In this document: positions 1 to 64,000 of the stretch, piece after piece
Layout: every line of letters starts with the position of its first letter
How positions within the stretch are numbered: position 1 is the first letter of the stretch
Source of the DNA: Rodentibacter genomosp. 1
Lineage (GTDB): Bacteria > Pseudomonadota > Gammaproteobacteria > Enterobacterales > Pasteurellaceae
Reading direction: 5' to 3'
NCBI RefSeq assembly: GCF_001999285.1
Contig: NZ_MLHN01000002.1
Location: 62,001-126,000 of the forward strand
DNA length: 64,000 bases
Notes under the pieces: generated by a model
The model's input: the letters and a program-made list of their open reading frames with translations, nothing else
What the model was told of the DNA's origin: nothing
The model's database searches: none
Program-made: the position numbers and the translations under genes

Positions 1-245
1 CGCAACCAAACATTACGAAAATGCTCTCGTTGACGTTTGCGAGGCAGAACAGCAAGCAGTTTTTCGACATAATCAAATTGATGCGGAGCAGCAGCAAATA
101 ACGCCATTTGTGCGCTTGTTGCCTGCGCATTGTCTAAAGTGCGGTTGATTTTGACCGCACTCTCCACCATTAACGCCCGTGCTTCTGCCATTGCCTGTTC
201 GCGCTTGGCAAGATTAAGATCACGTTCAGCTACCCAGTTCATCAT
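1..245 (-). CDS. Phage early-region protein, N-terminal part only
   Basis: The gene runs leftward off the window, so only about the first 81 codons are visible. Two ATG codons stand in tandem at 243-245 and 240-242; an AGGA five bases upstream favours the first. The visible protein starts MMNWVAERDLNLAKREQAMA and is helical and charged, ending in a basic stretch (LPRKRQREHF). It lies farthest downstream in the leftward early operon, where P2-like phages carry replication genes, so it could be the start of a replication protein, but I cannot recognise a catalytic motif. An inverted USS pair (GTGCGGTC...GACCGCAC type) lies inside the coding sequence around residues 29-37. Confidence 0.55.
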   Translation of the reverse strand, partial: MMNWVAERDLNLAKREQAMAEARALMVESAVKINRTLDNAQATSAQMALFAAAPHQFDYVEKLLAVLPRKRQREHFRNVWL

Positions 246-254
246 TGAATCCTT

Positions 255-566
255 TTACATCGCCGTATTGGCTAAATATTCACTATGCAATTCAAAGTAT
301 TCTTTAATTTTGGCGTTGGTCGAATTCACCGCACTAAGTAAATCTTCCAAACTCAACACTTCATATTGCGCCAAGTCATAACGGCGGACTTCTTCAATCG
401 CACCCCAAACCGTGCTATGCAAACCACCAATGGCACGGGTTTTTTGTTTGCCATGCCAACTATCTTGATCGCCCAAAATTTCCAACACCTGAAAGCGAGT
501 GCCAATTGGCATAATTTCTAACGTCGCCCCACAATCTAATGCGATACAAATATTTGTTTCTGCCAT
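255..566 (-). CDS. Hypothetical prophage early protein, 103 aa
   Basis: Family not recognised. The 103-residue product is acidic with no membrane segment; its C-terminal half (from about residue 65) is predicted helical. The start is supported by an AGGAGG ribosome-binding site that overlaps the stop codon of the small gene upstream (TAGGAGG), so translation is probably coupled. It sits in a closely spaced leftward series of small early genes typical of the region between cox/cro and the replication gene in P2-like phages. Confidence 0.6.
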   Translation of the reverse strand: MAETNICIALDCGATLEIMPIGTRFQVLEILGDQDSWHGKQKTRAIGGLHSTVWGAIEEVRRYDLAQYEVLSLEDLLSAVNSTNAKIKEYFELHSEYLANTAM

Positions 567-574
567 TTTTCCTC

Positions 575-688
575 CTAAAAATATTGACTAAGCCAATCCG
601 CTAACAATCCCAACACGACATTCAACACCGCAGCCAAAAGCATTAAGCCCAACACCGCTACAATGAATCCCACAATTACATCAATCAT
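575..688 (-). CDS. Small phage membrane protein, 37 aa
   Basis: A 37-codon ORF beginning MIDVIVGFIVAVLGLML. Nearly the whole product is one hydrophobic helix followed by a short polar end (ADWLSQYF). Its ATG overlaps the stop of the upstream gene (685-927) as ATGA, and its own stop overlaps the ribosome-binding site of the next gene, which is strong evidence that it is translated within the early operon. Function unknown; a small inner-membrane protein is the only safe description. Confidence 0.55.
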   Translation of the reverse strand: MIDVIVGFIVAVLGLMLLAAVLNVVLGLLADWLSQYF

Positions 689-927
689 CTTCTATTCGCT
701 CTCCACATTGCCCAATCTGCCCGTTTTTTTAATAACTCACGCTTCGCCTTAACCGCCTCATCGCCTTTATCTAAAAATTCTTGAAAGGCAACATTGGCGG
801 ATTCATCATCGCCTTTGTCCAAGTGGTAAAAGTAGGCAAACAGCTTTTCTTGCGCCTCGTCCATTTTTTTGTATAAATCTTTGGCGGCAAAGGCGAGAGC
901 GCCACGACTTAAAATAATGGTTGCCAT
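685..927 (-). CDS. Hypothetical prophage early protein, 80 aa
   Basis: An 80-residue product, strongly helical and charged (for example KKMDEAQEKLFAYFYHLDKG) with a basic C-terminus (WAMWRANRR). The stop codon of the gene upstream directly abuts the ATG (TAA followed by ATG at 925-930), and its own stop overlaps the next start. Not recognised as a known family. Position and spacing mark it as part of the early operon; similar small genes of unknown role lie between the Cro/Cox gene and the replication gene in P2-like phages. Confidence 0.6.
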   Translation of the reverse strand: MATIILSRGALAFAAKDLYKKMDEAQEKLFAYFYHLDKGDDESANVAFQEFLDKGDEAVKAKRELLKKRADWAMWRANRR

Positions 928-1290
928 TTATTTACCTCTTCTGTCTATTCGCAAAAATTCCCGCTCGGTAATACTTTGCGGAAATGCCTTTGAAAGTAAC
1001 CGCACTTTGCGAAAGGCTCTGGCTATCTTGAGTTGCCCTTGTTGGGTATAGTGGTGTAGTTTGTAACCGCTATAATGACGGCTTTTTAAATCGCTCAAAT
1101 CCACTTCGGCGATTGTTAATAAAAATTCGCGAAAACCTTGTTGTAAACGGTCAAAACTCCGTTCAACACGGTAACGGCTCTCACCTTTTAAATAATGCAA
1201 AGACTCATCAATACTGGTGAGCTGTGGTACTGCCACTTGATGTTCTCTACAAAATTTTTCTGCTGCACTTTCTGTTTCTAAAACGTACAC
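928..1290 (-). CDS. Hypothetical prophage early protein, 120 aa
   Basis: A 120-residue soluble protein, helical, with a basic C-terminal third. No motif allows a functional call. It is one member of the leftward early series, ending immediately before the 80-aa gene. Its start at 1288-1290 lies 15 bases from the end of the upstream 89-aa gene. The coding sequence contains a USS-like 9-mer near 1000. Confidence 0.6.
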   Translation of the reverse strand: MYVLETESAAEKFCREHQVAVPQLTSIDESLHYLKGESRYRVERSFDRLQQGFREFLLTIAEVDLSDLKSRHYSGYKLHHYTQQGQLKIARAFRKVRLLSKAFPQSITEREFLRIDRRGK

Positions 1291-1305
1291 CGTACACCCC
1301 CTCGC

Positions 1306-1575
1306 TTATTTCCCCGTAACGACATCAACCCATTTCTTAAACCAACGTTTCACAGGGTTGTGCCATTTTGCTGTTTCTAGTTCCGCTACACGGTCGTGCA
1401 GCGATTCATTCAGTAAAACCTGTTGGGCGTTTAACCCAACTTGGTGTGCCACATGGCGTTCCAACACCTTCACTTTCAGCTCCAATGCTTTTACCGTTTT
1501 ATTTAACTGCCACACATTCACTCGTTCAGGTTTACATGTATTTCGGCTGTCGTAGGTATATTTTTTGCTTGCCAT
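1306..1575 (-). CDS. Small coiled-coil prophage protein, 89 aa
   Basis: An 89-residue product with a basic N-terminus (MASKKYTYDSRN), a heptad-like region at about residues 22-66 (LNKTVKALELKVKVLERHV and following) and a basic aromatic C-terminus (VKRWFKKWVDVVTGK). The heptads suggest an oligomerising coiled coil. Family not recognised. It lies between the Ogr-like gene and the 120-aa gene in the leftward early operon. Confidence 0.55.
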   Translation of the reverse strand: MASKKYTYDSRNTCKPERVNVWQLNKTVKALELKVKVLERHVAHQVGLNAQQVLLNESLHDRVAELETAKWHNPVKRWFKKWVDVVTGK

Positions 1576-1666
1576 TTGCTCAAACTCCTAAATTTTGGTT
1601 GCAAAAATCCTGTCGATTGATTTTTATCAAACGACAAGGGTTAAAAATTAAAGGGAAAATTAAAGA

Positions 1667-1912
1667 TTAATCGGTGTCGATTTCTAACTGACGTTCATCA
1701 ATCTGTCTTAACGGCTTATTCGCCATTAACGCTTCAGGGCGTTCGTTATAAGTTGGTGTTCTCACCCGCGTGATTTGGCTGGTGACTTTCAACTCCGTCC
1801 CGCAATTGTTGCAATAAGCAATCACATCAATCACCAACAACCCGATTTTTTCGGAAGTCCGAACCCGAATATTATTGCTTCCGCAGTTCGTACATTTATG
1901 ATCTACATTCAT
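1667..1912 (-). CDS. ogr: Ogr/Delta-like zinc-finger late-gene activator
   Basis: An 81-residue protein with a CxxC (CTNCGSNNIRVRTSEKI) and, about 19 residues later, a second CxxC (CNNC), followed by TSQITRVRTP. The spacing of the cysteine pairs, the RxRTSxxI segment between them and the TxxITRV tail resemble the zinc-binding Ogr/Delta family that activates late promoters of P2-like phages. In P2 itself ogr lies next to gene D; here it sits in the early operon, as the activator would need to be made before the D-to-O late genes. The ATG is preceded by AAAGGTGTG. The alternative is an unrelated zinc-ribbon protein. Confidence 0.65.
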   Translation of the reverse strand: MNVDHKCTNCGSNNIRVRTSEKIGLLVIDVIAYCNNCGTELKVTSQITRVRTPTYNERPEALMANKPLRQIDERQLEIDTD

Positions 1913-1969
1913 TCACACACCTTTGTTATACTCAAAACCATTTATCAATATAAAAAACAGGAGTCACCC

Positions 1970-2398
1970 ATGTTTAATAACGAAGACGAAGTGGAAGCCC
2001 CAAATAACGACTACATTCACAATAGCCATGCTTCAATTCTGCTTGGATCGCTGTATGAATCATTAGAATTTCGTCGCGAACTTGCTCCAAATGCTTTCTT
2101 AGCAATGCTCGCTTCAACTTGCGTAATGCAAGTGTGTCAAAATCCTGCTCATCAGTTAAAAGTAGCAACTGATCAATTTCATCACTTATTTCCGCGAGTG
2201 AACGAAGCTCAACGCTTGTTCGAGCAGCAGCTAAAGCATGTCCTGTGCGAGCTAATGAAACACCGTCAGTTTGGAACCGCACTTTCTCTGCTGAAGACAT
2301 ATCGCGCACTTCCACAGTTTCCATCATCGGAGATTCAGCTTCTATTGCCGCGTCAAGTACCGCAAGAATGGCGACATCATTTTTCGCCTTATTTATAG
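1970..2398 (+). CDS. Alternative rightward ORF overlapping the early gene on the other strand
   Basis: A 142-codon ORF on the opposite strand to the early operon. The start has a good CAGGAG site eight bases upstream, and the N-terminal part (MFNNEDEVEAPNNDYIHNSH) reads like a soluble protein with an LFPRVNEAQRLFEQQ helix near residue 80. Codons are typical of the host, including a USS (ACCGCACTT) in frame. No family recognised. It is antisense over nearly its full length to the leftward ORF 1974-2459; sequence alone does not settle which one is expressed. Confidence 0.35.
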   Translation: MFNNEDEVEAPNNDYIHNSHASILLGSLYESLEFRRELAPNAFLAMLASTCVMQVCQNPAHQLKVATDQFHHLFPRVNEAQRLFEQQLKHVLCELMKHRQFGTALSLLKTYRALPQFPSSEIQLLLPRQVPQEWRHHFSPYL

Positions 2399-2459
2399 CC
2401 TCATGCGCTATTTTCACGAGAAGCTCGGCTTGTGCCGAGTTTTTTTCTAGATCACACAT
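1974..2459 (-). CDS. Hypothetical prophage early protein (competes with an antisense ORF)
   Basis: The chosen start at 2457-2459 (MCDLEKNSAQAELL) has a strong AAAAGGGG site six bases upstream; a TTG 24 bases further upstream is possible. The product of about 161 residues is helical, with an acidic alanine-rich first part and a basic second part, no known motif. It is in line with the other leftward early genes. A rightward ORF (1970-2398) fully overlaps it on the other strand and also looks protein-like, so only one or, unusually, both may be real. Confidence 0.5.
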   Translation of the reverse strand: MCDLEKNSAQAELLVKIAHEAINKAKNDVAILAVLDAAIEAESPMMETVEVRDMSSAEKVRFQTDGVSLARTGHALAAARTSVELRSLAEISDEIDQLLLLTDEQDFDTLALRKLKRALLRKHLEQVRDEILMIHTAIQAELKHGYCECSRYLGLPLRLRY

Positions 2460-2475
2460 ACACACCCCTTTTCTT

Positions 2476-2520
2476 TTACTCAAAAACCTTTCTCAATTGT
2501 TCATCAACGTTGTTTGCCAT
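2476..2520 (-). CDS. Possible 14-codon leader peptide
   Basis: A very short ORF encoding MANNVDEQLRKVFE with a near-ideal AGGAGG four bases before the ATG at 2518-2520. It ends 17 bases before the start of the 161-aa early gene, so it could couple translation to that gene. The quality of the ribosome-binding site is the only evidence; a start for a frame now broken is an alternative. Confidence 0.3.
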   Translation of the reverse strand: MANNVDEQLRKVFE

Positions 2521-2593
2521 AATGCCTCCTGTTATGCCAAAATGTGTACTAACACACCTGAAAGAAAAACAACTAACGCTGCGATATACGCTA

Positions 2594-2826
2594 TGTTCAA
2601 ACGATTATTAAATTTCATCATTAATTGGTCTCTCTTTGCCGCCATCTCCACCCTCACTTTTATCTTATTGAGTGATAATCCTACGCTAACAATAGAAAAC
2701 TATGCGTTTACGCAAGGTCACCTTCGTTGGTTTATTGGTTTACTGATGGCACTGTTTACTTATAAAGAACGCCATTACATCAAAAACGAAATTGAGCGTT
2801 TTGTTCGTTGGATTAAAGCGCTTTAG
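2594..2826 (+). CDS. Small two-helix membrane protein, rightward in the early region
   Basis: A 77-codon ORF from ATG 2594 (MFKRLLNFIINWSLFAAIST). It shows two hydrophobic segments at about residues 7-27 and 43-60 and a basic C-terminus (ERFVRWIKAL), as expected for a small inner-membrane protein. An in-frame ATG at 2543 would add 17 residues. No clear ribosome-binding site precedes either. It converges on the Cro-like gene, overlapping its last 14 bases. In phages such lone opposite-strand membrane genes near the immunity region are often lysogeny-expressed, but no function can be assigned. Confidence 0.45.
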
Positions 2827-3061
2827 CTTTCTTCTCAAAAACCTTTTTCAACCCTTCATAAATCACCGCCCAATCCACATCCGGTCGCAATTCTGTTGGG
2901 TTCACTTCAAAATTGGTGGCTTGCAGAATGGGCGGAATATATTTCACGTCCATTTTTCCACCGTTTATCCATTTCACCACAGATGTTTGACTGACTGCGC
3001 AGATTCTTGCCATATCCGCTTTTCTTCCACAGAGGCTTATTGCTTTGTCAATACCCTTCAT
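2813..3061 (-). CDS. YdaS/Cro-like helix-turn-helix regulator
   Basis: An 82-residue protein with an N-terminal helix-turn-helix: GRKADMARICAVSQTSVVKW is a clear recognition-helix region, followed by INGGKMDVKYIPPILQ. This is the pattern of the YdaS/Cro type of small phage regulators. It is the first gene of the leftward early operon, divergent from the S24 repressor across an operator-rich spacer of about 118 bases. It occupies the place of cox in P2 and cro in lambdoid phages and likely controls the lytic direction. The C-terminal tail is basic (KKVFEKKAKAL). Confidence 0.75.
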   Translation of the reverse strand: MKGIDKAISLCGRKADMARICAVSQTSVVKWINGGKMDVKYIPPILQATNFEVNPTELRPDVDWAVIYEGLKKVFEKKAKAL

Positions 3062-3072
3062 AAGTTACCTTT

Positions 3073-3154
3073 TTCAACTTTGGTTGAAATAAATATTGCA
3101 ACTAAAGTTGAAATAATTCAACTATTATTCAATTGTTTTTTTGTAACCAAAGTT
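3073..3154. promoter_or_regulatory. Operator array of the immunity switch
   Basis: Three similar dyads with half-site AAC/GTT lie between the divergent regulators: 3073-3088 (TTCAAC, 4 bases, GTTGAA), 3099-3110 (CAACTAAAGTTG) and 3144-3155 (TAAC, 4 bases, GTTA). The recurring core is AAC-4 bases-GTT. A weaker half-site lies near 3118-3130. They are placed to let the S24 repressor and the Cro-like protein compete for both promoters. Confidence 0.7.
3093..3121 (-). promoter_or_regulatory. Leftward early promoter
   Basis: On the minus strand TTGAAT (3116-3121), a 17-base spacer and CAATAT (3093-3098) form a plausible sigma-70 promoter for the Cro-like gene. The second operator dyad (3099-3110) lies inside the spacer and the first (3073-3088) at the expected start point, so repressor binding would block it. 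Confidence 0.6.
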
Positions 3155-3179
3155 ATATTTTTACCAATAGGAGATTTTT

Positions 3180-3860
3180 ATGTCTGATTTAGCAACAAGA
3201 CTTCAAGATAAATTGTATGAGCAACGCCTTTCTGTGAATGCTTTTTCTAAAAAAGTGGGGGTTTCTCAACAGGCAATATCGAAAATAATTAGGGGAGAAA
3301 CTCTTAATCCAAAAAATATTCTAGAAATTGCTGCTGCTCTAGGAGTAAATGCGCACTGGTTGAAAACAGGGGAAGGGGAGCCTGACTCGCAATCCGTTAT
3401 AAGAGTGGTGAATATGCAAGAACCGATTAATCAAAATACAGTGCGGGTTGAAATTTTAGAAGTTGAAGCCAGTGCCGGCAACGGAGTGTTTTTAACCGGC
3501 ACAGAACAAGGCTTGCTTGCGCAAGAATTTGATATTGATTTCTTTCGTGAGAAATTTGGACGCAGTAATAGTAATACCCTCAAAATTATTACTGTGTGTG
3601 GCGATAGTATGTATCCCACCTTATCAAGTGGCGATATTCTTTATGTGGATATATCAGAACGTTCTTTTTCCTTTGACGGTTTATATGTATTCACCTATGG
3701 CGAACAAATTTTTATTAAACGCTTACAAAAGGTCGGGCATAAATTACTTGTCATTTCCGATAACCCTGCTTATGAAAAATGGGAAATTACGGACGATGAG
3801 GGACTATTTATTCACGGAAGAGTAGTGTTTAGTTTACCGATGGAAATGCGTAAGTGGTGA
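3180..3860 (+). CDS. Phage repressor, XRE helix-turn-helix plus S24 autoprotease (CI-like)
   Basis: A 226-residue CI/LexA-type repressor. The N-terminal helix-turn-helix (about 8-60) contains FSKKVGVSQQAISKIIRGET. The C-terminal S24 peptidase domain (about 95-220) holds the serine in GDSMYPTLSSGD and the lysine in IFIKRLQKVG. The ASAGNG segment around residue 98 contains an Ala-Gly pair of the kind cut during RecA-stimulated self-cleavage. The family keeps the prophage silent and is inactivated in the SOS response. The start has AGGAG seven bases upstream. It is divergent from the Cro-like gene and is followed within 26 bases by accessory genes probably transcribed with it. Confidence 0.9.
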   Translation: MSDLATRLQDKLYEQRLSVNAFSKKVGVSQQAISKIIRGETLNPKNILEIAAALGVNAHWLKTGEGEPDSQSVIRVVNMQEPINQNTVRVEILEVEASAGNGVFLTGTEQGLLAQEFDIDFFREKFGRSNSNTLKIITVCGDSMYPTLSSGDILYVDISERSFSFDGLYVFTYGEQIFIKRLQKVGHKLLVISDNPAYEKWEITDDEGLFIHGRVVFSLPMEMRKW

Positions 3861-3886
3861 TTTATTAGTAAACAGGAGAATATATT

Positions 3887-4261
3887 ATGAGTGAATTAAA
3901 AGCGAATTTGGTTTGGATTTTCCACCAAGAATGTGAAGCACCGGAAGATGTACAAAACTTATTGGTGACTGGGGAGTATGTTGTTCAGGCATATCGTGCG
4001 TTAAGGGATATTGCGATTTTTACAAATCGCCGTTTAATTGTTCGGGATGCTCAAGGTTTTACTGGAAAAAAAGTTGAGATTTATTCCCTTCCTTATAGCA
4101 GCATTAATATGTGGTCTAGTGAAAATGCAGGGCGATTGTTAGATTTTACGGCAGAAATTGAACTTTGGACAAGGGCTGGACATATCAAGCTACAGCTTGA
4201 TAAAAAAATTGATGTAAGACGGTTCGATAAACTAATCGCAGAATGCATTTTAAGTCAATAG
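3887..4261 (+). CDS. Bacterial PH-domain protein, 124 aa
   Basis: A soluble 124-residue protein, MSELKANLVWIFHQECEAPE onward, with the beta-rich pattern of bacterial pleckstrin-homology-like proteins: a GEYVVQAYRALRDIAIFTNR strand pair, then SLPYSSINMW, and a C-terminal helix (FDKLIAECIL). No signal peptide. The start has AGGAG ten bases upstream. It lies 26 bases after the repressor and 16 before a lipoprotein gene, on the same strand, suggesting expression in the lysogen. Role in the cell unknown; such domains in bacteria appear in stress and membrane-linked proteins. Confidence 0.6.
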   Translation: MSELKANLVWIFHQECEAPEDVQNLLVTGEYVVQAYRALRDIAIFTNRRLIVRDAQGFTGKKVEIYSLPYSSINMWSSENAGRLLDFTAEIELWTRAGHIKLQLDKKIDVRRFDKLIAECILSQ

Positions 4262-4277
4262 CAGGCGGAGTGTTTTT

Positions 4278-5441
4278 ATGAAAAAACTATTTGCTTTAAC
4301 ATTATGTGCAATGGCGGTTGTGGGTTGTGATGATAATACTTCACAAAATCAAAATAATGTTGCTGAGGCAGCTCCTCAAACGGCTCAGTCAACACCTAAT
4401 GTAGCACAAGAAGAAACAATCAAAGCCGTTACACCTGAGAAATTCTTCAATATTCCATTTACAAAAACAGAAAGCGGTCGTGTGATTTTAAATAATGCGA
4501 TTGATCTCTTTCGTCATGATTATGATATTGAAGATAAAACGATTGTTGTTAAGTCTGAAAACCCACTCAAATTAACCTTAAAAGAATCTGTATTTGAGGA
4601 TTTAGATCAAAAAGACATTCGCAATGACTTGGAAAGAAAATTTATTGCGAATATTTTTGAAATTTTTGCACACTTAAATGTGGATAGTGTTGATTTAACG
4701 CTTGAACCAATAAAACAAAATGGCAAGCCATACGGCAAAAATGCAGCAATCAAAGGCAAAATTACCCGTGAAAATGCGCTAAAAGTTCTGCAAACATATA
4801 GCGCAATGAAATCTTTTGATGATTATGTCTCTTTCGATAAAGACGATGAATATAACATCTTGGGCTATTCTCGCTCAAAACGGGCAGATGCGTTTAATCG
4901 GGAAGAGTATCGCAAACAAATTCTCACTGGCTTACTGACTGGAAAAATTGAACAGCCTTATGAAGTGGTGAAACTTCCGCTTGATGTTGATTTCACAAAC
5001 ATACAGGTCAAATTAAAACAAGCCTTTGATCTGTCTCTTTTCCAAAATGATAGTCGGGAACTGGCAAATGGGAATCAGGAATATTCCACAACGATTAGTG
5101 ATTTTGTCAGAGTATATGCGATAGGCAAAGATAAAGAGCATATAGTACAAGTTGCCGTTCAGTTTGCTTTTGTGAATGATGCAAATATTGTTATGCAATC
5201 AACAGGGGGAATTGCGGCAGCCATGCTTGCTACCCCTAATCCGGACAAATCATTTAAGACGGTTACATCAATGATGGATATTGTCGGCAAAAAAATGAAG
5301 AAATCGAAAAATAAAGAAAGTATTGAAGAAACTAAATTAGTTGATGGATTGACTCTCAAACTAACTGTTCATCCTAGCTTAGGTGGCGTTGCATTTTTGA
5401 CGATAGAGAAATTGGAAAAACAACCAAAAGTATTTGATTAA
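4278..5441 (+). CDS. Prophage-encoded lipoprotein, 387 aa
   Basis: An N-terminal lipoprotein signal (MKKLFALTLCAMAVVGCDDN) with cysteine at residue 17 predicts a lipid-anchored envelope protein. A low-complexity Asn/Gln/Ala/Thr linker (about 20-45) follows, then a lysine- and aspartate-rich soluble domain with no recognised family. No transmembrane segment follows. It is AT-richer than the late genes and belongs to the accessory operon behind the repressor. Lipoproteins expressed from prophages often alter the lysogen surface or exclude other phages, but that is inference from position only. Confidence 0.65.
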   Translation: MKKLFALTLCAMAVVGCDDNTSQNQNNVAEAAPQTAQSTPNVAQEETIKAVTPEKFFNIPFTKTESGRVILNNAIDLFRHDYDIEDKTIVVKSENPLKLTLKESVFEDLDQKDIRNDLERKFIANIFEIFAHLNVDSVDLTLEPIKQNGKPYGKNAAIKGKITRENALKVLQTYSAMKSFDDYVSFDKDDEYNILGYSRSKRADAFNREEYRKQILTGLLTGKIEQPYEVVKLPLDVDFTNIQVKLKQAFDLSLFQNDSRELANGNQEYSTTISDFVRVYAIGKDKEHIVQVAVQFAFVNDANIVMQSTGGIAAAMLATPNPDKSFKTVTSMMDIVGKKMKKSKNKESIEETKLVDGLTLKLTVHPSLGGVAFLTIEKLEKQPKVFD

Positions 5442-5679
5442 GGAATCAAAACTGAAAAAACTCACTCCCATTTTAACCGCACTTTTTCTGATTTCTTCCC
5501 CTGTACTTGCCAAGGGGAAGAAAGCGGATACAGAGCAATTTAGTTGTGAGGATTCGATTCCCTATTGCAAACAAATGAAGTCTTGCGCCCAAGCAAAATT
5601 TTACTTAAAGCAATGTGGGATGGATAGATTAGATCAGGATGGCGATGGCGTGCCTTGTGAGAATGTTTGTAGGAGATAA
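5434..5679 (+). CDS. Exported Excalibur-like small cysteine-rich protein
   Basis: The ORF begins with TTG at 5434, overlapping the last codons of the lipoprotein gene. A CTG at 5452, eight bases after AAGGA, would give a cleaner signal peptide (KKLTPILTALFLISSPVLA), so the start is uncertain. The mature part has five or six cysteines and ends in LDQDGDGVPCENVC, the DxDxDGxxCE signature of the Excalibur calcium-binding domain. It is therefore likely a small secreted or periplasmic calcium-binding protein with disulfides. It is coupled to the lipoprotein gene and two bases from the next gene. Confidence 0.65.
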   Translation: MIKESKLKKLTPILTALFLISSPVLAKGKKADTEQFSCEDSIPYCKQMKSCAQAKFYLKQCGMDRLDQDGDGVPCENVCRR

Positions 5680-5681
5680 TA

Positions 5682-6503
5682 ATGTGTGAAAATAAGTTAA
5701 AGTTAATCAAAACAGAAGATGAACTGATAGAATTAGCAAAAGAACAATTTAATACATATAAGGAATGGTTAGATGAATTCTCATCTAACTTAGATTTGGT
5801 GAAAAAGGAAGATAGAATTGACAAGATTGTTTTTTTCTTCCATATCTTGATGTTGGTTAAGGAAGTTTTCTCCAATTTTGAAAATAAGAATTTCTTATCT
5901 GTTCCTATTCTATTACGATCTTTGGTTGAATGCTTTTTGAAATTGGAAGAAATGTGTACAAATGAGCAATTTGGAATGGATAGAGTTACATATTCTGACT
6001 ATAAAGAAAAAGAAAAAATTTTAAAGAATGTAGAAGGAATGTATTCATCAGATGAAAAAGAACGAAAACTTAATGAAATTAGTGAGAAGATAGATAATTT
6101 ATCCAAAAAACTTAATGATCTTGAAAAGGAAAAAGATTTTAAATTAACACCGAAGGCAAAGGAATACTCAAATAAAATAGATGATCAAACGATATATAAT
6201 TCCGTATTTCTTTTGTCAAAGCATACTCATTGTAATTTAGCACAAGTCATTCAATTGCATCATAAAAATAAACAGACAGTGTTAAATCCGATTGGTAACC
6301 TTATTATGCAAAAGGAATATCTTTCACTAACAAACTTCATTTTTATACAATCAATAAGTTTATTTAATAGATTTTTATCAATTTTCAAATTAAACGTAAT
6401 TACCCAACTTTTTTGTGCTACTTTTCCTCTTTCCTCACCGCCACTTCTTCCGCCTCAACCTTCAACTCACACTCCACTTGCGAAGTATAGCCATTGTCGC
6501 TGA
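5682..6503 (+). CDS. Helical accessory protein, possibly DUF5677-like
   Basis: A lysine-rich, very AT-rich gene of 273 codons with ribosome site GGAGATAAT before the ATG. Residues 60-90 (FHILMLVKEVFSNF and SVPILLRSLVECFLKLEE) resemble the helical core of DUF5677-type proteins; a coiled-coil segment follows (residues 120-155). The last 30 or so codons run into gene D on the opposite strand and give an unnatural proline/serine tail, so the original end was probably lost when this cargo joined the phage late region. Base composition is unlike the neighbouring late genes, a sign of separate origin. Function unknown. Confidence 0.5.
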   Translation: MCENKLKLIKTEDELIELAKEQFNTYKEWLDEFSSNLDLVKKEDRIDKIVFFFHILMLVKEVFSNFENKNFLSVPILLRSLVECFLKLEEMCTNEQFGMDRVTYSDYKEKEKILKNVEGMYSSDEKERKLNEISEKIDNLSKKLNDLEKEKDFKLTPKAKEYSNKIDDQTIYNSVFLLSKHTHCNLAQVIQLHHKNKQTVLNPIGNLIMQKEYLSLTNFIFIQSISLFNRFLSIFKLNVITQLFCATFPLSSPPLLPPQPSTHTPLAKYSHCR

Positions 6504-7480
6504 TATTGTGCGAAACCTTCGTAATCAACCAATCCGCCCCGTCAATTTCTTGTTTAAAGCCTGAAAGTTGCACCGGTGTTTCCGGCATTAAATCCGGTAT
6601 GCCGTAGGCAAGGGTGATGCTAAAACTTGCTACACCACGCTTGAGTTTATCAAAAGCGGATTTTGCCGCATTGATTGCGGAGGCTTCCGTGGCGTAAGTG
6701 TGGCGAAGGGTTTTGATTTGATCGCTATTGCTTGTAACCGGCTCTTGCTGTTCTACGGTGTTGTATTTCCGCTTGCTCAAGTGTCTGCCTTTCACTGTGC
6801 CGTTTTTCAGCGTTCTGCCTTTTGTCATTCGCTGTTTTTTCACGATTTTAGTGTTGGTATCAACGGTGATCTCCCCCCGTTTGCCGGTGTCCGTATTGTG
6901 CCAATAGGCACGCACGGCTTTGTAGTTGTCGCTTTCGGCAATGCTGAAATTGTAGCTGTCGCCTTCCGATTTAGTGATTTGAACCGCTGGAATGGGTTTG
7001 TCTGTGGCGGTTTTGGCTGCGCCCAATGGCATAAACAGCAACACGCCATTCTTCACTGTTGCCATTGCGCCATATTCTTCTGCAAGACGTGTCAGTAAAT
7101 TAATGTCGCTTTCGTTGGTTTGGTCGAGGTGTGAAATGGTTTGTTCGGTATATTCTTTGGCACATTGGCTTTCCAATTTATTTTCTTTGGCGATTTGGTC
7201 AATCAATGCACCGAGTTTGATATTGTGAAATGACCGCTCTTTTTGCTCGCCAACCTATCGCCACTTGAATGGCGGCGTTACGAGGGGGAAGGGCGAGTTT
7301 GCCGTCGTGGTCGGAAAGCTGCAAATCAAGCATATCCGCTTCAAAGCCCCGATTGTCCTCAATCTGCATACTCATTAAACGGTCGGCAACAGTTTGCGTG
7401 ATGTCGTTTTTCTGTTTATCTTGCGTGATCACAACCACAGAAAATTTAGGTGTGCGGTGATTGGTGGCAAACTCAAACAT
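6418..7480 (-). pseudogene. D: Tail protein D (P2 gpD-like), broken by an internal deletion
   Basis: Two reading frames together encode a P2 gpD-like late control/tail hub protein. The first (start 7480) runs from MFEFATNHRTPKFSVVVITQ to IQVAIGW (about residue 77) and then goes out of frame. The second continues from KERSFHNIKLGALIDQIAKE near 7240 to the stop at 6418. In gpD homologues these blocks are separated by about 40 residues that are absent here, so the break looks like an out-of-frame deletion near 7240-7255 rather than a one-base error. gpD forms part of the baseplate hub; without it virions should not assemble. Its start overlaps the U stop (TAATG). Confidence 0.75.
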
Positions 7481-7917
7481 TAAATTGCTCCCATCACATT
7501 TTGCGCAAGCTCAATCAATAGTGGATCATCAGTACGTTTTAAATTAAGGGTAAAATCAATCGCACGTGCCGTGCCATCGCCGAACAATTCTGTGCGGGTT
7601 TCTTGGATAGATTCGATCACAAAGAACCCCATCAACATAAAATTTGCCCCTTCAATCAAAGGAAATGCTGCACCGCTTTCCGCCATTAATTCCAACATGG
7701 CAAGGCTTAATGTACCACCTGTGATTTCAGGGATTAATCGACCGCTAATAGTAACGGTTTCCGAATCTTTGCCAGTAAACTGGGTTTTTGGCATTTGCCC
7801 CACAACGGAATTGGTGGGATGTCGCCACGATGATTGACGGTCTAAGCTCTGAAAAGGCACGGTTTGACGGGTAAACACAAACACGCCAAGGGCAGCAAGG
7901 GCGGAGTTTTGGAGCAT
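7480..7917 (-). CDS. U: Tail protein U (P2 gpU-like)
   Basis: A 145-residue protein with the P2 gpU pattern: GVFVFTRQTVPFQSLDRQSS near the N-terminus, a central TVTISGRLIPE strand and C-terminal AIDFTLNLKRTDD. gpU is thought to be the tail terminator or tube-end protein. It lies directly upstream of gene D with one base of overlap, as in P2. Length and all conserved blocks appear intact. Confidence 0.85.
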   Translation of the reverse strand: MLQNSALAALGVFVFTRQTVPFQSLDRQSSWRHPTNSVVGQMPKTQFTGKDSETVTISGRLIPEITGGTLSLAMLELMAESGAAFPLIEGANFMLMGFFVIESIQETRTELFGDGTARAIDFTLNLKRTDDPLLIELAQNVMGAI

Positions 7918-7921
7918 GATG

Positions 7922-8095
7922 TTATCCTTCAGATTGAGGTTTATCAGCAGTCCGAATTGTCATGCTAACCAGCAAAACATCAATAAAAACGAGCCAACCC
8001 CAACCTTCAATTCGGTGATACATCAGGAACGCAGCAAAACCTGACACGGTAATAATAGAAAGAAAATAGAAAAGAAAAATAAATACAGATTTCAT
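7922..8095 (-). CDS. Small phage membrane protein, 57 aa
   Basis: A 57-codon ORF, MKSVFIFLFYFLSIITVSGF at the start, with two hydrophobic helices (about 3-26 and 33-46) and a polar tail. It ends four bases before the U start codon, on the same strand, in the gap between the tail chaperone genes and U. Not recognised. Its position in a late operon suggests it is expressed late; membrane perturbation or a role in lysis is only a guess. Confidence 0.45.
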   Translation of the reverse strand: MKSVFIFLFYFLSIITVSGFAAFLMYHRIEGWGWLVFIDVLLVSMTIRTADKPQSEG

Positions 8096-8104
8096 TTTTG
8101 AATT

Positions 8105-8215
8105 CCATAAAAAGTGCGGTCAAAAAATTCCAATATTATGTTGCAGTTGCATAATTTGTTTTTTGTAGGGACACACTGCGTGTGTCCGAATTTTAACCTA
8201 TTGAAATGACTTGAT
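8105..8215. repeat. USS-flanked palindromic repeat, copy A (half element)
   Basis: AAGTGCGGTC is followed by a segment containing ATATTATGTTGCAGTTGCA, then the hairpin GGGACACACTGCGTGTGTCC (8169-8188) and AATTTTAACCTATTGAAATGA. The same order is seen near 51.2 kb and, inverted, at 56.4 kb. Here the second hairpin arm is missing after about 8216. The repeat supplies the last codons and stop of the overlapping 45-aa ORF. Confidence 0.75.
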
Positions 8216-8335
8216 GAGTGAAAAAGCAATGCCAAAGATAACAATCAGCCAAAAGCAGAGAAGTGCGGCCAACAAAATGCGCCAAATCACATAACGGGGT
8301 TTTGCCATTAAATAATCAATCACCTTCTGTCTCAT
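8198..8335 (-). CDS. Small phage membrane protein, 45 aa, C-terminus formed by a repeat
   Basis: A 45-codon ORF, MRQKVIDYLMAKPRYVIWRI then a hydrophobic helix (LLAALLCFWLIVIFGIAF). Its start overlaps the end of the E' frame. The last codons (IKSFQ and stop) lie in the palindromic repeat, so the natural C-terminus may have been replaced when the repeat inserted. Function unknown. Confidence 0.45.
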   Translation of the reverse strand: MRQKVIDYLMAKPRYVIWRILLAALLCFWLIVIFGIAFSLIKSFQ

Positions 8336-8435
8336 TGCGTTCTCTCGCTTTTTCTCGCCATTGCATAAGCTCGCTAAATGTCATCTCGTCAAAGGCTTGC
8401 GGTTGCCAGTGGAAAATCAGAGCAATATCGGCCAT
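8316..8435 (-). CDS. Tail assembly chaperone extension E' (GpE family)
   Basis: A 39-codon frame starting MADIALIFHWQPQAFDEMTF and containing SELMQWREKARERN, the signature of the GpE (P2 E') family. The frame is open upstream through the end of gene E, so the product is likely made mainly as an E-E' fusion by a -1 frameshift at 8501-8507, although an ATG at 8433-8435 could give a free product. Together with E it chaperones the tape measure during tail assembly. Confidence 0.8.
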   Translation of the reverse strand: MADIALIFHWQPQAFDEMTFSELMQWREKARERNETEGD

Positions 8436-8464
8436 GGCATCTTCCACCGTGGCAGCGATTAAGA

Positions 8465-8761
8465 TTACTCGGTCGGATTTTCCGTTTCCGAGTTCTTCCC
8501 TAAAAAACCGACAGCCGCCGCAGCAAGTTCTGTGAAGTCAGCCACTTCCATTGTGGAAAAGTCCGCTTTGTGTAGCACCGGTTGGGTAACGCGTGGCAAT
8601 AACACTTGCAAGGCATCCACATCCATTTTCAACACGTCAAACATTTTCAACCCCTTTAATGCCGGCACGGTGGGTTTAATCACGGTGATGTCGGTGATGT
8701 GTTTATCGCCACGCATAATTGGTGCGCTAAGTGTAATAATTTTTGAGGTTTCATTTTTCAT
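8465..8761 (-). CDS. E: Tail assembly chaperone E (P2 gpE-like)
   Basis: A 98-residue protein, with TVIKPTVPALKGLKMFDVLK in the middle and FTELAAAAVGFLGKNSE near the end, matching the P2 gpE/mycobacteriophage-type tail assembly chaperones. It lies between the tube gene FII and the E' frame. A T-TTT-TTA heptamer near its 3' end allows -1 slippage into E'. Most ribosomes end at the TAA at 8465; the fusion would be the minor product. Both forms are needed in the family to fold the tape measure onto the tail initiator. Confidence 0.85.
   Translation of the reverse strand: MKNETSKIITLSAPIMRGDKHITDITVIKPTVPALKGLKMFDVLKMDVDALQVLLPRVTQPVLHKADFSTMEVADFTELAAAAVGFLGKNSETENPTE
8501..8507 (-). promoter_or_regulatory. 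Programmed -1 frameshift slippery site (E to E')
   Basis: On the minus strand the E reading frame reads GGT TTT TTA GGG, giving the classical heptamer T TTT TTA. After a -1 slip the frame stays open (REELGNGKSDRVI) into the GpE domain and ends at 8316. P2 uses a similar T-rich heptamer between E and E'. Confidence 0.8.
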
Positions 8762-8781
8762 AGTTTTATCCTTTAATATTC

Positions 8782-8839
8782 CCCCTCTTTCATAAAGAGG
8801 GGGGAGGGGGAGATTTCTAAAAATGCCCCTTTCGGGGCA
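8782..8839 (-). terminator. Two hairpins between FII and E, one terminator-like
   Basis: Reading leftward, TGCCCC (8824-8829) pairs with GGGGCA (8834-8839) and is followed by TTTTTAGAA, a simple terminator directly after FII. A second stem, CCCCTCTTT with AAAGAGGGG (8782-8802), has no T-run and could be a processing or attenuation hairpin before E. They would lower E expression relative to the abundant tube and sheath. Confidence 0.65.
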
Positions 8840-8851
8840 AGGTGTGTGAAA

Positions 8852-9358
8852 TTAAATACCTATGGCTGCACGGTGTTCCGCTAAGCGGTCTTTACCGTCC
8901 ATGATAAACACGGAATTGAGCAGATCAATTTCGATAATATCTTTGCCGTTTTCGATGATTTTGTAATAAGTCAAAGGCACGGTGTAGCTTTGTTCGGTGT
9001 CGTCGCCTGATTTACTGGTGCCGTTGTCGATTTCACCGAAACGACCACGCATCACAAGTTCAATACTGGTGACTTCTTCGGTGTCGTCTTGTTGATATGC
9101 ACCGGCAAAGCGTAGCGGTGTGCCGTCAATCGCTCCGCCAAATTGTTTCAAAAGCTCGGTCATATAACCGCCCATTTTGAATTGCGCCTCAAGGGCTTCA
9201 ACACCGAGATTGACTTTTACCGGTCCGAACATACCGCCTGCACGGTATTCTTCCAGTTTTAAAGCGAGTTTAGGTTGGGTGATTTCGGTGACTTGACCAC
9301 GATAGGAATTGCCGTCAGCCAAGAAATTCATCAGTTTTAATTTACGGGGTAAAGCCAT
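8852..9358 (-). CDS. FII: Tail tube protein FII (P2 gpFII-like)
   Basis: A 168-residue protein with ALPRKLKLMNFLADGNSYRG at the N-terminus and EYRAGGMFGPVKVNLGVEAL following, the pattern of P2 major tail tube proteins. It is made in many copies to form the inner tube of the contractile tail. It lies three bases after FI on the same strand. Length is as usual for the family (about 170). Confidence 0.9.
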   Translation of the reverse strand: MALPRKLKLMNFLADGNSYRGQVTEITQPKLALKLEEYRAGGMFGPVKVNLGVEALEAQFKMGGYMTELLKQFGGAIDGTPLRFAGAYQQDDTEEVTSIELVMRGRFGEIDNGTSKSGDDTEQSYTVPLTYYKIIENGKDIIEIDLLNSVFIMDGKDRLAEHRAAIGI

Positions 9359-9361
9359 TTG

Positions 9362-10546
9362 TTACGCTCCTACTTTTGCGATGTTGGCAGCAAATTCAAC
9401 CAAATATTCATCGCTGATATATTGGTTAAAGCCAAGCTGTTCTAACGGTGGCACAGGGCAGTAATCATAAGAGACAAGCAATTTCGCATCTTTTAAGGTT
9501 GCTGCGGTGTTTAATTCAGGATTGATAAAGGCTTTGCCACCAACCAAATAACCTTTCGCCACAAATTCACGCCATTTCGCATTGATGGCTTCCACAATCT
9601 CTTTTACAAGATTGACGGAAATGTCTTTACCTACCGCCCAATCGAATGATTGGGCAATCGTGTCTTTCAGCACTTGTGCGGTGCGGGTGTAGTTTTCGTA
9701 GATAAATAACTTGTCGGCAGAACAGGTACGCAAGCCCCAGAATTTGTAACCGTTGTAATTGATACAAGCGGTAATGCCTTGTTCGTTCAAATAATTGACA
9801 TCAGTCGCACTGTCGTTGATGTCGAATGACAACGGTTTTGTCACACCGGTGACACCGTTTAAACCCTTGTTTGAAATAGACGTATGCCAACCAAATTCTT
9901 TATCTTGGAATGCACGCATTGCAGCAGCACGCACCACGGCATAATCCACTTCCGTTTGTTTGGTGTGAGGATTGAAAGAAAGGAAATCACCAAAAATCAA
10001 CATTAGCTCACGTTGTGAAAATTGACGGCGATAAGTCACAGCTTGTTCTTTCGTGTTGCACCCGTAGCAAGAGGCATACACAAAGCCATTGAGTTTTTGC
10101 GCTACGCTAATTAATTCAGTGGTGACATCTTGCGAATCATATTTCGGCACACAGAAAATGCGGGGTTTAACTCCACAAACGGCGGCAGAAACTAAAAACG
10201 CTTTCAAGCCGGTGTAATTGCCTTCGTCATCGACACCGCCGATCACGTTGGATTTCATTTGTGATTCATCGGCATTTTCTGCAACACGGATCACAACGAC
10301 TTTACAATTGACAATATCTAAAATGCCGTCTAATGCACGGGAAAGCGTACCGGTTTTGCCTGCTTTGGCAATGATTGACGGTGTAATGCCGGTGAGCAAG
10401 GTTGGTTTATTCAGTGGGAAGGTGTCATTGTCTGCGTCAGGTGCTGTCGCAACCAAACCAATGACGGCAGTGGATGATGTCGTCAAGGTGCGCAAAGCTT
10501 CGGAAATTTCAGTGACTTTGACACCGTGGAGATATTCTTCAGACAT
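9362..10546 (-). CDS. FI: Contractile tail sheath protein FI (P2 gpFI-like)
   Basis: A 394-residue sheath subunit. Typical blocks are MSEEYLHGVKVTEISEALRT at the start, VIGLVATAPDAD and the C-terminal part with YENYTRTAQVLKDTIAQSFD. Sheath subunits polymerise around the tube and contract at infection. The length matches P2 gpFI (about 396). The ribosome-binding AGGG is contained in a 9-bp dyad just upstream (10551-10587), so translation may depend on opening of that stem. Confidence 0.92.
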   Translation of the reverse strand: MSEEYLHGVKVTEISEALRTLTTSSTAVIGLVATAPDADNDTFPLNKPTLLTGITPSIIAKAGKTGTLSRALDGILDIVNCKVVVIRVAENADESQMKSNVIGGVDDEGNYTGLKAFLVSAAVCGVKPRIFCVPKYDSQDVTTELISVAQKLNGFVYASCYGCNTKEQAVTYRRQFSQRELMLIFGDFLSFNPHTKQTEVDYAVVRAAAMRAFQDKEFGWHTSISNKGLNGVTGVTKPLSFDINDSATDVNYLNEQGITACINYNGYKFWGLRTCSADKLFIYENYTRTAQVLKDTIAQSFDWAVGKDISVNLVKEIVEAINAKWREFVAKGYLVGGKAFINPELNTAATLKDAKLLVSYDYCPVPPLEQLGFNQYISDEYLVEFAANIAKVGA

Positions 10547-10550
10547 AATT

Positions 10551-10587
10551 TAGCCCTATGGTTTCTGCTGATTAAAAGATAGGGCTA
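10551..10587 (-). promoter_or_regulatory. Stem-loop sequestering the FI ribosome-binding site
   Basis: TAGCCCTAT (10551-10559) and ATAGGGCTA (10579-10587) form a perfect 9-bp inverted repeat with a 19-base loop in the leader of FI. The Shine-Dalgarno AGGG lies in the arm nearest the start codon and would be paired with CCCT. Confidence 0.55.
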
Positions 10588-10644
10588 TTTTGCGTGAGTA
10601 CGTAGGGGAGTGCGAGCGGGGGAAAGTGTGAGCAATCAATTAAC

Positions 10645-10673
10645 AAAGTGCGGTCAAAATTGACCGCACTTTT
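10645..10673 (-). terminator. Inverted-USS terminator after the amidase-like gene
   Basis: AAAGTGCGGTCA and TGACCGCACTTT form a perfect stem with a short AAAT loop region immediately after the stop at 10675. Paired uptake signals commonly form terminators in this family. It separates the fibre-side operon from FI. Confidence 0.8.
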
Positions 10674-10674
10674 A

Positions 10675-11145
10675 TCACGTCCTACTTGGTTGGTATATGA
10701 CAGCCAACTGATTCGGGCTAAATCGCCAGCCTTCTTCGCTGCCTTTGATGGCATTAAAACACCATTCCGAACAAAAATATTTTGAGCGTTTTTGTTTAAT
10801 CCCAAACACAATCCCCAACACGCCCCACCAATCGTATTTTGCGCCCGAAGTGCGGTCAAAATAGGCGTTGATTTGGGGCTCGGTGATGTTATCTAGCGGG
10901 ATTAAGTCCCACTTGGTGCGGTCGGCTACATTGATTCGCTTACAACGCACGCCACCGTCACGTGGGCTTGAACTGTAACAATCATAAACAGGGCGGTAAT
11001 CGTATTGCCCCCATTGTTCTTGTCGCTCAACGACCAATTCACAGTGCGAATATTCACCTTTTGTGAAAAAACGAATAATACTGTCTTGCAAGCGTTCAAA
11101 GCGATTTTTTGCTTTGCCTTTGTAAAGGGCTAAATAGATTGCCAT
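10675..11145 (-). CDS. Permuted NlpC/P60 (YiiX-like) amidase-family protein
   Basis: A 156-residue protein with FTKGEYSHCELVV (residues 29-41) and, much later, KYFCSEWCFNAI. A histidine before and a cysteine after in this order is the arrangement of circularly permuted NlpC/P60 (YiiX/YaeF-like) papain-fold enzymes. The likely target is an amide bond in peptidoglycan or lipid, but the substrate is not shown by the sequence. It lies between the fibre assembly gene and the sheath gene, with its start overlapping the fibre assembly gene end by 16 bases, and could act in host entry. It is not a standard P2 gene. Confidence 0.65.
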   Translation of the reverse strand: MAIYLALYKGKAKNRFERLQDSIIRFFTKGEYSHCELVVERQEQWGQYDYRPVYDCYSSSPRDGGVRCKRINVADRTKWDLIPLDNITEPQINAYFDRTSGAKYDWWGVLGIVFGIKQKRSKYFCSEWCFNAIKGSEEGWRFSPNQLAVIYQPSRT

Positions 11146-11723
11146 TGGTCAATCTCCTTACTAATATTTTCCAGTTCTTCTAAGGTTTGGGCTTGTTCAA
11201 TATGGGTTTCAAAATTCTGCTTAACGGCAAAGGTTTTTCCCATAATGATTGCAAACAAATCCGCTTTTTCGATAACTTTTTCCTTGAGTTGCTCAATATT
11301 AGCTAAATCGTCCCGCCCCTCGAATAGTTCGGTCAACAACATTAACGGTAATTCGCCTCGTGCCTCACGTTCCTGCCGATAAAAACTATCAATTTCAGCT
11401 TGGGAATAGCCCTGCAAATACTGTGCTTTTAATTGGTAGGTTTTATCCGCAATGTGTTGCAATAACGCTGTTTTTCGGTCGGTTAAAAGTGCGGTCAGTT
11501 TTTCCGCTGAAATCTCCCAGTTTTTACCGTCCCAATCATATCCATCTGACGGGCGGGGCGGGGTCGCTTTCACTTTGCCGTCTAAAATATAAAGCTCGCA
11601 ACCTGCATCACGTTTAGCGATAAGTTCATCATATTCTGCCTCTGACACGTTGATAGCGTTTGCCGGAATGTTGTGGATACCCTCAACTAAAAAAGCATTG
11701 ATCGTTTCGTCAAAAAAATACAT
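11130..11723 (-). CDS. G: Tail fibre assembly protein (P2 gpG position)
   Basis: A 197-residue protein. MYFFDETINAFLVEGIHNIP and SDGYDWDGKNWEIS are typical of phage tail fibre assembly chaperones of the Mu/P2 type; the rest is helical. It follows the long fibre gene on the same strand by nine bases, as the chaperone normally does. The predicted role is folding and attachment of the fibre trimer. Confidence 0.8.
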   Translation of the reverse strand: MYFFDETINAFLVEGIHNIPANAINVSEAEYDELIAKRDAGCELYILDGKVKATPPRPSDGYDWDGKNWEISAEKLTALLTDRKTALLQHIADKTYQLKAQYLQGYSQAEIDSFYRQEREARGELPLMLLTELFEGRDDLANIEQLKEKVIEKADLFAIIMGKTFAVKQNFETHIEQAQTLEELENISKEIDQWQSI

Positions 11724-11732
11724 AAATCCTCC

Positions 11733-14030
11733 TTATCGTCCAATCGCAATCCAGTGCGCATTTTGGGCATCTCCCTCAAATTTTCCTTTGTGATAAAACT
11801 TGGTGTTGCTAATATTGGTGATGATATATGGCTCGTAATTTCTTCCCTCACCTTGCGTCCCCACAACGGAAAAGCAGCTATTCGGAAAAGCAATCGGGAA
11901 ATTGACCCAACCGCCATTTGCTTTACCCCATTGCATAATTAAACCGTTCGGCAGTTTGCACCAACCGTTACCGGATAGGTTTTGAGTAAAATCTTCCAAC
12001 AACGCTACCGTGCCACCTTTCGCCGGTAAATAAATTTCGTGTGAGTTTTGCGTCCAGAATTTCCAACGTTTGTCCGGTAGAGGTTCAATGCGGCTGTCCC
12101 AGTTGCCGGCACTGCCACGGCGCTTAAAATTCGCCCCACCGTAGTCACTATTGTTAATCGTGGTTTCAACGTAAGCATGGTTGGAATAATGAACGCCATT
12201 AAGATCTTCAACCAATGCCACCGTACCGCTTTTTTTCGGGAAATACTGTGCGTAATACTCCGTTGTCCCATCCGGGCTACGATAGCTCGCTTTCCCAATA
12301 TTGCTGTGGCTATCAGGCGTAGATTCAAACCTAAACTCTTTACCGCTTGAGTTGTAAAGTTTTAATTTTGAATAATCGCCATTACGGATAGATAAATCAC
12401 CTGTCATCGTATCGCCACTTTTGTTGACTTTATCCAAGCCATCAATACGCTTCCAGTTATTCCAACCTGCGTGATTTTTACCTCTAGCATAAATGTGATT
12501 ATCGTGATAAGTGATGTAAAGCTGCTGTGCGCCAAAGCCGGAGCTTTCAGTCACTATCAGCTTTCCCGCTTGCTGAATCGGATAATGTCGACCCGATGTC
12601 GAATTAGGATCTAAAGATTGCCCGTAAATGCCGGATGCCGTAATATTATTTAAATCATCATTTGTTAAAGCTCGTTTTGATGCGCGACTATTAGCATTTG
12701 TGTTTGCACTATTTGCAACAGACCGCACTTTTTGAAGTTCGGCATTGACCCAACTTTGATAGGCGACCGTATCACCATTATCGCCAATATGTGGGAATGA
12801 CAAATAAACCTGCGTGCCACTATTAGGCATCCATTTCATATTAAATCGGCGATTGCCTGCTGTGTGGCTATCCGGATGAACCTCTAAATGCCAGATATCT
12901 TGTTTTGCACCAAATTCATAAGCAGCCCATGCACCGTTTACGCTTTCGGCTTTTAAAATGCCGTTGATTGACTGATTGCCCGTGTTCAGGATAACTTCAT
13001 TCGTAAGTGCAAGCGTGCCGCTCTTTTGTGGGAAAAGTTGCGCGTAATACTCGGTTGCATCATCAGCACTACGATAGCTTGCTTTCCCAATACTGTCGTG
13101 GCTATCTGGAGTTGACTCAAAACGAAATTCTTTGCCGTCAAGGTTATAGAGCTTTAACTTTGAATAATCGCCACTTTTAATAGAAAGGTCGCCCGTCATC
13201 GTATCGCCTGATTTACTCACACGTCCATTGGCATTGTTATTGGCGTCATTCGCCTTATTTAAAGCCGTTACGCCTTTATCATAAGCGGTTTTAGCGGCAG
13301 CTGATGTTGCCACCGTGTCAGCTGAATTGCTCCCAACAGAGGATGATTTTTTGCTGTTGGGGATATAGTGACTCAAGTTACGAGTCACGCTATCAATCAA
13401 GGCTTTGATTGCTTTTGCCCCTTTTTGCGAAAGTGAAAGCGTTTCGCTGTCGCCGTTGTAATTATTGGTATGTTGGGTTATCCCCATTTGGGTGGTGTTG
13501 GCTTTGGCAATCTCGTGGCTATGCCCGCTTTCATCAAAGCCGTTTTGTGTTGTGGCGGTGATCGTTTTCGGCGTAAGTTGTTGGCGGGTGACAAAAATCA
13601 CGCTGTGATCAACACTTAATGTGACCGCATTTGATGAGGCGACTTTTAAGATCATCCGCAACACTTGAATTTTGCCGCTGCCACTACTTTCAAGCGGTTT
13701 AAAACTTTCAGGGCAGTTGGCATAAGCAATGAGTTTATTGTGGTTATCAAATACGCCCATTTCTCGAATATAGAAACCGCCTATATTTTCAGGAATCGTT
13801 AATTCCACGATAACTTGTTTATTGTTACGAGGATCAAGGGAAACGGCGCTGACCGGCGCACGGTGTTTTTCACGCACAAGTGCAGTACGGTTTGCTGTTG
13901 GGGTGACCGCTCGTCCGTTACCATCACCCACGGCAAAGGTGGTGAGTTGTAACGGCTGTTTACTGCTTAAGGCTTTGGCAAAAGCAGTCGTGCCATAATC
14001 GGTTAAAATTGCAAAATATTGTGAAGCCAT
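11733..14030 (-). CDS. H: Tail fibre protein H (P2 gpH-like)
   Basis: A 765-residue fibre. The N-terminus (MASQYFAILTDYGTTAFAKA, then FAVGDGNGRAV) is the baseplate-attachment domain of P2-like fibres. The middle has repeats with SGDTMTGDLSI, of which two blocks of about 70 residues (DNA about 13010-13220 and 12220-12430) are near-identical, each followed by an SGT(L/V)AL strand. The C-terminal 80 residues (NGWCKLPNGLIMQWGKANGG onward) form a tip domain like those that bind host receptors. The duplication may extend the shaft and is a place for recombination. Confidence 0.9.
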   Translation of the reverse strand: MASQYFAILTDYGTTAFAKALSSKQPLQLTTFAVGDGNGRAVTPTANRTALVREKHRAPVSAVSLDPRNNKQVIVELTIPENIGGFYIREMGVFDNHNKLIAYANCPESFKPLESSGSGKIQVLRMILKVASSNAVTLSVDHSVIFVTRQQLTPKTITATTQNGFDESGHSHEIAKANTTQMGITQHTNNYNGDSETLSLSQKGAKAIKALIDSVTRNLSHYIPNSKKSSSVGSNSADTVATSAAAKTAYDKGVTALNKANDANNNANGRVSKSGDTMTGDLSIKSGDYSKLKLYNLDGKEFRFESTPDSHDSIGKASYRSADDATEYYAQLFPQKSGTLALTNEVILNTGNQSINGILKAESVNGAWAAYEFGAKQDIWHLEVHPDSHTAGNRRFNMKWMPNSGTQVYLSFPHIGDNGDTVAYQSWVNAELQKVRSVANSANTNANSRASKRALTNDDLNNITASGIYGQSLDPNSTSGRHYPIQQAGKLIVTESSGFGAQQLYITYHDNHIYARGKNHAGWNNWKRIDGLDKVNKSGDTMTGDLSIRNGDYSKLKLYNSSGKEFRFESTPDSHSNIGKASYRSPDGTTEYYAQYFPKKSGTVALVEDLNGVHYSNHAYVETTINNSDYGGANFKRRGSAGNWDSRIEPLPDKRWKFWTQNSHEIYLPAKGGTVALLEDFTQNLSGNGWCKLPNGLIMQWGKANGGWVNFPIAFPNSCFSVVGTQGEGRNYEPYIITNISNTKFYHKGKFEGDAQNAHWIAIGR

Positions 14031-14032
14031 AG

Positions 14033-14575
14033 TTATCCTTGTGGGTAGATAGTAATGATCTCGCCTTCTTGTTGTCCGATAAAGGTGTTCAGTGCACCTG
14101 TTGGCGAAATGGCGATAGCAAGTTGGGTTAAGTGGCGTGAGACAGGTTTGACATCATTCACCAGTCGCACTAATTCATTGTAGGTTTGTTCACTTAGGCC
14201 ACTTTCCGGCACTTCCACGGTTAGGCTAAATGTGCCGGGGATTCCTTGCTGTTGAGTGTTAAACCATTCTTTCAGCTCAACTAAATAGCCGATGGGTTCA
14301 ATCACCCGTTTGACGGCGGCAATCGTGCCTTTGTGTTTATGTACAAAATACGATTGTTTAATCGCTGTTCGCTTGACGTTTTCTGTCCAGTGTTCGTCCC
14401 ATTTATCCACGGAAAATGTCCACGCAAGATAGGGGAGCAATTCAACAGGGCAGCGATCAGGGTTGATTAAATCCGCAATAATAATGGGATTTTCAACCGC
14501 ACTTTTGAGAATTTCCGCCGCCCGTTTTTCCAGTGGGGTTGAGCCAATCGGCAATAAGTGACTAGTAATCATCAC
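14033..14575 (-). CDS. I: Baseplate protein I (P2 gpI-like)
   Basis: A 180-residue protein, with LPIGSTPLEKRAAEILKSA, PVELLPYLAWTFSVDKWDE and HKGTIAAVKRVIEPIGY, the conserved blocks of the P2 gpI tail formation family. gpI connects the baseplate wedge with the fibre. It overlaps J by 14 bases and precedes H by three bases. Confidence 0.9.
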   Translation of the reverse strand: MMITSHLLPIGSTPLEKRAAEILKSAVENPIIIADLINPDRCPVELLPYLAWTFSVDKWDEHWTENVKRTAIKQSYFVHKHKGTIAAVKRVIEPIGYLVELKEWFNTQQQGIPGTFSLTVEVPESGLSEQTYNELVRLVNDVKPVSRHLTQLAIAISPTGALNTFIGQQEGEIITIYPQG

Positions 14576-15476
14576 TGCTCACTACCTCGAGATTAATGTT
14601 GGTGCAATAAGCAGATTTTGAACTTGGCAGCACTATGTCGGTTGTGGGACTTAATAACTCCACACGTTGCACGCCTTCTAAATGCAAAGCGGCATAAATA
14701 CCGGAAAGGCTAATATCACGCCCAAGTCTTCGTTTTTCTTCCGTGTAGGCAGTGAGTTTTTTAAATGCCTCGGCTTTGATTGGTTCATATTCCGGCCCAC
14801 GGTATAAATGTAATTTGGCTCGGATGCTATAAGCGTGGATCACCGCACTTTGCACAGTCACACGATCACCAATAGGGCGGATATTTTCATCATTGAGTTT
14901 TTTACGCACGGCATTTAATACTTGTTCACTTGCCGTGCCTTGCCCGATTCGGCTTAAAATGGTGACGGTTACTTGTGCCGGTTCTGGGGAAATGACAGAC
15001 ACATCGGCGATTTCGGGGTGTGCGGAAAGGGCGTGAAAGACATAAGCGGAACGAGGACCAGCAACAGAAAGCCCCTCAAAAGCTAGTTGAGTACGCAAAC
15101 GTAGCGAGGTGTCATCTTCTAAAATAGCCGGTATTTTTGGTGTTACGCTGTTGTCTTCTGCTTGAATGATTTGTCGTTGTACATTGAAGTTGGCGGCAAT
15201 GACATCAAGATCCGAACCCGTGGCATACGCCAACATCGTGGCTTGTGCTGCCTGATTAATACGGGAGCGTTCAAGCAACTGTAAATAAACCACTTCTTGC
15301 AGTAATTTAGTAATGGGTTCACTTTCAATACTTAACCGAGCTTGCCAAAATGGGCGTTCTTCTTGCGGAAATAAAGCGATAAATTCAGCTTTGCGTTCTG
15401 CCAACAGGGTTTCAAAATTTAAGTCTTCAAGCACTTTGGGTGCATCAAGTTTGGATAAATCGACAAGTTCGCTCAT
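14562..15476 (-). CDS. J: Baseplate wedge protein J (P2 gpJ-like)
   Basis: A 304-residue protein starting MSELVDLSKLDAPKVLEDLN, with ATGSDLDVIAANFNV and SLRLRTQLAFEGLSVAGPRS, matching P2 gpJ baseplate assembly proteins. Its start overlaps the W stop (ATGA-type), and it ends inside the I start region. Intact length for the family. A short stretch of its 5' end is also present in the decayed copy near 32.13 kb. Confidence 0.92.
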   Translation of the reverse strand: MSELVDLSKLDAPKVLEDLNFETLLAERKAEFIALFPQEERPFWQARLSIESEPITKLLQEVVYLQLLERSRINQAAQATMLAYATGSDLDVIAANFNVQRQIIQAEDNSVTPKIPAILEDDTSLRLRTQLAFEGLSVAGPRSAYVFHALSAHPEIADVSVISPEPAQVTVTILSRIGQGTASEQVLNAVRKKLNDENIRPIGDRVTVQSAVIHAYSIRAKLHLYRGPEYEPIKAEAFKKLTAYTEEKRRLGRDISLSGIYAALHLEGVQRVELLSPTTDIVLPSSKSAYCTNINLEVVSSDDY

Positions 15477-15814
15477 TGTTTGCCACCGAGTAAGAGTTGT
15501 TCATTGCGAATTTCTTGATTATTTTTGCGATAACGCACCACATAACTTGCGGTAATGCCACGTTCTGTCAGTTGTGGTTTAAATTGGGTGATTTGTACCC
15601 TTGGTTCCCAACGGTTGATCGCGGTCACGGCACAAGCGGCAAGCTGCAGTAATAAAACGGTGTTAATCGGTCGGTCAATCAACATTGGAATTAAACTGCC
15701 ATATTCCCGCCGTTGAATACGCGAGCCAATGGGCGTGAGTAAAATATCGGCGATGGATTGTTTGATGTGCGAACTTTCATCAGTTAAGCGTTCGCCTGTG
15801 AATCTATTCATCAT
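15473..15814 (-). CDS. W: Baseplate wedge protein W (P2 gpW-like, gp25 family)
   Basis: A 113-residue gp25-like lysozyme-fold baseplate protein: SIADILLTPIGSRIQRREYG and LIDRPINTVLLLQLAACAVT are highly conserved. It overlaps V and J by one to four bases. A degraded second copy lies at 32.2-32.5 kb, outside the prophage proper. Confidence 0.93.
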   Translation of the reverse strand: MMNRFTGERLTDESSHIKQSIADILLTPIGSRIQRREYGSLIPMLIDRPINTVLLLQLAACAVTAINRWEPRVQITQFKPQLTERGITASYVVRYRKNNQEIRNEQLLLGGKQ

Positions 15815-16407
15815 TAAACTTTTGCGTTTGTGGTTCTTGCTCTTTCGCCTTGGGCGATGTGTACGTGATTTTGTAGGCTGATTGCGCCGCCTTTAATATC
15901 ACCGCTTGCCGTTACGCTGCCTTGTGTACTGATATTGCCTTTTGTGGTGCTTGTACCGCTAGTTGAAAGTGAACCGTTAATATTGACATTGCCTTTGATA
16001 TTCACCGTAGGGCAGAAAATATCTATTTGTTCACTGGCATTGATAAAGGCGGATTTAATGCCGGCAACATTTAAGCGCCCGCTTGCTTGGTTGTATTCAA
16101 TGGTTGCGCCGTCGGCAAATTGAATGACGTGCAAATCGGGTGAATGGCTTGGGCTGTTTTGCGTGTAAAGCCCAACCAGCACACAAGCGGTGGTAAATTC
16201 ACCGCTTGCCGCTAAAATCACACATTGCTCGTTCACAGTCGGCGGCGACCACGTTTTTGTCGTGCCGGCACGGAGCGTAATAAAAGGTAAAAAATCTGTC
16301 AGAATTTGACCGCTCTTTACCCTCACACGGGCTGTCGCATAATCTACTTCGGCAATGGTGCCAAAACGAATCAGGTTATCTAATCGGCGGTTGAATTCGG
16401 CGGACAT
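15814..16407 (-). CDS. V: Baseplate spike protein V (P2 gpV-like)
   Basis: A 197-residue protein: N-terminal OB-fold (RFGTIAEVDYATARVRVKSG, then WSPPTVNEQCVILAASGEF), followed by a repetitive beta region (SLSTSGTSTTKGNISTQGSV) and a C-terminal QNHVHIAQGERA with an HxH pair that in P2 gpV helps bind the iron at the spike tip. It pierces the outer membrane at infection. First gene after the toxin-antitoxin insertion; a promoter must lie between 16408 and 16500. Confidence 0.9.
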   Translation of the reverse strand: MSAEFNRRLDNLIRFGTIAEVDYATARVRVKSGQILTDFLPFITLRAGTTKTWSPPTVNEQCVILAASGEFTTACVLVGLYTQNSPSHSPDLHVIQFADGATIEYNQASGRLNVAGIKSAFINASEQIDIFCPTVNIKGNVNINGSLSTSGTSTTKGNISTQGSVTASGDIKGGAISLQNHVHIAQGERARTTNAKV

Positions 16408-16502
16408 AAAGCCTTTTTTCGGTTGTAATAAATAGCGTTATTGTTGGCGAGATAGGGGATAAATGCGAGGGTGGGGAAGTGTGAATTTTGGGGTAACAAA
16501 AA

Positions 16503-16523
16503 AGCAAGCCTGGTTAGCTTGCT
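16503..16523 (-). terminator. Terminator of the tail-region toxin-antitoxin cassette
   Basis: AGCAAGC and GCTTGCT form a 7-bp stem with a 7-base loop; read leftward it is followed by TTTTTTG. It lies about 20 bases after the antitoxin stop and would stop cassette transcription before gene V. Confidence 0.8.
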
Positions 16524-16544
16524 CAGTATCAGGAATTGTAGCAG

Positions 16545-16847
16545 TTAGGCAAGGATTTCAATGCCTTTATGTTGGACTAATGTTAAAAGTTTTAACGCTG
16601 TGCCGGTAGGTTTTTTTACCCCTCTTTCCCATTCGGAAATCATATTTTTACTCACGTTAAGATAATGAGCAAAGACTGTTTGTGAAACACGCTCTTTTTC
16701 TCGAATAGCTTTGATTTCGTCCGGTGTAAATGTTGGCACAGGCGTTATACATAATTCATCAAATTTTTTCATGGTTTTTTTGTCCATTAATCCGGCTTCG
16801 TGTAAATCTGCCGCATTTTCATGGATCATCGCTAATAATTCACTCAT
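16545..16847 (-). CDS. XRE-family antitoxin (HigA2/NadS-like)
   Basis: A 100-residue protein with a C-terminal helix-turn-helix: RVSQTVFAHYLNVSKNMISE then WERGVKKPTGTALKLL. The N-terminal half probably binds the toxin. It follows the toxin gene with an 8-base overlap, the toxin-first order usual for higBA and for NadS-type pairs. It would neutralise the toxin and repress the shared promoter through the palindrome at 17254-17269. Confidence 0.85.
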   Translation of the reverse strand: MSELLAMIHENAADLHEAGLMDKKTMKKFDELCITPVPTFTPDEIKAIREKERVSQTVFAHYLNVSKNMISEWERGVKKPTGTALKLLTLVQHKGIEILA

Positions 16848-17223
16848 TTTTTACCTCCGGTAACACTTCAATAAGTAACCCGTTTTGGATTTGTAATTCT
16901 ATTTGCTGCGGTGTAAATGTTGCATAAACTTTGGCTAATTCTTTCAGTGCGGTAAGTTCTTGCGGTGAAATATTATCACGCACATTTTTACTAATTCCGG
17001 CAACAAAATAGTTATTTTCATTAATACGATAAAAGATAAAAGAACGGAAACCACCACTGCGCCCTTGACCTTCCCTTGCGAGACGTTGCTTAATAATATT
17101 TCCTCCTAAATCGGCATCAATTAAACCTTGTTCTGCCCGCATGATCGCTTTGGGTAGCTCGTTATCTAAAATATGGTTTTTTTGTGCGAATTTATCAAAG
17201 GCTTTGGTTTTAAAAATTCTCAT
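16840..17223 (-). CDS. RelE/HigB-type toxin
   Basis: A 127-residue protein starting MRIFKTKAFDKFAQKNHILD and containing LAREGQGRSGGFRSFIFYRI, a well-known signature of the RelE-like cytotoxic translational repressor group (HigB2/RelE). Such toxins cut mRNA on the ribosome. It is first in a two-gene cassette with its own promoter and terminator, inserted between tape measure T and spike V. Likely provides prophage maintenance or superinfection defence. Confidence 0.87.
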   Translation of the reverse strand: MRIFKTKAFDKFAQKNHILDNELPKAIMRAEQGLIDADLGGNIIKQRLAREGQGRSGGFRSFIFYRINENNYFVAGISKNVRDNISPQELTALKELAKVYATFTPQQIELQIQNGLLIEVLPEVKNE

Positions 17224-17252
17224 TAGTGGTTCATTCTGTCATCTTTAAGAGT

Positions 17253-17281
17253 ATATTAACAAATTAATAAGCCCAATTCAA
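17253..17281 (-). promoter_or_regulatory. Promoter and operator of the toxin-antitoxin cassette
   Basis: On the minus strand TTGAAT (17276-17281), 17 bases and TAATAT (17253-17258) make a good promoter. The palindrome TATTAA-4-TTAATA (17254-17269) covers the -10 box, as expected for autorepression by the antitoxin. Confidence 0.7.
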
Positions 17282-17285
17282 TAAA

Positions 17286-17303
17286 AAAGGGCTTTCGCCC
17301 TTT
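17286..17303 (-). terminator. Terminator after tape measure T
   Basis: AAAGGGC (17286-17292) pairs with GCCCTTT (17297-17303) across CTTT-like loop bases and is followed, leftward, by TTTTTTAT. It starts within three bases of the T stop codon. Confidence 0.85.
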
Positions 17304-17305
17304 GG

Positions 17306-20014
17306 TTAAACCCGATCACGTAAACTATTTCGTGTGCGTGCTTGTTGTTGGTTTTGGATACGCTGAAATTCTTTTGCGACTTGCTGTGCAATCATTCGTT
17401 CATCCATACCTTTTGCCGCATTGATAGTGATGTTTACATTCATCGGCTGTGCAACTTGAGCCGTAACGGGGCGAACAGAAATGGGCGGTCGGTGATCTAC
17501 TTGCACCGGTGCGGCAGTGGCAACGCTCACACCCAACCCACCTGCAATCAAGGCTTGTTTGCCATAATTGAGGGCGTTTAGGGTGTGAATGCCAAGGCGT
17601 GAGGTCGCCTCTTTTGTCATCACATATTCGCCGCCGTGAAAAATCCCTTTGGGTTCATATTTTCCACCATTGCCGGCATAACCGCCCGACCATTTGTTGA
17701 CATTTGGCACTTGGTTTGTGTTGTTTTCAAGGTTGGCAACATTTTGTTTACTTTGTTCGATTTGCTTTTCTGCTTCTGTGGAAAAACCAAGTTTTTCTTT
17801 AAACCAATCAATTGTGCTTTGAATTGAACCTTTTATTTTTTCAAAGGTTTCCATTACGCCATCTTTGACTTTATTCATCATATTTGCACCAAAATTTTTA
17901 GCAGTATCAACTAAGCTGTTCCATTTCTCATTAAAATAATTGCCAATAGAATCAGTAATAGTCCCAACCTTGGTTTTTAATTCTTCTACTTTTTCGCTAA
18001 TCGTTTGAGTAATATTATTCCAAATTTGCTTAGCTTGTTCACAGAGCCAATTCCAACCATTGCTTAAACTTTCTTTTACAATATCCCAATTTTTTACTAA
18101 TAGTACAATTGCCGCAATAACCGCAACAATCCCTACGACAATCCAAGTCAAAGGATTAGTAAGCAAAGCAGCACTGAAAGATAAAATAGTTGGAATTGCA
18201 GTAATCATTGTTTTTGCTAATGAACCGATAAATAATGCGATTCGTCCAATCGGGAATAATAAAAAGCTAAATGCGGAAGCCAATGCACCGGTGATACCAA
18301 TCACTGCGGTTAGAACAGCGGCAATTTTCATTAATGTGCCGGTAAGTTCCGGATTTGCTTTTACCCAATCTTTGATTTTTTCGGCTATTTCCCCCAATTC
18401 TTCTGATAGTTGTTTTAATTGTGGTGCAATGGTTGTACCGATCTCAGCAAGTAAGTTGGTGAATGTACCGGTTGTAGCTTCCCAAATATTTGTCAGTGTT
18501 TTTAATTGTTCATCAACACGTTTACGCAAAGAGGCTTGTTTTTCCATTTTTTCGGCAAATTCTTCATAACCGTCTTTGCCTTTTTCAATAAGGGTAGAAA
18601 GCACCATGTTTACTTCTGCATCATTGCCGAAGATTTCTTTAATCACGGCTTCCCTTGCTTCAGTGGTTAAAGTCTTTAATTTGTCTAGTTGCTTGAATAA
18701 ATTATCAAATCCTCCAAACTCACCTTTACCATTAGTAAAATTAAGATTGAAATTTTTAGGGAGTAATTTGTCTCCTTTTAAATCTTTAAGTGCTTTTTGT
18801 ATCTTTGCTGTATCCATGCCTTTTTTTAGCACTTTTCGCATTGCATTTCCTTGAGATGAACCATCCATACCGGCTTGGTCAAACATCGCAACAAATGGCG
18901 CAAAGGTTTTTGCACCTTCTAAGCCTTTAACCTTGATTAAATCCATAGCTGAACCAAGATTTTTAAAGGCACCCAACATATTTGTTGGATCCACACCGGC
19001 ATAAAATCCTTTTTGGATTACATCCATTAAGTCCATCATATCTTTTTCGGTGGTGCGTGTAGCATCTTGCATTTTGGCGGCAAACTCTGCCGCTTGTCTT
19101 GGCGGCATTTCAAGTTGAACGGAAAGATAAGCAGCTGCTTCGCCAGTCCCACCTAAAATAGTTTCGACACTCATCCCTTGGCGAACGAGCATTGTCATTA
19201 AATCTTGGAAATCTGCTGTTGTCCCCGGTAATTTATCTCCTAGCTGAGTTGCTAGCTTATTGACTTTCTCAAAGGCTTCCGGCACTTTGCCGTCTTTATC
19301 CATCATGGCTACTTTTAGATTGGTTGCTGCAACTTCGGCTTGTGCAAATGCGCTAACCGGTTGTGCAATTTTATCTTTCATCATAGTGTGGGTTGCCATT
19401 GCTCGACCACCAATATTTGCGTATTGTTCTGCTTTGGTTCGCAGACTATCTACACGTTGTCGATAGGTATTTTGGCGGCGTGTTTTTTCATTTAATTTTT
19501 CTAATTTCGTGCGCTGTTGGTCGATTTCTTTATTAGAGCCTTTTATCTGGGCTTGCAATTCTCTTTGGCGCTGTCCTAGTATGCTTGCGCTAACGCCATT
19601 GCGTTGAAATTGATTACGTGCTTCTTTTAATTTTGCAATATTTTCCGTTTGCTCTTTTTTTAGCTTCTCTAAATTTTTTTTAGCATCATCTAATTTTTTA
19701 GTAAATCCTGCTGTTGGATTAGACATATTTTTCAATGCTGATTTCATACGACGGACTTCAGCATAAGATTTACTTAGTGCTTGTGTATTTTCAGCTAATT
19801 TTGATTTCAATGGATTTAATGTGTCACGATATTTTTTTATTTGTGATTCGTTTTTATTATATTCTCGTGACAGTGTTCTTAACTTTGTCTTATTTTCATT
19901 TAGCACACTTGATAATTGTTGTGTGGCTTTTTGAGCGTTTTTGAATGGAGCACTTAATTTATCCATTGCGGACAATAACACTTGAATTTTTAAATCTTTA
20001 CTCATATTATTCAC
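17306..20014 (-). CDS. T: Tape measure protein T (P2 gpT-like)
   Basis: A 902-residue tail length determinator. Long coiled coils cover about residues 1-190; a phage tail tape measure core follows at about 205-420 (AQAEVAATNLKVAMMDKDG, then PPRQAAEFAAKMQD); hydrophobic segments lie at about 555-640; the C-terminus has YAGNGGKYEPKGIFHGGEYV, common in these proteins. In P2 T lies between E' and U; here it lies between S and V, beside the toxin-antitoxin cassette. The length sets tail length; the chaperones E/E' fold it. Confidence 0.92.
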   Translation of the reverse strand: MNNMSKDLKIQVLLSAMDKLSAPFKNAQKATQQLSSVLNENKTKLRTLSREYNKNESQIKKYRDTLNPLKSKLAENTQALSKSYAEVRRMKSALKNMSNPTAGFTKKLDDAKKNLEKLKKEQTENIAKLKEARNQFQRNGVSASILGQRQRELQAQIKGSNKEIDQQRTKLEKLNEKTRRQNTYRQRVDSLRTKAEQYANIGGRAMATHTMMKDKIAQPVSAFAQAEVAATNLKVAMMDKDGKVPEAFEKVNKLATQLGDKLPGTTADFQDLMTMLVRQGMSVETILGGTGEAAAYLSVQLEMPPRQAAEFAAKMQDATRTTEKDMMDLMDVIQKGFYAGVDPTNMLGAFKNLGSAMDLIKVKGLEGAKTFAPFVAMFDQAGMDGSSQGNAMRKVLKKGMDTAKIQKALKDLKGDKLLPKNFNLNFTNGKGEFGGFDNLFKQLDKLKTLTTEAREAVIKEIFGNDAEVNMVLSTLIEKGKDGYEEFAEKMEKQASLRKRVDEQLKTLTNIWEATTGTFTNLLAEIGTTIAPQLKQLSEELGEIAEKIKDWVKANPELTGTLMKIAAVLTAVIGITGALASAFSFLLFPIGRIALFIGSLAKTMITAIPTILSFSAALLTNPLTWIVVGIVAVIAAIVLLVKNWDIVKESLSNGWNWLCEQAKQIWNNITQTISEKVEELKTKVGTITDSIGNYFNEKWNSLVDTAKNFGANMMNKVKDGVMETFEKIKGSIQSTIDWFKEKLGFSTEAEKQIEQSKQNVANLENNTNQVPNVNKWSGGYAGNGGKYEPKGIFHGGEYVMTKEATSRLGIHTLNALNYGKQALIAGGLGVSVATAAPVQVDHRPPISVRPVTAQVAQPMNVNITINAAKGMDERMIAQQVAKEFQRIQNQQQARTRNSLRDRV

Positions 20015-20039
20015 CTAGAAAGTAAACTGATAGGGGATT

Positions 20040-20252
20040 ATGATGGAACGTTCAATAGATTGGATTTTATTCATCGGGATTTTTATTGTTTTCCCGACTT
20101 TGGTTTATCAAACTTATAGTGCGTTGCCACATATTAGTTGGTTTTCAATCTGTTTTGTGTCATTCATTGGGGCTGGATTAATTAGTGCCATTTTTGTCAC
20201 TCCATTTGTTGCGATTGTTGGTGCTGTTTTGGGATTGTTTTCCCGTAACTAA
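20040..20252 (+). CDS. Small opposite-strand membrane protein, 70 aa
   Basis: A 70-codon ORF (two ATGs at 20040 and 20043; AGGGG just upstream) encoding a short polar start and three hydrophobic segments (IDWILFIGIFIVFPTLVY and following). It is transcribed against the late genes, in the gap between T and S, and its stop overlaps the S stop. This isolated, self-contained position is typical of a moron gene expressed from the prophage. Function unknown; superinfection exclusion is possible. Confidence 0.5.
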   Translation: MMERSIDWILFIGIFIVFPTLVYQTYSALPHISWFSICFVSFIGAGLISAIFVTPFVAIVGAVLGLFSRN

Positions 20253-20719
20253 ACATTGATTTCTGATATTGCTTTAATTACAAATCTTTCGATCATCTCA
20301 ATATCTTCATCATTAAAGCCTAGCAATTCACGCTGGGCATATTTCACCTTGAACTCCTTATTTTCAGATGGGCTACTCTGTAATCCGTATTGGTGAACTG
20401 AAGCGATAACTGCATCACCCCCATAAAAACCTAACGAAATTTCATCTTGTCCGTAACGTAATTTCATGTGAGCCGGCATAGCGAGTTTTCTAAACATTAA
20501 TTGACGTTTGATTCGTCCTTTTTTCTTGCCAAAGTGTTTTCTGGGTTTACGGGGTTCATAAGTAGAACCATCGGGATTTTGTTGGGCTTTGATTCTTCTT
20601 CGCTGATTTCTTGCCAGTTCTCTGCCAATTTGTTGATAAAGCAAGCGTCTTCGTGGCTTGCTGATATTTTTTAACAGTTCCGCAAAAGCGACTTTGACTT
20701 GTTGGATACCATCAGTCAT
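20249..20719 (-). CDS. S: Tail completion protein S (P2 gpS-like)
   Basis: A 156-residue, very basic protein. KNISKPRRRLLYQQIGRELA and RRRIKAQQNPDGSTYEPRKP are hallmarks of P2 gpS/virion morphogenesis proteins. It completes the tail together with R. It ends 6 bases from R upstream and overlaps a convergent small gene at its 3' end by four bases. Confidence 0.9.
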   Translation of the reverse strand: MTDGIQQVKVAFAELLKNISKPRRRLLYQQIGRELARNQRRRIKAQQNPDGSTYEPRKPRKHFGKKKGRIKRQLMFRKLAMPAHMKLRYGQDEISLGFYGGDAVIASVHQYGLQSSPSENKEFKVKYAQRELLGFNDEDIEMIERFVIKAISEINV

Positions 20720-20725
20720 TTTTCC

Positions 20726-21193
20726 CTATGCCTCACCCTCAAAAATCAAATTATCCCAATCCTGCAAATACACTTTCACAATGCGAGGATCATCAAGCAC
20801 CGGTTCTTTGGCATAATTCAGTTGCACGCTGTCGCCGTCTTTTTTTGAGATCACACGCTCGGTGAGTTTGATTTCAAAACTGATGTCTGCGGTGTCGTTA
20901 TTGTTGTAATCCACTTGAAACTTAAAGGCATTTTCACGCAGTTGGGGATTTTCAAAGATTTCCGGTTGATTGGTGCGTAGATAGGCAATCATCGGTACAA
21001 CCAATGAAGCAATGTCACCGGCATAATCGGTCACAATGATGTTCAGTGTATAGCGATATTCAAAACTGAATGAGTGGCTACCGGTAGCGATAATTTGCCC
21101 GCCGTCCGTGTAAAGCTGTAAGCGGTCGGGATTATCAACAAAGTCGGGCAAACTTTGCTCAAGGATTTTGCGCAGTTGGTTGGGCTTTTTCAT
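20726..21193 (-). CDS. R: Tail completion protein R (P2 gpR-like)
   Basis: A 155-residue protein starting MKKPNQLRKILEQSLPDFVD with FSFEYRYTLNIIVTDYAGDI, matching the P2 gpR family. R is needed for tail completion and head joining. It is followed by S, the same order as P2. A zinc-finger gene lies upstream. Confidence 0.9.
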   Translation of the reverse strand: MKKPNQLRKILEQSLPDFVDNPDRLQLYTDGGQIIATGSHSFSFEYRYTLNIIVTDYAGDIASLVVPMIAYLRTNQPEIFENPQLRENAFKFQVDYNNNDTADISFEIKLTERVISKKDGDSVQLNYAKEPVLDDPRIVKVYLQDWDNLIFEGEA

Positions 21194-21207
21194 TTTCTAA
21201 CATTCCC

Positions 21208-21420
21208 TTATCTATAATTCCGTTGCCGTTTTTCTTCCTGTTCTTGGCATATCACACAACGGGTGACACCCTGAATGGTTTGGCGGCGTTTTTCGGGAAT
21301 GGGGGCATCGCAATCTTCACAGTAAAGTCGGCTGACTGCCTTAAACGTGCGGTGTTTTTTCAGGGCGATTTCACGTGCCATTTCTTCAAGTTGTTGTGCA
21401 CGGTCAAATTGATCAGTCAT
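21208..21420 (-). CDS. TraR/DksA-type C4 zinc-finger protein
   Basis: The start at 21418-21420 (MTDQFDRAQQLEEMAREIAL) is preferred over an upstream one because it follows the Rz1-like gene with a small overlap. The 70-residue protein carries YCEDCDAPIPEKRRQTIQGV and then CVIC, the CxxC-x17-CxxC finger of short TraR/DksA proteins found in many P2-like phages. Those bind the secondary channel of RNA polymerase. It lies between the lysis genes and R and may tune host or late transcription. Confidence 0.85.
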   Translation of the reverse strand: MTDQFDRAQQLEEMAREIALKKHRTFKAVSRLYCEDCDAPIPEKRRQTIQGVTRCVICQEQEEKRQRNYR

Positions 21421-21682
21421 TGGCTTTTTCCTTTTGATTAAAATCATCAATACATTTTTTCAGGCTGTGATTTTCAACCACGCATAAATTTAAATGGTGC
21501 TGTGCCTGTTGGTAGGCTTCCGCCAGTTCGCCGTTGGTGCGAATTTGTGGCGAAAATTGACCGCACTCTGCCGTTTGTGGGCAGAGTATCGGCTGTTTAA
21601 TGATTTGCGGGGCGGTTGAGCACGCCACGCACACTGTCAGGAATAGGGCTGTCAGCCCAAGTTTGATGTTGTTTAAGTGCAT
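21413..21682 (-). CDS. Rz1-like outer-membrane spanin lipoprotein
   Basis: An 89-residue protein with a lipoprotein signal (MHLNNIKLGLTALFLTVCVA then Cys21). Its first 28 codons lie in another frame inside the 3' end of the Rz-like gene, the nested Rz/Rz1 arrangement. The mature part is proline- and cysteine-containing (CPQTAECGQF). With Rz it spans the periplasm and fuses the membranes in the last step of lysis. Confidence 0.8.
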   Translation of the reverse strand: MHLNNIKLGLTALFLTVCVACSTAPQIIKQPILCPQTAECGQFSPQIRTNGELAEAYQQAQHHLNLCVVENHSLKKCIDDFNQKEKAND

Positions 21683-21947
21683 TTTTTAGATCCTGTGTTT
21701 GTTGGGTTTGTTGATGTTTTAGGGCATTAACGGCTTGGGTCAGTTGCTTTTGCTGTTCGGCAAACTGTTGCACGTGTTCATTTAATGCCATGTAAGAGGC
21801 TTGCCATTTGGCTTTGAGCTGTTCTTCTTTCACCATTTCAGCGTGCCAGTGATTGGCTTGCCAACCTTGAAACAAGATGAGCAGTAAGAGCAGCAACGGG
21901 CCAACTAATAACACCCATTTTTCTTTTGAACTTAAGAAGTTAAACAT
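21597..21947 (-). CDS. Rz-like inner-membrane spanin (LysB position)
   Basis: A 116-residue protein with an N-terminal membrane anchor (WVLLVGPLLLLLLILFQGW, about residues 11-29) followed by a long glutamine-rich coiled coil in the periplasm. Overlaps the endolysin gene by 16 bases and encloses the start of the Rz1-like gene. The topology is that of an i-spanin. Confidence 0.82.
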   Translation of the reverse strand: MFNFLSSKEKWVLLVGPLLLLLLILFQGWQANHWHAEMVKEEQLKAKWQASYMALNEHVQQFAEQQKQLTQAVNALKHQQTQQTQDLKNALKQHQTWADSPIPDSVRGVLNRPANH

Positions 21948-22450
21948 AGGGCTTTCTCCTGTTGTCGGCGTTCAATTAAACCTTTTAGCGGTTTTCCATT
22001 TGCATAAATCCAACGTTCAAACTGACCGCACATAGCTTTGCTGTAACCTTTTCTTGCCATTTTAAAAAGCGTGCTGTTTTTGAGTTTGCCACATCCAACA
22101 TTGAAGGTGATCGAGGTTAAGGCATCAAATGCCCCTTGGGGCATGGCTTGCCCGTTGGCATAAGTGTTGACGCATTTTTCCGCTTGTTGTACGCCTTTGG
22201 CAAAAGCATTGGCGATTTCTTTGTCAGTGTAAATTTTGTTGGGAATAATTTTTTCTACGGCTTCCGTTGTGCCAATGCCAAAGGTTAGGACATCAGCAGG
22301 GCAGTGATAGGGCTTTCGTTGGCAGCCTTCGGCATTGCCAATGAGCAATAATCCTTTTTCCGAGGTGCGGATCTCATTGCCGTGTAAAGCCACGGTTAAA
22401 CCAACAATGGCGGCGATACCACACGCCCATTTAGCGCTTTTTCTTATCAT
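21932..22450 (-). CDS. Phage lysozyme (GH24) with SAR-type signal anchor
   Basis: A 172-residue endolysin. The N-terminus (WACGIAAIVGLTVALHG) is a weak hydrophobic helix rich in Gly/Ala, the type that anchors and later releases the enzyme. NAEGCQRKPYHCPADVLTFG holds the catalytic glutamate; nine residues on is a cysteine in the place of the T4-lysozyme aspartate and fifteen on the threonine, an arrangement seen in phage lysozymes. It cuts peptidoglycan glycan strands at lysis. Lies between holin and spanin genes. Confidence 0.88.
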   Translation of the reverse strand: MIRKSAKWACGIAAIVGLTVALHGNEIRTSEKGLLLIGNAEGCQRKPYHCPADVLTFGIGTTEAVEKIIPNKIYTDKEIANAFAKGVQQAEKCVNTYANGQAMPQGAFDALTSITFNVGCGKLKNSTLFKMARKGYSKAMCGQFERWIYANGKPLKGLIERRQQEKALCLTS

Positions 22451-22658
22451 GGAGTTTTCCTTCTACTTCTAATTTTCTTAATTCAAAATCTTTTTTCTTG
22501 TAATACCAATTCACCACCCATGTAGCGATGGTGACGATAATCCCGACGATAACGCCGACATCGGCAAGCGTAACATTGCTGAACATATTGCTGATAAATC
22601 CCATAAATGCGGTAAATCCGCTTGATACATAAGGTGCGTGGCTTTGAATATCTTTCAT
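22431..22658 (-). CDS. Class II holin
   Basis: The start at 22656-22658 (MKDIQSHAPYVSSGFTAFMG) has GGAG six bases upstream. The 75-residue product has two hydrophobic segments (about 14-30 and 34-55) and a highly charged C-terminus (LEVEGKLHDKKKR), typical of class II holins of the P21/HP1 type. It would release or activate the SAR endolysin encoded directly after it (20-base overlap). Confidence 0.8.
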   Translation of the reverse strand: MKDIQSHAPYVSSGFTAFMGFISNMFSNVTLADVGVIVGIIVTIATWVVNWYYKKKDFELRKLEVEGKLHDKKKR

Positions 22659-22660
22659 TT

Positions 22661-22870
22661 TTAGCTCCAAAGTTGCAGCGTATCTTGTGCCACGCTGATT
22701 TTTTCGGCGTCAGGATCGGGCAAATTCACTTCTGTGCCGATAGGGATTATTGGCAAGTGCATTAAATGCGGATTCAGTTCGCATGCGATTTCTAAATAGC
22801 CTTGGCTTTTGCCTAAGTGCCGATAAACAATGGCATCGAGATTGTCATTTTGTTGTGCGAGAACTTTCAT
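22661..22870 (-). CDS. X: Tail protein X (P2 gpX-like)
   Basis: A 69-residue protein: NDNLDAIVYRHLGKSQGYLE and LPIIPIGTEVNLPD match P2 gpX, a LysM-like hub protein at the base of the tail. Overlaps the L stop by one base. Standard length. Confidence 0.9.
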   Translation of the reverse strand: MKVLAQQNDNLDAIVYRHLGKSQGYLEIACELNPHLMHLPIIPIGTEVNLPDPDAEKISVAQDTLQLWS

Positions 22871-23379
22871 CAGATCAGCTCCACATCTATTCTTCGGCGT
22901 TTCAACATATCGCTAATAGCAAAACGGGCATCTCGGCGGAGTTGGTCGATGATCTCTTTAAGCTGTTCCATTTTCTTTTCGCCCTCATGGGTGCTGTCGT
23001 AGCTGGCATAGCGTTCGTATAAATTGGCAACGGCAAGGCAAATCACGGCACGTTGATAACGTTGCACTAAGATGCTTTCTTCATTGATAACCGGCGCAGG
23101 AATATTTTTCAAATGAGCGTATTTCGCATTTTCCTGTTGAAATTCGGTTAATTCTTCATTAACGGACGCCATTGCCTCAATCAAGGCATCTTTTAGGCGA
23201 AATTCAGTGACAGTGCCGTCAAGTCGCATTTGATTACGGCATTGCGACATCGACAAATCAGGGAAGAAAGGTTCATTGCTGATGAAATCATCGGTGTTAG
23301 GGTAGGTTTCGACCTGTTTTTGTACCACACCCATTTCATAATCGGGGGCGAGTTTGATGGAAATTGCACCGTCTGACAT
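22870..23379 (-). CDS. L: Head completion protein L (P2 gpL-like)
   Basis: A 169-residue protein with DEFISNEPFFPDLSM-like content (NTDDFISNEPFFPDLSMSQC) and a helical C-terminus (QRYQRAVICLAVANLYERYA), matching P2 gpL head completion proteins. L joins the portal after packaging. It precedes X with a one-base overlap. Confidence 0.9.
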   Translation of the reverse strand: MSDGAISIKLAPDYEMGVVQKQVETYPNTDDFISNEPFFPDLSMSQCRNQMRLDGTVTEFRLKDALIEAMASVNEELTEFQQENAKYAHLKNIPAPVINEESILVQRYQRAVICLAVANLYERYASYDSTHEGEKKMEQLKEIIDQLRRDARFAISDMLKRRRIDVELI

Positions 23380-23488
23380 TGTGTTTACCTATAAAAAACG
23401 CGGGGTGGGGATTCATCAAATGCGGTGTAAATTTAAGAAAATTTGACCGCACTTTGAATCCGCCCCGCGGCTGCGTGGTTTGCTTGGG

Positions 23489-23575
23489 TTATCGGAAAAT
23501 CATTCCGTAAAGCACAATAAATGCGCTTGCTAAATACAATTTAAGAATTAAACTGTCGTAAGATTTTTTATTCAT
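23489..23575 (-). CDS. Tiny hydrophobic ORF, 28 aa
   Basis: MNKKSYDSLILKLYLASAFI then VLYGMIFR: a basic start and one hydrophobic helix. It lies on the late strand in the 435-base interval between M and L. No clear ribosome-binding site; listed because composition is membrane-like. Confidence 0.25.
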   Translation of the reverse strand: MNKKSYDSLILKLYLASAFIVLYGMIFR

Positions 23576-23588
23576 AGGATTTTCCACG

Positions 23589-23813
23589 TTGAAAGAGAGA
23601 TTAATTGTTGCTATTAATTATTTAGGTAGCTTTTGTATTGCTTTACTTGAATTTATCGCACGAGGTGATACAAAAACATTTGAGATATTTGGATATTCAA
23701 TTAACACGCAACAAATTCATTTTCTTTCAATGATGATTTTTATGTATTTGACCTTGTTGAATTGGTCAATGGTTTCCAAATGTTTAAAAAGAATCTTGTC
23801 TAAATTCCTTTAA
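23589..23813 (+). CDS. Small opposite-strand membrane protein, 74 aa
   Basis: A rightward ORF starting with TTG at 23589 (MKERLIVAINYLGSFCIALL). It has two hydrophobic segments (about 6-24 and 44-62) and a basic C-terminus (KCLKRILSKFL). It ends two bases before the M stop on the other strand. Like the 70-aa gene between T and S it is a lone convergent membrane gene in the late region, the pattern of a moron. No family recognised. The USS pair upstream (about 23445) could border the insertion. Confidence 0.45.
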   Translation: MKERLIVAINYLGSFCIALLEFIARGDTKTFEIFGYSINTQQIHFLSMMIFMYLTLLNWSMVSKCLKRILSKFL

Positions 23814-23814
23814 A

Positions 23815-24465
23815 TTAAGATTCAGCCTTTTCAAGCTGTTTTCTTAATTTTTTGATTTCACCTTTTACGCCGATTTTTTGATCTAAACCGAGGGCTGATT
23901 CAAGGTATTGCAAGGCTTGTTCGGGATTTTTTACTGCAGTAAGCAATCCCAATTCACGCAATAATCTTGCACGGCTTTCGTCCGGCATATCGCAATCGGT
24001 GGTAATGCGGTTTGCCTGTTCCAAATATGCCACGTTAAAAGGTTGATTTGCCGCTTGTGCCGCTTTGGCTGCATCGGCAAATTCTTCGGCGATAAGTGTG
24101 CCTAAGGTTCGGCTGAAGGGGTCAGGCAGTCGCAAATCGTGAAAAACGGCATAGTCGGCAATGGTTAAGGCAAGGTGATATTCTGCGCAGTCAATCGCCC
24201 AGACACACCACGTCATCACCACATTATCTTGTTTGCCCGTGCCGGCAGATAATGCCCCTTCAAGCCAAGGCAGATAATCCGGCAAAATACGTTTTTTAAA
24301 TTCTGCTTTGCGCACCGTGGATTGGATTTGTTTCAAATCCTTTTTATGGCGGGCAAGCAAGCGGAGCATTTTGTCGTATTCGCTAAATTGGCTTAAATCT
24401 TCGGTTTCTGCCGCATTAGCTAAAGCGGCAGAGGTTTCCAGAAAATGACGTTTAGTTGGGCGCAT
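23815..24465 (-). CDS. M: Terminase small subunit M (P2 gpM-like)
   Basis: The start at 24463-24465 (MRPTKRHFLETSAALANAAE) lies four bases after the N stop; a longer frame upstream overlaps N and is not favoured. The 216-residue product contains LPDYLPWLEGALSAGTGKQD and VVMTWCVWAIDCAEYHLALT, conserved in P2 gpM endonuclease/small terminase proteins. The C-terminal part is a TPR-like helical tail. It works with P to recognise cos and package DNA. Confidence 0.9.
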   Translation of the reverse strand: MRPTKRHFLETSAALANAAETEDLSQFSEYDKMLRLLARHKKDLKQIQSTVRKAEFKKRILPDYLPWLEGALSAGTGKQDNVVMTWCVWAIDCAEYHLALTIADYAVFHDLRLPDPFSRTLGTLIAEEFADAAKAAQAANQPFNVAYLEQANRITTDCDMPDESRARLLRELGLLTAVKNPEQALQYLESALGLDQKIGVKGEIKKLRKQLEKAES

Positions 24466-24469
24466 TGGC

Positions 24470-25525
24470 TTATTCCGTTGTGCCGTTAGTGGTTTCAGTC
24501 GCCGGTGCATCAACAATCCGGATGTTTTTCGCCAGTGCCACTGCTTCATAGTTTTCGACCACGTACGCTTCATTTGAAGATAAATAGTCTTCTACTCGGT
24601 TGCGTTCCGGCTTGTCTTTAAAGTGACGGCGCACTTTGCCTTCTTGGACGTAGATTGACAAGTTATCCAATGCGGTAATCAGCACCGTGCCTTTCGGGAA
24701 ATACGGCACAGACACCGCCTGTAAACCGCCCACCCGTTTTTGACTGATGACCGTATCACCGGCGACTTGTTCACTTGGTTTTTCTTGGTTGATTAATGGG
24801 AAGTATTTATCCGCTAATAAATCGCTACCCATAATCGCTACTAATTTAGTGTCGTCACGGTATTGTGCGGGAATAAAGTCTTCTTTGAGGGCGAACACAA
24901 AGGCATCAAGATTTTTGTAAGTTTTCCCTGTGCCGATTTCGATTTTGCCGCTGCCTTTGGTTTCTTCCGTCATCATACGGGCTGTGGCTTTGGTTTCAAT
25001 TTGATGTAACCAGCCGATATTGACATCTTGCAATAATGGGTTGGCGGTAAGGTCTGTTGTGGTTGCAACACTTGAGCCGTTAAACCCGATCATAATACGG
25101 TCATGGGCAATGCGTTCGGCTTTGAGATTGCCAATACGGGCGACAAAATCAGGAAATTTCGACCAACTATCCAAAGTGGCATAGTTTAAATGGGTGTCAA
25201 AGTTGGTTTGCTCACAAGAGTAGGTGTTTTCTTCAAGACTGTGAATGTCTCTTGTTTCACGTTCTTTTTTGTTGGTATCGGTGCGGCTTGCAATCGGGCC
25301 TAATACGCCTAAACGCAAGGTCGCCCCCTTCATTTCGGTGACCATCACCACATTAATGCGTTTTAGAAAATCGGAGTTTTCCAATACGGCATTTTCGAGT
25401 TTTTGTTGAATGGTTGGCTCAACGGTGAACTGACCGCCTGCGGCAACAAATTCTACGGATTCACCATTGTCTGCAGCAACACCGGCGAAATAATGGGCTA
25501 ATTTGGTTTTGGTAAATTTATTCAT
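24470..25525 (-). CDS. N: Major capsid protein N (P2 gpN-like)
   Basis: A 351-residue capsid protein beginning MNKFTKTKLAHYFAGVAADN with PTIQQKLENAVLENSDFLKR, LNYATLDSWSKFPDF and VVENYEAVALAKNI, all typical of P2 gpN. The N-terminal about 30 residues are removed by the O protease in the family. Preceded by O and followed by M, as in P2. Length like P2 (357). Confidence 0.93.
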   Translation of the reverse strand: MNKFTKTKLAHYFAGVAADNGESVEFVAAGGQFTVEPTIQQKLENAVLENSDFLKRINVVMVTEMKGATLRLGVLGPIASRTDTNKKERETRDIHSLEENTYSCEQTNFDTHLNYATLDSWSKFPDFVARIGNLKAERIAHDRIMIGFNGSSVATTTDLTANPLLQDVNIGWLHQIETKATARMMTEETKGSGKIEIGTGKTYKNLDAFVFALKEDFIPAQYRDDTKLVAIMGSDLLADKYFPLINQEKPSEQVAGDTVISQKRVGGLQAVSVPYFPKGTVLITALDNLSIYVQEGKVRRHFKDKPERNRVEDYLSSNEAYVVENYEAVALAKNIRIVDAPATETTNGTTE

Positions 25526-25546
25526 TTTGGCTTCCTGTGGTGATGA

Positions 25547-26365
25547 TTAGAAGAAACGTCCGTCTGCTTCGGCTTTTTCGCCCGCCACTAAAGGGCGTTC
25601 GGTATAGTCGGCGGATGGCGTTTGTTCAAGTTGGGTAAACTTGCTTTGAATCGCTTCTTGGGTTTCTTGCATTGTGGCAAATTCCGCTTTTTGTTTTTCA
25701 AAATCGGCAGAAAGTGCGGTCAATTTTTCCAAGTTTTCTTTGGTTTGCTCGGCAAGCAATTCGATGGATTGTTCATGCACGGCAAAACGTTCATCATCGG
25801 ATTTTTCTTTTTTAGCGAATAATCCTTTGATTTTTTCAAGAATGGATGGAGATTTTTCTGCTTCTTCCACAAACTCTAATTCGGTTTCAATGGCGGCGGT
25901 GAAAAGGTTATCTGCTTTTAATTTGCGTGAATTTAATCCGTTGTGGGAAAAGGAAAGCATTTCCGTGCCAAGGCTTGCCGGATTGTCTGTTACTGCTAAT
26001 CCGACTAAATAGGCTTTGCCGGTGTCGGCAAAATTGGTGTCGATTTCCACGGAGGTATAAACTTTTTGCCCCGCCTGATTGAGCTTAATCAAACTTTCCG
26101 TTGGGATGATTTCGGCTAATAATTGCAATTTACCGTCTTCACGTTTTTGAGTTTTCAACGCAATTACATCACCGAAACAATGCGCATTTGGCATATCTTC
26201 AAAAAATAGGGTGAATTTGATGTGATCTAAGTTAATGCGTGCGCCGTAAGTATTTTTCGGATCATAGCTTTCAGCCATTTCCTCAATCCACTTACGCTGA
26301 ATTTCACGACCATCTGTGGTTGCGCCTTCTGTTGCAACGACAAACCATTTTGATTTTTTTGGCAT
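25547..26365 (-). CDS. O: Capsid scaffold and protease O (P2 gpO-like)
   Basis: A 272-residue protein. The protease half (about 1-150) has GATTDGREIQRKWIEEMAES, ARINLDHIKF with the likely catalytic histidine, and KVYTSVEIDTNF with the likely serine. The C-terminal half is an alpha-helical scaffold (ENLEKLTALSADFEKQKAEF). It shapes the procapsid and cuts N, Q and itself. First gene of the leftward head-lysis-tail operon, 186 bases after the BRO gene. Confidence 0.9.
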   Translation of the reverse strand: MPKKSKWFVVATEGATTDGREIQRKWIEEMAESYDPKNTYGARINLDHIKFTLFFEDMPNAHCFGDVIALKTQKREDGKLQLLAEIIPTESLIKLNQAGQKVYTSVEIDTNFADTGKAYLVGLAVTDNPASLGTEMLSFSHNGLNSRKLKADNLFTAAIETELEFVEEAEKSPSILEKIKGLFAKKEKSDDERFAVHEQSIELLAEQTKENLEKLTALSADFEKQKAEFATMQETQEAIQSKFTQLEQTPSADYTERPLVAGEKAEADGRFF

Positions 26366-26510
26366 GGGTTATCCTTTCAAAGGTTGATGTTGCGCCCATT
26401 CTGAAAGACTTTTCACGCCCGTGCGAGTGCTTGCCATTGTTGCATTGCGTTTCACAAATCGCCCCGAAAGACGATCGCACTTATCCTTTCTACTATGGCA
26501 GGCAAGAAAA

Positions 26511-26542
26511 AACCGCTCCTGAGTGCTAGCAAAAGAGCGGTT
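26511..26542 (-). terminator. Terminator of the BRO antirepressor gene
   Basis: AACCGCTC (26511-26518) and GAGCGGTT (26535-26542) pair with a 16-base loop; leftward the stem is followed by TTTTTTCTTG. It lies ten bases after the BRO stop and isolates the gene from the O promoter. Confidence 0.8.
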
Positions 26543-26551
26543 AAATTTGAA

Positions 26552-27181
26552 TTAGATTTCGTTGTTCAGATAACGGTTGAGATGTCGCCATTGTTCCGGA
26601 TTGTCCCTTTGGAGGCTATCCAACAATTTTTTAATTCGCGGTTTAGCAGTTTTATAAATCCGTTTGTATTCTGTGACACAGCCATACACTTTTGGCGCAA
26701 ATGGTGAATCTAACAATGCGAGTGGTTTATATAGATTTTCCAGTAAGAAACGCATTTTTTCATGAGAGAACAGCAACCACACTAGGTTATTAATATCTTG
26801 TTGGGAAAAAGATTGTGTGTAAGTGGGGGTTGGCATTGGTAAGGTTGCTTGGCTGATGTGGTATTTCCCCGTTTTGCGGATTTGCGGTAGTACTTCTTCA
26901 AATACCCAGTTTTGAAACTCCACTGCTTCAGCTTTGTTGGAACGGAAAATAATGCGGTAGAGGTTGGGTTCGTTGATAAAGGTGAGTTCTTGTTTTCCAC
27001 CGTTTGTAAGGGTTGCAATTTTATTGTACCCCTTCTCATTCAAGCGGAATGATTCAGCACTTCTACGATTTACACCTAATACTTCGCAAACATCGGATAG
27101 GCAGAAATACGGTTCATTGTTGAATGATTGAATACGAACTAGAAAAGATTTGAAATTGAAAGTAGAAATCTGAGTTGTCAT
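26552..27181 (-). CDS. BRO-family phage antirepressor-like protein
   Basis: A 209-residue protein with an N-terminal BRO domain: FNNEPYFCLSDVCEVLGVNR, SFRLNEKGYNKI and AEAVEFQNWVFEEVLPQIRK are signature blocks. The C-terminal half (about 125-209) is helical and not recognised. BRO/Ant proteins bind DNA or repressors and can lift immunity. Its leader holds a C4-like RNA fold (27220-27295), and the start codon region (AATAACGAA) can pair with a loop of it. A strong promoter inside a dyad lies 220 bases upstream. It sits in the O-P interval, not a place of an antirepressor in P2. Confidence 0.82.
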   Translation of the reverse strand: MTTQISTFNFKSFLVRIQSFNNEPYFCLSDVCEVLGVNRRSAESFRLNEKGYNKIATLTNGGKQELTFINEPNLYRIIFRSNKAEAVEFQNWVFEEVLPQIRKTGKYHISQATLPMPTPTYTQSFSQQDINNLVWLLFSHEKMRFLLENLYKPLALLDSPFAPKVYGCVTEYKRIYKTAKPRIKKLLDSLQRDNPEQWRHLNRYLNNEI

Positions 27182-27219
27182 TTCGTTATTCCTTTTGATG
27201 GAAATCCCAAAAATTGGGC

Positions 27220-27295
27220 GGTCGAGAGCTCAAAACTCGTAACGAATCGAGCGGAGTTATTCCCTTACGGTGTTGTATTCCTCGCACTCTCGACC
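27220..27295 (-). ncRNA. C4-like antisense RNA element upstream of the antirepressor
   Basis: On the minus strand an outer stem GGTCGAGAG/CTCTCGACC (27287-27295 with 27220-27228) encloses GTGCGAGG, CCGTAAGGGAATAAC and the hairpin CTCG-8-CGAG. From memory this arrangement matches the phage P1/P7 C4 antisense RNA class, which represses antirepressor genes. The loop TTCGTTA can pair with TAACGAA at the BRO start codon (27180s). The match to the published consensus is recalled, not computed. Confidence 0.6.
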
Positions 27296-27402
27296 ATTGA
27301 ATAAAATTGTTGTTTTTTGACCGCACTTTTTGCGGATACAAAAAAATCACGCTGACGGGGTGAATGACCGTTCGTTATAAGGCTTTTGAGACCTTGGAAC
27401 AA

Positions 27403-27438
27403 ATCCTACCCTTAACAATGTGGATTGTCAAGGGTAGG
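27403..27438 (-). promoter_or_regulatory. Promoter inside a 34-base dyad, driving the C4-BRO unit
   Basis: On the minus strand TTGACA (27426-27431), a 17-base spacer and TAGGAT (27403-27408) form a near-consensus promoter. The same bases form an inverted repeat with 13-base arms (27405-27417 and 27426-27438, one mismatch), so the promoter is likely an operator too. It could alternatively act as the terminator of the HicB-like gene just upstream. Confidence 0.6.
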
Positions 27439-27450
27439 GGGAGACTACAC

Positions 27451-27891
27451 CTATTGATCCGAGTGGGCGTAAAGTTCTCGGTGAGCAGCTATAGCAAAGA
27501 AATCATCACGGCTTTTATAAATGCTCATTGCGTTGATACGGCGATCAATGCGTTGTAGCAAATAATCGGGTACATTGATTTCTATTTTGTGCTTCGCTTT
27601 GAGATAAGGTGTGATGTCAATATCAACGAGTAGCCAGCTATCAACGTGAGCATATTCAGGATCACTTTGGTAATGGTGGTAGCCTTTATCCAAAATGGAG
27701 GTGATGTCAAAATCTTCTTGTGCCATGGTTTGTAGGCTTAATTGGATGGATTCGCTGACCATTGCGTGAAGCTCACCGATTTCATCGGCAGCACTGATAC
27801 CGCCCCATTTGAGTTCGTAGAGTGCTGGGACGATCATGCCGTAAGCGGTATCTTCGTTATTTGGTGTTTCAACACCAACGGTAAAGATCAT
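27451..27891 (-). CDS. HicB-like antitoxin without adjacent own toxin
   Basis: A 146-residue protein of the larger HicB-like antitoxin type: MIFTVGVETPNNEDTAYGMI with VPALYELKWGGISAADEIGE, then a C-terminal ribbon-helix-helix-like region (EINVPDYLLQRIDRRINAMS). No HicA gene is directly next to it; the hicAB pair upstream has its own HicB. It may be an orphan antitoxin or a DNA-binding regulator for the dyad at 27405-27438 just downstream. Length and blocks look intact. Confidence 0.75.
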   Translation of the reverse strand: MIFTVGVETPNNEDTAYGMIVPALYELKWGGISAADEIGELHAMVSESIQLSLQTMAQEDFDITSILDKGYHHYQSDPEYAHVDSWLLVDIDITPYLKAKHKIEINVPDYLLQRIDRRINAMSIYKSRDDFFAIAAHRELYAHSDQ

Positions 27892-27916
27892 AAATTACTC
27901 CTTTGTGATTGGTGGA

Positions 27917-28351
27917 TTATTTCAACGCTAATTTCAGCATTTGATTAAGGGCTTGAGAGAGCTTGTCGAGCTTATCAATGCCGCTTTTGTACCAAGGGTT
28001 AAGCAGGCGTTGCATTTCTGCCGGAGTAAAGCCCGCCAGTTTGCCCAGTTCGGTTTTACTGAGTTTACGTTTTATGCGTTCGTTGTGAATCAGCACTTTG
28101 GCTTCAACGAGCGTGGGCATTAAAACGAGAATGTCGCCTTTTTTCGGTGATGTCGGTTCGGGGAAGGGGTCATCATCTTTAAAAGCGAACTCAACCGCAC
28201 CGATAAGAGCGGATTCAAGCTCAGTGATGGCTTCGCTTCCCGTGTCGGCTTGCACAATAGCATTGCTGTTGTCGCTGAATTGTAGCGTGCCGATGTAGTA
28301 GGGCTTGCCGTTTTCCTCGACTTGTTCGAGGGTCGCAGGGTAGTAACGCAT
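27917..28351 (-). CDS. hicB: HicB antitoxin
   Basis: A 144-residue protein: N-terminal HicB fold (MRYYPATLEQVEENGKPYYI, DTGSEAITELESAL) and a C-terminal helix-turn-helix (KRKLSKTELGKLAGFTPAEM with QRLLNPWYKSGIDKLDKL). It would bind HicA and repress the operon. 62 bases after hicA, with an intervening hairpin (AAGCCC...GGGCTT, 28391-28410) that may adjust the antitoxin level. Confidence 0.85.
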   Translation of the reverse strand: MRYYPATLEQVEENGKPYYIGTLQFSDNSNAIVQADTGSEAITELESALIGAVEFAFKDDDPFPEPTSPKKGDILVLMPTLVEAKVLIHNERIKRKLSKTELGKLAGFTPAEMQRLLNPWYKSGIDKLDKLSQALNQMLKLALK

Positions 28352-28413
28352 TCGTGTTGTTCTCCTTGTGGGGTGATTAAGTGTGCCAATAAGCCCCCTT
28401 TCGAGGGCTTGGA

Positions 28414-28587
28414 TTATTCAATTTCTAACTGCTTTTTGATTTTGCTGATGGTTGCTTCGGCAATATCTTTTGAGCTTCGGGTCAGTTGGGTGTTTTTGCC
28501 GTTTCGGTATAAGCGGTAGTGCTTTGTGCCTTGTTGGATTTCCACCCCTTGACTTTGCAAGTATTTCAGAAATTGTCTGGGCTTCAC
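28414..28587 (-). CDS. hicA: HicA toxin, 57 aa
   Basis: A 57-codon gene starting with GTG at 28585-28587; TAGGAG six bases upstream. The product (KPRQFLKYLQSQGVEIQQGT, then KHYRLYRNGKNTQLTRSSKD) matches the HicA/YcfA double-stranded RNA-binding fold with the catalytic histidine in TKHYR. HicA cleaves mRNA in a translation-independent way. Divergent from terminase P; the palindromes at 28623-28670 lie between. Confidence 0.85.
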   Translation of the reverse strand: MKPRQFLKYLQSQGVEIQQGTKHYRLYRNGKNTQLTRSSKDIAEATISKIKKQLEIE

Positions 28588-28622
28588 TTAATCTCCTATG
28601 TTTGTTTAAGATGGGTTTATTT

Positions 28623-28670
28623 TATACGTTTGCGTATATTTTGCAAGGTTTTTTTTTATACTTTAAAGTA
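28623..28670. promoter_or_regulatory. Two palindromes between hicA and terminase P
   Basis: TATACG-4-CGTATA (28623-28638) and the perfect 12-mer TACTTTAAAGTA (28659-28670) occupy the divergent promoter region. The first lies about 36 bases upstream of hicA and fits a HicB operator; the second lies 19 bases before the P start codon and could control P. Confidence 0.5.
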
Positions 28671-28688
28671 AATTTTTTCAGAGGGAAA

Positions 28689-30461
28689 ATGGAGAAAGAA
28701 TACCAAGCCATGACTTTAGACACCACGGCAGACACCAAACGCCAAGCACAAGTGATGTATTTCAGCGGTTATAAAATTGCGGAAATATCACGTCAGTTAA
28801 ATATTCCAACATCGACAATTTCCAGTTGGAAAGAACGTGAGAAATGGGACGATTTTGCACCGGTCGGGCGAGTGGAACTGACCCTTGAAAGCCGGTTGAA
28901 TTTGCTTATTCTGAAAGAAAATAAGAGTGGGGCAGATTACAAAGAAATTGATTTACTCGGTCGCCAAATGGAACGGATGGCACGAGTGAAAAAATATTCC
29001 TTTGGCGACGGCAATGAAGTGGATTTGAATCCGAAACTGGCTAATCGCAATAAAGGCGAACGTAAGAAAACAGAACAGAATGCGATAGACCAAGAACAAG
29101 AGGAATTGTTGATTAATGGCTTTCTTGAGGGAATGTTTAATTATCAGCGGGTGTGGCACAAGGCGAAGGAACATCGAATCCGCAATATTTTGAAAAGTCG
29201 TCAGATTGGGGCGACTTATTATTTTGCTCATGAAGCCTTTGTTGATGCGCTGACAACGGGCCATAACCAAATTTTCCTTTCGGCCAGTAAAAAACAGGCA
29301 TTGCAGTTCCGTTCTTACATTGTTAATTATGCCAAGCAGACGGCAGACGTGGATTTAAAAGGGGAAACCATCAAACTGCCGAATGGGGCGGAGCTGATTT
29401 TTTTGGGGACAAACTCCGCCACCGCCCAATCCTATCACGGCAATTTGTATTTTGATGAGGTGTTTTGGGTGCCGAAATTTGATGTGATGCGTAAAGTGGC
29501 ATCGGGTATGGCGGCGCAAAAGATGTATCGTCAAACTTACTTTTCTACGCCCACTACCATTGCACACCCCGCTTATGCGTTCTTTTCCGGTAAAGCCTTT
29601 AATCGCAACCGTGCGAAATCAGAAAAAGTGGAAATTGATATTTCTCACGAAAATTTAAAAAGTGGGAAATTGTGCGCCGATCGCCAATGGAAACAGATTG
29701 TCAGCATTTACGATGCGATGGAAGGCGGGTGCAATCTGTTCAATATTGATGATTTGATTGCAGAAAACAGTAAGGAAGAATTTGAGCAGTTGTTTTTGTG
29801 TCAATTTGCCGATGATGATAGTTCCGCCTTCAAGTTTGCCGATTTACAACTATGCCAAGTGGATAGCTGGGAAGAGTGGACGGATTATAAACCCGAATGG
29901 AAACGGCCCTTTGGCAATCGTGAGGTGTGGCTTGGTTATGACCCCGCATTTACCGGCGACCGCGCGGCACTGGCGATTGTTGCCCCGCCTAAAGTGGAAG
30001 GGGGCGACTATCGTGTGTTGCATTGGCAAACCTTTCACGGTATGGATTATGAAGCGCAAGCAAATCGAATCAAACAATTTTGTGATGATTATAACGTCAC
30101 CCGTATTGTGATTGATAAAACGGGAATGGGGTCGGGCGTGTATCAAGAAGTGAGAAAATTTTACCCGATGGCGCAAGGGCTAGATTATAACGCCGATCTG
30201 AAGAATGAAATGGTGCTGAAAACGCAAAATCTCATTCAGAAACGTCGCCTTAAATTTGATGGCAAAGAAATCATCACCAGTTTTATGACAGTGAAAAAAC
30301 GCACAACCGGCACGGGCCGAATGACTTACGTTTCCGACCGTTCGGAAGAGGCAAGCCATGGTGATTTATCGTGGGCGATTATGAACTGCATTTTGAACGT
30401 ACCTTACGGCTTTGGCGGTGATATTGCCGGCAATCAAGCCACTATTTTTACTTTTGAATAG
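28689..30461 (+). CDS. P: Terminase large subunit, ATPase P (P2 gpP-like)
   Basis: The start ATG 28689 (MEKEYQAMTLDTTADTKRQA) has AGAGGG upstream; the open frame continues further but upstream codons look non-coding. The 590-residue protein begins with a helix-turn-helix (YFSGYKIAEISRQLNIPTST), has the ATPase region with KSRQIGATYYFAHEAFVDAL as Walker A, LYFDEVFWV as Walker B, and a nuclease domain with GYDPAFTGDRAALAIV and DKTGMGSGVYQE. It pumps DNA into the procapsid. Transcribed rightward, divergent from the O operon, as in P2. Confidence 0.92.
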   Translation: MEKEYQAMTLDTTADTKRQAQVMYFSGYKIAEISRQLNIPTSTISSWKEREKWDDFAPVGRVELTLESRLNLLILKENKSGADYKEIDLLGRQMERMARVKKYSFGDGNEVDLNPKLANRNKGERKKTEQNAIDQEQEELLINGFLEGMFNYQRVWHKAKEHRIRNILKSRQIGATYYFAHEAFVDALTTGHNQIFLSASKKQALQFRSYIVNYAKQTADVDLKGETIKLPNGAELIFLGTNSATAQSYHGNLYFDEVFWVPKFDVMRKVASGMAAQKMYRQTYFSTPTTIAHPAYAFFSGKAFNRNRAKSEKVEIDISHENLKSGKLCADRQWKQIVSIYDAMEGGCNLFNIDDLIAENSKEEFEQLFLCQFADDDSSAFKFADLQLCQVDSWEEWTDYKPEWKRPFGNREVWLGYDPAFTGDRAALAIVAPPKVEGGDYRVLHWQTFHGMDYEAQANRIKQFCDDYNVTRIVIDKTGMGSGVYQEVRKFYPMAQGLDYNADLKNEMVLKTQNLIQKRRLKFDGKEIITSFMTVKKRTTGTGRMTYVSDRSEEASHGDLSWAIMNCILNVPYGFGGDIAGNQATIFTFE

Positions 30462-30470
30462 GACAAATAA

Positions 30471-31478
30471 ATGAAAAAATCACGCAAAAAAATGACCGCA
30501 CTTTCTCATCCAAAAGCGGAAGCATTTAGTTTTGGCGAACCGATTCCAGTTTTAGACCGTTCGGAAATTTTAAATTATTTTGAGCCGGTGTTGATGTATC
30601 AAAAATATTACAATCCACCGATTAATTTAAGCTATCTCGCCAAGGCTATTAATGCTTCGTCCCATCACCAAAGTGCAATCACCGTGAAGAAAAACATTTT
30701 GCTTTCTACTTGCAAAACGACCGCACTTTTACCCCGCACCCAGTTAGAAAAATTGGTGCAGGATTATTTGGTTTTTGGTAATGCCTACGTTGAAATTAAA
30801 CGTAATCCTTTTGGTGAGGTGATCGCATTAAATGCACCACTGGCAAAATATATGCGGGTGGGTGTAGAGCAGGGTGTATTTTATCAGGTGGTGAATGGAT
30901 TTGATGAACACGAGTTTGCAAAAGGTTCGGTTTTCAATTTGGTTAATCCTGATGTGAATCAAGAAATTTATGGCGTGCCGGAATATTTGGCGGCATTACA
31001 ATCCGCCTTTTTAAATGAGAGTGCGACATTATTCCGCCGTAAATATTATCTCAACGGCGCACATGCGGGTTCGATTATGTATTTGACTGATCCCACTCAA
31101 AATAAAGATGATGTGGAAGCAATAAAAGAACAGCTCCGACAAACTAAAGGTACTGGTAATTTCAAAAATCTATTTGTATATATTCCAAACGGCAAGAAAG
31201 ACGGGTTACAAGTCATTCCGCTTTCCGATGCGGTGGCAAAAGATGAATTTCTTAATATAAAAAACACGAGCCGTGATGATGTGCTTGCAGCCCACCGAGT
31301 GCCGCCGCAACTGATGGGGATTATTCCGAATAATACCGGTGGTTTTGGTGACGTAGAAAAAGCGACTAAAGTGTTTTTCGTCAATGAGATTATTCCGCTA
31401 CAAGAGCGGTTAAAAGAAATTAATGCGATTGTAGGAAAAGAAGTCATCACTTTCAGCGAATACAAACTGTTTGAATAA
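30471..31478 (+). CDS. Q: Portal protein Q (P2 gpQ-like)
   Basis: A 335-residue portal. PVLDRSEILNYFEPVLMYQK, YYNPPINLSYLAKAINASSH, FGNAYVEIKRNPFGEV and VPPQLMGIIPNNTGGFGDVE are conserved in P2 gpQ. It forms the dodecameric ring through which DNA enters. It follows P after nine bases and is the last rightward prophage gene; a terminator follows at 31505. Confidence 0.93.
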   Translation: MKKSRKKMTALSHPKAEAFSFGEPIPVLDRSEILNYFEPVLMYQKYYNPPINLSYLAKAINASSHHQSAITVKKNILLSTCKTTALLPRTQLEKLVQDYLVFGNAYVEIKRNPFGEVIALNAPLAKYMRVGVEQGVFYQVVNGFDEHEFAKGSVFNLVNPDVNQEIYGVPEYLAALQSAFLNESATLFRRKYYLNGAHAGSIMYLTDPTQNKDDVEAIKEQLRQTKGTGNFKNLFVYIPNGKKDGLQVIPLSDAVAKDEFLNIKNTSRDDVLAAHRVPPQLMGIIPNNTGGFGDVEKATKVFFVNEIIPLQERLKEINAIVGKEVITFSEYKLFE

Positions 31479-31504
31479 AAACAGATCCTTTTAAAATAAA
31501 AATG

Positions 31505-31527
31505 CCCGTGCTTACCACGGGTTTTTT
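31505..31527 (+). terminator. Terminator after portal Q
   Basis: CCCGTG (31505-31510) and CACGGG (31516-31521) with a 5-base loop, followed by TTTTTT. It lies 27 bases after the Q stop. Confidence 0.88.
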
Positions 31528-31534
31528 ATTGCCA

Positions 31535-32128
31535 GAACAAAGCTGTTTTTTTCTCTAATTTATTTAATTCTGCCCCAGTTTATTATATCAAACCACCCCA
31601 TAACACAAAGGCGAAAACCTTATTTTTCCCTGATTTTCAACCACTTTCACGCACGAAAAATCGCAAGCAAACCTTCGCCACGCCCGCACACTAAATGTGT
31701 GGATTTCAACGCAAATTGCGATCCTTATTCAAGCCTTTTCAGATATAGTGCCTTTTAGATCCTTTTATTTAGATCTTTCAACGCAAACCAACGCAGAAAA
31801 ACGCAGTTTTTAGATCCTTTACTAAAAAGTTAGATCGTTTTAAAATTTTGGGTGCAATTTAGCGTGATTTTTTATAGGTTAAGATCTTGTTTTTATTGAA
31901 AATGGAAAAATGACCCTAGGCACCAAACAGAATTTAAACATAGAAAGCCGCTTTTACAGCGGCTTTTTTGTTGCCTAAAAATCCTTTATTTTCATTGAGT
32001 TGCAAATAAAATCAAAACTATTTACTGTATATAAAATTAGTGTTTAAATTTGCTTAAAGATATATGTCAATTATCAGGGTTGATCCTATCAACATCCTGT
32101 TTTAATCAAAACTCAGGATTATGACTTT
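31535..32128. other. Non-coding prophage border with GATC-containing repeats, cos-like
   Basis: No gene was found in about 590 bases next to Q, where P2-like genomes carry cos. GGCGAAAACC occurs at about 31610. Between 31755 and 31890 the motif TAGATC(C/T/G)TT recurs five times, intermixed with several AACGCA units. A short stem CACAC-5-GTGTG lies near 31690. A TrpR, tRNA or att core was not recognised. The arrangement resembles a terminase-binding/cos region, but the cut site cannot be defined here. A weak LexA-like box lies at 32025-32040. Confidence 0.45.
31945..31969. terminator. Stem-loop terminator at the prophage border
   Basis: AAGCCGCT and AGCGGCTT pair around TTTAC, followed by TTTTTTG on the plus strand and AAA-rich sequence on the other side. 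No intact gene ends here; it may be the terminator of a lost host or phage gene. Confidence 0.75.
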
Positions 32129-32538
32129 CGACAAGCTCGCTCATTGTTTGCTACCGAGTAAAAGTTGTTCATTGCGAATTTCTTGATTATTTTTACGATA
32201 ACGCACGACAATAACTTGCGGTAATACCTCGTTCCGTCGGTTGTGATTTAAATTGAGTAATCTGTACACCAACGGTTGATCGCCGTCACGGCACAAGCGG
32301 CAAGTTGTAGCAACAAAACGCTGTTGATTGGTCGATCAATCAACATTGAAATTAAACTGTCGTATTCCCGCCGTTGAATACGCGAGCCAATAGTAGTGAG
32401 TAAAATATCGGTGATGGATTGTTTGGTGTGCTCGCTTTCGTCAGCTAAGCTCTCACCAGTAAATCTATTCATTATTAAACTTTTGCATTTGTGGTTCTTG
32501 CTCTTTCGCCTTGGGCGATGTGGGCGTGATTTTGTAAA
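32129..32538 (-). pseudogene. Decayed second copy of the V/W/J baseplate junction
   Basis: The segment matches 15455-15882 almost base by base at both ends: the start of J, the whole of W and the last codons of V. Differences include an out-of-frame deletion near 32270 (CTTGGTTC-type bases lost) and several substitutions, so W here is broken; a 74-codon N-terminal frame (MNRFTGESLADESEHTKQSI) remains at 32248-32472. It is a relic of a related prophage, cut off on the right by an IS481 fragment. Confidence 0.85.
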
Positions 32539-32655
32539 CTAACGATAAAAGGCATTCCGACTCATTCCCATAATTTTACAGACTTGTGAGATATTGCCTA
32601 ATTTTTCAGCTAGATTAAGTAAGCCGGTTTTGTGTTTAATAAGAGGGTTGCTAGA
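32539..32655 (-). mobile_element. IS481-family transposase fragment (N-terminal)
   Basis: Read leftward from 32655 the frame encodes SSNPLIKHKTGLLNLAEKLG then NISQVCKIMGMSRNAFYR and stops. This is the N-terminal helix-turn-helix of IS481-type transposases (family usually GNVSQACKxMGxSRDTFYRY). The catalytic DDE part is missing and the phage-derived V/W/J remnant begins right after. Terminal inverted repeats were not identified. Confidence 0.7.
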
Positions 32656-32895
32656 ATAAAGCCAGAGCGTTTCCTTTCTGTTGAGATTGATTGGACATTC
32701 ATATTCTACACGGGAAACTCTCAGCTTCTATTATTGCGATTTGTCAGTCTGAGCTTCTACAAAGAATTTAAGCTCAAATTAATCGATAGAACGGGGACAG
32801 TCAGATTGGCTTTTATCTTCTACACAAAATCTTGTTTTCATTACCTTCAATATTTGATTGTAATAGATTTAGCTGCGCACAAAGTGCGGTTAAAT

Positions 32896-33255
32896 CTACG
32901 CCTGAATCAGCACATCGGCACTAATCCCCATTTGTTGGTGGATTTTACGGATCATATTGAGCGTTAATGGACGTGTACGATTAAAGACCTCATAAACTCG
33001 ATTTGGTTTTCCTATCGTGTTTTCCAAGTCTTTAATCGCCAAACCTTCTTGCTCCATTCTAAATTTAATTGCTTCAATTGGATCAGGCAAATCTACGGGA
33101 TAATGCTTCGCTTCATAGTGTTCAATTAAGGTGAGCATTACATCAAAAAAATCGGCTTCTTCTTGAGAAAAGTTTTCTTTATCAAAGAAAGGTTCAACCG
33201 TTTTTAAAGCGGCTTGATAGTCTTGTTCATTACGAATAGGTTTAATTTGATACAT
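32896..33255 (-). CDS. higA: HigA antitoxin
   Basis: A 119-residue protein beginning MYQIKPIRNEQDYQAALKTV with an N-terminal toxin-binding region and a C-terminal XRE helix-turn-helix (LAIKDLENTIGKPNRVYEVF with NRTRPLTLNMIRKIHQQM). Typical HigA of the HigBA type. It follows higB with nine bases between and probably represses the operon through the palindrome at 33601-33615. Confidence 0.88.
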   Translation of the reverse strand: MYQIKPIRNEQDYQAALKTVEPFFDKENFSQEEADFFDVMLTLIEHYEAKHYPVDLPDPIEAIKFRMEQEGLAIKDLENTIGKPNRVYEVFNRTRPLTLNMIRKIHQQMGISADVLIQA

Positions 33256-33263
33256 AGCATTCC

Positions 33264-33566
33264 CTAATTTAACTCAATTTCATTGACGTTGATTTTATCG
33301 TATTCGGTATGTATACTAATAAATTTGATATACACCGAACCAAACTGAAAGGCAATCGCTACAACTAATCGGTGATCATTGCCTTTTATATTAAACACAA
33401 CACGGCGATTTTTTAAAATACTAGCAGATTTATATTGCGCCTTAATTTCGTGTGCATTCTGCCAATTCGCTTTCCTCACTTCCGCAATCCACGCTTTGAG
33501 TGCTTGCTCTGCATCGGGGTGCTTTTCCCAATATGCAACAAGTGTAGAGATTGAAATAATCCGCAT
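33264..33566 (-). CDS. higB: HigB toxin (HigB-like mRNA interferase)
   Basis: A 100-residue protein starting MRIISISTLVAYWEKHPDAE with LKAWIAEVRKANWQNAHEIK, VFNIKGNDHRLVVAIAF and FISIHTEYDKIN, the signature of the HigB_toxin family. It cleaves mRNA at the ribosome. AAGGAA precedes the start. First of the two-gene operon at the prophage-host border; the second ribosome-dependent toxin in this window after the tail-region cassette, but of a different subfamily. Confidence 0.9.
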   Translation of the reverse strand: MRIISISTLVAYWEKHPDAEQALKAWIAEVRKANWQNAHEIKAQYKSASILKNRRVVFNIKGNDHRLVVAIAFQFGSVYIKFISIHTEYDKINVNEIELN

Positions 33567-33595
33567 CGTGTTTCCTTCATTTAACCTTTGAATAC

Positions 33596-33623
33596 ATCAT
33601 ATCCCAATTTGGGATGTTTGTAA
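33596..33623 (-). promoter_or_regulatory. higBA promoter with operator in the spacer
   Basis: On the minus strand TTACAA (33618-33623), 16 bases and TATGAT (33596-33601) form the promoter. The palindrome ATCCCAATTTGGGAT (33601-33615), arms of seven, fills the spacer and is the likely HigA operator. Confidence 0.75.
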
Positions 33624-33651
33624 CCCTTTTATTAACAACAACGAATCTTTT

Positions 33652-33825
33652 ATGGCAACATTCAACAAAATCTTAAACCCAATGTATTCAGCGATTGCTG
33701 CTTACAGTACACAAGAAGATGGTTCAATCAATGCCAAATATGTGATTGGTACCGGCACGGATAATGATGGCGTCGTCACAGATTTCACACCAATTATCAG
33801 TGAATATCCGATAAAAGTGCGGTAG
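33652..33825 (+). CDS. Orphan 57-codon ORF, possible gene fragment
   Basis: MATFNKILNPMYSAIAAYST and then a Gly/Asp/Thr-rich beta-like stretch (VIGTGTDNDGVVTDFTP), ending abruptly with a stop inside a USS (GTGCGGTAG). No ribosome-binding site is obvious. It lies between higBA and sohB and may be the beginning of a longer gene cut short, perhaps of phage origin. A hairpin terminator formed by the USS follows (33812-33840). Confidence 0.3.
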   Translation: MATFNKILNPMYSAIAAYSTQEDGSINAKYVIGTGTDNDGVVTDFTPIISEYPIKVR

Positions 33826-33957
33826 TTTTGCCGTACTTTTTCTTGGATAATTTAATCCTGTTACTTTGACTGAAAATAGAAAATTTTCTGTAAAAAAGTT
33901 AGGGCTTGAAGTGAGACTAAAGTACAATACACCGCCTATGATTTAGAGGAGACTGTT

Positions 33958-35016
33958 ATGTGGTCAGATATTTTAACTGGTTACAGTATTTTTATTTTGG
34001 AAATTTTGACAATTTTGTTGCTTATTGCAGCGATTGTCGTATTGATTATTTCTGCTCGTCAGCATAAGGTTGGTGTGCAAGGTGAGTTAGTTATTACGGA
34101 TCTATCTGAACATTTTGAAGATACGGTAAAACATTTACGTCATTTTCATTTATCAGAGGATGAATTGAAACAGCAGGAAAAGGCTGAAAAAAAGGAAGAA
34201 AAGCAAAAAGCGAAGTCATTGAAAGCGAGACTGAAGAAAGGTGGAGCGATTGAACCCCCGAAACCTTGTGTTTATGTTTTAGATTTTAAGGGGGATATTT
34301 CTGCTTCGCAAACAACCGCACTTCGTGAAGAGATTTCAGCCATTCTTCATGTCGCAAAGCCCGATGATGAAGTGTTACTGCGTTTAGAAAGCCCTGGAGG
34401 GGTCGTTCACGGATATGGTTTAGCAGCTTCTCAGCTGATGCGTTTAAAACAAAAGGGGATTAAACTTACCGTAGCTGTTGATAAAGTTGCTGCGAGTGGA
34501 GGATATATGATGGCTTGTGTGGCAGATAAAATTATTGCAGCACCTTTTGCAATTGTTGGGTCGATTGGTGTTGTTGCACAAATGCCAAATATTCATCGAT
34601 TATTGAAAAAATACGATGTTGATGTGGATGTGATGACGGCTGGAGAGTTTAAACGAACAATGACGGTACTGGGTGAAAATACGGAGAAAGGAAAACAAAA
34701 ATTTCAGCAAGAATTAGAAGAAACCCATCAATTGTTTAAACAATTTGTGCAGCAAAACCGACCGCACTTGGATATTGATCAAGTTTCGACCGGAGAACAT
34801 TGGTTTGGAACTCAAGCTCTAGAATTAGCCCTAATTGATGGTGTTTCGACTAGTGATGATCTTTTACTTGAAGCGATGAAAGATAAATCGGTAGTGGGTA
34901 TCACATACAAAGTAAAGAAACCGTTGCTACAGAAGTTGGGGCAGCAAGTGGAAGAAGGAGCAGATAGCTTGATTCAGCGTTATATGTATAAAAATTCTAG
35001 AGAGTTTATCCATTAA
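33958..35016 (+). CDS. sohB: Inner-membrane peptidase SohB (S49 family)
   Basis: A 352-residue protein with an N-terminal membrane segment (about 8-33), a charged lysine/glutamate linker (about 60-100), and an S49 domain. VAASGGYMMACVADKIIAAP holds the nucleophilic serine; about 50 residues on GEFKRTMTVLGENTEKGKQK holds the lysine of the Ser-Lys dyad. Homologous to signal-peptide peptidase-like SohB of E. coli, a periplasmic-facing protease. AGAGGAG precedes the start. First intact host gene right of the prophage border. Confidence 0.93.
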   Translation: MWSDILTGYSIFILEILTILLLIAAIVVLIISARQHKVGVQGELVITDLSEHFEDTVKHLRHFHLSEDELKQQEKAEKKEEKQKAKSLKARLKKGGAIEPPKPCVYVLDFKGDISASQTTALREEISAILHVAKPDDEVLLRLESPGGVVHGYGLAASQLMRLKQKGIKLTVAVDKVAASGGYMMACVADKIIAAPFAIVGSIGVVAQMPNIHRLLKKYDVDVDVMTAGEFKRTMTVLGENTEKGKQKFQQELEETHQLFKQFVQQNRPHLDIDQVSTGEHWFGTQALELALIDGVSTSDDLLLEAMKDKSVVGITYKVKKPLLQKLGQQVEEGADSLIQRYMYKNSREFIH

Positions 35017-35228
35017 TTTCTTGAGTTTACATTTCCGTTCTTCATAATAAATAGCATTGTAAATAAGAGAGTTTAGCTTAGTATTAATATTTACAAAATG
35101 AATTTTTGCTATTAGTATTAGCGGACATACGAATCTTTGATGACTTTCTATACATGAGATTTGTAAGGTTTAGTTTTATCTCTTCTTGATTATATTAGAG
35201 GAGACCTTGAACTGTAGAAGGTAAACAC

Positions 35229-36092
35229 ATGAATAAATTATCCCAAGTTTTATTATCAATGACAGCAGTTATAACTATATCTGCTTGTGGCAACTTAAGT
35301 AAAATTACACCAGAAGGTACACCGGAATATAAGAATGTTGATGGAGTTCAAGTTCCGCAACTTGTATGGCCAAAAATTGATGAGTCGGGTTTCAACCATG
35401 ATGGTAGCCAATTCGGTTCATGGCCAAATTGGGATAACGTACGGATGATTGAACGTGGCATGAATAAAGAACAGTTATACAATTTGATTGGACGTCCACA
35501 TTTCTCAGAGGGATTATATGGTGTAAAAGAATGGGATTATGCCTTTAACTACCGTGAAAATGGGGTGCATAAAATTTGTCAGTACAAAATTTTATTTGAT
35601 AAGAACTACAATGCCCAAAGTTTCTTTTGGTATCCAAACGGATGTAATGGTAACTTTGCTTACACTTTAAGTGGCGATTTCTTGTTTGACTTTGATAAAG
35701 ATGTATTAACACCACGCGGTCAAGAGGTGGTTGATAATATCGCAGCTCATTTAAAATCATCAGATGCTAAGGAAGTTAAAGTTGCAGGTTATACAGACCG
35801 TTTAGGATCTGATGCGTATAATATGGGGCTTTCCCAACGTCGTGCGAACCGTGTTAAAGCTCGTTTAGTTGAAGATGGTGTCGTTGCACAAATCACTGCG
35901 ATTGGTTATGGTAAGAATCCACAGGTTAAAGCTTGTGAGGGGGTTCGTCATGCTAGTCAAGAAGAAAAAGATTGTTTACGTCCTAACCGTCGTGTAGAGA
36001 TTACTGCTTCCAGTTCTGTGTTGAAGTTACATCAAGAAGTGGGGAAAATGAACGGTGGTACACAAGGTCCAACACCACTTTATCAAAAGTAG
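35229..36092 (+). CDS. OmpA-family outer-membrane lipoprotein
   Basis: A 287-residue lipoprotein (signal with TISAC lipobox, Cys20). Residues about 70-130 (NVRMIERGMNKEQLYNLIGR and PHFSEG) resemble a BamE/SmpA-like fold; residues about 160-262 are an OmpA C-terminal peptidoglycan-binding domain (DFDKDVLTPRGQEVVDNIAA, GYTDRLGSDAYNMGLSQRRA, RPNRRVEI). It likely ties the outer membrane to the cell wall. A single gene with its own terminator. The 212-base gap before it shows no gene. Confidence 0.88.
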   Translation: MNKLSQVLLSMTAVITISACGNLSKITPEGTPEYKNVDGVQVPQLVWPKIDESGFNHDGSQFGSWPNWDNVRMIERGMNKEQLYNLIGRPHFSEGLYGVKEWDYAFNYRENGVHKICQYKILFDKNYNAQSFFWYPNGCNGNFAYTLSGDFLFDFDKDVLTPRGQEVVDNIAAHLKSSDAKEVKVAGYTDRLGSDAYNMGLSQRRANRVKARLVEDGVVAQITAIGYGKNPQVKACEGVRHASQEEKDCLRPNRRVEITASSSVLKLHQEVGKMNGGTQGPTPLYQK

Positions 36093-36102
36093 TTTTTGAG
36101 TG

Positions 36103-36136
36103 AAAAATAGCATAACCTAGGGTTATGCTATTTTTT
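36103..36136. terminator. Bidirectional terminator
   Basis: AAAAATAGCATAACC and GGTTATGCTATTTTTT form a perfect long stem with a 3-base loop between the convergent lipoprotein and kinase-like genes. Confidence 0.9.
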
Positions 36137-36145
36137 ATGTGTAGA

Positions 36146-37010
36146 TTAATTTTCCATGATTTTGGTGAGTGTGGTTTGGGTAAGATGAATGTAATTACCT
36201 AAGAAACGATGGCTGAAATTGAGTAAATAATAAAGTTGATAAATTAGTTTTCTTTTTTCATATCCTTGCCAATCTATGGCAAAAGTGCGGTCATAATTGA
36301 TATAGAATTTTTCAGGGAAGGGTTCAAAAAGCTCGGTAAAAGCAAGATCACACTCTTTATCTCCCCAGTAACACGCTGGATCATAAGTGAATGTTTGATT
36401 GTTTACGATGCAAACATTTTCAACCCATAGATTTCCATGTAAAAGAGAGGGCTTTGGATTATGTTTTGCCAGTTTTTGTGAAATAAGGTAAACGATTTGG
36501 TCAATATTTCCAAAATTTAATCCTTTGTCTTTACACAATTGTAACTGCCAGCCAATGCGTTGCTCACTAAAAAATGTTGCCCAATTGGCGTGCCATTTAT
36601 TCGGTTGATATTCCGGACCAAGCCAAGTATCAAAAATCTAATCCGTAACATTTTGTGCCAGAGATTTGGTGTAGTTGGGCTAATTGGTTACCAAATTCCT
36701 CAGTAAGTGAAGATTGTTGTTTGATATTGAGTGATTCTAAAAGTAAAAAACTATGGTTTTGTGAGCATCCTACCCCGTAAACTATGGGAAGGTTAAGTGC
36801 GGTCGTTTTTCGTAACATTTCAAGTTGATCGGCTTCTGCTCGAAACATTGAGCGATAGGATTTTTCATTGATTTTGACAAAAACAGGCTGAATCCCATCA
36901 TTAATCATCCAAGTTTCATTCATTTCTCCACAATGGATATGTTTCTTTTCCTTAAGTGAGTAATAAGCACCAAATTGATCAGCAAATACCTGAGAAATGG
37001 ATTTCCACAT
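36146..37010 (-). pseudogene. Fructosamine kinase-family gene split by a one-base frameshift
   Basis: Two frames together make one fructosamine/ketosamine-3-kinase-like protein of about 287 residues. The first (start 37010, with AGGGGG upstream) has the N-lobe (CGEMNETWMINDGIQPVFVK) and ends with KCYGLDF at 36640. The second continues with DTWLGPEYQPNKWHANW and holds the catalytic region HGNLWVENV and YDPACYWGDKECDLAFTELF. An extra base in the run of five A (36632-36636) causes the break. It may be a true pseudogene, a slippery phase-variable tract or a read error; the rest is intact. Confidence 0.85.
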
Positions 37011-37190
37011 AGCAACCCCCTAGATTTAATACTTCCCCCCATTCTAAGAGAATTTTTAAAGATTACTGTGATATAGCTCAAAGTTTTATAAATTTTATTC
37101 AATGCGTCGATAATAGATAAAACATCCCTTGATTCTAAATAAAAAGGTGATTTTTTAATTCGTTGGTATTATTATTAACGCCGTTTTTAA

Positions 37191-38207
<1,017 letters not shown>

Positions 38208-38259
38208 ACTACTTTTTAGATATGAGATAAAACAACGAAATTTTAAGGGATAAAAAATA

Positions 38260-40647
38260 ATGAAATTTAGTGAACAGTGGGTAAGAGAATGGGTTAATCC
38301 AAGCATTTCTACAGAACAATTATGTGATCAAATAACAATGCTTGGGTTAGAAGTGGATAGTGTAGAAAAAGTTGCGGGTGATTTTACCAATGTCGTGATT
38401 GGAGAGGTGGTAGAATGTGCCCAACATCCCGATGCCGATAAATTGCGTGTCACTAAAGTCAATGTGGGTTCGGATCGATTGTTAGATATCGTGTGTGGTG
38501 CACCAAATTGCCGTCAAGGTTTGAAAGTGGCCTGTGCAATTGAAGGAGCGGTATTACCGGGAGACTTCAAAATTAAGAAAACAAAATTGCGTGGTCAACC
38601 TTCAGAAGGTATGCTTTGTTCGTTCTCTGAATTAGGCATTGATGTTGAGGCGGAGGGAATTATTGAATTACCTTTGGATGCGCCTATTGGTCAAAATCTA
38701 CGTGATTACTTAAATCTAGAAGATCAAACAATTGAGATTAGTTTAACGCCAAATCGTGCAGATTGTTTAAGTATCGCTGGGATTGCCCGTGAAATTGGTG
38801 TGGTGAATAAACTTCCGGTAAATCAACCGCACTTTGAAGTCGTTCCGGCAACCATTTCAGAGAAAGTTGAAATTGATGTGGCCGAGCAAGAAGCCTGCCC
38901 CCGTTATTTATTACGTGTGGTGAAAAATGTCAATGTCAATGCCTCATCTCCAATTTGGATGCAAGAAAAATTGCGTCGTTGTGGTATTCGTTCTATTGAT
39001 CCCATTGTCGATATTACCAACTATATTTTGCTTGAGTTAGGCCAGCCAATGCATGCTTTTGATGCAGCAAAAGTAAAACAGCCGGTGCAAGTTCGCTTTG
39101 CCAAAGAAGGGGAAGAGCTACTTTTACTTGATGGTTCCACCGCAAAATTGCAATCCAACACATTGCTTATTGCCGATCAAAATGGTCCGCTCGCTATGGC
39201 AGGGATTTTTGGTGGTCAAACAAGTGGTGTCACTTCCGAAACCAAAGATGTGATTTTGGAAGCCGCCTTTTTTGCGCCATTAGCGATAGCCGGTCGAGCA
39301 AGACAATATGGGTTACACACTGATGCCTCACACCGTTTTGAACGAGGCGTTGATTTTGAATTAGCACGTCAAGCTATGGAGCGCGCAACTGCATTATTAC
39401 TTGAAATTTGCGGTGGTCAAGCAGGCGAAATCAATGAGGTTGTGAACGAAGATTTTTTACCTAGATTGAGTAAGATTCAACTTCGTCGTGAAAAATTAGA
39501 TGCTTTACTCGGGCATCACATTGAAACGGATACGATCACCGATATTTTTAATCGCCTTGGTTTTAATGTGCAATATGAGAATGATATATGGACGGTGACT
39601 TCAACCAGTTGGCGTTTTGATATTGAAATTGAAGAAGATTTGATTGAGGAAGTGGCTCGTATTTATGGTTATAACAGCATTCCGAATCATGCCCCACTTG
39701 CTCATTTACGGATGCGTGAACACAAAGAAGTAGATTTAGATTTAAATCGAATTAAAACGGCTCTTGTCGATGCTGACTATCAAGAAGCGATTACCTATAG
39801 CTTTGTTGATCCTAAAATTCAAGGATTATTACACCCTAATCAAGAAGCATTAGAATTGCCAAATCCAATTTCCGTTGAAATGTCCGCTATGCGGGTTTCG
39901 TTGTTAAGTGGATTGCTCGGTGCGGTATTATACAATCAGAATCGTCAACAAAATCGGGTTCGTTTATTTGAAACCGGGTTACGTTTCATTCCTGATACCG
40001 AGGCTGAATTTGGCGTACGTCAGGAATTCGTATTAAGTGCAGTGATAAGCGGTTCGGTTAACAATGAAAGTTGGAACACGAAATCAGAAGCGGTGGATTT
40101 CTTCGATTTAAAAGGTGATCTAGAAAGTCTTCTCTCTTTAACCGGCATTGGAAAAAAAGTACGTTTTGTGGCAAAAATGTATGATGCACTACACCCGGGA
40201 CAATCGGCAGCTATTGAATTAGACGGTAAAGAAATTGGTTTTATTGGCACCATTCATCCATCTATCTCTCAAAAATTAGGGCTAAATGGAAAAGTTGTGG
40301 TATTTGAAATTTTATGGAACGCAATAGCAAATCGGACTGTTGTACAAGCGAAAGAAGTTTCAAAATTCCCGGCTAACCGTCGTGATTTAGCTCTGGTTGT
40401 TTCTGATGAAATTGCCGCTGGCGATGTGATTGAAGTCTGCAAACAGGTAGGCGGAGAGAAACTTATTCAAGTGAATTTATTTGATGTGTATAAAGGTATT
40501 GGGGTGCCAAGTGGTGCTAAAAGCCTTGCGATTAGTTTAATCATCCAAGACAATGAAAAAACCTTGGAAGATGATGAAATTAATAAGGTGGTCTCGGCAA
40601 TATTAGATGAGGTTAAACAACGTTTTAACGCGGAATTAAGGGAGTAA
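38260..40647 (+). CDS. pheT: Phenylalanyl-tRNA synthetase beta subunit
   Basis: 795 residues in the usual order: tRNA-binding OB fold (about 40-148; [20 protein letters not shown]), B3/B4 editing domain (about 210-390; [20 protein letters not shown]), B5 DNA-binding-like domain (about 400-475), catalytic-like core, and C-terminal anticodon-binding FDX-ACB domain (about 700-795; [20 protein letters not shown]). Located 52 bases after pheS, five bases before ihfA. Confidence 0.97.
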
Positions 40648-40652
40648 ATTTT

Positions 40653-40949
40653 ATGACACTGACAAAGATTGATATTACCGAATTTTTAATTGAAAAATAT
40701 CAATTGCAAAAGTTAGAAGCTAAGCGCTTAGTGGATAATTTCTTTGAAGAAATTCGTTTATCTCTTGAAGCGGGTAACGATGTTAAATTATCAGGATTTG
40801 GTAATTTTGAATTGCGTGATAAAGCTTCCCGTCCGGGACGCAATCCAAAAACAGGGGAAAGTATCCCTGTTTCAGCTCGTCGTGTTGTTGCATTTAAACC
40901 GGGGCAAAAATTGCGTGCAAGAGTAGAAAAAGCTAAGCTGAGTCAGTAA
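40653..40949 (+). CDS. ihfA: Integration host factor alpha subunit
   Basis: 98 residues of the HU/IHF family: [10 protein letters not shown]-like start ([20 protein letters not shown]), the DNA-bending arm with [20 protein letters not shown], where the intercalating proline lies. With IhfB it bends DNA for recombination, phage integration and transcription. Third gene of pheST-ihfA as in E. coli. Confidence 0.96.
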
Positions 40950-40954
40950 TAGAG

Positions 40955-40984
40955 AAAAAGTGCGGTATTTAAGCGCACTTTTTT
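40955..40984 (+). terminator. Terminator after ihfA, containing a USS
   Basis: AAAAAGTGC and GCACTTTTTT form a stem with an uptake signal in the left arm and a T-run at the end, directly after the ihfA stop. Confidence 0.85.
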
Positions 40985-41000
40985 GTTTGAGAGATAAAAA

Positions 41001-41498
41001 ATGATTTCCATTAATCGACTATTTTTTATTGCTACGACAATGACATTGTTTGCTTGTTCTTCAGGAAATCTGGAAAGGGAAGCTGAAGATTATCATATTA
41101 ATTATAAAGGGCAAATTGATGATCCGATCATGGCGATGACCTTGCTAAGTGAGCAACAATATGAATGGGCCGGTACGCCTTACGTTTTAGGTGGGCAGTC
41201 TCGTCGTGGAGTTGATTGCTCAGGATTTGTTCAGAAAACCTTTTTTGACCGTTTTAATATTTCCTTGCCGAGAACAACAAAGGAACAGGCTAAATATGGG
41301 AAACTTGTCCGAAAAGAAGATATTCAAACTGGTGATTTAATCTTTTTTAAAACAGGGCGTGGTCCAAATGGGTACCATGTAGGAATTTATGTAAAAAATG
41401 ATAAATTCTTGCACGCTTCTACAAAAGGTGGGGTGATCTATTCTTCAATGAAAACAGAATATTGGACAAAAACATTTTGGCAAGTGAGAAGAATTTAA
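41001..41498 (+). CDS. NlpC/P60 lipoprotein endopeptidase
   Basis: A 165-residue protein with lipoprotein signal (TLFACSSGN, Cys19) and an NlpC/P60 domain: catalytic cysteine in RRGVDCSGFVQKTFFDRFNI, histidine in NGYHVGIYVKNDKF, third residue in HASTKGGVI. Of the Spr/MepS and NlpC type, cutting D-Glu-mDAP peptide bonds in peptidoglycan. Single gene with own terminator behind; distinct from the phage amidase-like protein at 10.7 kb. Confidence 0.9.
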   Translation: MISINRLFFIATTMTLFACSSGNLEREAEDYHINYKGQIDDPIMAMTLLSEQQYEWAGTPYVLGGQSRRGVDCSGFVQKTFFDRFNISLPRTTKEQAKYGKLVRKEDIQTGDLIFFKTGRGPNGYHVGIYVKNDKFLHASTKGGVIYSSMKTEYWTKTFWQVRRI

Positions 41499-41613
41499 GG
41501 CTATTGCTTAGCTTCTGTAGGGCATTCAGCAATAAACAAATTTGTGTATGCCTGTTATAAAAAAACAAATCATTTCAATGGGTTGTTAAGCGGATGCACA
41601 CACAATCTAAAGA

Positions 41614-41643
41614 AAAAGTGCGGTTAAAATTAACCGCACTTTT
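41614..41643. terminator. Inverted-USS bidirectional terminator
   Basis: AAAAGTGCGGTTAA and TTAACCGCACTTTT pair nearly without loop between the convergent NlpC gene and trpA; T-runs on both strands. Confidence 0.9.
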
Positions 41644-41664
41644 ATTTGGTATGTCTTAAAATGA

Positions 41665-42480
41665 TTAGGTATTTTGTTTAGTCGCCACTTTCATTTGTTG
41701 GACAAATTCGGCGAGTTCGGCTAAACATTTTGTATGATTGTCTAAATTGCGCTCAATGATTTTTACGGTTGCCGAACCTGAAATCGCACCGGCAACCCCT
41801 AATTGCAAGGCTTCTTTTACCTGATTCGGTGCGGCGATACCGAATCCTTGCAAAATAGGAGGTGCATTGTGTGCTTTCAATTGTTCGACCAAAGCATCCA
41901 AATTTTTGGCATGTGATTGATTTTCAGCACTGGTCACACCGGCACGAGAAACCAAATAAGTATAGCCTTCACTGTTTTCTGCCACACCTTGGATGGTTCT
42001 TTCATCGGCATTTGGCGGGCAGATAAAAACAGGTTGAATACCGTATTTTTTCGCAGCATTGATGTAATCATCTTTCGCCAGTAATGGAATATCTGCCACC
42101 AATACGGCATCAACACCTACTTCTGCACAGCGTTGATAGAATGTATCTAGACCTTTGGCAAAAATAAGATTGGCACAAAGTAGTAAACTAATGGGAATCT
42201 CCGGATATTTTGACCGCACTTTTTTAAGTAATTTAAAGCTGTCTTCCGTGCTATGTCCTGCCTCTAATGCTCTATTATTTGCGGCTTGAATGACCGGGCC
42301 ATCTAAAAGTGGATCAGAAAAAGGAAAGCCTAATTCAAGGGCATCGGCACCATTATCAACAAGCGTGCAAATAATCTCAAAAGAACGATCAAAGGTAGGA
42401 TCACATAAGGTTACAAAGGGAACAAATGCTCCCTCATTTTTTACCTTAAGCTCAGCAAATTTAGTTTCAAAACGGTTCAT
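41665..42480 (-). CDS. trpA: Tryptophan synthase alpha chain
   Basis: 271 residues. [33 protein letters not shown] with the catalytic glutamate and aspartate, and [20 protein letters not shown] are conserved. It cleaves indole-3-glycerol phosphate to indole, passed through a tunnel to TrpB. The ATG overlaps the trpB stop as ATGA. Last gene of the trp cluster. Confidence 0.97.
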
Positions 42481-43676
42481 GATTGCATTCCTTTTTCAGT
42501 TAAGATTTTATCCACGGTAAAAATATCTTTATCCCCCCGTCCCGATAAATTCACCACAAGAATTTGTGCTTTATTGGGTTCTTGATGAATCATTTTTAGC
42601 GCTTGTGCAAGGGCGTGTGAACTTTCCAATGCGGGAATAATACCTTCGTGTTTGGCGAGTGCTTGGAACGCATTTAAGGCTTCATCATCGGTGATAGAGG
42701 GATATTCCGCTCGCCCAATACTTTGTAAATAAGCGTGTTGAGGCCCGACAGAAGGGAAGTCCAATCCCGCCGAAATCGAATAAGATTCTTCAACCTGCCC
42801 GTCATTCGTTTGCATTAACGGCGATTTCATTCCGAAATAAATACCGACTTTGGCATGCCCTAGCGGTGCACCGTGTTCACCGCTTTCAATGCCTTTGCCT
42901 GCGGGTTCTACACCGATCAAACGTACTTTGGGTTCATCTATAAAATCAGTAAACATCCCTATTGCATTAGAACCGCCTCCCACTGCGGCAATCACTGCAT
43001 CCGGCAAACGACCTTCTTTTTCCAGAATTTGGCGTTTGGTTTCTTCTCCAATCATTTTTTGGAACTCACGCACAATGGTTGGAAAAGGGTGAGGACCGGC
43101 TGCCGTACCAAGTAAGTAGTGAGTATTTTCATAATTTGCCGACCAATCACGCATCGCCTCGCAACAAGCATCTTTTAATGAACAAGAACCTTTCTGCACA
43201 GGCACAACTTCAGCGCCCATTAAACGCATACGGAATACATTAGGGGATTGGCGTTCCACATCTTTTGCCCCCATATAAACACGACAGGGCATATCAAGTA
43301 TTGCACAAGCGAGAGCCGTTGCTACACCATGCTGACCGGCGCCTGTTTCGGCAATAATACGGGTTTTCCCCATCCGTTTTGCAAGTAAAATTTGACCGAG
43401 GACTTGGTTGGTTTTATGTGCACCGCCGTGTAAAAGATCTTCACGTTTCAGATAAATTTTGGCTTTTGTGCTTTTTGTCAGATTGCGACAAAGAGTTAGT
43501 GCGGTTGGTCTGCCGGCATAATTTTTCAGTAAATCTTGAAATTCCCGTTGAAATGCCGGATCACTTTTAGCTTCAACAAAGGCTTTTTCCAATTGTTTAA
43601 GCACCGGTACGAGAATTTCCGGCACGTACATACCGCCAAATTCACCAAAATACGGATTTAATAACATTTCTGACAT
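42477..43676 (-). CDS. trpB: Tryptophan synthase beta chain
   Basis: 399 residues: [20 protein letters not shown] at the start, [20 protein letters not shown] with the lysine that binds pyridoxal phosphate, and the phosphate loop [11 protein letters not shown]. It joins indole and serine to tryptophan. Preceded by ydfG by 15 bases, followed by trpA with overlap. Confidence 0.97.
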
Positions 43677-43691
43677 TGTGTTTCCTTATCG

Positions 43692-44453
43692 TTATGAGTT
43701 TGAATTTCTTGCGACATTGAGAGGCGCGAAAGTTTGTGCCGTAGGCATGACTTCAATACGATTAATATTGATATGTTCGGGCTGCTGATTCAGCCACAAG
43801 ACGATATTTGCAATATCTTGTGCGGTAACATATTGAACATTTTCATAAACTTTTTCAGCTCGCTCATCATCACCTTTAAAGCGAACATTGGAAAACTCAG
43901 TCCCGCCACAAAGCCCCGGTTCTACATTGGTCACACGAATATTTTTACCGGCAAGATCGGCACGCAAATTTAAACTAAATTGTTTTACGAAAGCTTTTGT
44001 GCCGCCATATACGTTACCGCCAGGGTAAGGATAATTGCCTGCAATTGATCCAAGATTGATGATATGTCCGGTATTGCGTTCGACCATTTGGGGGAGTAAA
44101 AGACGGGTGATTGTCACAAGACCTTTAATGTTGGTATCAATCATTTGTTCCCAATCATCAAGATTGGCTTTATCGGCTGTTTCTAAACCGAGGGCGAGAC
44201 CGGCATTATTAACGAGTAAATCAATATTACGCCATTCAAGGGGGAGAGATTGGATCGCTTGTTGTGTTTTTTCACGATCAGAAATATCAAAAGCAAGAGG
44301 AAGAAATTGTTCGCCAAGTTCTACGTGGAGAAGGGTTAATCGTTCGGTTCGGCGACCTGTACCAATGACATGGTAACCTGCGCCAATTAATGTACGACAA
44401 ATTGCCGCACCAAATCCGGCTGTTGCACCGGTAACAAATGCTATTCTAGACAT
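43692..44453 (-). CDS. ydfG: NADP-dependent 3-hydroxy acid dehydrogenase YdfG-like (SDR)
   Basis: The ATG at 44451-44453 (MSRIAFVTGATAGFGAAICR) is six bases after AGGAG and is preferred over the ATG two codons upstream, which overlaps that site. 253 residues: NADP motif TGATAGFG, NNAGLAL, catalytic GS and YGGTK (Tyr-x3-Lys), and EPGLCGGTEFSNVRFKGDD, close to E. coli YdfG, which oxidises L-allo-threonine and 3-hydroxy acids. It has no known step in tryptophan synthesis; its place between trpCF and trpB is odd but occurs in Haemophilus relatives. Confidence 0.92.
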   Translation of the reverse strand: MSRIAFVTGATAGFGAAICRTLIGAGYHVIGTGRRTERLTLLHVELGEQFLPLAFDISDREKTQQAIQSLPLEWRNIDLLVNNAGLALGLETADKANLDDWEQMIDTNIKGLVTITRLLLPQMVERNTGHIINLGSIAGNYPYPGGNVYGGTKAFVKQFSLNLRADLAGKNIRVTNVEPGLCGGTEFSNVRFKGDDERAEKVYENVQYVTAQDIANIVLWLNQQPEHININRIEVMPTAQTFAPLNVARNSNS

Positions 44454-44508
44454 AATCATCTCCTAGTAAAGTCTCGGAATGTTTATACGACATCTTTGCA
44501 ATATTGAA

Positions 44509-45957
44509 TTAAAAGAATGATATCGTATTAAAAATCGTCTCAAAAGCTGACCGCACTTTCAACTCATCTTTTATACCGGGCGCACTTTCTACGCCGGAAT
44601 TCAGATCTACACCCAAACAGCCTTGAGCTATTGCCTGTTCAATATTTTCCGGTGAAATCCCACCGGCCAAAATCGTTTTGTATTTGAGCTTTTCAGGGAT
44701 TAATGACCAATCAAAAGTTTGACCTGTCCCCCCTTGTTGGTTTGAGGTCTGGCTATCAAAAATATAACGATCAACATTTAAATCATCTGTAAAATTAACC
44801 GCACTTTTTTCATCAATGTTGATTGATACAGCTTTCCAAATTTGACAGGTTTCGGGTAATTTACTGCGTAGATCAGTGATAAACGCCGGCGTTTCCGAAC
44901 CATGTAACTGCACCGCATAAAGCTGCAATTGTTGAGCGATTCTAACGATAAAATCCGCTTCTTGATTTTGAAATACGCCGACAAAACGAAGTGGCGCGGC
45001 GGTGACTAATTCTTGAGCCTGACGCAAACCCACCGCACGTTTTGAATGTTCAGCAAAAATTAATCCGCCATAAAGCGCTCCGTTTGCATAAATGGTTTTC
45101 ACATCTTGGGTGCGTGTCAAGCCACATACTTTGTTTTCACCGAAAATCACCGAACGAACCGCATTATTTAAATCAGTATTTCCCATTAAACTACTGCCGA
45201 TTAAAAATCCTTGTGCAACTTTTTGTAATTGACGGATTTGTTGATGAGTATAAATACCGGATTCGCTGATGATGCGAACATCCTCTGGTATGCGATCTGC
45301 ATATTTTTCCGTTAATTCGACTACACAATTTAAATCCACGGTTAAATCATGCAAATTACGATTATTCACACCGATGATTTTTGCTCCCAACGATAAAGCA
45401 CGTTCAAATTCCGCTTCATTACCGGTTTCGGTTAATATACCCATTCCCAAAGAATGAGCAAGATCTGCCAACACGTAATAAGTTTCATCATTCACCACGG
45501 AAAGCATTAATAAAATAGCATCGGCTTGATAATAACGGGCAAGATACACTTGATATTCGCTGATTATAAAATCTTTGCAAAGCACCGGTTGGCTCACGAT
45601 GTTTCGCACTTGAGGCAAAAATTCAAAATCCCCTTGGAAGTATTTTTCGTCCGTCAGCACAGAAATGGCTGAGGCATAATGTTTATAGACATTGGCGATT
45701 TCATCTAAATTAAATTCAGCCCGAATCAATCCTTTTGAAGGCGAGGCTTTTTTACATTCCAAAATATAAGCAGACTTTTGCTGAGTGCCTTTTGATAGCG
45801 CATCATAAAAAGAGCGGTCGGATTTTGTGATGTTTTGTTGAAATTCACTAAGTGGAAATTCCTTTTCTTTCGCGTTCACCCATGCGGCTTTATCAAGGAC
45901 GATCTTTTGCAGTACGGTCGCAGAATCAATGGGTTTTGAGAAGTCTTGAGTAATCAT
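44509..45957 (-). CDS. trpCF: Fused indole-glycerol-phosphate synthase / phosphoribosylanthranilate isomerase
   Basis: A 482-residue fusion as in E. coli. Residues about 1-255 are TrpC ([55 protein letters not shown]); about 256-482 are TrpF ([45 protein letters not shown]). The two halves carry consecutive middle steps from phosphoribosylanthranilate to indole-glycerol phosphate. Follows trpD by 26 bases. Confidence 0.97.
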
Positions 45958-45983
45958 CTTATTTTCTATCGGGTGTTTCAGGG

Positions 45984-46985
45984 CTAGTATTGTGTTAATT
46001 TTTGCAAGGTCTCAAATGCTTTGCCATCGGCTAAGGTTTCCAATACATTTTGGGTATTTTGTTTGAGATCATGGTAGCCGAATAGTTTAAGCAATAATGC
46101 GGTATTGGCAGCAACGGCATTGGCGTGTTCCAATTTACCTTTGCCTTGTAAAAGTGCGGTTAATAATTTGGCATTTTCTTGTGGTTCGCCACCGAGTAAA
46201 CTTTCTAATGATTGCATTTTTAAGCCAAAATCTTCAGGTGTTAGCGTGAAATATTCAATCTTACCGTCTTTAATTTCCGCTACTTGTGTTTCACCGTGTA
46301 ACGCCACTTCGTCTAATCCTGAACCGTGAACAACGAAGGTGTACTCGTGCCCCAAGCTAACGGCGGTTTCCGCATAGGTCTTCACGAGTTCAGGCACATA
46401 AACGCCGAGTAAATGGTAATTTGGGCGGGCAGGATTGATTAATGGGCCGAGAATATTGAAAATTGTGCGGGTTTTTAGTGCGGCACGAACGGGGGCAACA
46501 TGGCGAAAGCCGGAATGATACTGCTGTGCAAATAAAAAACAGATGCCGATTTCATCTAAGGCTTGACGTGCCGATTGTGCAGAAATACTGACATTGACGC
46601 CTAATGCGGTTAAAACATCACTTGCTCCGGATTGGCTGGACACGCTGCGATTACCGTGTTTGGCAACCTTAACCCCCATTGTTGCGGCAACAATACAACT
46701 TGCGGTGGAAATATTGATCGTATTTTGTCCATCGCCTCCGGTACCGACAATATCGGCAAAAGGGTAGTCGGGATGTGGGAAAGATTTTGCATTTTGTAAT
46801 GAGGCCGCCACCGCACCGGTAATTTCCTCAACGGTGACACCTCGGACTTTTAGAGCCATCAACATTGCCGCAATTTGTTCATTAGAAAGATGACCTTGAA
46901 TGACCGCATTAAAAAGTGCGGTACTTTCTGATTGGTTTAATTGATGACCATCATAAAGTTGTTCTAATAAGAAGTTGTGTTGCAT
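45984..46985 (-). CDS. trpD: Anthranilate phosphoribosyltransferase
   Basis: 333 residues, stand-alone (not fused to TrpG as in E. coli). [20 protein letters not shown] is the PRPP-binding site; [20 protein letters not shown] and [20 protein letters not shown] are conserved. Transfers phosphoribosyl to anthranilate. Downstream of the tautomerase gene. Confidence 0.96.
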
Positions 46986-47064
46986 AGTTTGTTCCTTAAT
47001 ATAGTGCTATTTACTGCTATTGGGATTGAAATCTTATTATGATGGCGTAAATAACACATGGCTA

Positions 47065-47478
<414 letters not shown>

Positions 47479-47497
47479 CTAGTGCCTATCATTGTTT

Positions 47498-48079
47498 TTA
47501 GTGATTGAGTAACCATTCAATGGATTGTTGTAATAACTGTGATCCTTGCACGGTTAAAATACTTTCCGGATGGAATTGGAATGAGCAAATAGGCAACTCT
47601 CGGTGGCGAATTGCCATAATAATACCATTGTATTGGGCATTGATAACAAATTCCTGAGGTAAATCTTGTCCCATGAGTGAATGATAGCGTGCGACCGGCA
47701 TTGGGTTAGCCAAATTTTGAAACATCGCTTCACCATCATGGGAAATTTTTGAGATTTTACCATGCAACACTTCACCGGCATGGACAACTTTACCACCAAA
47801 TGCTTGGATTAAGGCTTGATGACCTAAACAAATTCCAATAATGGGGATTTGTGATTTTAAACGCTCAATTAATGGTAACAAAATACCCGCTTCTTCCGGT
47901 GTGCCGGGGCCGGGCGAAAGGGCAAGAATAGTATCTGGTGTACTCATCGCCGTTGCAACGAGTTGTTCTAAATCACAATCATTGCGGTAAATTTTCACTT
48001 GATGTCCTAAGACACGAAATTGATCCACAAGATTATAAGTGAAGGAATCAAAGTTATCTAAAAAAAGAATATTTGCCAT
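47498..48079 (-). CDS. trpG: Anthranilate synthase glutaminase component
   Basis: 193 residues, class I glutamine amidotransferase: LALSPGPGTPEEAGILLPLI oxyanion region, nucleophile in PIIGICLGHQALIQAFGG, and FQFHPESILT with the His-x-Glu pair. Supplies ammonia to TrpE. Stand-alone gene ten bases after trpE. Confidence 0.96.
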   Translation of the reverse strand: MANILFLDNFDSFTYNLVDQFRVLGHQVKIYRNDCDLEQLVATAMSTPDTILALSPGPGTPEEAGILLPLIERLKSQIPIIGICLGHQALIQAFGGKVVHAGEVLHGKISKISHDGEAMFQNLANPMPVARYHSLMGQDLPQEFVINAQYNGIIMAIRHRELPICSFQFHPESILTVQGSQLLQQSIEWLLNH

Positions 48080-48089
48080 AACGTATCCC

Positions 48090-49637
48090 TTATTTGGCTT
48101 GTGTATTGATTTGACGAATTGCTTTTAATACCGCAGCAGCTTTATGTCGGGTTTCGTCCGCCTCCATTTGCGGATCGGAATCTAACACCTCACCACAGCC
48201 CGCTTGCACGTGTGCGATACAGTTTTGAACAAAGGCTGAACGAATCACGATGCAGGTATCTAAACTGCCATCGGAAGTGAGATAACCCACTGCACCGCCA
48301 TAACTGTGGCGTTTTTGTTGTTCATATTGATAAATAAGCTGCATTGCCTTGATTTTCGGTGCGCCGGTAAGTGTCCCCATATTCATACAGGCTTGATAAG
48401 CGTGAAGGGCATCTAATTCAGGGCGGAGTTTACCCACTACTCGTGACACAAGATGCATAATATGGGAATAACGATCCACTTGCATTAATTCTGCCACTTG
48501 ACGAGTACCACTTTGACAAACTCGAGCGATATCGTTGCGTGCTAAATCCACTAACATCAGGTGTTCTGCTTGCTCTTTGTGATCTAATCGTAATTCTAAC
48601 TCTAAACGGGTATCCAATTCAGGATCAATATTACCGTGCGCATCAAATCCACGTGGGCGTGAGCCGGCAATCGGATAAATTTCTAACTGACGATTTTTCG
48701 GCGTATATTTGAGCGCACTTTCCGGTGAGGCGCCAAACAAAATGAAATCTTCATCGTTCATGTAGAACATATAAGGACTAGGATTATTTTGTTTAAGTTG
48801 AGCATAACTGGCAAGCGGATTCGGACAAGCAAGAGAAAAACGACGGGAAGGCACGATTTGGAAGACATCGCCAATATTAATATGGTGTTTTAAAGCTTTC
48901 ACCACATGGATAAATTCAGAATCGTCAAAATTCGTTTTTATCTCATCACTTGTCGATTTGATGGATAAGATGTGATTAATATTTTTTAATTTTTGTGCGA
49001 TAGCTAGGGCTGTTTTTGCCACATTGACTTGTTCTTCTTGTGAGAAACAGTAACTTTTTAGCGTTGCCTGCTGGCTTTGATGATCGATAGTAATAAGATG
49101 TTCAGCAAGATAAAAACTGTAGTCAGGGCAAGAAATATCATCATCTTTTAAAGTGATGTTATTCATCGGGATGAAATTGGCGACTAAATCATAAGCGAAT
49201 AAACCGCCTAAAAAAATAGCCGTATCGCTGTGTTGGTAAAGATTTGAAATCACCCGTAATCCATCAAAAATTGTCGTTGATTGTAATTTACTGTCTTCAT
49301 CTAATTGATTATCAAGCGGAGGGAAATTAACAGAAAATTCATCATCAAAATCGACCGCACTTAGCGGATTAAGCTCAGTTAAAACAGGAAAAATCTCTTT
49401 CAAAACCTGTTTACCATTTGCATTTAATGCTTTAAATGTGACGTTGTGACTGATACAAGTGATTTTAACTGCCGCATTGATAAATATAAGGCTTTGTAAG
49501 CTATTTTTACTACCGATTTCAGCAGAGTCGAGTAGTAGTGTGTTGGGATGATGACATAATGTGTTAAAAATAGCCGTGGTATCCGGATGATAAGGGACAG
49601 GTTGTGTGGTAACCGTAATAAAGGCATTGTTTTGCAT
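48090..49637 (-). CDS. trpE: Anthranilate synthase component I
   Basis: 515 residues. The N-terminal tryptophan feedback site is visible as LLLDSAEIGSKNSLQSL (LLES in E. coli). The chorismate-binding domain has FQIVPSRRFSLACPNPLASY, PIAGSRPRGFDAHGNID, and GTLTGAPKIKAMQLIYQYEQ with VQAGCGEVLDSDPQMEADET. First gene of the cluster, 26 bases after the -10 box, with AAGGA upstream. No leader peptide or attenuator can fit. Confidence 0.97.
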   Translation of the reverse strand: MQNNAFITVTTQPVPYHPDTTAIFNTLCHHPNTLLLDSAEIGSKNSLQSLIFINAAVKITCISHNVTFKALNANGKQVLKEIFPVLTELNPLSAVDFDDEFSVNFPPLDNQLDEDSKLQSTTIFDGLRVISNLYQHSDTAIFLGGLFAYDLVANFIPMNNITLKDDDISCPDYSFYLAEHLITIDHQSQQATLKSYCFSQEEQVNVAKTALAIAQKLKNINHILSIKSTSDEIKTNFDDSEFIHVVKALKHHINIGDVFQIVPSRRFSLACPNPLASYAQLKQNNPSPYMFYMNDEDFILFGASPESALKYTPKNRQLEIYPIAGSRPRGFDAHGNIDPELDTRLELELRLDHKEQAEHLMLVDLARNDIARVCQSGTRQVAELMQVDRYSHIMHLVSRVVGKLRPELDALHAYQACMNMGTLTGAPKIKAMQLIYQYEQQKRHSYGGAVGYLTSDGSLDTCIVIRSAFVQNCIAHVQAGCGEVLDSDPQMEADETRHKAAAVLKAIRQINTQAK

Positions 49638-49662
49638 TTTTTAAATCCTTTTTATTTATTTT

Positions 49663-49696
49663 GCACTATTAAACTAGTACAAAATAAATAAGTCAA
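49663..49696 (-). promoter_or_regulatory. trp promoter and TrpR operator
   Basis: On the minus strand TTGACT (49691-49696), 17 bases and TTTAAT (49668-49673) form the promoter. GTACTAGTTTAATAGTGC (49663-49680) matches the E. coli trp operator GTACTAGTTAACTAGTAC in all but three positions and covers the -10 box. Confidence 0.88.
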
Positions 49697-49754
49697 GAAA
49701 AGATTTAAAAATTCTATTTCATTTTACAAAATGCATATCAATAAGAGAAAAAGA

Positions 49755-49774
49755 AGCCATCTTGAAAGATGGCT
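49755..49774 (-). terminator. Terminator after azoR
   Basis: AGCCATCTT and AAGATGGCT form a perfect stem; leftward it is followed by TCTTTTTCTC. It ends azoR 11 bases past its stop. Confidence 0.85.
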
Positions 49775-49784
49775 GAAGAAAAGA

Positions 49785-50369
49785 TTAAAGTGCGGTCACA
49801 ATATCATTAATTTTTACTTTGGCAGACTGTAATGCTTTTTCGACCGCTTCTGGGCCAAAGCCAATACCTTGTGCATACACAAATTGCACGTCAGTAATTC
49901 CGACAAAACCTAAAATAGCTTTCATGTATTGTGTGACGAGGTTTTCATCATCATATAAGCCACCAAATGCACACAATACGATGGCTTTTTTACCTTTCAA
50001 TAAACCTTCCGGACCATTTGCCGTATATTGGAATGTGACACGTGGACGAGCAATGAAATCAAAATAAGATTTTAATTGAGTGGGAATATTTAAGTTATAC
50101 ATTGGCGCACCAATGACAAGAGTATCCGCATTTTTTAATTCGGAGACTAGCTCATCGGAAAGTGCAAGAAATTGTTTTTCTTCTTCTGTTTGAGGTTCAC
50201 CACGCACCGCAATAGCCGCTGTAGCATCGAAGTGGGGAAGAGGGTCTTTGGCTAAATCCCGAACCACAATATTGTTACCTTGTAGTTTTTCGATTGTATA
50301 ATCCACTAATTTGTTACTCTGAGAATTGTCAGCAAGAATGCTTGACTTTAACACCAATACGTTGCTCAT
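49785..50369 (-). CDS. azoR: FMN-dependent NADH:quinone/azo reductase
   Basis: 194 residues of flavodoxin-like fold. [20 protein letters not shown] at the start, [20 protein letters not shown] with [12 protein letters not shown] as FMN site, and the C-terminal [20 protein letters not shown] are typical of AzoR. It reduces quinones and azo compounds with two electrons, limiting oxidative stress. Single gene. Confidence 0.93.
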
Positions 50370-50791
50370 TTTATTTCCTTTAACTTGTGTAAAATAAGGG
50401 TTGCGATTCTAGTGTTTATTTTTTTATAGATAAAGCTGTTCCTAGGAAAAACATTATTTCTTTTTATGAAAAAATCCAAATGGCTTTTATTTAGCTGATG
50501 TAATAATCTAATTTTCTAAAATATTTGAAATACATGCTGATAAGCTTATCCAAAAATGAAAAAAGATGTTTAAACTTTATCCCTTAATATAAAAAGCGAT
50601 GTGTTGAACTGAGATTCAGGTATCAATATACCTGTGTACAAGTCTGCAAAATGAACAACAAGACATGACTCTTAAAATAGCAAATGGACTTAACGTTCCG
50701 AATATTGATTTATAAAGGAAAATTTATAACAAAATCGCAATAATTGCGGAACGGAAAGTTCGATAAAACCTTTTCATAACTAGGTTTAATG
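50370..50791. other. Intergenic region without a recognised gene
   Basis: About 420 AT-rich bases between divergent-side azoR and the DUF440 gene. No credible ORF. An imperfect inverted repeat CGTTCCGAATATT / AATTGCGGAACG (50693-50756) is the only structure seen. A small RNA is possible but not supported further. Confidence 0.4.
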
Positions 50792-51115
50792 TTATTTTTT
50801 CCAAATAACGTGAAATTCACGATCTTCTTCATTATGAGAAATGAGGAATTTGGCAAAAATATCATCCATTTCATCCAGCTCATTGACTAAACCAATCCAG
50901 ACTTCAGCAAAAGCATCCGGATCGATTAATACCCCGATTTCCTGTTCCCAATCTTCTGAGGTTTCCACAAATTCCACCGCACCACGATCTTCAAATTGAA
51001 GGTTAAAGAGTATAATATCCGCCGGATCTAAATTTTCTCCCGCCATTTCCAAGAAAATATCATAAGCAATGTCAATTGCGGCATCAGGATCAAGTTTTTG
51101 AAGTTCAGTTGTCAT
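50792..51115 (-). CDS. DUF440 acidic protein (HI1450/YciU-like DNA mimic)
   Basis: A 107-residue, strongly acidic protein: [34 protein letters not shown] and [20 protein letters not shown]. It matches H. influenzae HI1450, whose surface imitates double-stranded DNA and which binds HU-type proteins. Single gene. Its role is to compete for DNA-binding proteins, known from the family. Confidence 0.92.
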
Positions 51116-51164
51116 AATTTTGCCTCTTTTTCAATTATGGGCGGTATGATACTGAAATAAAAAG

Positions 51165-51300
51165 AGCGGTCAAATTTATCTGTATTATGTAGCTGTTACA
51201 CAAATCTGTTTTTTAGTTAGCCTGTTGGGACACACTACGTGTGTCTGAATTTTAACCTATTGAAATGATTTGATTTTATAATGAACACATGCAATGTGTC
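51165..51300. repeat. USS-flanked palindromic repeat, copy B
   Basis: AGCGGTCAAATTT, TGTATTATGTAGCTG, ACACAAATCTGTTTTTTAG, then GGGACACACTACGTGTGTC, a spacer with AATTTTAACCTATTGAAATG, and a partial second arm (ACACATGCAATGTGTCCCTA). Lies between the DUF440 start and DUF4198 end. More diverged than copy C. Confidence 0.75.
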
Positions 51301-51309
51301 CCTACAAGC

Positions 51310-52143
51310 TTAATGATGGTGTTCCGGTTTTGGAGGAAGTTTATCCAATCCTTTTCCAACCGGAAGAATTAAGGTTGAATAATTTGCCGATTGCTGACAA
51401 ATATTTTGATCGGCAAATGGCGTTTTATGAACGACTTTAATTTTCCAAATACCATCGATTAACGGAATGATATTAACTCGCCCCTGACTATCTGTTTTAC
51501 CGGAAAAGCCTTGAGGTTCACGATGACCTGTTGCGGCTTCTAAATCTTTCACAATCACGGTATCCGCCGTTGCAATCACAGTTTCTCCTGCTAGTGGGAT
51601 TTCATTATAGAAAACTTGAATAGGGAAGACCTCGCCTGATTTTACTTTACTTGGGTCTTTCAATGGAACGATTTCAAGAGGTAATCCTATACGGGTCATT
51701 GCCATTTCTGCATTTAAAGGTTGATTTCCCACAGTCAAAAGACTTTTGCCAAACATTTGAGTTTGTTCACAGTAAGTGGCATTCGGTGTCCCTTGCATAT
51801 TATCCATCTTCCAACCTTCAGAATTTTGTGACCAAAACGTTGGTTTATAGGTTGCAGTAATCCAATAAGAACCTGATTTTAAAGGTTTTTCAGATTGATA
51901 TTGATAATTTTCACCTTTTTGTATCAAGGTCTGATGTTCGCCATCTTGGCTGATAATTTCCATTGGTGAAAAAATGTGTAAGCGGGCATCAGGAATTTTT
52001 TCAACATAAGGGTAGTCTCCATAAGCAAGCTCTGCTTTTAAAATATTTTCTGCTTTTAGTTGCTGTGGTGCGGAAACCCAGACTTCGTGAGCTTGGACAG
52101 CACTGATAAAAAAGGCTAATCCTAAGATCAGGTTTTTTTTCAT
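51310..52143 (-). CDS. Exported DUF4198-family protein, probably metal-related
   Basis: 277 residues with a cleavable signal peptide ([18 protein letters not shown] then HEVW). [10 protein letters not shown] at the mature N-terminus and the beta-rich body ([40 protein letters not shown]) fit DUF4198 periplasmic proteins, often coded with nickel or other metal transport. A C-terminal PEHHH and the early histidine may bind metal. Upstream lie a Fur-like box and a perfect CRP site, so expression is likely linked to iron and carbon status. Confidence 0.82.
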
Positions 52144-52156
52144 TATTTACTCCTTT

Positions 52157-52248
52157 AAATGAAAATGATTATTAAAAATGGGAGGGAATATAAAGGAAAA
52201 ATGCAGGATGATCGAGCAATTTCTTCTAAATTTGTGAAATAGATCACA
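52157..52248 (-). promoter_or_regulatory. Fur-like box and CRP site upstream of the DUF4198 gene
   Basis: A Fur-like box, AAATGAAAATGATTATTAA at 52157-52175, lies 14 bases before the start codon. TGTGAAATAGATCACA (52233-52248) is a perfect CRP-type site (TGTGA, six bases, TCACA) about 90 bases upstream. Confidence 0.65.
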
Positions 52249-52313
52249 AAAATGCAATCATAGAACATAATGTAAAATGACTGCATTTTTGTATTTGGGA
52301 AGAATTTTACAGA

Positions 52314-52814
52314 CTAAGCGACGGAGCTGGCAAGATTTCCTAAATCTTTATCTATAAGGAATAAGCCTTTACCATCTTCACCAAGAAGGTTTAATTTATC
52401 CAGGATACTGCTGAAAAGTTTTTCTTCTTCATGTTGTTCAGCTACATACCATTGTAAGAAATTGAATGCTGAATAATCTTTTTCTTCAAAAGTAAGTCCT
52501 ACTAACTCATTGATTTTACTGGTAATGAGCTTTTCATGCTCATAAGTAAGCTCAATTACTTCTTTTAATGATTTATATTCGTGTGATGGTGCTTCTATAG
52601 CAGAAATGATTGCCAATGCGCCTGTTTCATTTAAATAAGTGAATAATTTACGCATATGTTGCATTTCTTCAGCCGCATGTGCAGATAAAAATTTTGCTGT
52701 TCCTTCAAAGCCTTGTTGCTCACACCATGCACTCATTTGAAGATATAAATTAGAAGAATAAAACTCTAAATTCATTTGGTCATTTAACAATTTTACTACG
52801 TTTGCTGATAACAT
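52314..52814 (-). CDS. ftnB: Ferritin (second of two)
   Basis: 166 residues of the bacterial ferritin FtnA type. Ferroxidase ligands are in place: Glu17 ([14 protein letters not shown]), Glu50 and His53 (HAAEEMQHM), plus the C-helix glutamate in [12 protein letters not shown] and Gln in [13 protein letters not shown]. It stores iron as a 24-mer. It follows a close paralogue by 15 bases; the symbol for the second copy is by Haemophilus usage, not activity. Confidence 0.9.
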
Positions 52815-52829
52815 TTTATTTCTCCTGTA

Positions 52830-53318
52830 TTACTCTAATGTCGCTAAATCACGATCAATGAAATATAAACCTTTACCATCTTCACCAACAAGATTGAATT
52901 TATCAAGAATACCGCTGAATAATTTTTCTTCTTCATGCTGTTCAGCAACATACCATTGTAAAAAATTAAAAGTGGAGTAGTCCTTGTTCTCAAAAGTCAC
53001 TTCAACCAGCTCATTAATTTTTGAGGTGACTAATTTTTCATGCTCAAGTGTAATTTCAAATACTTCCTTCAAAGATTTATAGTCATTTTTAGGCGCCTCA
53101 ATTCTACCTAAAAGAGGCATACCACTAGTCTCATTGACGTATTGGAATAACTTTTGCATATGTTCTAGTTCTTCATCGGCATGACGAAGTAAAAAGGCAG
53201 CAGCACCTTCATAACCATGTTTCGAACACCATGCGCTCATTTGCAAATAAACATTGGAAGAGTAAAACTCTAGATTAATCTGTTCATTCAATTTGTCTGT
53301 AATTGCTTGGCTAAGCAT
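52830..53318 (-). CDS. ftnA: Ferritin (first of two)
   Basis: 162 residues, close to E. coli FtnA ([20 protein letters not shown]). Glu17, Glu50 and His53 ([10 protein letters not shown]), the glutamate in [12 protein letters not shown] and glutamine in [13 protein letters not shown] form the diiron site. Two ferritin genes in tandem suggest hetero-polymers. Fur-like boxes lie upstream at 53381-53472. Confidence 0.93.
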
Positions 53319-53380
53319 AACTAACTCCTTTCCTTATTGATTACTAAAAAATAACTTAACTTCTGGCTCTTATTCTATAA

Positions 53381-53472
53381 GTTTAAATGAGAATTTTCAA
53401 GTTGATTTTTATTTAAATTTTTATAACTTATTAATTTTAAATAAAAAAATAAAAACAATGATTCTCATTAAC
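53381..53472 (-). promoter_or_regulatory. Fur-like boxes upstream of the ferritin operon
   Basis: ACAATGATTCTCATTAAC (53455-53472) agrees with the Fur consensus ATAATGATTATCATTATC in 15 of 18 places. A weaker one (TTTAAATGAGAATTTTCAA, about 53382-53400) lies nearer the start codon. Confidence 0.65.
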
Positions 53473-53625
53473 TGGATTTGAGTAACATCTTATAAATAAG
53501 ACAACGTCACATTGATGATTAATTAGTCACACTTTAAAACCTCAGTGTTAAATGCCTTGAATTAATAAATGCAAAATTTTTACCTTAAGTAGAGTAATTA
53601 TTTAAAAGTGATTCATCTCTATATT

Positions 53626-53653
53626 ATTTAACATAATATACATTATGCGAAAC
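53626..53653. other. dif: Chromosome dimer resolution site dif
   Basis: Read on the minus strand: GTTTCGCATAA (XerC arm), TGTATA (centre), TTATGTTAAAT (XerD arm). The XerD arm and centre are identical to E. coli dif, and the XerC arm differs only in its outer bases (GGTGCGCATAA). XerCD recombination here separates chromosome dimers at the septum. It marks the replication terminus region. It lies in a 670-base gene-free interval between the ferritins and sbcB. Confidence 0.93.
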
Positions 53654-53994
53654 TAGTTATCGGGTGAGCGGAAACTACGGATTAAGAAAATCACAGACTT
53701 ATGCACAAGTCACAGATACTACTTAAACAGGACAAATAAAGTGATTTTTAAGCGTTGTAACGGCTTTCTGAAATGTTTTATTGACTATGCTGAATAATTT
53801 GTCATCAGAATGTAAAGATTCTTGGGATTATGTTTTATGAGGAATTAAGATTTTGTTTTTCAGCGGGTTTGAGAAAGATAGAAAGATATTTAGCGATTTT
53901 TAAGCGACTTGTTTTTCTATTTGAGTTTGTTACCCACTAAAAAAGCATATTCATCATTGAATATGCTTTTCTTATATTGTTATGTTGTCACGAA
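53654..53994. other. Intergenic region between dif and sbcB
   Basis: No gene recognised. It contains two copies of GATTTTTAAGCG (about 53734 and 53894) and, at its right end, the sbcB terminator. Confidence 0.5.
53941..53970 (-). terminator. Terminator of sbcB
   Basis: AAAAGCATATTCA and TGAATATGCTTTT form a perfect 13-base stem with a 4-base loop and T-runs on both sides, 25 bases past the sbcB stop. Confidence 0.9.
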
Positions 53995-55416
53995 TTAGCC
54001 TAGCAATTTTATGCCATATTCATAAACTTGTTGCAATAAAGCTAAGTTTTCCTGATTATCCGCATTCTCATTAGCAAGACGTTGCAAACTGGCTTCAAAA
54101 TCAGCCGCACTTTGCTCTAATTTACGTTGTCGATACTTTTGCCACTTAATTTGTTCTGGTCGTGTTAATGTTTTATAAAAATGCCTTGCACGATAATGAA
54201 ATAATAAATCCGGTATACGTTTATCTTCAAAGGACAAGCCATGTTCAGCCAATTTTTCTGCTGGTAATTGACGTAAAATAGCCAGATTATTTTTATCCGC
54301 ATGACTAAAGAAACCACTATAAAGCTCGGTTTCAACATTATCACTTTGTTCAAATTGACGCTCTTCGATAAATATATCTGCGACTTTTTCTCGAATATCA
54401 AAAGACGCACGCAATTTAGCTAAATTTTCTAGACATAATTGGCGATCGATCCCCAAATGTTTCGCATTTTCCGGTAATAATGTTTTAGCCGGAGCAATAA
54501 TTGGGCATTTGTTAATATGAACCAGTTTTAATGGAACTAATGGGACTCCCCTTTTTTCTAATTCAGATTTTTTAGTGTATAAATCATCACGTAATTTATC
54601 TGCACTTTTCGCCAATAAATTATCAATATCTCCCATTAAATCACAAACAATGACGGCATTTTGATTTGTTGGATGCCAAGCTAATGGTGCGATCCAAGTA
54701 CAGTTACCACGATAATTCCCTAACATACCGGAAACATGTACTAATGGGGTCATTTCAGCTGTATTAATGAGCTTTTCTACCTCTTTTTTACCACGATTTT
54801 CAAAGAAATATTGGAATAATTTAGGCTGTTTTTCCTTAATGAGCTTCGCCATAGCTATCGTTGCATAGACATCAGCCATCGCATCGTGAGCATTTTCATG
54901 CTCAATTCCATTAACTTTTGTAAGATTTTCTAATTTAAAGTTTGGAATCCCCTCTTCATCAAAACACCATTGGATGCCTTCGGGACGAAGTGCGTAACAC
55001 GCACGTACCACATCCAATAAATCCCAACGGGAATTACCATTTTTCCAACTATACTCGTAAGGATCGATAAAATTGCGGTAAAAGGTATAGCGTGTCATTT
55101 CATCATCATAACGAATATTGTTGTAGCCCATCACACAGGTGTTTGGTTGGGAAAATTCGGCAAGAATTTTTTCTGCAAACTCTGGTTCAGCTATTCCCTT
55201 TTCATTGCATTCTTGAGGTGTAATACCTGTTACCATTACAGCTTCCGGAGAAGGCAAATAATCGTTTGTTTGCTTACAATAAAGCATTACCGGCTCACCG
55301 ATAATATTAAAATCCGCATCTGTACGAATACCGGCAAACTGTGCCGGGCGATCTTTTGATGGACTAATGCCAAAGCTTTCATAATCATAAATAAAAAAGC
55401 TAAAATTATTCGCCAT
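53995..55416 (-). CDS. sbcB: Exodeoxyribonuclease I
   Basis: 473 residues, DEDDh 3'-5' exonuclease on single strands. FIYDYESFGISPSKDRPAQF gives the first Asp/Glu, NNIRYDDEMTRYTFYRNFID the second Asp, HENAHDAMADVYATIAMAKL the His/Asp. The SH3-like and C-terminal domains follow. It digests single-stranded DNA in mismatch repair and recombination. 12 bases after the transporter gene. Confidence 0.96.
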   Translation of the reverse strand: MANNFSFFIYDYESFGISPSKDRPAQFAGIRTDADFNIIGEPVMLYCKQTNDYLPSPEAVMVTGITPQECNEKGIAEPEFAEKILAEFSQPNTCVMGYNNIRYDDEMTRYTFYRNFIDPYEYSWKNGNSRWDLLDVVRACYALRPEGIQWCFDEEGIPNFKLENLTKVNGIEHENAHDAMADVYATIAMAKLIKEKQPKLFQYFFENRGKKEVEKLINTAEMTPLVHVSGMLGNYRGNCTWIAPLAWHPTNQNAVIVCDLMGDIDNLLAKSADKLRDDLYTKKSELEKRGVPLVPLKLVHINKCPIIAPAKTLLPENAKHLGIDRQLCLENLAKLRASFDIREKVADIFIEERQFEQSDNVETELYSGFFSHADKNNLAILRQLPAEKLAEHGLSFEDKRIPDLLFHYRARHFYKTLTRPEQIKWQKYRQRKLEQSAADFEASLQRLANENADNQENLALLQQVYEYGIKLLG

Positions 55417-55428
55417 ACTATTTCTCTT

Positions 55429-56304
55429 TTATTCCATAATTTTATCTAAATAGTACAAACAGAAAATTGCGCTCAAACTAAATAGAATACCTAGCCCATT
55501 GATTTTGCTAATTTTCTCTTTGAAAATGAATGCGCCGGTAATAGTGCCAAGGCAAATGACTCCGATATTCATACCGGCAAAAACTAATGTTGGGTTACTA
55601 CCAAAACTCTGATGAGCCTTAATATAAAAGAGAATATTAAAGAAATTTAGTACACCTAAAATTACCCCACCGCTGAAGCTCGTCGCAGTCCACTGTACAC
55701 GTTTCAGCAATAAATAGACAAACATGACGCAAGTAGCAAGTGAAAATGATATAAATAGTGTCGCTGGAAATGCTCCACCACTTTTAGCCACTTGTTTGAA
55801 TAAAATATCAATAATGCCATAGCCAAACCACACACCGATTAACCATAAAACGCCTTTAAAATTAACTGCACTTTGTCCTTGATTTGGTTTTGTTAGTAAA
55901 CAAAATAGCCCTATAAATGCCAGGATAATCCCGATTATTTTTGATTGACTCAATGTTTCATGGAAAATGAGAAATGCCGCTAAAATAGGCAAGAATAAAG
56001 AGAGACGTTGTGCTGCATCTGAACGAACAATACCTGCAAACTCCACGGCTTTTGACATAATAATAAACACGCTAGGTAACAATACCCCTAAGGCTAGAAA
56101 AATGGGGGAACTTTCACTCTGTACGATATAATCCGTCAATGTTAGCCCTTTAAAATCCGGTTTTAATAGAAAATAGCTAAGCGTAATCGCCGTAATATAA
56201 TTAAATGCAATAGCCTGCTCGATAATAATATTTTTTTTACGTGCAATTTTAAGCAATACAGAAACCGCAACACTGCAGAAAATAGCGAGAATGAGATTGT
56301 ACAT
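55429..56304 (-). CDS. EamA/DMT-family transporter
   Basis: 291 residues with about ten hydrophobic helices in two related halves (for example FLPILAAFLIFHETLSQSKI and GIILAFIGLFCLLTK, repeated as GTITGAFIFKEKISKINGLG near the end), the EamA architecture. An inner-membrane metabolite exporter or importer; substrate unknown. It is probably cotranscribed with sbcB. Confidence 0.85.
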   Translation of the reverse strand: MYNLILAIFCSVAVSVLLKIARKKNIIIEQAIAFNYITAITLSYFLLKPDFKGLTLTDYIVQSESSPIFLALGVLLPSVFIIMSKAVEFAGIVRSDAAQRLSLFLPILAAFLIFHETLSQSKIIGIILAFIGLFCLLTKPNQGQSAVNFKGVLWLIGVWFGYGIIDILFKQVAKSGGAFPATLFISFSLATCVMFVYLLLKRVQWTATSFSGGVILGVLNFFNILFYIKAHQSFGSNPTLVFAGMNIGVICLGTITGAFIFKEKISKINGLGILFSLSAIFCLYYLDKIME

Positions 56305-56371
56305 TTTGTTCCCTGACTAGTAGTTGATTAAACATTAATAATTTTTTAGAAGAAATAGATATTTTCAAAAA

Positions 56372-56575
56372 AGTGCGCTCAAAAATACCAGTATTATGTA
56401 GCAAATGCACAAAAATAGAAATTTCAACGAACATGTAGGGACACACTGCGTGTGTCCGTTATAAAATCATTTAAATAGGTTAAAATTCGGACACACGCAG
56501 TGTGTCCCTACAACTTAACCAAAAAACAGATTTGTGCAACGGCTACAACCGAAAAACACGCTCATTTTTAACCGC
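56372..56575. repeat. USS-flanked palindromic repeat, copy C (complete)
   Basis: A large palindrome of about 200 bases. The core has TGTAGGGACACACTGCGTG continuing to GTCCG (56433-56457), a spacer with AAATAGGTTAAAATT, and the exact inverted arm ending in CAGTGTGTCCCTACA (about 56486-56510). Outside are ACACAAATCTG-type arms and USS-like ends on both sides (AGTGCGCTC at 56375, ACCGCACC near 56572). Lies between mukB end and the EamA gene start. Confidence 0.85.
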
Positions 56576-56584
56576 ACCTGTATT

Positions 56585-59500
56585 CTACCCTGTTGCACCA
56601 AATCCACGTAATCCGACCACATGAACGTGTTCTTGATTTCCTGAGATTTTCCGTACCAATTTATATGTTGTCCCTTTTTCCGGACTGATATTTTCCGGTG
56701 CCGCAATGAGGAGTTGCATATCCAATCGTTCACATAATTCAAATAAAGTGGAAATAGACTTGCCATCAAGACGTGCAGCTTCATCAAGGAAGAGTAAACG
56801 ACAAGGTATAATGTCTTTGCCTCGAATACGGCGGCTTTCTTCTTCCCAACTTTGTACGACCATTAAGAGAATTGACATACCGGTACCAATTGCTTCCCCG
56901 GTGGAAAGTGCACCGCTTTCTGCACGCAACCAACCATCTGCACCACGAAAAACTTCCACTTCTAATTCAAGATAATTGCGATAATCTAATAATTCTTCAC
57001 CGATAGTTTGTGCAGTGCGTTGTCCCATATCAATATGCGGATTAATGCGTTGATAGAGCTTCGCCATAGCTTCTGAGAAAGTAATACGGTTGTCACTAAA
57101 TAAATCTTGATATTCATCTTGCTGACCTGAAAGGGCATCAAGCAGCATCGCATGGGTATCACGAATATTTACTACTAAGCGTACGGATTTTACCTGACCG
57201 AAGGCAATATTTTGTAACCCTTGATTTAACATACGAATACGATTTTGCTCACGTTGAATCGTTTTACGCATAATATTTGCCACACTTTCGGAATTAATCG
57301 CTAGCTTTTTCTCACGCTCGGTAAGTTCCGCTGTTAAACGGGAAAGCTCAATTTCCATTTGTTCAATGGCGTCAATAGGATCATCCGTTTTAATGATATC
57401 TTGTCGGATACGTTCGCGTAAATGTTGATAGACTGCAATAAAGAACTGTACTTTATTTTCCGGCTTGCGGCTATCTTCCGAGGCTCGCAAGCTATCACGT
57501 AAATATTCGTTATCCGCAACGGCAGTACGTAATGCGCCCAATGCCTTATCTGATATTGAACGTAATTCATCGGCAGATAAATAAGCAAGCTCACGACGGT
57601 TTAATCGTTTTTCCACATCAGAGTGGCGGGATAAACGTAGCACGACGCACCAACTGACTTTGGCAGCAACAATCAATTCTCGCTGGGTTTTGTAATCACG
57701 TTCAGACTTGCGAATACGGCGGTTAAGATTTTCCGCTTCACTTTCAATTAACGTGAGTTGTTTTTCTACATAAGAACGTCTTTGACGATTGATTGAAAGT
57801 TGTTGATGCAATTCATCACGACGAATACGGGCACGCTCCTCTGAGCCTTCATCAGCACGTACTCCTAATTCCCCCACTTCGTCCATTAGCTCTTTTAATA
57901 ACTGATTTTTGCTCTCATAAGAACTTTGTAATCCAATAAACACTTGATTATATTGTGCGAATTGAGCCTGTTTTTGACGAAGCTGTTCACGTTGTGTATC
58001 ACGTTGCGATTGCATCAATTCTAAACGTTTACGCAATTGCTCATTTAATTCTGAGGTTTCCGTCTGTCCTACATCTTCATAAGCAAAATGATGTTTACGT
58101 TGTACGACATCGGCTAATGCAAAAACACGTTGTTGCACTTGTTTTTGACGTTCAATGGCCTGTGCTAATTCATTTTTTAACGTTTCATAATGTTCCGGAT
58201 CGCTTTGTAACGTGTTAGCTATCGGTTCTAGTTGTGACAACGTCTCACCATATTGGCGAATAAATAATTCATCTTGCTCCGCTATATCTAATTGTTCCCG
58301 ACATTCCTCGATACGATCAACTAAATCTTCATCTGCCAATACGCTTAATTGTGGAATTAATTTATTAAGTAACTGCATTTTTTCTTTTGCGTTGTCTAAT
58401 TGAATACGCAATTGTTGCTCACCACTACTAAATTGATTTAATTCACGATCAATTTCATTACGCTCACGGTTAATTTCTGCCATTAACGCTTCCGGATTTG
58501 GTTGGAATGCAAGAGCTAAATGTAAACCGACAAATTGGCTAAAATGTTCGTGTAAACGTTGGCATTTTTGCACATCAAAGGCAATTTGTGCGTGCTCTTC
58601 CGCAATTTCATCACGTTGAACTTGCAATTCTTCCAAACGTTTTTCACGGGCGGCACGGCCAAATAATGGAATTTCCGGGAATTTAGAATAACGCAATTCA
58701 CGCTCGGATACTTGCACCACGACACCAAGCTCAAGCTCTTGAGCAGAGAGTACATTATCATCGAAAGCGGTCGGATCACCTTCAATTAAATAAAGATCAT
58801 CCGGACAATCATCAAGTTTATCTAATTGTTCCCTTACCGTATTTAAATCACGAACCACAATAGCATGTCGTGCTGGGCCGTAAAGTGCGGAAAAATATGG
58901 TGCGTCTTCAATCGGCACATCATCATAAAGTTCGGAAAGCAATACCCCGCCGAAACGTTCTGCAAGGGCATTCAAACGCATATCTTCAGAACCGTCAGGT
59001 TGGCTTAAACGGGAAATTTGCTCGTCTAATTGTTGGCGTTTTTGTTCAAGTTGATCACGCTGCATCGTCAATTCGCGTTCTTTCACGAGTTGCGCCTGCA
59101 TAAAATTCATCACATCCTGACTATGTTGAAATGTCTCACCACTTTGTTCCTGTAAACGTTCTAATGATGCTTGAGCCGTTAACCAAGCGGGCGCTTTACG
59201 TGAGTTTTCATCATAAAGTACGGTTAAATTTTCACGTTTTTGACGAAGTATCGAACGTGTTTCCACTTGTTCGGAAAGTTCTGCTGACAGATCCTCGACC
59301 AAGGCCTCTTGCTCGGCATAATATTCTTCTAACTCATCGGCTGTTTCTAAATTTAAATTTGCCCGTTGGTTAAAATCATTCCGTAATTTGACCGCACTTT
59401 GCTGTTGAGTATAACGTTGCTCAAGCTCATGTAATTTTCCACGGAGTTGTGGGGCTTGCTGAGCTTGTAATTTTTGGTTTGGGTATTCACGCAATAATTC

Positions 59501-61111
59501 CTTTGCGCTTTCCCAAGCCGCAGAACGAGGCACATCACCCGCAATTTTACAAACGAGCTGATAAGCTTTATCAAATTGAGATTTTGCCGCTTCAGAAATA
59601 GACATTTTGTGTTCCAATTCCAACACAGTATCTGTCAAACTTTCTGCGTGAGCAGCAAATTCGGCGTGATAATCGTCCACATTTTTTACACTTAATTCAG
59701 CTAAACCGCATAAGGTTTTGGCTTTTTCTAATGCCGCAATTGCTTGTTGATACTGCAATGCACGAGTTTGTTGTGCATCAAGGGCCTGTTGATAATCGGC
59801 AAGTTGTGTACGGACTGAATCAATTTCAATTTCTGTTTGTTCAAATTGGGCTTGGCTTTCTTCCAAGGCTTCATTCGCATTTTCTACAACGATTTTCTGT
59901 TCTTCTAAACGTTCTGAAAGCGCGGTAACATCTTCTTGATAGCGGGAAATCTTTTCCTGATGGCGCAAAGCATTCAATACAAGATTTAAATGATCTACGG
60001 CACTTTGATGATCGACTTCTAAAGTTCGTTCATTTTCTGCCAATTCTGCCGCTTCACGACTTAAATCAATTAAACGATGTTGTGATAAATCCTGCTCTGC
60101 CTTAGCTTTGTACCATTCACGGCGAGATCCCAATGCCGCTTCAATATTGCCACGGCGTTCGTTGGCATTACGCATATAATCCGATGCCACATAATTGGTC
60201 GTTTCGGTGATTAAATGCTTGAATAAATCACGATCGGATTGGGTAACCTTAATAGCTTCCAAGGTCATACGGTTTTCACGCAACGCACTTTCCATATCTT
60301 GGAAGGCTTTGCGTACCCCTAAATTTTCCGGCAATAAATAATCACGTAAAGAACGGGTGATCGCACTTGAAATACCGCCGTACAAGGAGGCTTCGATAAG
60401 TTTATAGAATTTGCTGCGATCTGAGGCAGAACGTAAACGTTTTGGAATAATGCCCAAATCAAACATCATACCGTGATAATCGGTGATGGAATGGTATTGT
60501 TTAAACTGAGCGCCTAAATTCTCAATTTTATCTTTGAGTTCGTTTAAATTCAGCACACGAGCTTGACGCTCCCCCACGGTTTCCGTGAAAAGTGCGGTCG
60601 GATTTTGAGATAATTCTACACCTTGAAGGGAGAAGGTTTTTAAATCGACTTTTTTATCCCGTCCGGCGACCTGCTGTAAACGAACCCCGACAAGAACACG
60701 CTGATGACGGGAATTAATGGTATCCAATACAGCGTAACAAACGCCCGGGCGTAATTTCCCATGCAACCCTTTATCACGCGATCCGCCTGTCGAACCTGCC
60801 TCCGTAGTATTTCGGAAATGAAGTAAGGTTAAATCAGGAATTAAAGCAGTGACAAACCCTGCCATCGTGGTTGATTTCCCTGCCCCGTTACCACCGGAAA
60901 GCGTGGTGACCAGTTCATCTAAATCAAAAGTTCGGGCAAAAAAGCCGTTCCAGTTGATTAAGGTTAAAGAACGAAATTTTCCTCGTTCTACGTCATTTTG
61001 TATCTGAGAAAAAGGTGTCGATATAAGATGACTATCTGCTGTTTCAGTGCTGATTTCACTTGATTCGTTTTCTAACCCGATTTCATTTTCTAATTCTAAA
61101 ACATCAGACAT
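56585..61111 (-). CDS. mukB: Chromosome partition protein MukB
   Basis: 1508 residues, SMC-like. Walker A in [17 protein letters not shown] (about 66-82), two long coiled coils with the hinge near 660-800 ([20 protein letters not shown]), the signature [17 protein letters not shown] and Walker B in [13 protein letters not shown] near the C-terminus. The MukBEF motor organises the chromosome and is excluded from the terminus by MatP in relatives. Start overlaps the mukE stop by one base. Confidence 0.97.
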
Positions 61112-61845
61112 TATGCTTGTTCTCCATCAAATTCTTCGTCAATTTCACCCGCACTTTCCGCTTCTTGTTCGGTTAATTGTACCTGTTTTTCCAAGGCGAG
61201 AGATTCAGGTGTAGCCGCCTCTCCATCACGAATTAATCGTACTTGTGCTTCCAATGGGTCATCACCGGAACGGACTTCCGCACCGAAACGGAACACCGAT
61301 TCAGAGATGGTAAATTTACCGCTATTTTGCTCCCCTACAGTTTGAATCATCCCTAAACGACGTAATCTACCTATCGCAGCCCTGACTTTTTCAGCAAGTT
61401 TTTGTTTATCCAAATCAGAACCTGTCGAACGTTGGTTTACCGCCTTCAATAATTTACTTTCATCAGCTAAATTTAATAATTCATCATATACTTCTTGGGT
61501 ACTAAAAATCCCCTGCTGTGCCAAACGTTCCGGGCTTAAATAGAGATAACACAAAACTTTCCCCACTAACATTTCCAATTCGGACAATACAGAACGGGCA
61601 ATTAAAGTTGTTGCCTTAGGACGTAAATAGAAAAAGCCTTCAGGCGCACGAATCAGCTCTACATTATAGCGGCGATAAAAACCGTCTAGATCATTTTGGA
61701 AATCCATTAAAAAGGCGTGATTATCAAGTTGTTCCGTGCTGATATGGCGACCTGAACGCAAAAGGCTATCTACTGTCGGAAATAAGGGATTCGCAATTGC
61801 CGTTGCAAGTTTTGGGGAAATTACATCTTGAAGATTATCTGTCAT
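61111..61845 (-). CDS. mukE: Chromosome partition protein MukE
   Basis: 244 residues of two winged-helix domains: [40 protein letters not shown] and [20 protein letters not shown] are conserved. It joins MukF and MukB. The C-terminus is acidic. Middle gene of mukF-mukE-mukB. Confidence 0.96.
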
Positions 61846-61914
61846 GGTTTATTTCTCTTACTTTTTATATTCTGTCCCAAGGATGATCAAATTTCTTTTA
61901 AAATTGACCGTACT

Positions 61915-63249
61915 TTAATACTTATCAATCACGTGAGCCTGTACCTCTGCACCCTGCTCATTAATTTCTTTCCAATTCGGATAAACGCCTGATAAATCAT
62001 CATTTGCTATTCCTAAACGCACCGCCTGATCCACAATAATACGCGCCACATCAAAATGGCGGGAAAGCGGATAATTATCAAGTTGTTCTTTGAGAACTAC
62101 GCTCAAGTCTATCGGACGATTATTTTCTCGGTATTGAATCAGCAAGTTTTGCATATGATCGACAATCTGATCATGTAAATCTGATAGAGATTCGTATTGC
62201 AACGCTTCCGGTAATTCACCCAACGCATCATCTTCACGTAGTACCATGTCTTCATCACGCAAATCAACGAGGCGATCCGCTTGTGCCGTCCATAAAAACC
62301 AAGGGTGATCAAAATAATGGTGAATAGAATGACGTAAACGCTGTGAAAAGACCCGATTTTTATCCATATCAATGGCAGTACGGATAAACTTATGTACGTG
62401 ACGATCATAGCCAATCCACAAATCAATGGCTTGTTGTCCCCAACTTATAATTCGGTCAAGTTTCGATTGCAAATCGGTAATTAATTGATCAATAAAATAC
62501 AAATCATCACGCCCAATCACACAATCTTGAATCCGCAATAACTGTGCTTGCAGTTTATCGCCGGCGGCATTTAAGGTATCTTGCAATTCACGTAAGTTAC
62601 CTGATGTTTCATCCAACAAACGTTCACAGCTTGAAATTGCCGATTGCCAATCTTTGCTTAATAGCTCGGCAATTTCTTCTTTAATACTTTGCTGATTCTC
62701 ATCCATAATACGTTGTGAAAGATCAATGCTATCAAAGATTTCTGCAACGGAATATTTCAACGGCGCAAAAACATTTTTACGCCAATAATGCTCGCTTTCA
62801 TTATTTTGAGCGCCTTCCTCAGCAGAATTTGATGCCCGTTGTATTTCATCAGCCACAATAGAAAGTTGCACGGAAAGTCGTAACGTAGAAAATTCACGTT
62901 GGCGAATATAATAATCGGACACGCCTACGCCGAGCGGTGTAAGACGATAAATCGCCAAACCTTCGGTAAACTCGCTACTAAAACGATTTAATAAACGTTG
63001 TTTAACCAGCTCATTGATGGCGTTATTAGCACGAGTGGCAATGGCATCGGTAGATTGATCAAAGGCATTGATGGTATGGCGAAAAATATCCACAAGATCG
63101 GCTTCTAACATCTCGCCGTCTAATCGTTCATTGTTATAAATGGCAATCGCCAACAGAAATACCAAACGCTCGGTGGTTAAATTCAGTGAAAACTCGCGTT
63201 CTTTCGCCCAAGAGACAAGTTCTGGGATGGTCTGTGATGTTTCAATCAT
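61915..63249 (-). CDS. mukF: Chromosome partition protein MukF (kleisin)
   Basis: 444 residues: N-terminal winged helix dimer domain ([20 protein letters not shown]), helical middle, calcium-binding-type acidic stretch, C-terminal winged helix ([20 protein letters not shown]). Closes the MukB ring as kleisin. First gene of the operon; 69 bases before mukE. No cmoM/smtA upstream, unlike E. coli. Confidence 0.96.
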
Positions 63250-63358
63250 TGAAATGATAAGACGTTAAAATTGAATAAAAATTGAGGCGATTATACAGGT
63301 TTTTTTACAAATCTTGAAAATCTTCTTTTTAATTGACCGCACTTTTACTATTTTCACG

Positions 63359-63364
63359 TATAAT
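63359..63364 (+). promoter_or_regulatory. Likely -10 box of ttcA
   Basis: TATAAT preceded by CACG lies 29 bases before the ttcA start codon, within the 144-base divergent mukF-ttcA region. The -35 is not clear; TTGACC overlaps a USS upstream with a spacer of 20. Confidence 0.5.
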
Positions 63365-63393
63365 GCGCACTTTCCATAAGTGAGCAAAACAGA

Positions 63394-64000
63394 ATGATCG
63401 AATTAACCCAAAAAGAAAAAAAACAAAGTTATAATTTTAATAAATTACAAAAACGTTTACGCCGTAATGTGGGAAATGCCATTGCAGATTTCGGTATGAT
63501 AGAAGATGGCGACAAAGTGATGGTGTGCTTATCCGGCGGAAAAGACAGCTATACGCTTTTAGATATTTTGTTAAATTTACAACAAAGCGCACCGGTTAAG
63601 TTTGATATTGTGGCAGTGAATCTTGACCAAAAACAGCCGGGTTTTCCGGAAGATGTTCTGCCGACTTATTTAGAAAGCATTGGCATAGATTACAAAATCG
63701 TGCAAGAAAATACCTACGGCATTGTAAAAGAAAAAATTCCGGAAGGGAAAACCACTTGTTCACTCTGCTCCCGCCTACGCCGTGGTATTCTCTATCGCAC
63801 GGCAACTGAATTAGGCGCGACAAAAATCGCCCTTGGGCATCATCGTGATGATATGCTGGCGACACTTTTCTTGAATATGTTCTACGGCGGAAAATTAAAA
63901 TCAATGCCGCCTAAATTAATTTCAGATGACGGTAAACATATTGTCATTCGCCCTTTAGCCTACTGTAAAGAAAAAGATATTGAGAAATATGCCACTGCAA
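63394..64000 (+). CDS. ttcA: tRNA 2-thiocytidine biosynthesis protein TtcA, N-terminal part
   Basis: The first 202 codons are visible; the gene runs off the window. [20 protein letters not shown] starts the protein; PP-loop [16 protein letters not shown] binds [15 protein letters not shown] has the CxxC for the Fe-S cluster; [19 protein letters not shown] is typical. It thiolates cytidine 32 of tRNA. Divergent from mukF. Confidence 0.95.

Follow-up and report, generated by a model that had tools for sequence, protein, structure and literature searches.

The unit described here lies on the minus strand within a P2-like prophage in the 64-kb stretch of DNA that was analyzed (the window). Its antirepressor-type gene (26552..27181, start codon ATG at 27179-27181) encodes a protein of 209 amino acids in which a Pfam scan found Bro-N (E value, 1.4e-20) and P22_AR_C (E value, 5.4e-17), as expected from the BRO gene proposed in the preliminary description of this DNA. 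Behind the gene, at 26507..26542 on the same strand, where a terminator had been proposed, the sequence shows a repeat that resembles a terminator and has a run of T. The unit is flanked on one side by GpO scaffold and P2 capsid genes and on the other by terminase and portal genes (Phage_GPO, Phage_cap_P2, Terminase_6N/6C/5, Phage_portal, and Phage_term_smal), the gene set of a P2-like prophage. A gene for a HicB-like antitoxin (27451-27891, minus strand) adjoins the unit on its upstream side, next to the promoter. Elsewhere the window carries a HigB-type toxin gene (33264-33566, minus strand), behind which lies a small gene (32896-33255) that matched no Pfam family, and an Rfam match to the Aggregatibacter sRNA JA03 (53588-53761, minus strand; 49.9 bits, cut-off of 44).

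The gene is preceded, 30 nucleotides (nt) upstream, by an RNA of the sRNA-Xcc1 family (RF02221; 27212..27295, minus strand). It was detected by cmscan with 66.4 bits against a cut-off of 53 and an E value of 8.5e-10 over 64 kb, and the match extends over positions 1 to 87 of the 87 in the model. The preliminary description had read this element as a C4-like antisense RNA and had named the Rfam C4 model as the check. A permissive covariance scan with that model (RF01695; cut-off of 45 bits) returned zero matches at an E value of ≤10 in 26360-27460, and a C4 search of the bacterium's own genome at the same threshold gave matches from which this place is absent. Membership in Rfam C4 is rejected for lack of an RF01695 score, and the family is RF02221 instead; what stands of the C4-like reading is the two-site antisense pairing at the start of an antirepressor-type gene, which the pairing tests below support. 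The covariance model R1, in turn, had no match at an E value of ≤0.001 in five C4 loci (L006 to L010).

The architecture of the RNA is of the C4 type, with an outer stem, two inner hairpins, a segment b' that forms the second loop, and then a segment a'. The outer stem of 9 bp (27287-27295 with 27220-27228), the GTGCGAGG and CCGTAAGGGAATAAC elements, and the position about 107 bases past the −10 box were all found as previously pointed out. Segment b' is the loop of hairpin 2, ATTCGTTA (27240..27247, minus strand), and a' is the linker TTTTGAG (27229..27235, minus strand). Recognition by RNase P requires RCC, and a GCC at 27217..27219 directly past the outer stem may serve as such a signal. 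An RCC no more than 2 nt from the end of the outer stem is present in 186 of 204 loci outside the Xanthomonadales versus 5 of 41 within them, where 35 of 41 copies have a TCC tail rather than RCC; this position is consistent with cleavage of the RNA by RNase P. Among 43 distinct Pasteurellaceae RNAs, that of the window included, 95.3% of the cells are paired, compared with 26 to 43% for slid versions of the structure, a figure that leans upward because the alignment was fitted to the structure. Two-sided changes occur at 19 of the 22 pairs (shuffled mean, 14.3), including all nine pairs of the outer stem. The covariance score and E value, together with two-sided changes that keep the structure in relatives, therefore place the RNA beyond chance.

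Upstream of the RNA, a promoter with the −35 box TTGACA (27426..27431) and the −10 box TAGGAT (27403..27408), separated by 17 bases, lies inside a dyad of 34 bases (27405..27438, minus strand), as stated in the preliminary description. The arms of 15 bases (27424-27438 and 27405-27419) differ by a single G/A, the predicted RNA fold has −22.7 kcal/mol, and the repeat score is 14.3 versus 7.6 for the best of 15 shuffles. The promoter is followed by three minus-strand parts that the preliminary description had not pointed out. These are the leader site a1 (CTCAAAA, 27384..27390), which sits in the loop of a small hairpin and is complementary to a'; the leader site b1 (TAACGAA, 27371-27377), which is complementary to b' and runs into CGG (27368-27370), the whole spanning 27368..27377; and an intrinsic terminator with seven T (27340..27363). 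The order of the unit is thus promoter, a1, b1, terminator, RNA, a2, b2, and gene.

The sites a2 and b2 are the targets at the start of the gene. The a2 site (TCAAAA, 27193..27198, minus strand) overlaps the ribosome-binding site AAAAGG (27191-27196), and b2 (TAACGAA, 27182..27188, minus strand) is immediately 5' of the ATG. The loop ATTCGTTA contains the 7-base complement of b2, so that the complementarity noticed earlier between the hairpin loop and the start codon region is present, with seven contiguous pairs for b' and b2; the pairing of a' with a2, of six contiguous pairs, is an additional element. When 2,000 shuffles were scored, the matches seen in the window were reached by 24 for b2, 74 for a2, 30 for b1, and 25 for a1. 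The full duplex of the RNA with the start region was reached by 39 of 500 shuffles and that with the leader by 11 of 500. The match between loop and target is modest at this single locus, and its strength comes from the relatives.

Loci were gathered through similarity of the RNA alone. The family search gave a match at an E value of ≤0.001 in 69 of 140 Pasteurellaceae genomes (66 over the family cut-off), and a match in 26 of 369 genomes of the class (12 over the cut-off). Further loci were taken from the matches listed in a search of public contigs, genomic and viral, for an exact core pattern; the non-Pasteurellaceae, viral, and Xanthomonadales counts rest partly on this pattern scan and hold among the matches listed. 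A covariance model built from alignment A2 was run on 296 of the 316 loci and on the window and retrieved 301 RNAs, of which 297 had enough flanking sequence and 207 were non-redundant. The scan passed over L005, L041 to L048, and L317 to L336, and also L090, L128, L132, L134, L139, L142, L153, L156, L178, L188, and L276 as apparent repeats. The addition of 38 loci from 40 further Pasteurellaceae regions brought the total to 245, of which 15 are without an open reading frame. The start-region test comprised 209 loci, 171 of them outside the Xanthomonadales, with a region of at most 48 nt and a criterion of at least six contiguous Watson-Crick pairs. The start codon was picked by a score favoring a Shine-Dalgarno string and ATG, and the swapped controls used the identical regions. 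The taxon groups of named loci were assigned by hand.

Among the matches listed, b' pairs with the start region of its own downstream gene over at least six contiguous bases in 155 of the 171 loci outside the Xanthomonadales (65 of 71 in Pasteurellaceae, 56 of 61 in viral loci, and 34 of 39 in the other loci), while RNA-target pairs swapped between loci reach this length in 13.8, 8.0, and 8.7% of cases, respectively. The sums over own pairs are 497, 422, and 261, against permutation maxima of 343, 281, and 184, so that none of the 2,000 permutations per group reached the observed value. Segment a' reaches six pairs or more in 67 of 71, 47 of 61, and 20 of 39 loci (swaps, 24.6, 13.0, and 8.5%), and its own-pair sums are likewise above all permutations in the three groups. 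The b2 site lies at a median position of −16 to −9, the start codon follows the RNA at a median distance of 39 nt, and a2 precedes b2, the order known from C4, in 120 of the 121 loci with both sites. A b2 match of six is missing in 16 of the 171 loci and an a2 match of six in 37; in the first test, nine loci (five viral and four other) had no b match of at least six on either side. The 245 loci contain 184 distinct b' segments, as expected for specificity in cis.

This joint variation can be followed in close relatives, where compensatory changes had been named as a check and are indeed found. One of these (L337) is 76% identical to the window over most of the O-P interval. It and four others (L338, L339, L340, and L345) retain the dyad promoter, the leader terminator, and the RNA with differing b' loops, and in each of the five both b1 and b2 are altered to fit its own b', the b2 match being 6 nt in L338. 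There are exceptions: the leader b code of L351 differs from its RNA, the b matches of L355 are weak, and in L371 the first of the RNA copies is without a matching site downstream. The genome from which the window comes has four RF02221 copies with different b' codes, each matching its own start over 7 or 8 bases versus at most 6 elsewhere, and their a' segments partly cross-match. The same genome also carries Rfam C4 RNAs over the cut-off (L007, L008, and L009) that show similar copies of their targets in the leader and in the start region, the leader copy in L009 being less clear by eye. Six loci (L022, L024, L269, L316, L367, and L371) contain two or more copies of the RNA within some 100 to 1,600 bases. 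Named phages contain the RNA as well, without annotation: between q and ant in Aaphi23, 5' of the annotated Ant gene in Pmp1, and 5' of a hypothetical gene in Pmp14.

Pfam families were assigned to the proteins encoded behind the RNA, with counts that overlap because a single gene may match several families. The 75 Pasteurellaceae genes gave Bro-N (29), P22_AR_N (18), KilA-N (18), AntA (7), and P22_AR_C (34). Among the matches listed, the 66 viral genes gave AntA (14), KilA-N (12), Rha (11), ORF6N (9), Bro-N (7), and P22_AR_N (4), and the 43 genes of the other group gave Rha (5), ORF6N (4), SymE (4), Bro-N (3), KilA-N (1), and AntA (1). The four SymE-like genes preceded by the RNA (L051:627-824, L074:1255-1452, L075:1053-1247, and L049:411-608) have downstream matches of 7 to 8 for both a and b in the first three and of 7 for a and 5 for b in L049. 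Judged from its position and pairing, the RNA at these genes is a candidate antitoxin RNA of the C4 type.

The leader sites recur in all five groups of loci, given here in the order Pasteurellaceae, viral, two other groups, and Xanthomonadales. A b1 match of at least seven is present in 67 of 77, 45 of 75, 12 of 24, 14 of 24, and 39 of 41 loci. A run of at least five T within 75 nt of b1 follows in 67 of 67, 37 of 45, 10 of 12, 9 of 14, and 38 of 39 of these, compared with fractions of 0.50, 0.29, 0.11, 0.24, and 0.06 for control intervals farther upstream. The CGG that follows b1 is present in 151 of 177 loci, and at b2 the corresponding count is 0 of 129. In the best fold of the leader in the window, b1-CGG is paired with bases of the terminator. 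Blocking b1 and CGG in the fold raises the computed probability of the terminator, in Pasteurellaceae (n = 62) from 0.33 to 0.63 and in viral loci (n = 37) from 0.46 to 0.68; this is weak evidence for attenuation because blocking bases can only remove competing folds; a control block ten bases upstream gives no rise (0.32 and 0.40, respectively). The Xanthomonadales leader terminator is computed to form with a probability of 0.88 unaided. When the part of the leader 5' of the terminator was shuffled, the value in Pasteurellaceae was 0.31, about equal to the native 0.33, and there was little or no difference outside the Xanthomonadales, with the CGG part lying mostly inside the unshuffled piece. 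The modeled folds suggest that the RNA may attenuate its own transcript.

The Xanthomonadales copies stand apart. Among the matches listed, neither a' nor b' matches the start region (0 of 38 for each), and in a wider region of 112 nt downstream a b match of at least seven occurs in 2 of 41. Their loops match the leader instead, in the 39 of 41 non-redundant copies with b1 given above. Most of these loci (e.g., L078, L098, and L110) consist of a promoter-like box, a1-b1, a terminator, the RNA, and a gene without a Pfam family; the 41 genes behind the RNA included one SymE and no other family at an E value of ≤0.001. Action of these RNAs in trans on the start sites of the other groups was considered and rejected, with 2 matches in 7,093 pairs, a rate below that of the other groups.

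Taken together, the locus is best read as a cis-encoded C4-type antisense switch built on an RNA of the sRNA-Xcc1 family in a P2-like prophage, with a probability of roughly 0.87. A single transcript from the dyad promoter would contain the leader with a1-b1, the intrinsic terminator, the RNA, and the antirepressor-type gene. Excision of the RNA from this transcript would presumably involve RNase P, cutting next to the outer stem on its 5' side. The RNA would then pair with the mRNA through a' at a2 and through the loop b' at b2, masking the ribosome-binding site as well as the bases that precede the start codon. With these covered, the gene would be silent in the lysogen. Pairing with a1-b1 in the leader would remove the competing b1-CGG fold and favor the leader terminator, so that the RNA, if the predicted folds hold, would shut off its own transcript as well. 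When the transcript outruns the RNA, as may happen in a new infection or on induction, the protein would be made and, from its families, would interfere with a phage repressor. The 209-amino-acid protein may inactivate a phage repressor and bring about an override of immunity, and the gene behind the RNA is probably an awakening signal for dormant viruses.

The dyad admits a further reading, in which it is an operator through which a phage repressor exerts the main control and the RNA adds a second layer. Such an arrangement has a precedent in phage P1, where C1 and C4 provide two layers of control. The palindromic arms span both the −35 and the −10 boxes and would suit an operator, but a half-site with at most one mismatch has no second copy in the window or elsewhere in the genome. 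A promoter was called in 66 of the 67 Pasteurellaceae loci with b1, and the best inverted repeat there has a mean score of 7.8 versus 5.3 when shuffled, exceeding all 15 shuffles in 32 loci. A repeat score of at least 8 across the −35 box is found in 29 of the 66 loci with a promoter, including the window. By eye, 21 of these 29 resemble intrinsic terminators (a G+C arm, then T), as if the terminator of the upstream gene were fused to the promoter, which speaks against an operator; the other 8 are of the TAGGAT/TAGGAC type seen in the window, with a weak T tail and with arms that co-vary (CCC/GGG or CGC/GCG), as an operator might. By a lenient measure applied with a script (4 of 8), 28 of the 29 strong repeats are followed by a T-rich stretch. 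The operator reading is accordingly unlikely, and in the dyad a terminator-like hairpin belonging to the upstream gene has probably been joined to the promoter of the unit.

Two other explanations concern the RNA itself. It might be a cis-acting mRNA leader whose fold governs access to the start codon without a separate RNA, since the RNA and its target lie on one stretch with the start codon close behind and intramolecular pairing is possible. Against this, a second copy of both sites lies upstream, ahead of a terminator, in many loci of each group. RCC is maintained after the outer stem in the great majority of loci outside the Xanthomonadales, sRNA-Xcc1 from Xanthomonas gives one band near 100 nt (as far as described in the consulted part of PMC2996969), and the P1 C4 RNA, which has the same layout, is a processed RNA according to the excerpted text of PMC5320573. 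A leader of this kind is thus very improbable. Slightly less probable still is that the RNA is a trans-acting sRNA for virulence or host adaptation, with its position before antirepressor genes being secondary. The part of PMC2996969 consulted describes an 88-nt sRNA-Xcc1 in Xanthomonas, defined by RACE, with many predicted targets and a role needing further work, and that of PMC12189769 reports homologues in vesicles of Xylella with predicted bacterial and plant targets; the failure of the Xanthomonadales loops to match the next gene's start agrees with this. Against it, the 155 of 171 loops outside the Xanthomonadales that match their own next start are far above the swapped pairs, and b' varies locus by locus, with its 184 distinct forms.

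The antisense switch set out above would assign a specific phage function, the silencing of antirepressor genes and of some SymE genes, to a catalogued RNA family that has so far been discussed as an sRNA linked to virulence in plant pathogens. Its two-part pairing code can be read and could be used to predict mutual repression of antirepressors among prophages. The switch also suggests how the leader in the classical C4 arrangement might act by attenuation, and for the Xanthomonas copies it points to their own leader, before distant mRNAs, as the first place to seek targets. The mechanism and the RNA family are each known, and the link between them appears new in the open-access literature searched, where sRNA-Xcc1 was never found together with the terms antirepressor or anti-repressor.

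Among known systems, the closest is the C4 RNA of phages P1 and P7 (RF01695), which shares the outer stem, the two inner hairpins, a' and b', the pair of target sites at the start, the upstream pair with a terminator, and the operon with an antirepressor. The P1 C4 locus (L006) has the same order of promoter, a1, b1, terminator, RNA, a2, b2, and gene. It differs in its conserved core, and the RNA described here has no RF01695 covariance match. In P1, C4 acts through icd, whereas here the blocked start is that of the antirepressor-type gene itself. As far as the accessible text of PMC5320573 shows, RNase P matures P1 C4 to about 77 nt, and the RNA works through its a' and b' loops. In the same part of that paper, the C4-homologous sRNAs of Acinetobacter baumannii have the C4 shape with variable target segments and are apparently processed from longer transcripts; they differ in matching the Rfam C4 motif, and possible targets are suggested for them.

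The window RNA matches the sRNA-Xcc1 model (RF02221) in full. This RNA was reportedly placed under HrpG/HrpX control in Xanthomonas by Chen in 2011. It has been described from Xanthomonas and its integrons as a trans-acting RNA; here it lies in a prophage, with phage structural genes on both sides, and matches the start of the next gene. The available portion of PMC12444791 states that it is activated by regulators of the type III secretion system and that it precedes symE in the integron cassette most widespread in Xanthomonas. The portion of PMC12189769 that was available lists sRNA-Xcc1 and C4 antisense RNA as separate annotations. In Xylella fastidiosa De Donno it places a C4 RNA and an sRNA-Xcc1 RNA on the same strand at a distance of about 230 bases, and in strain Temecula1 it places five sRNA-Xcc1 copies about 380 bases from one another, clusters that could be arrays of such switches.

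Control of SymE by RNA is also known from the type I toxin-antitoxin system SymE/SymR, to which the four SymE-like genes outside the Xanthomonadales bear a likeness; SymR is encoded opposite symE, according to the part of PMC1891008 consulted, whereas the RNA here lies upstream on the same strand. These comparisons permit a broader proposal, which is tentative and carries slightly less than even odds: RF02221 and C4 would both belong, as separate sequence families, to a single broad class of portable antisense switches. Each would have its own pairing code, silence the next gene at its start, and end its own transcript early by pairing with b1-CGG in the leader and thereby freeing an intrinsic terminator. 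Starting from phage antirepressors, the class would have extended to SymE toxins, and in the Xanthomonadales it would have been reduced to leader control alone.
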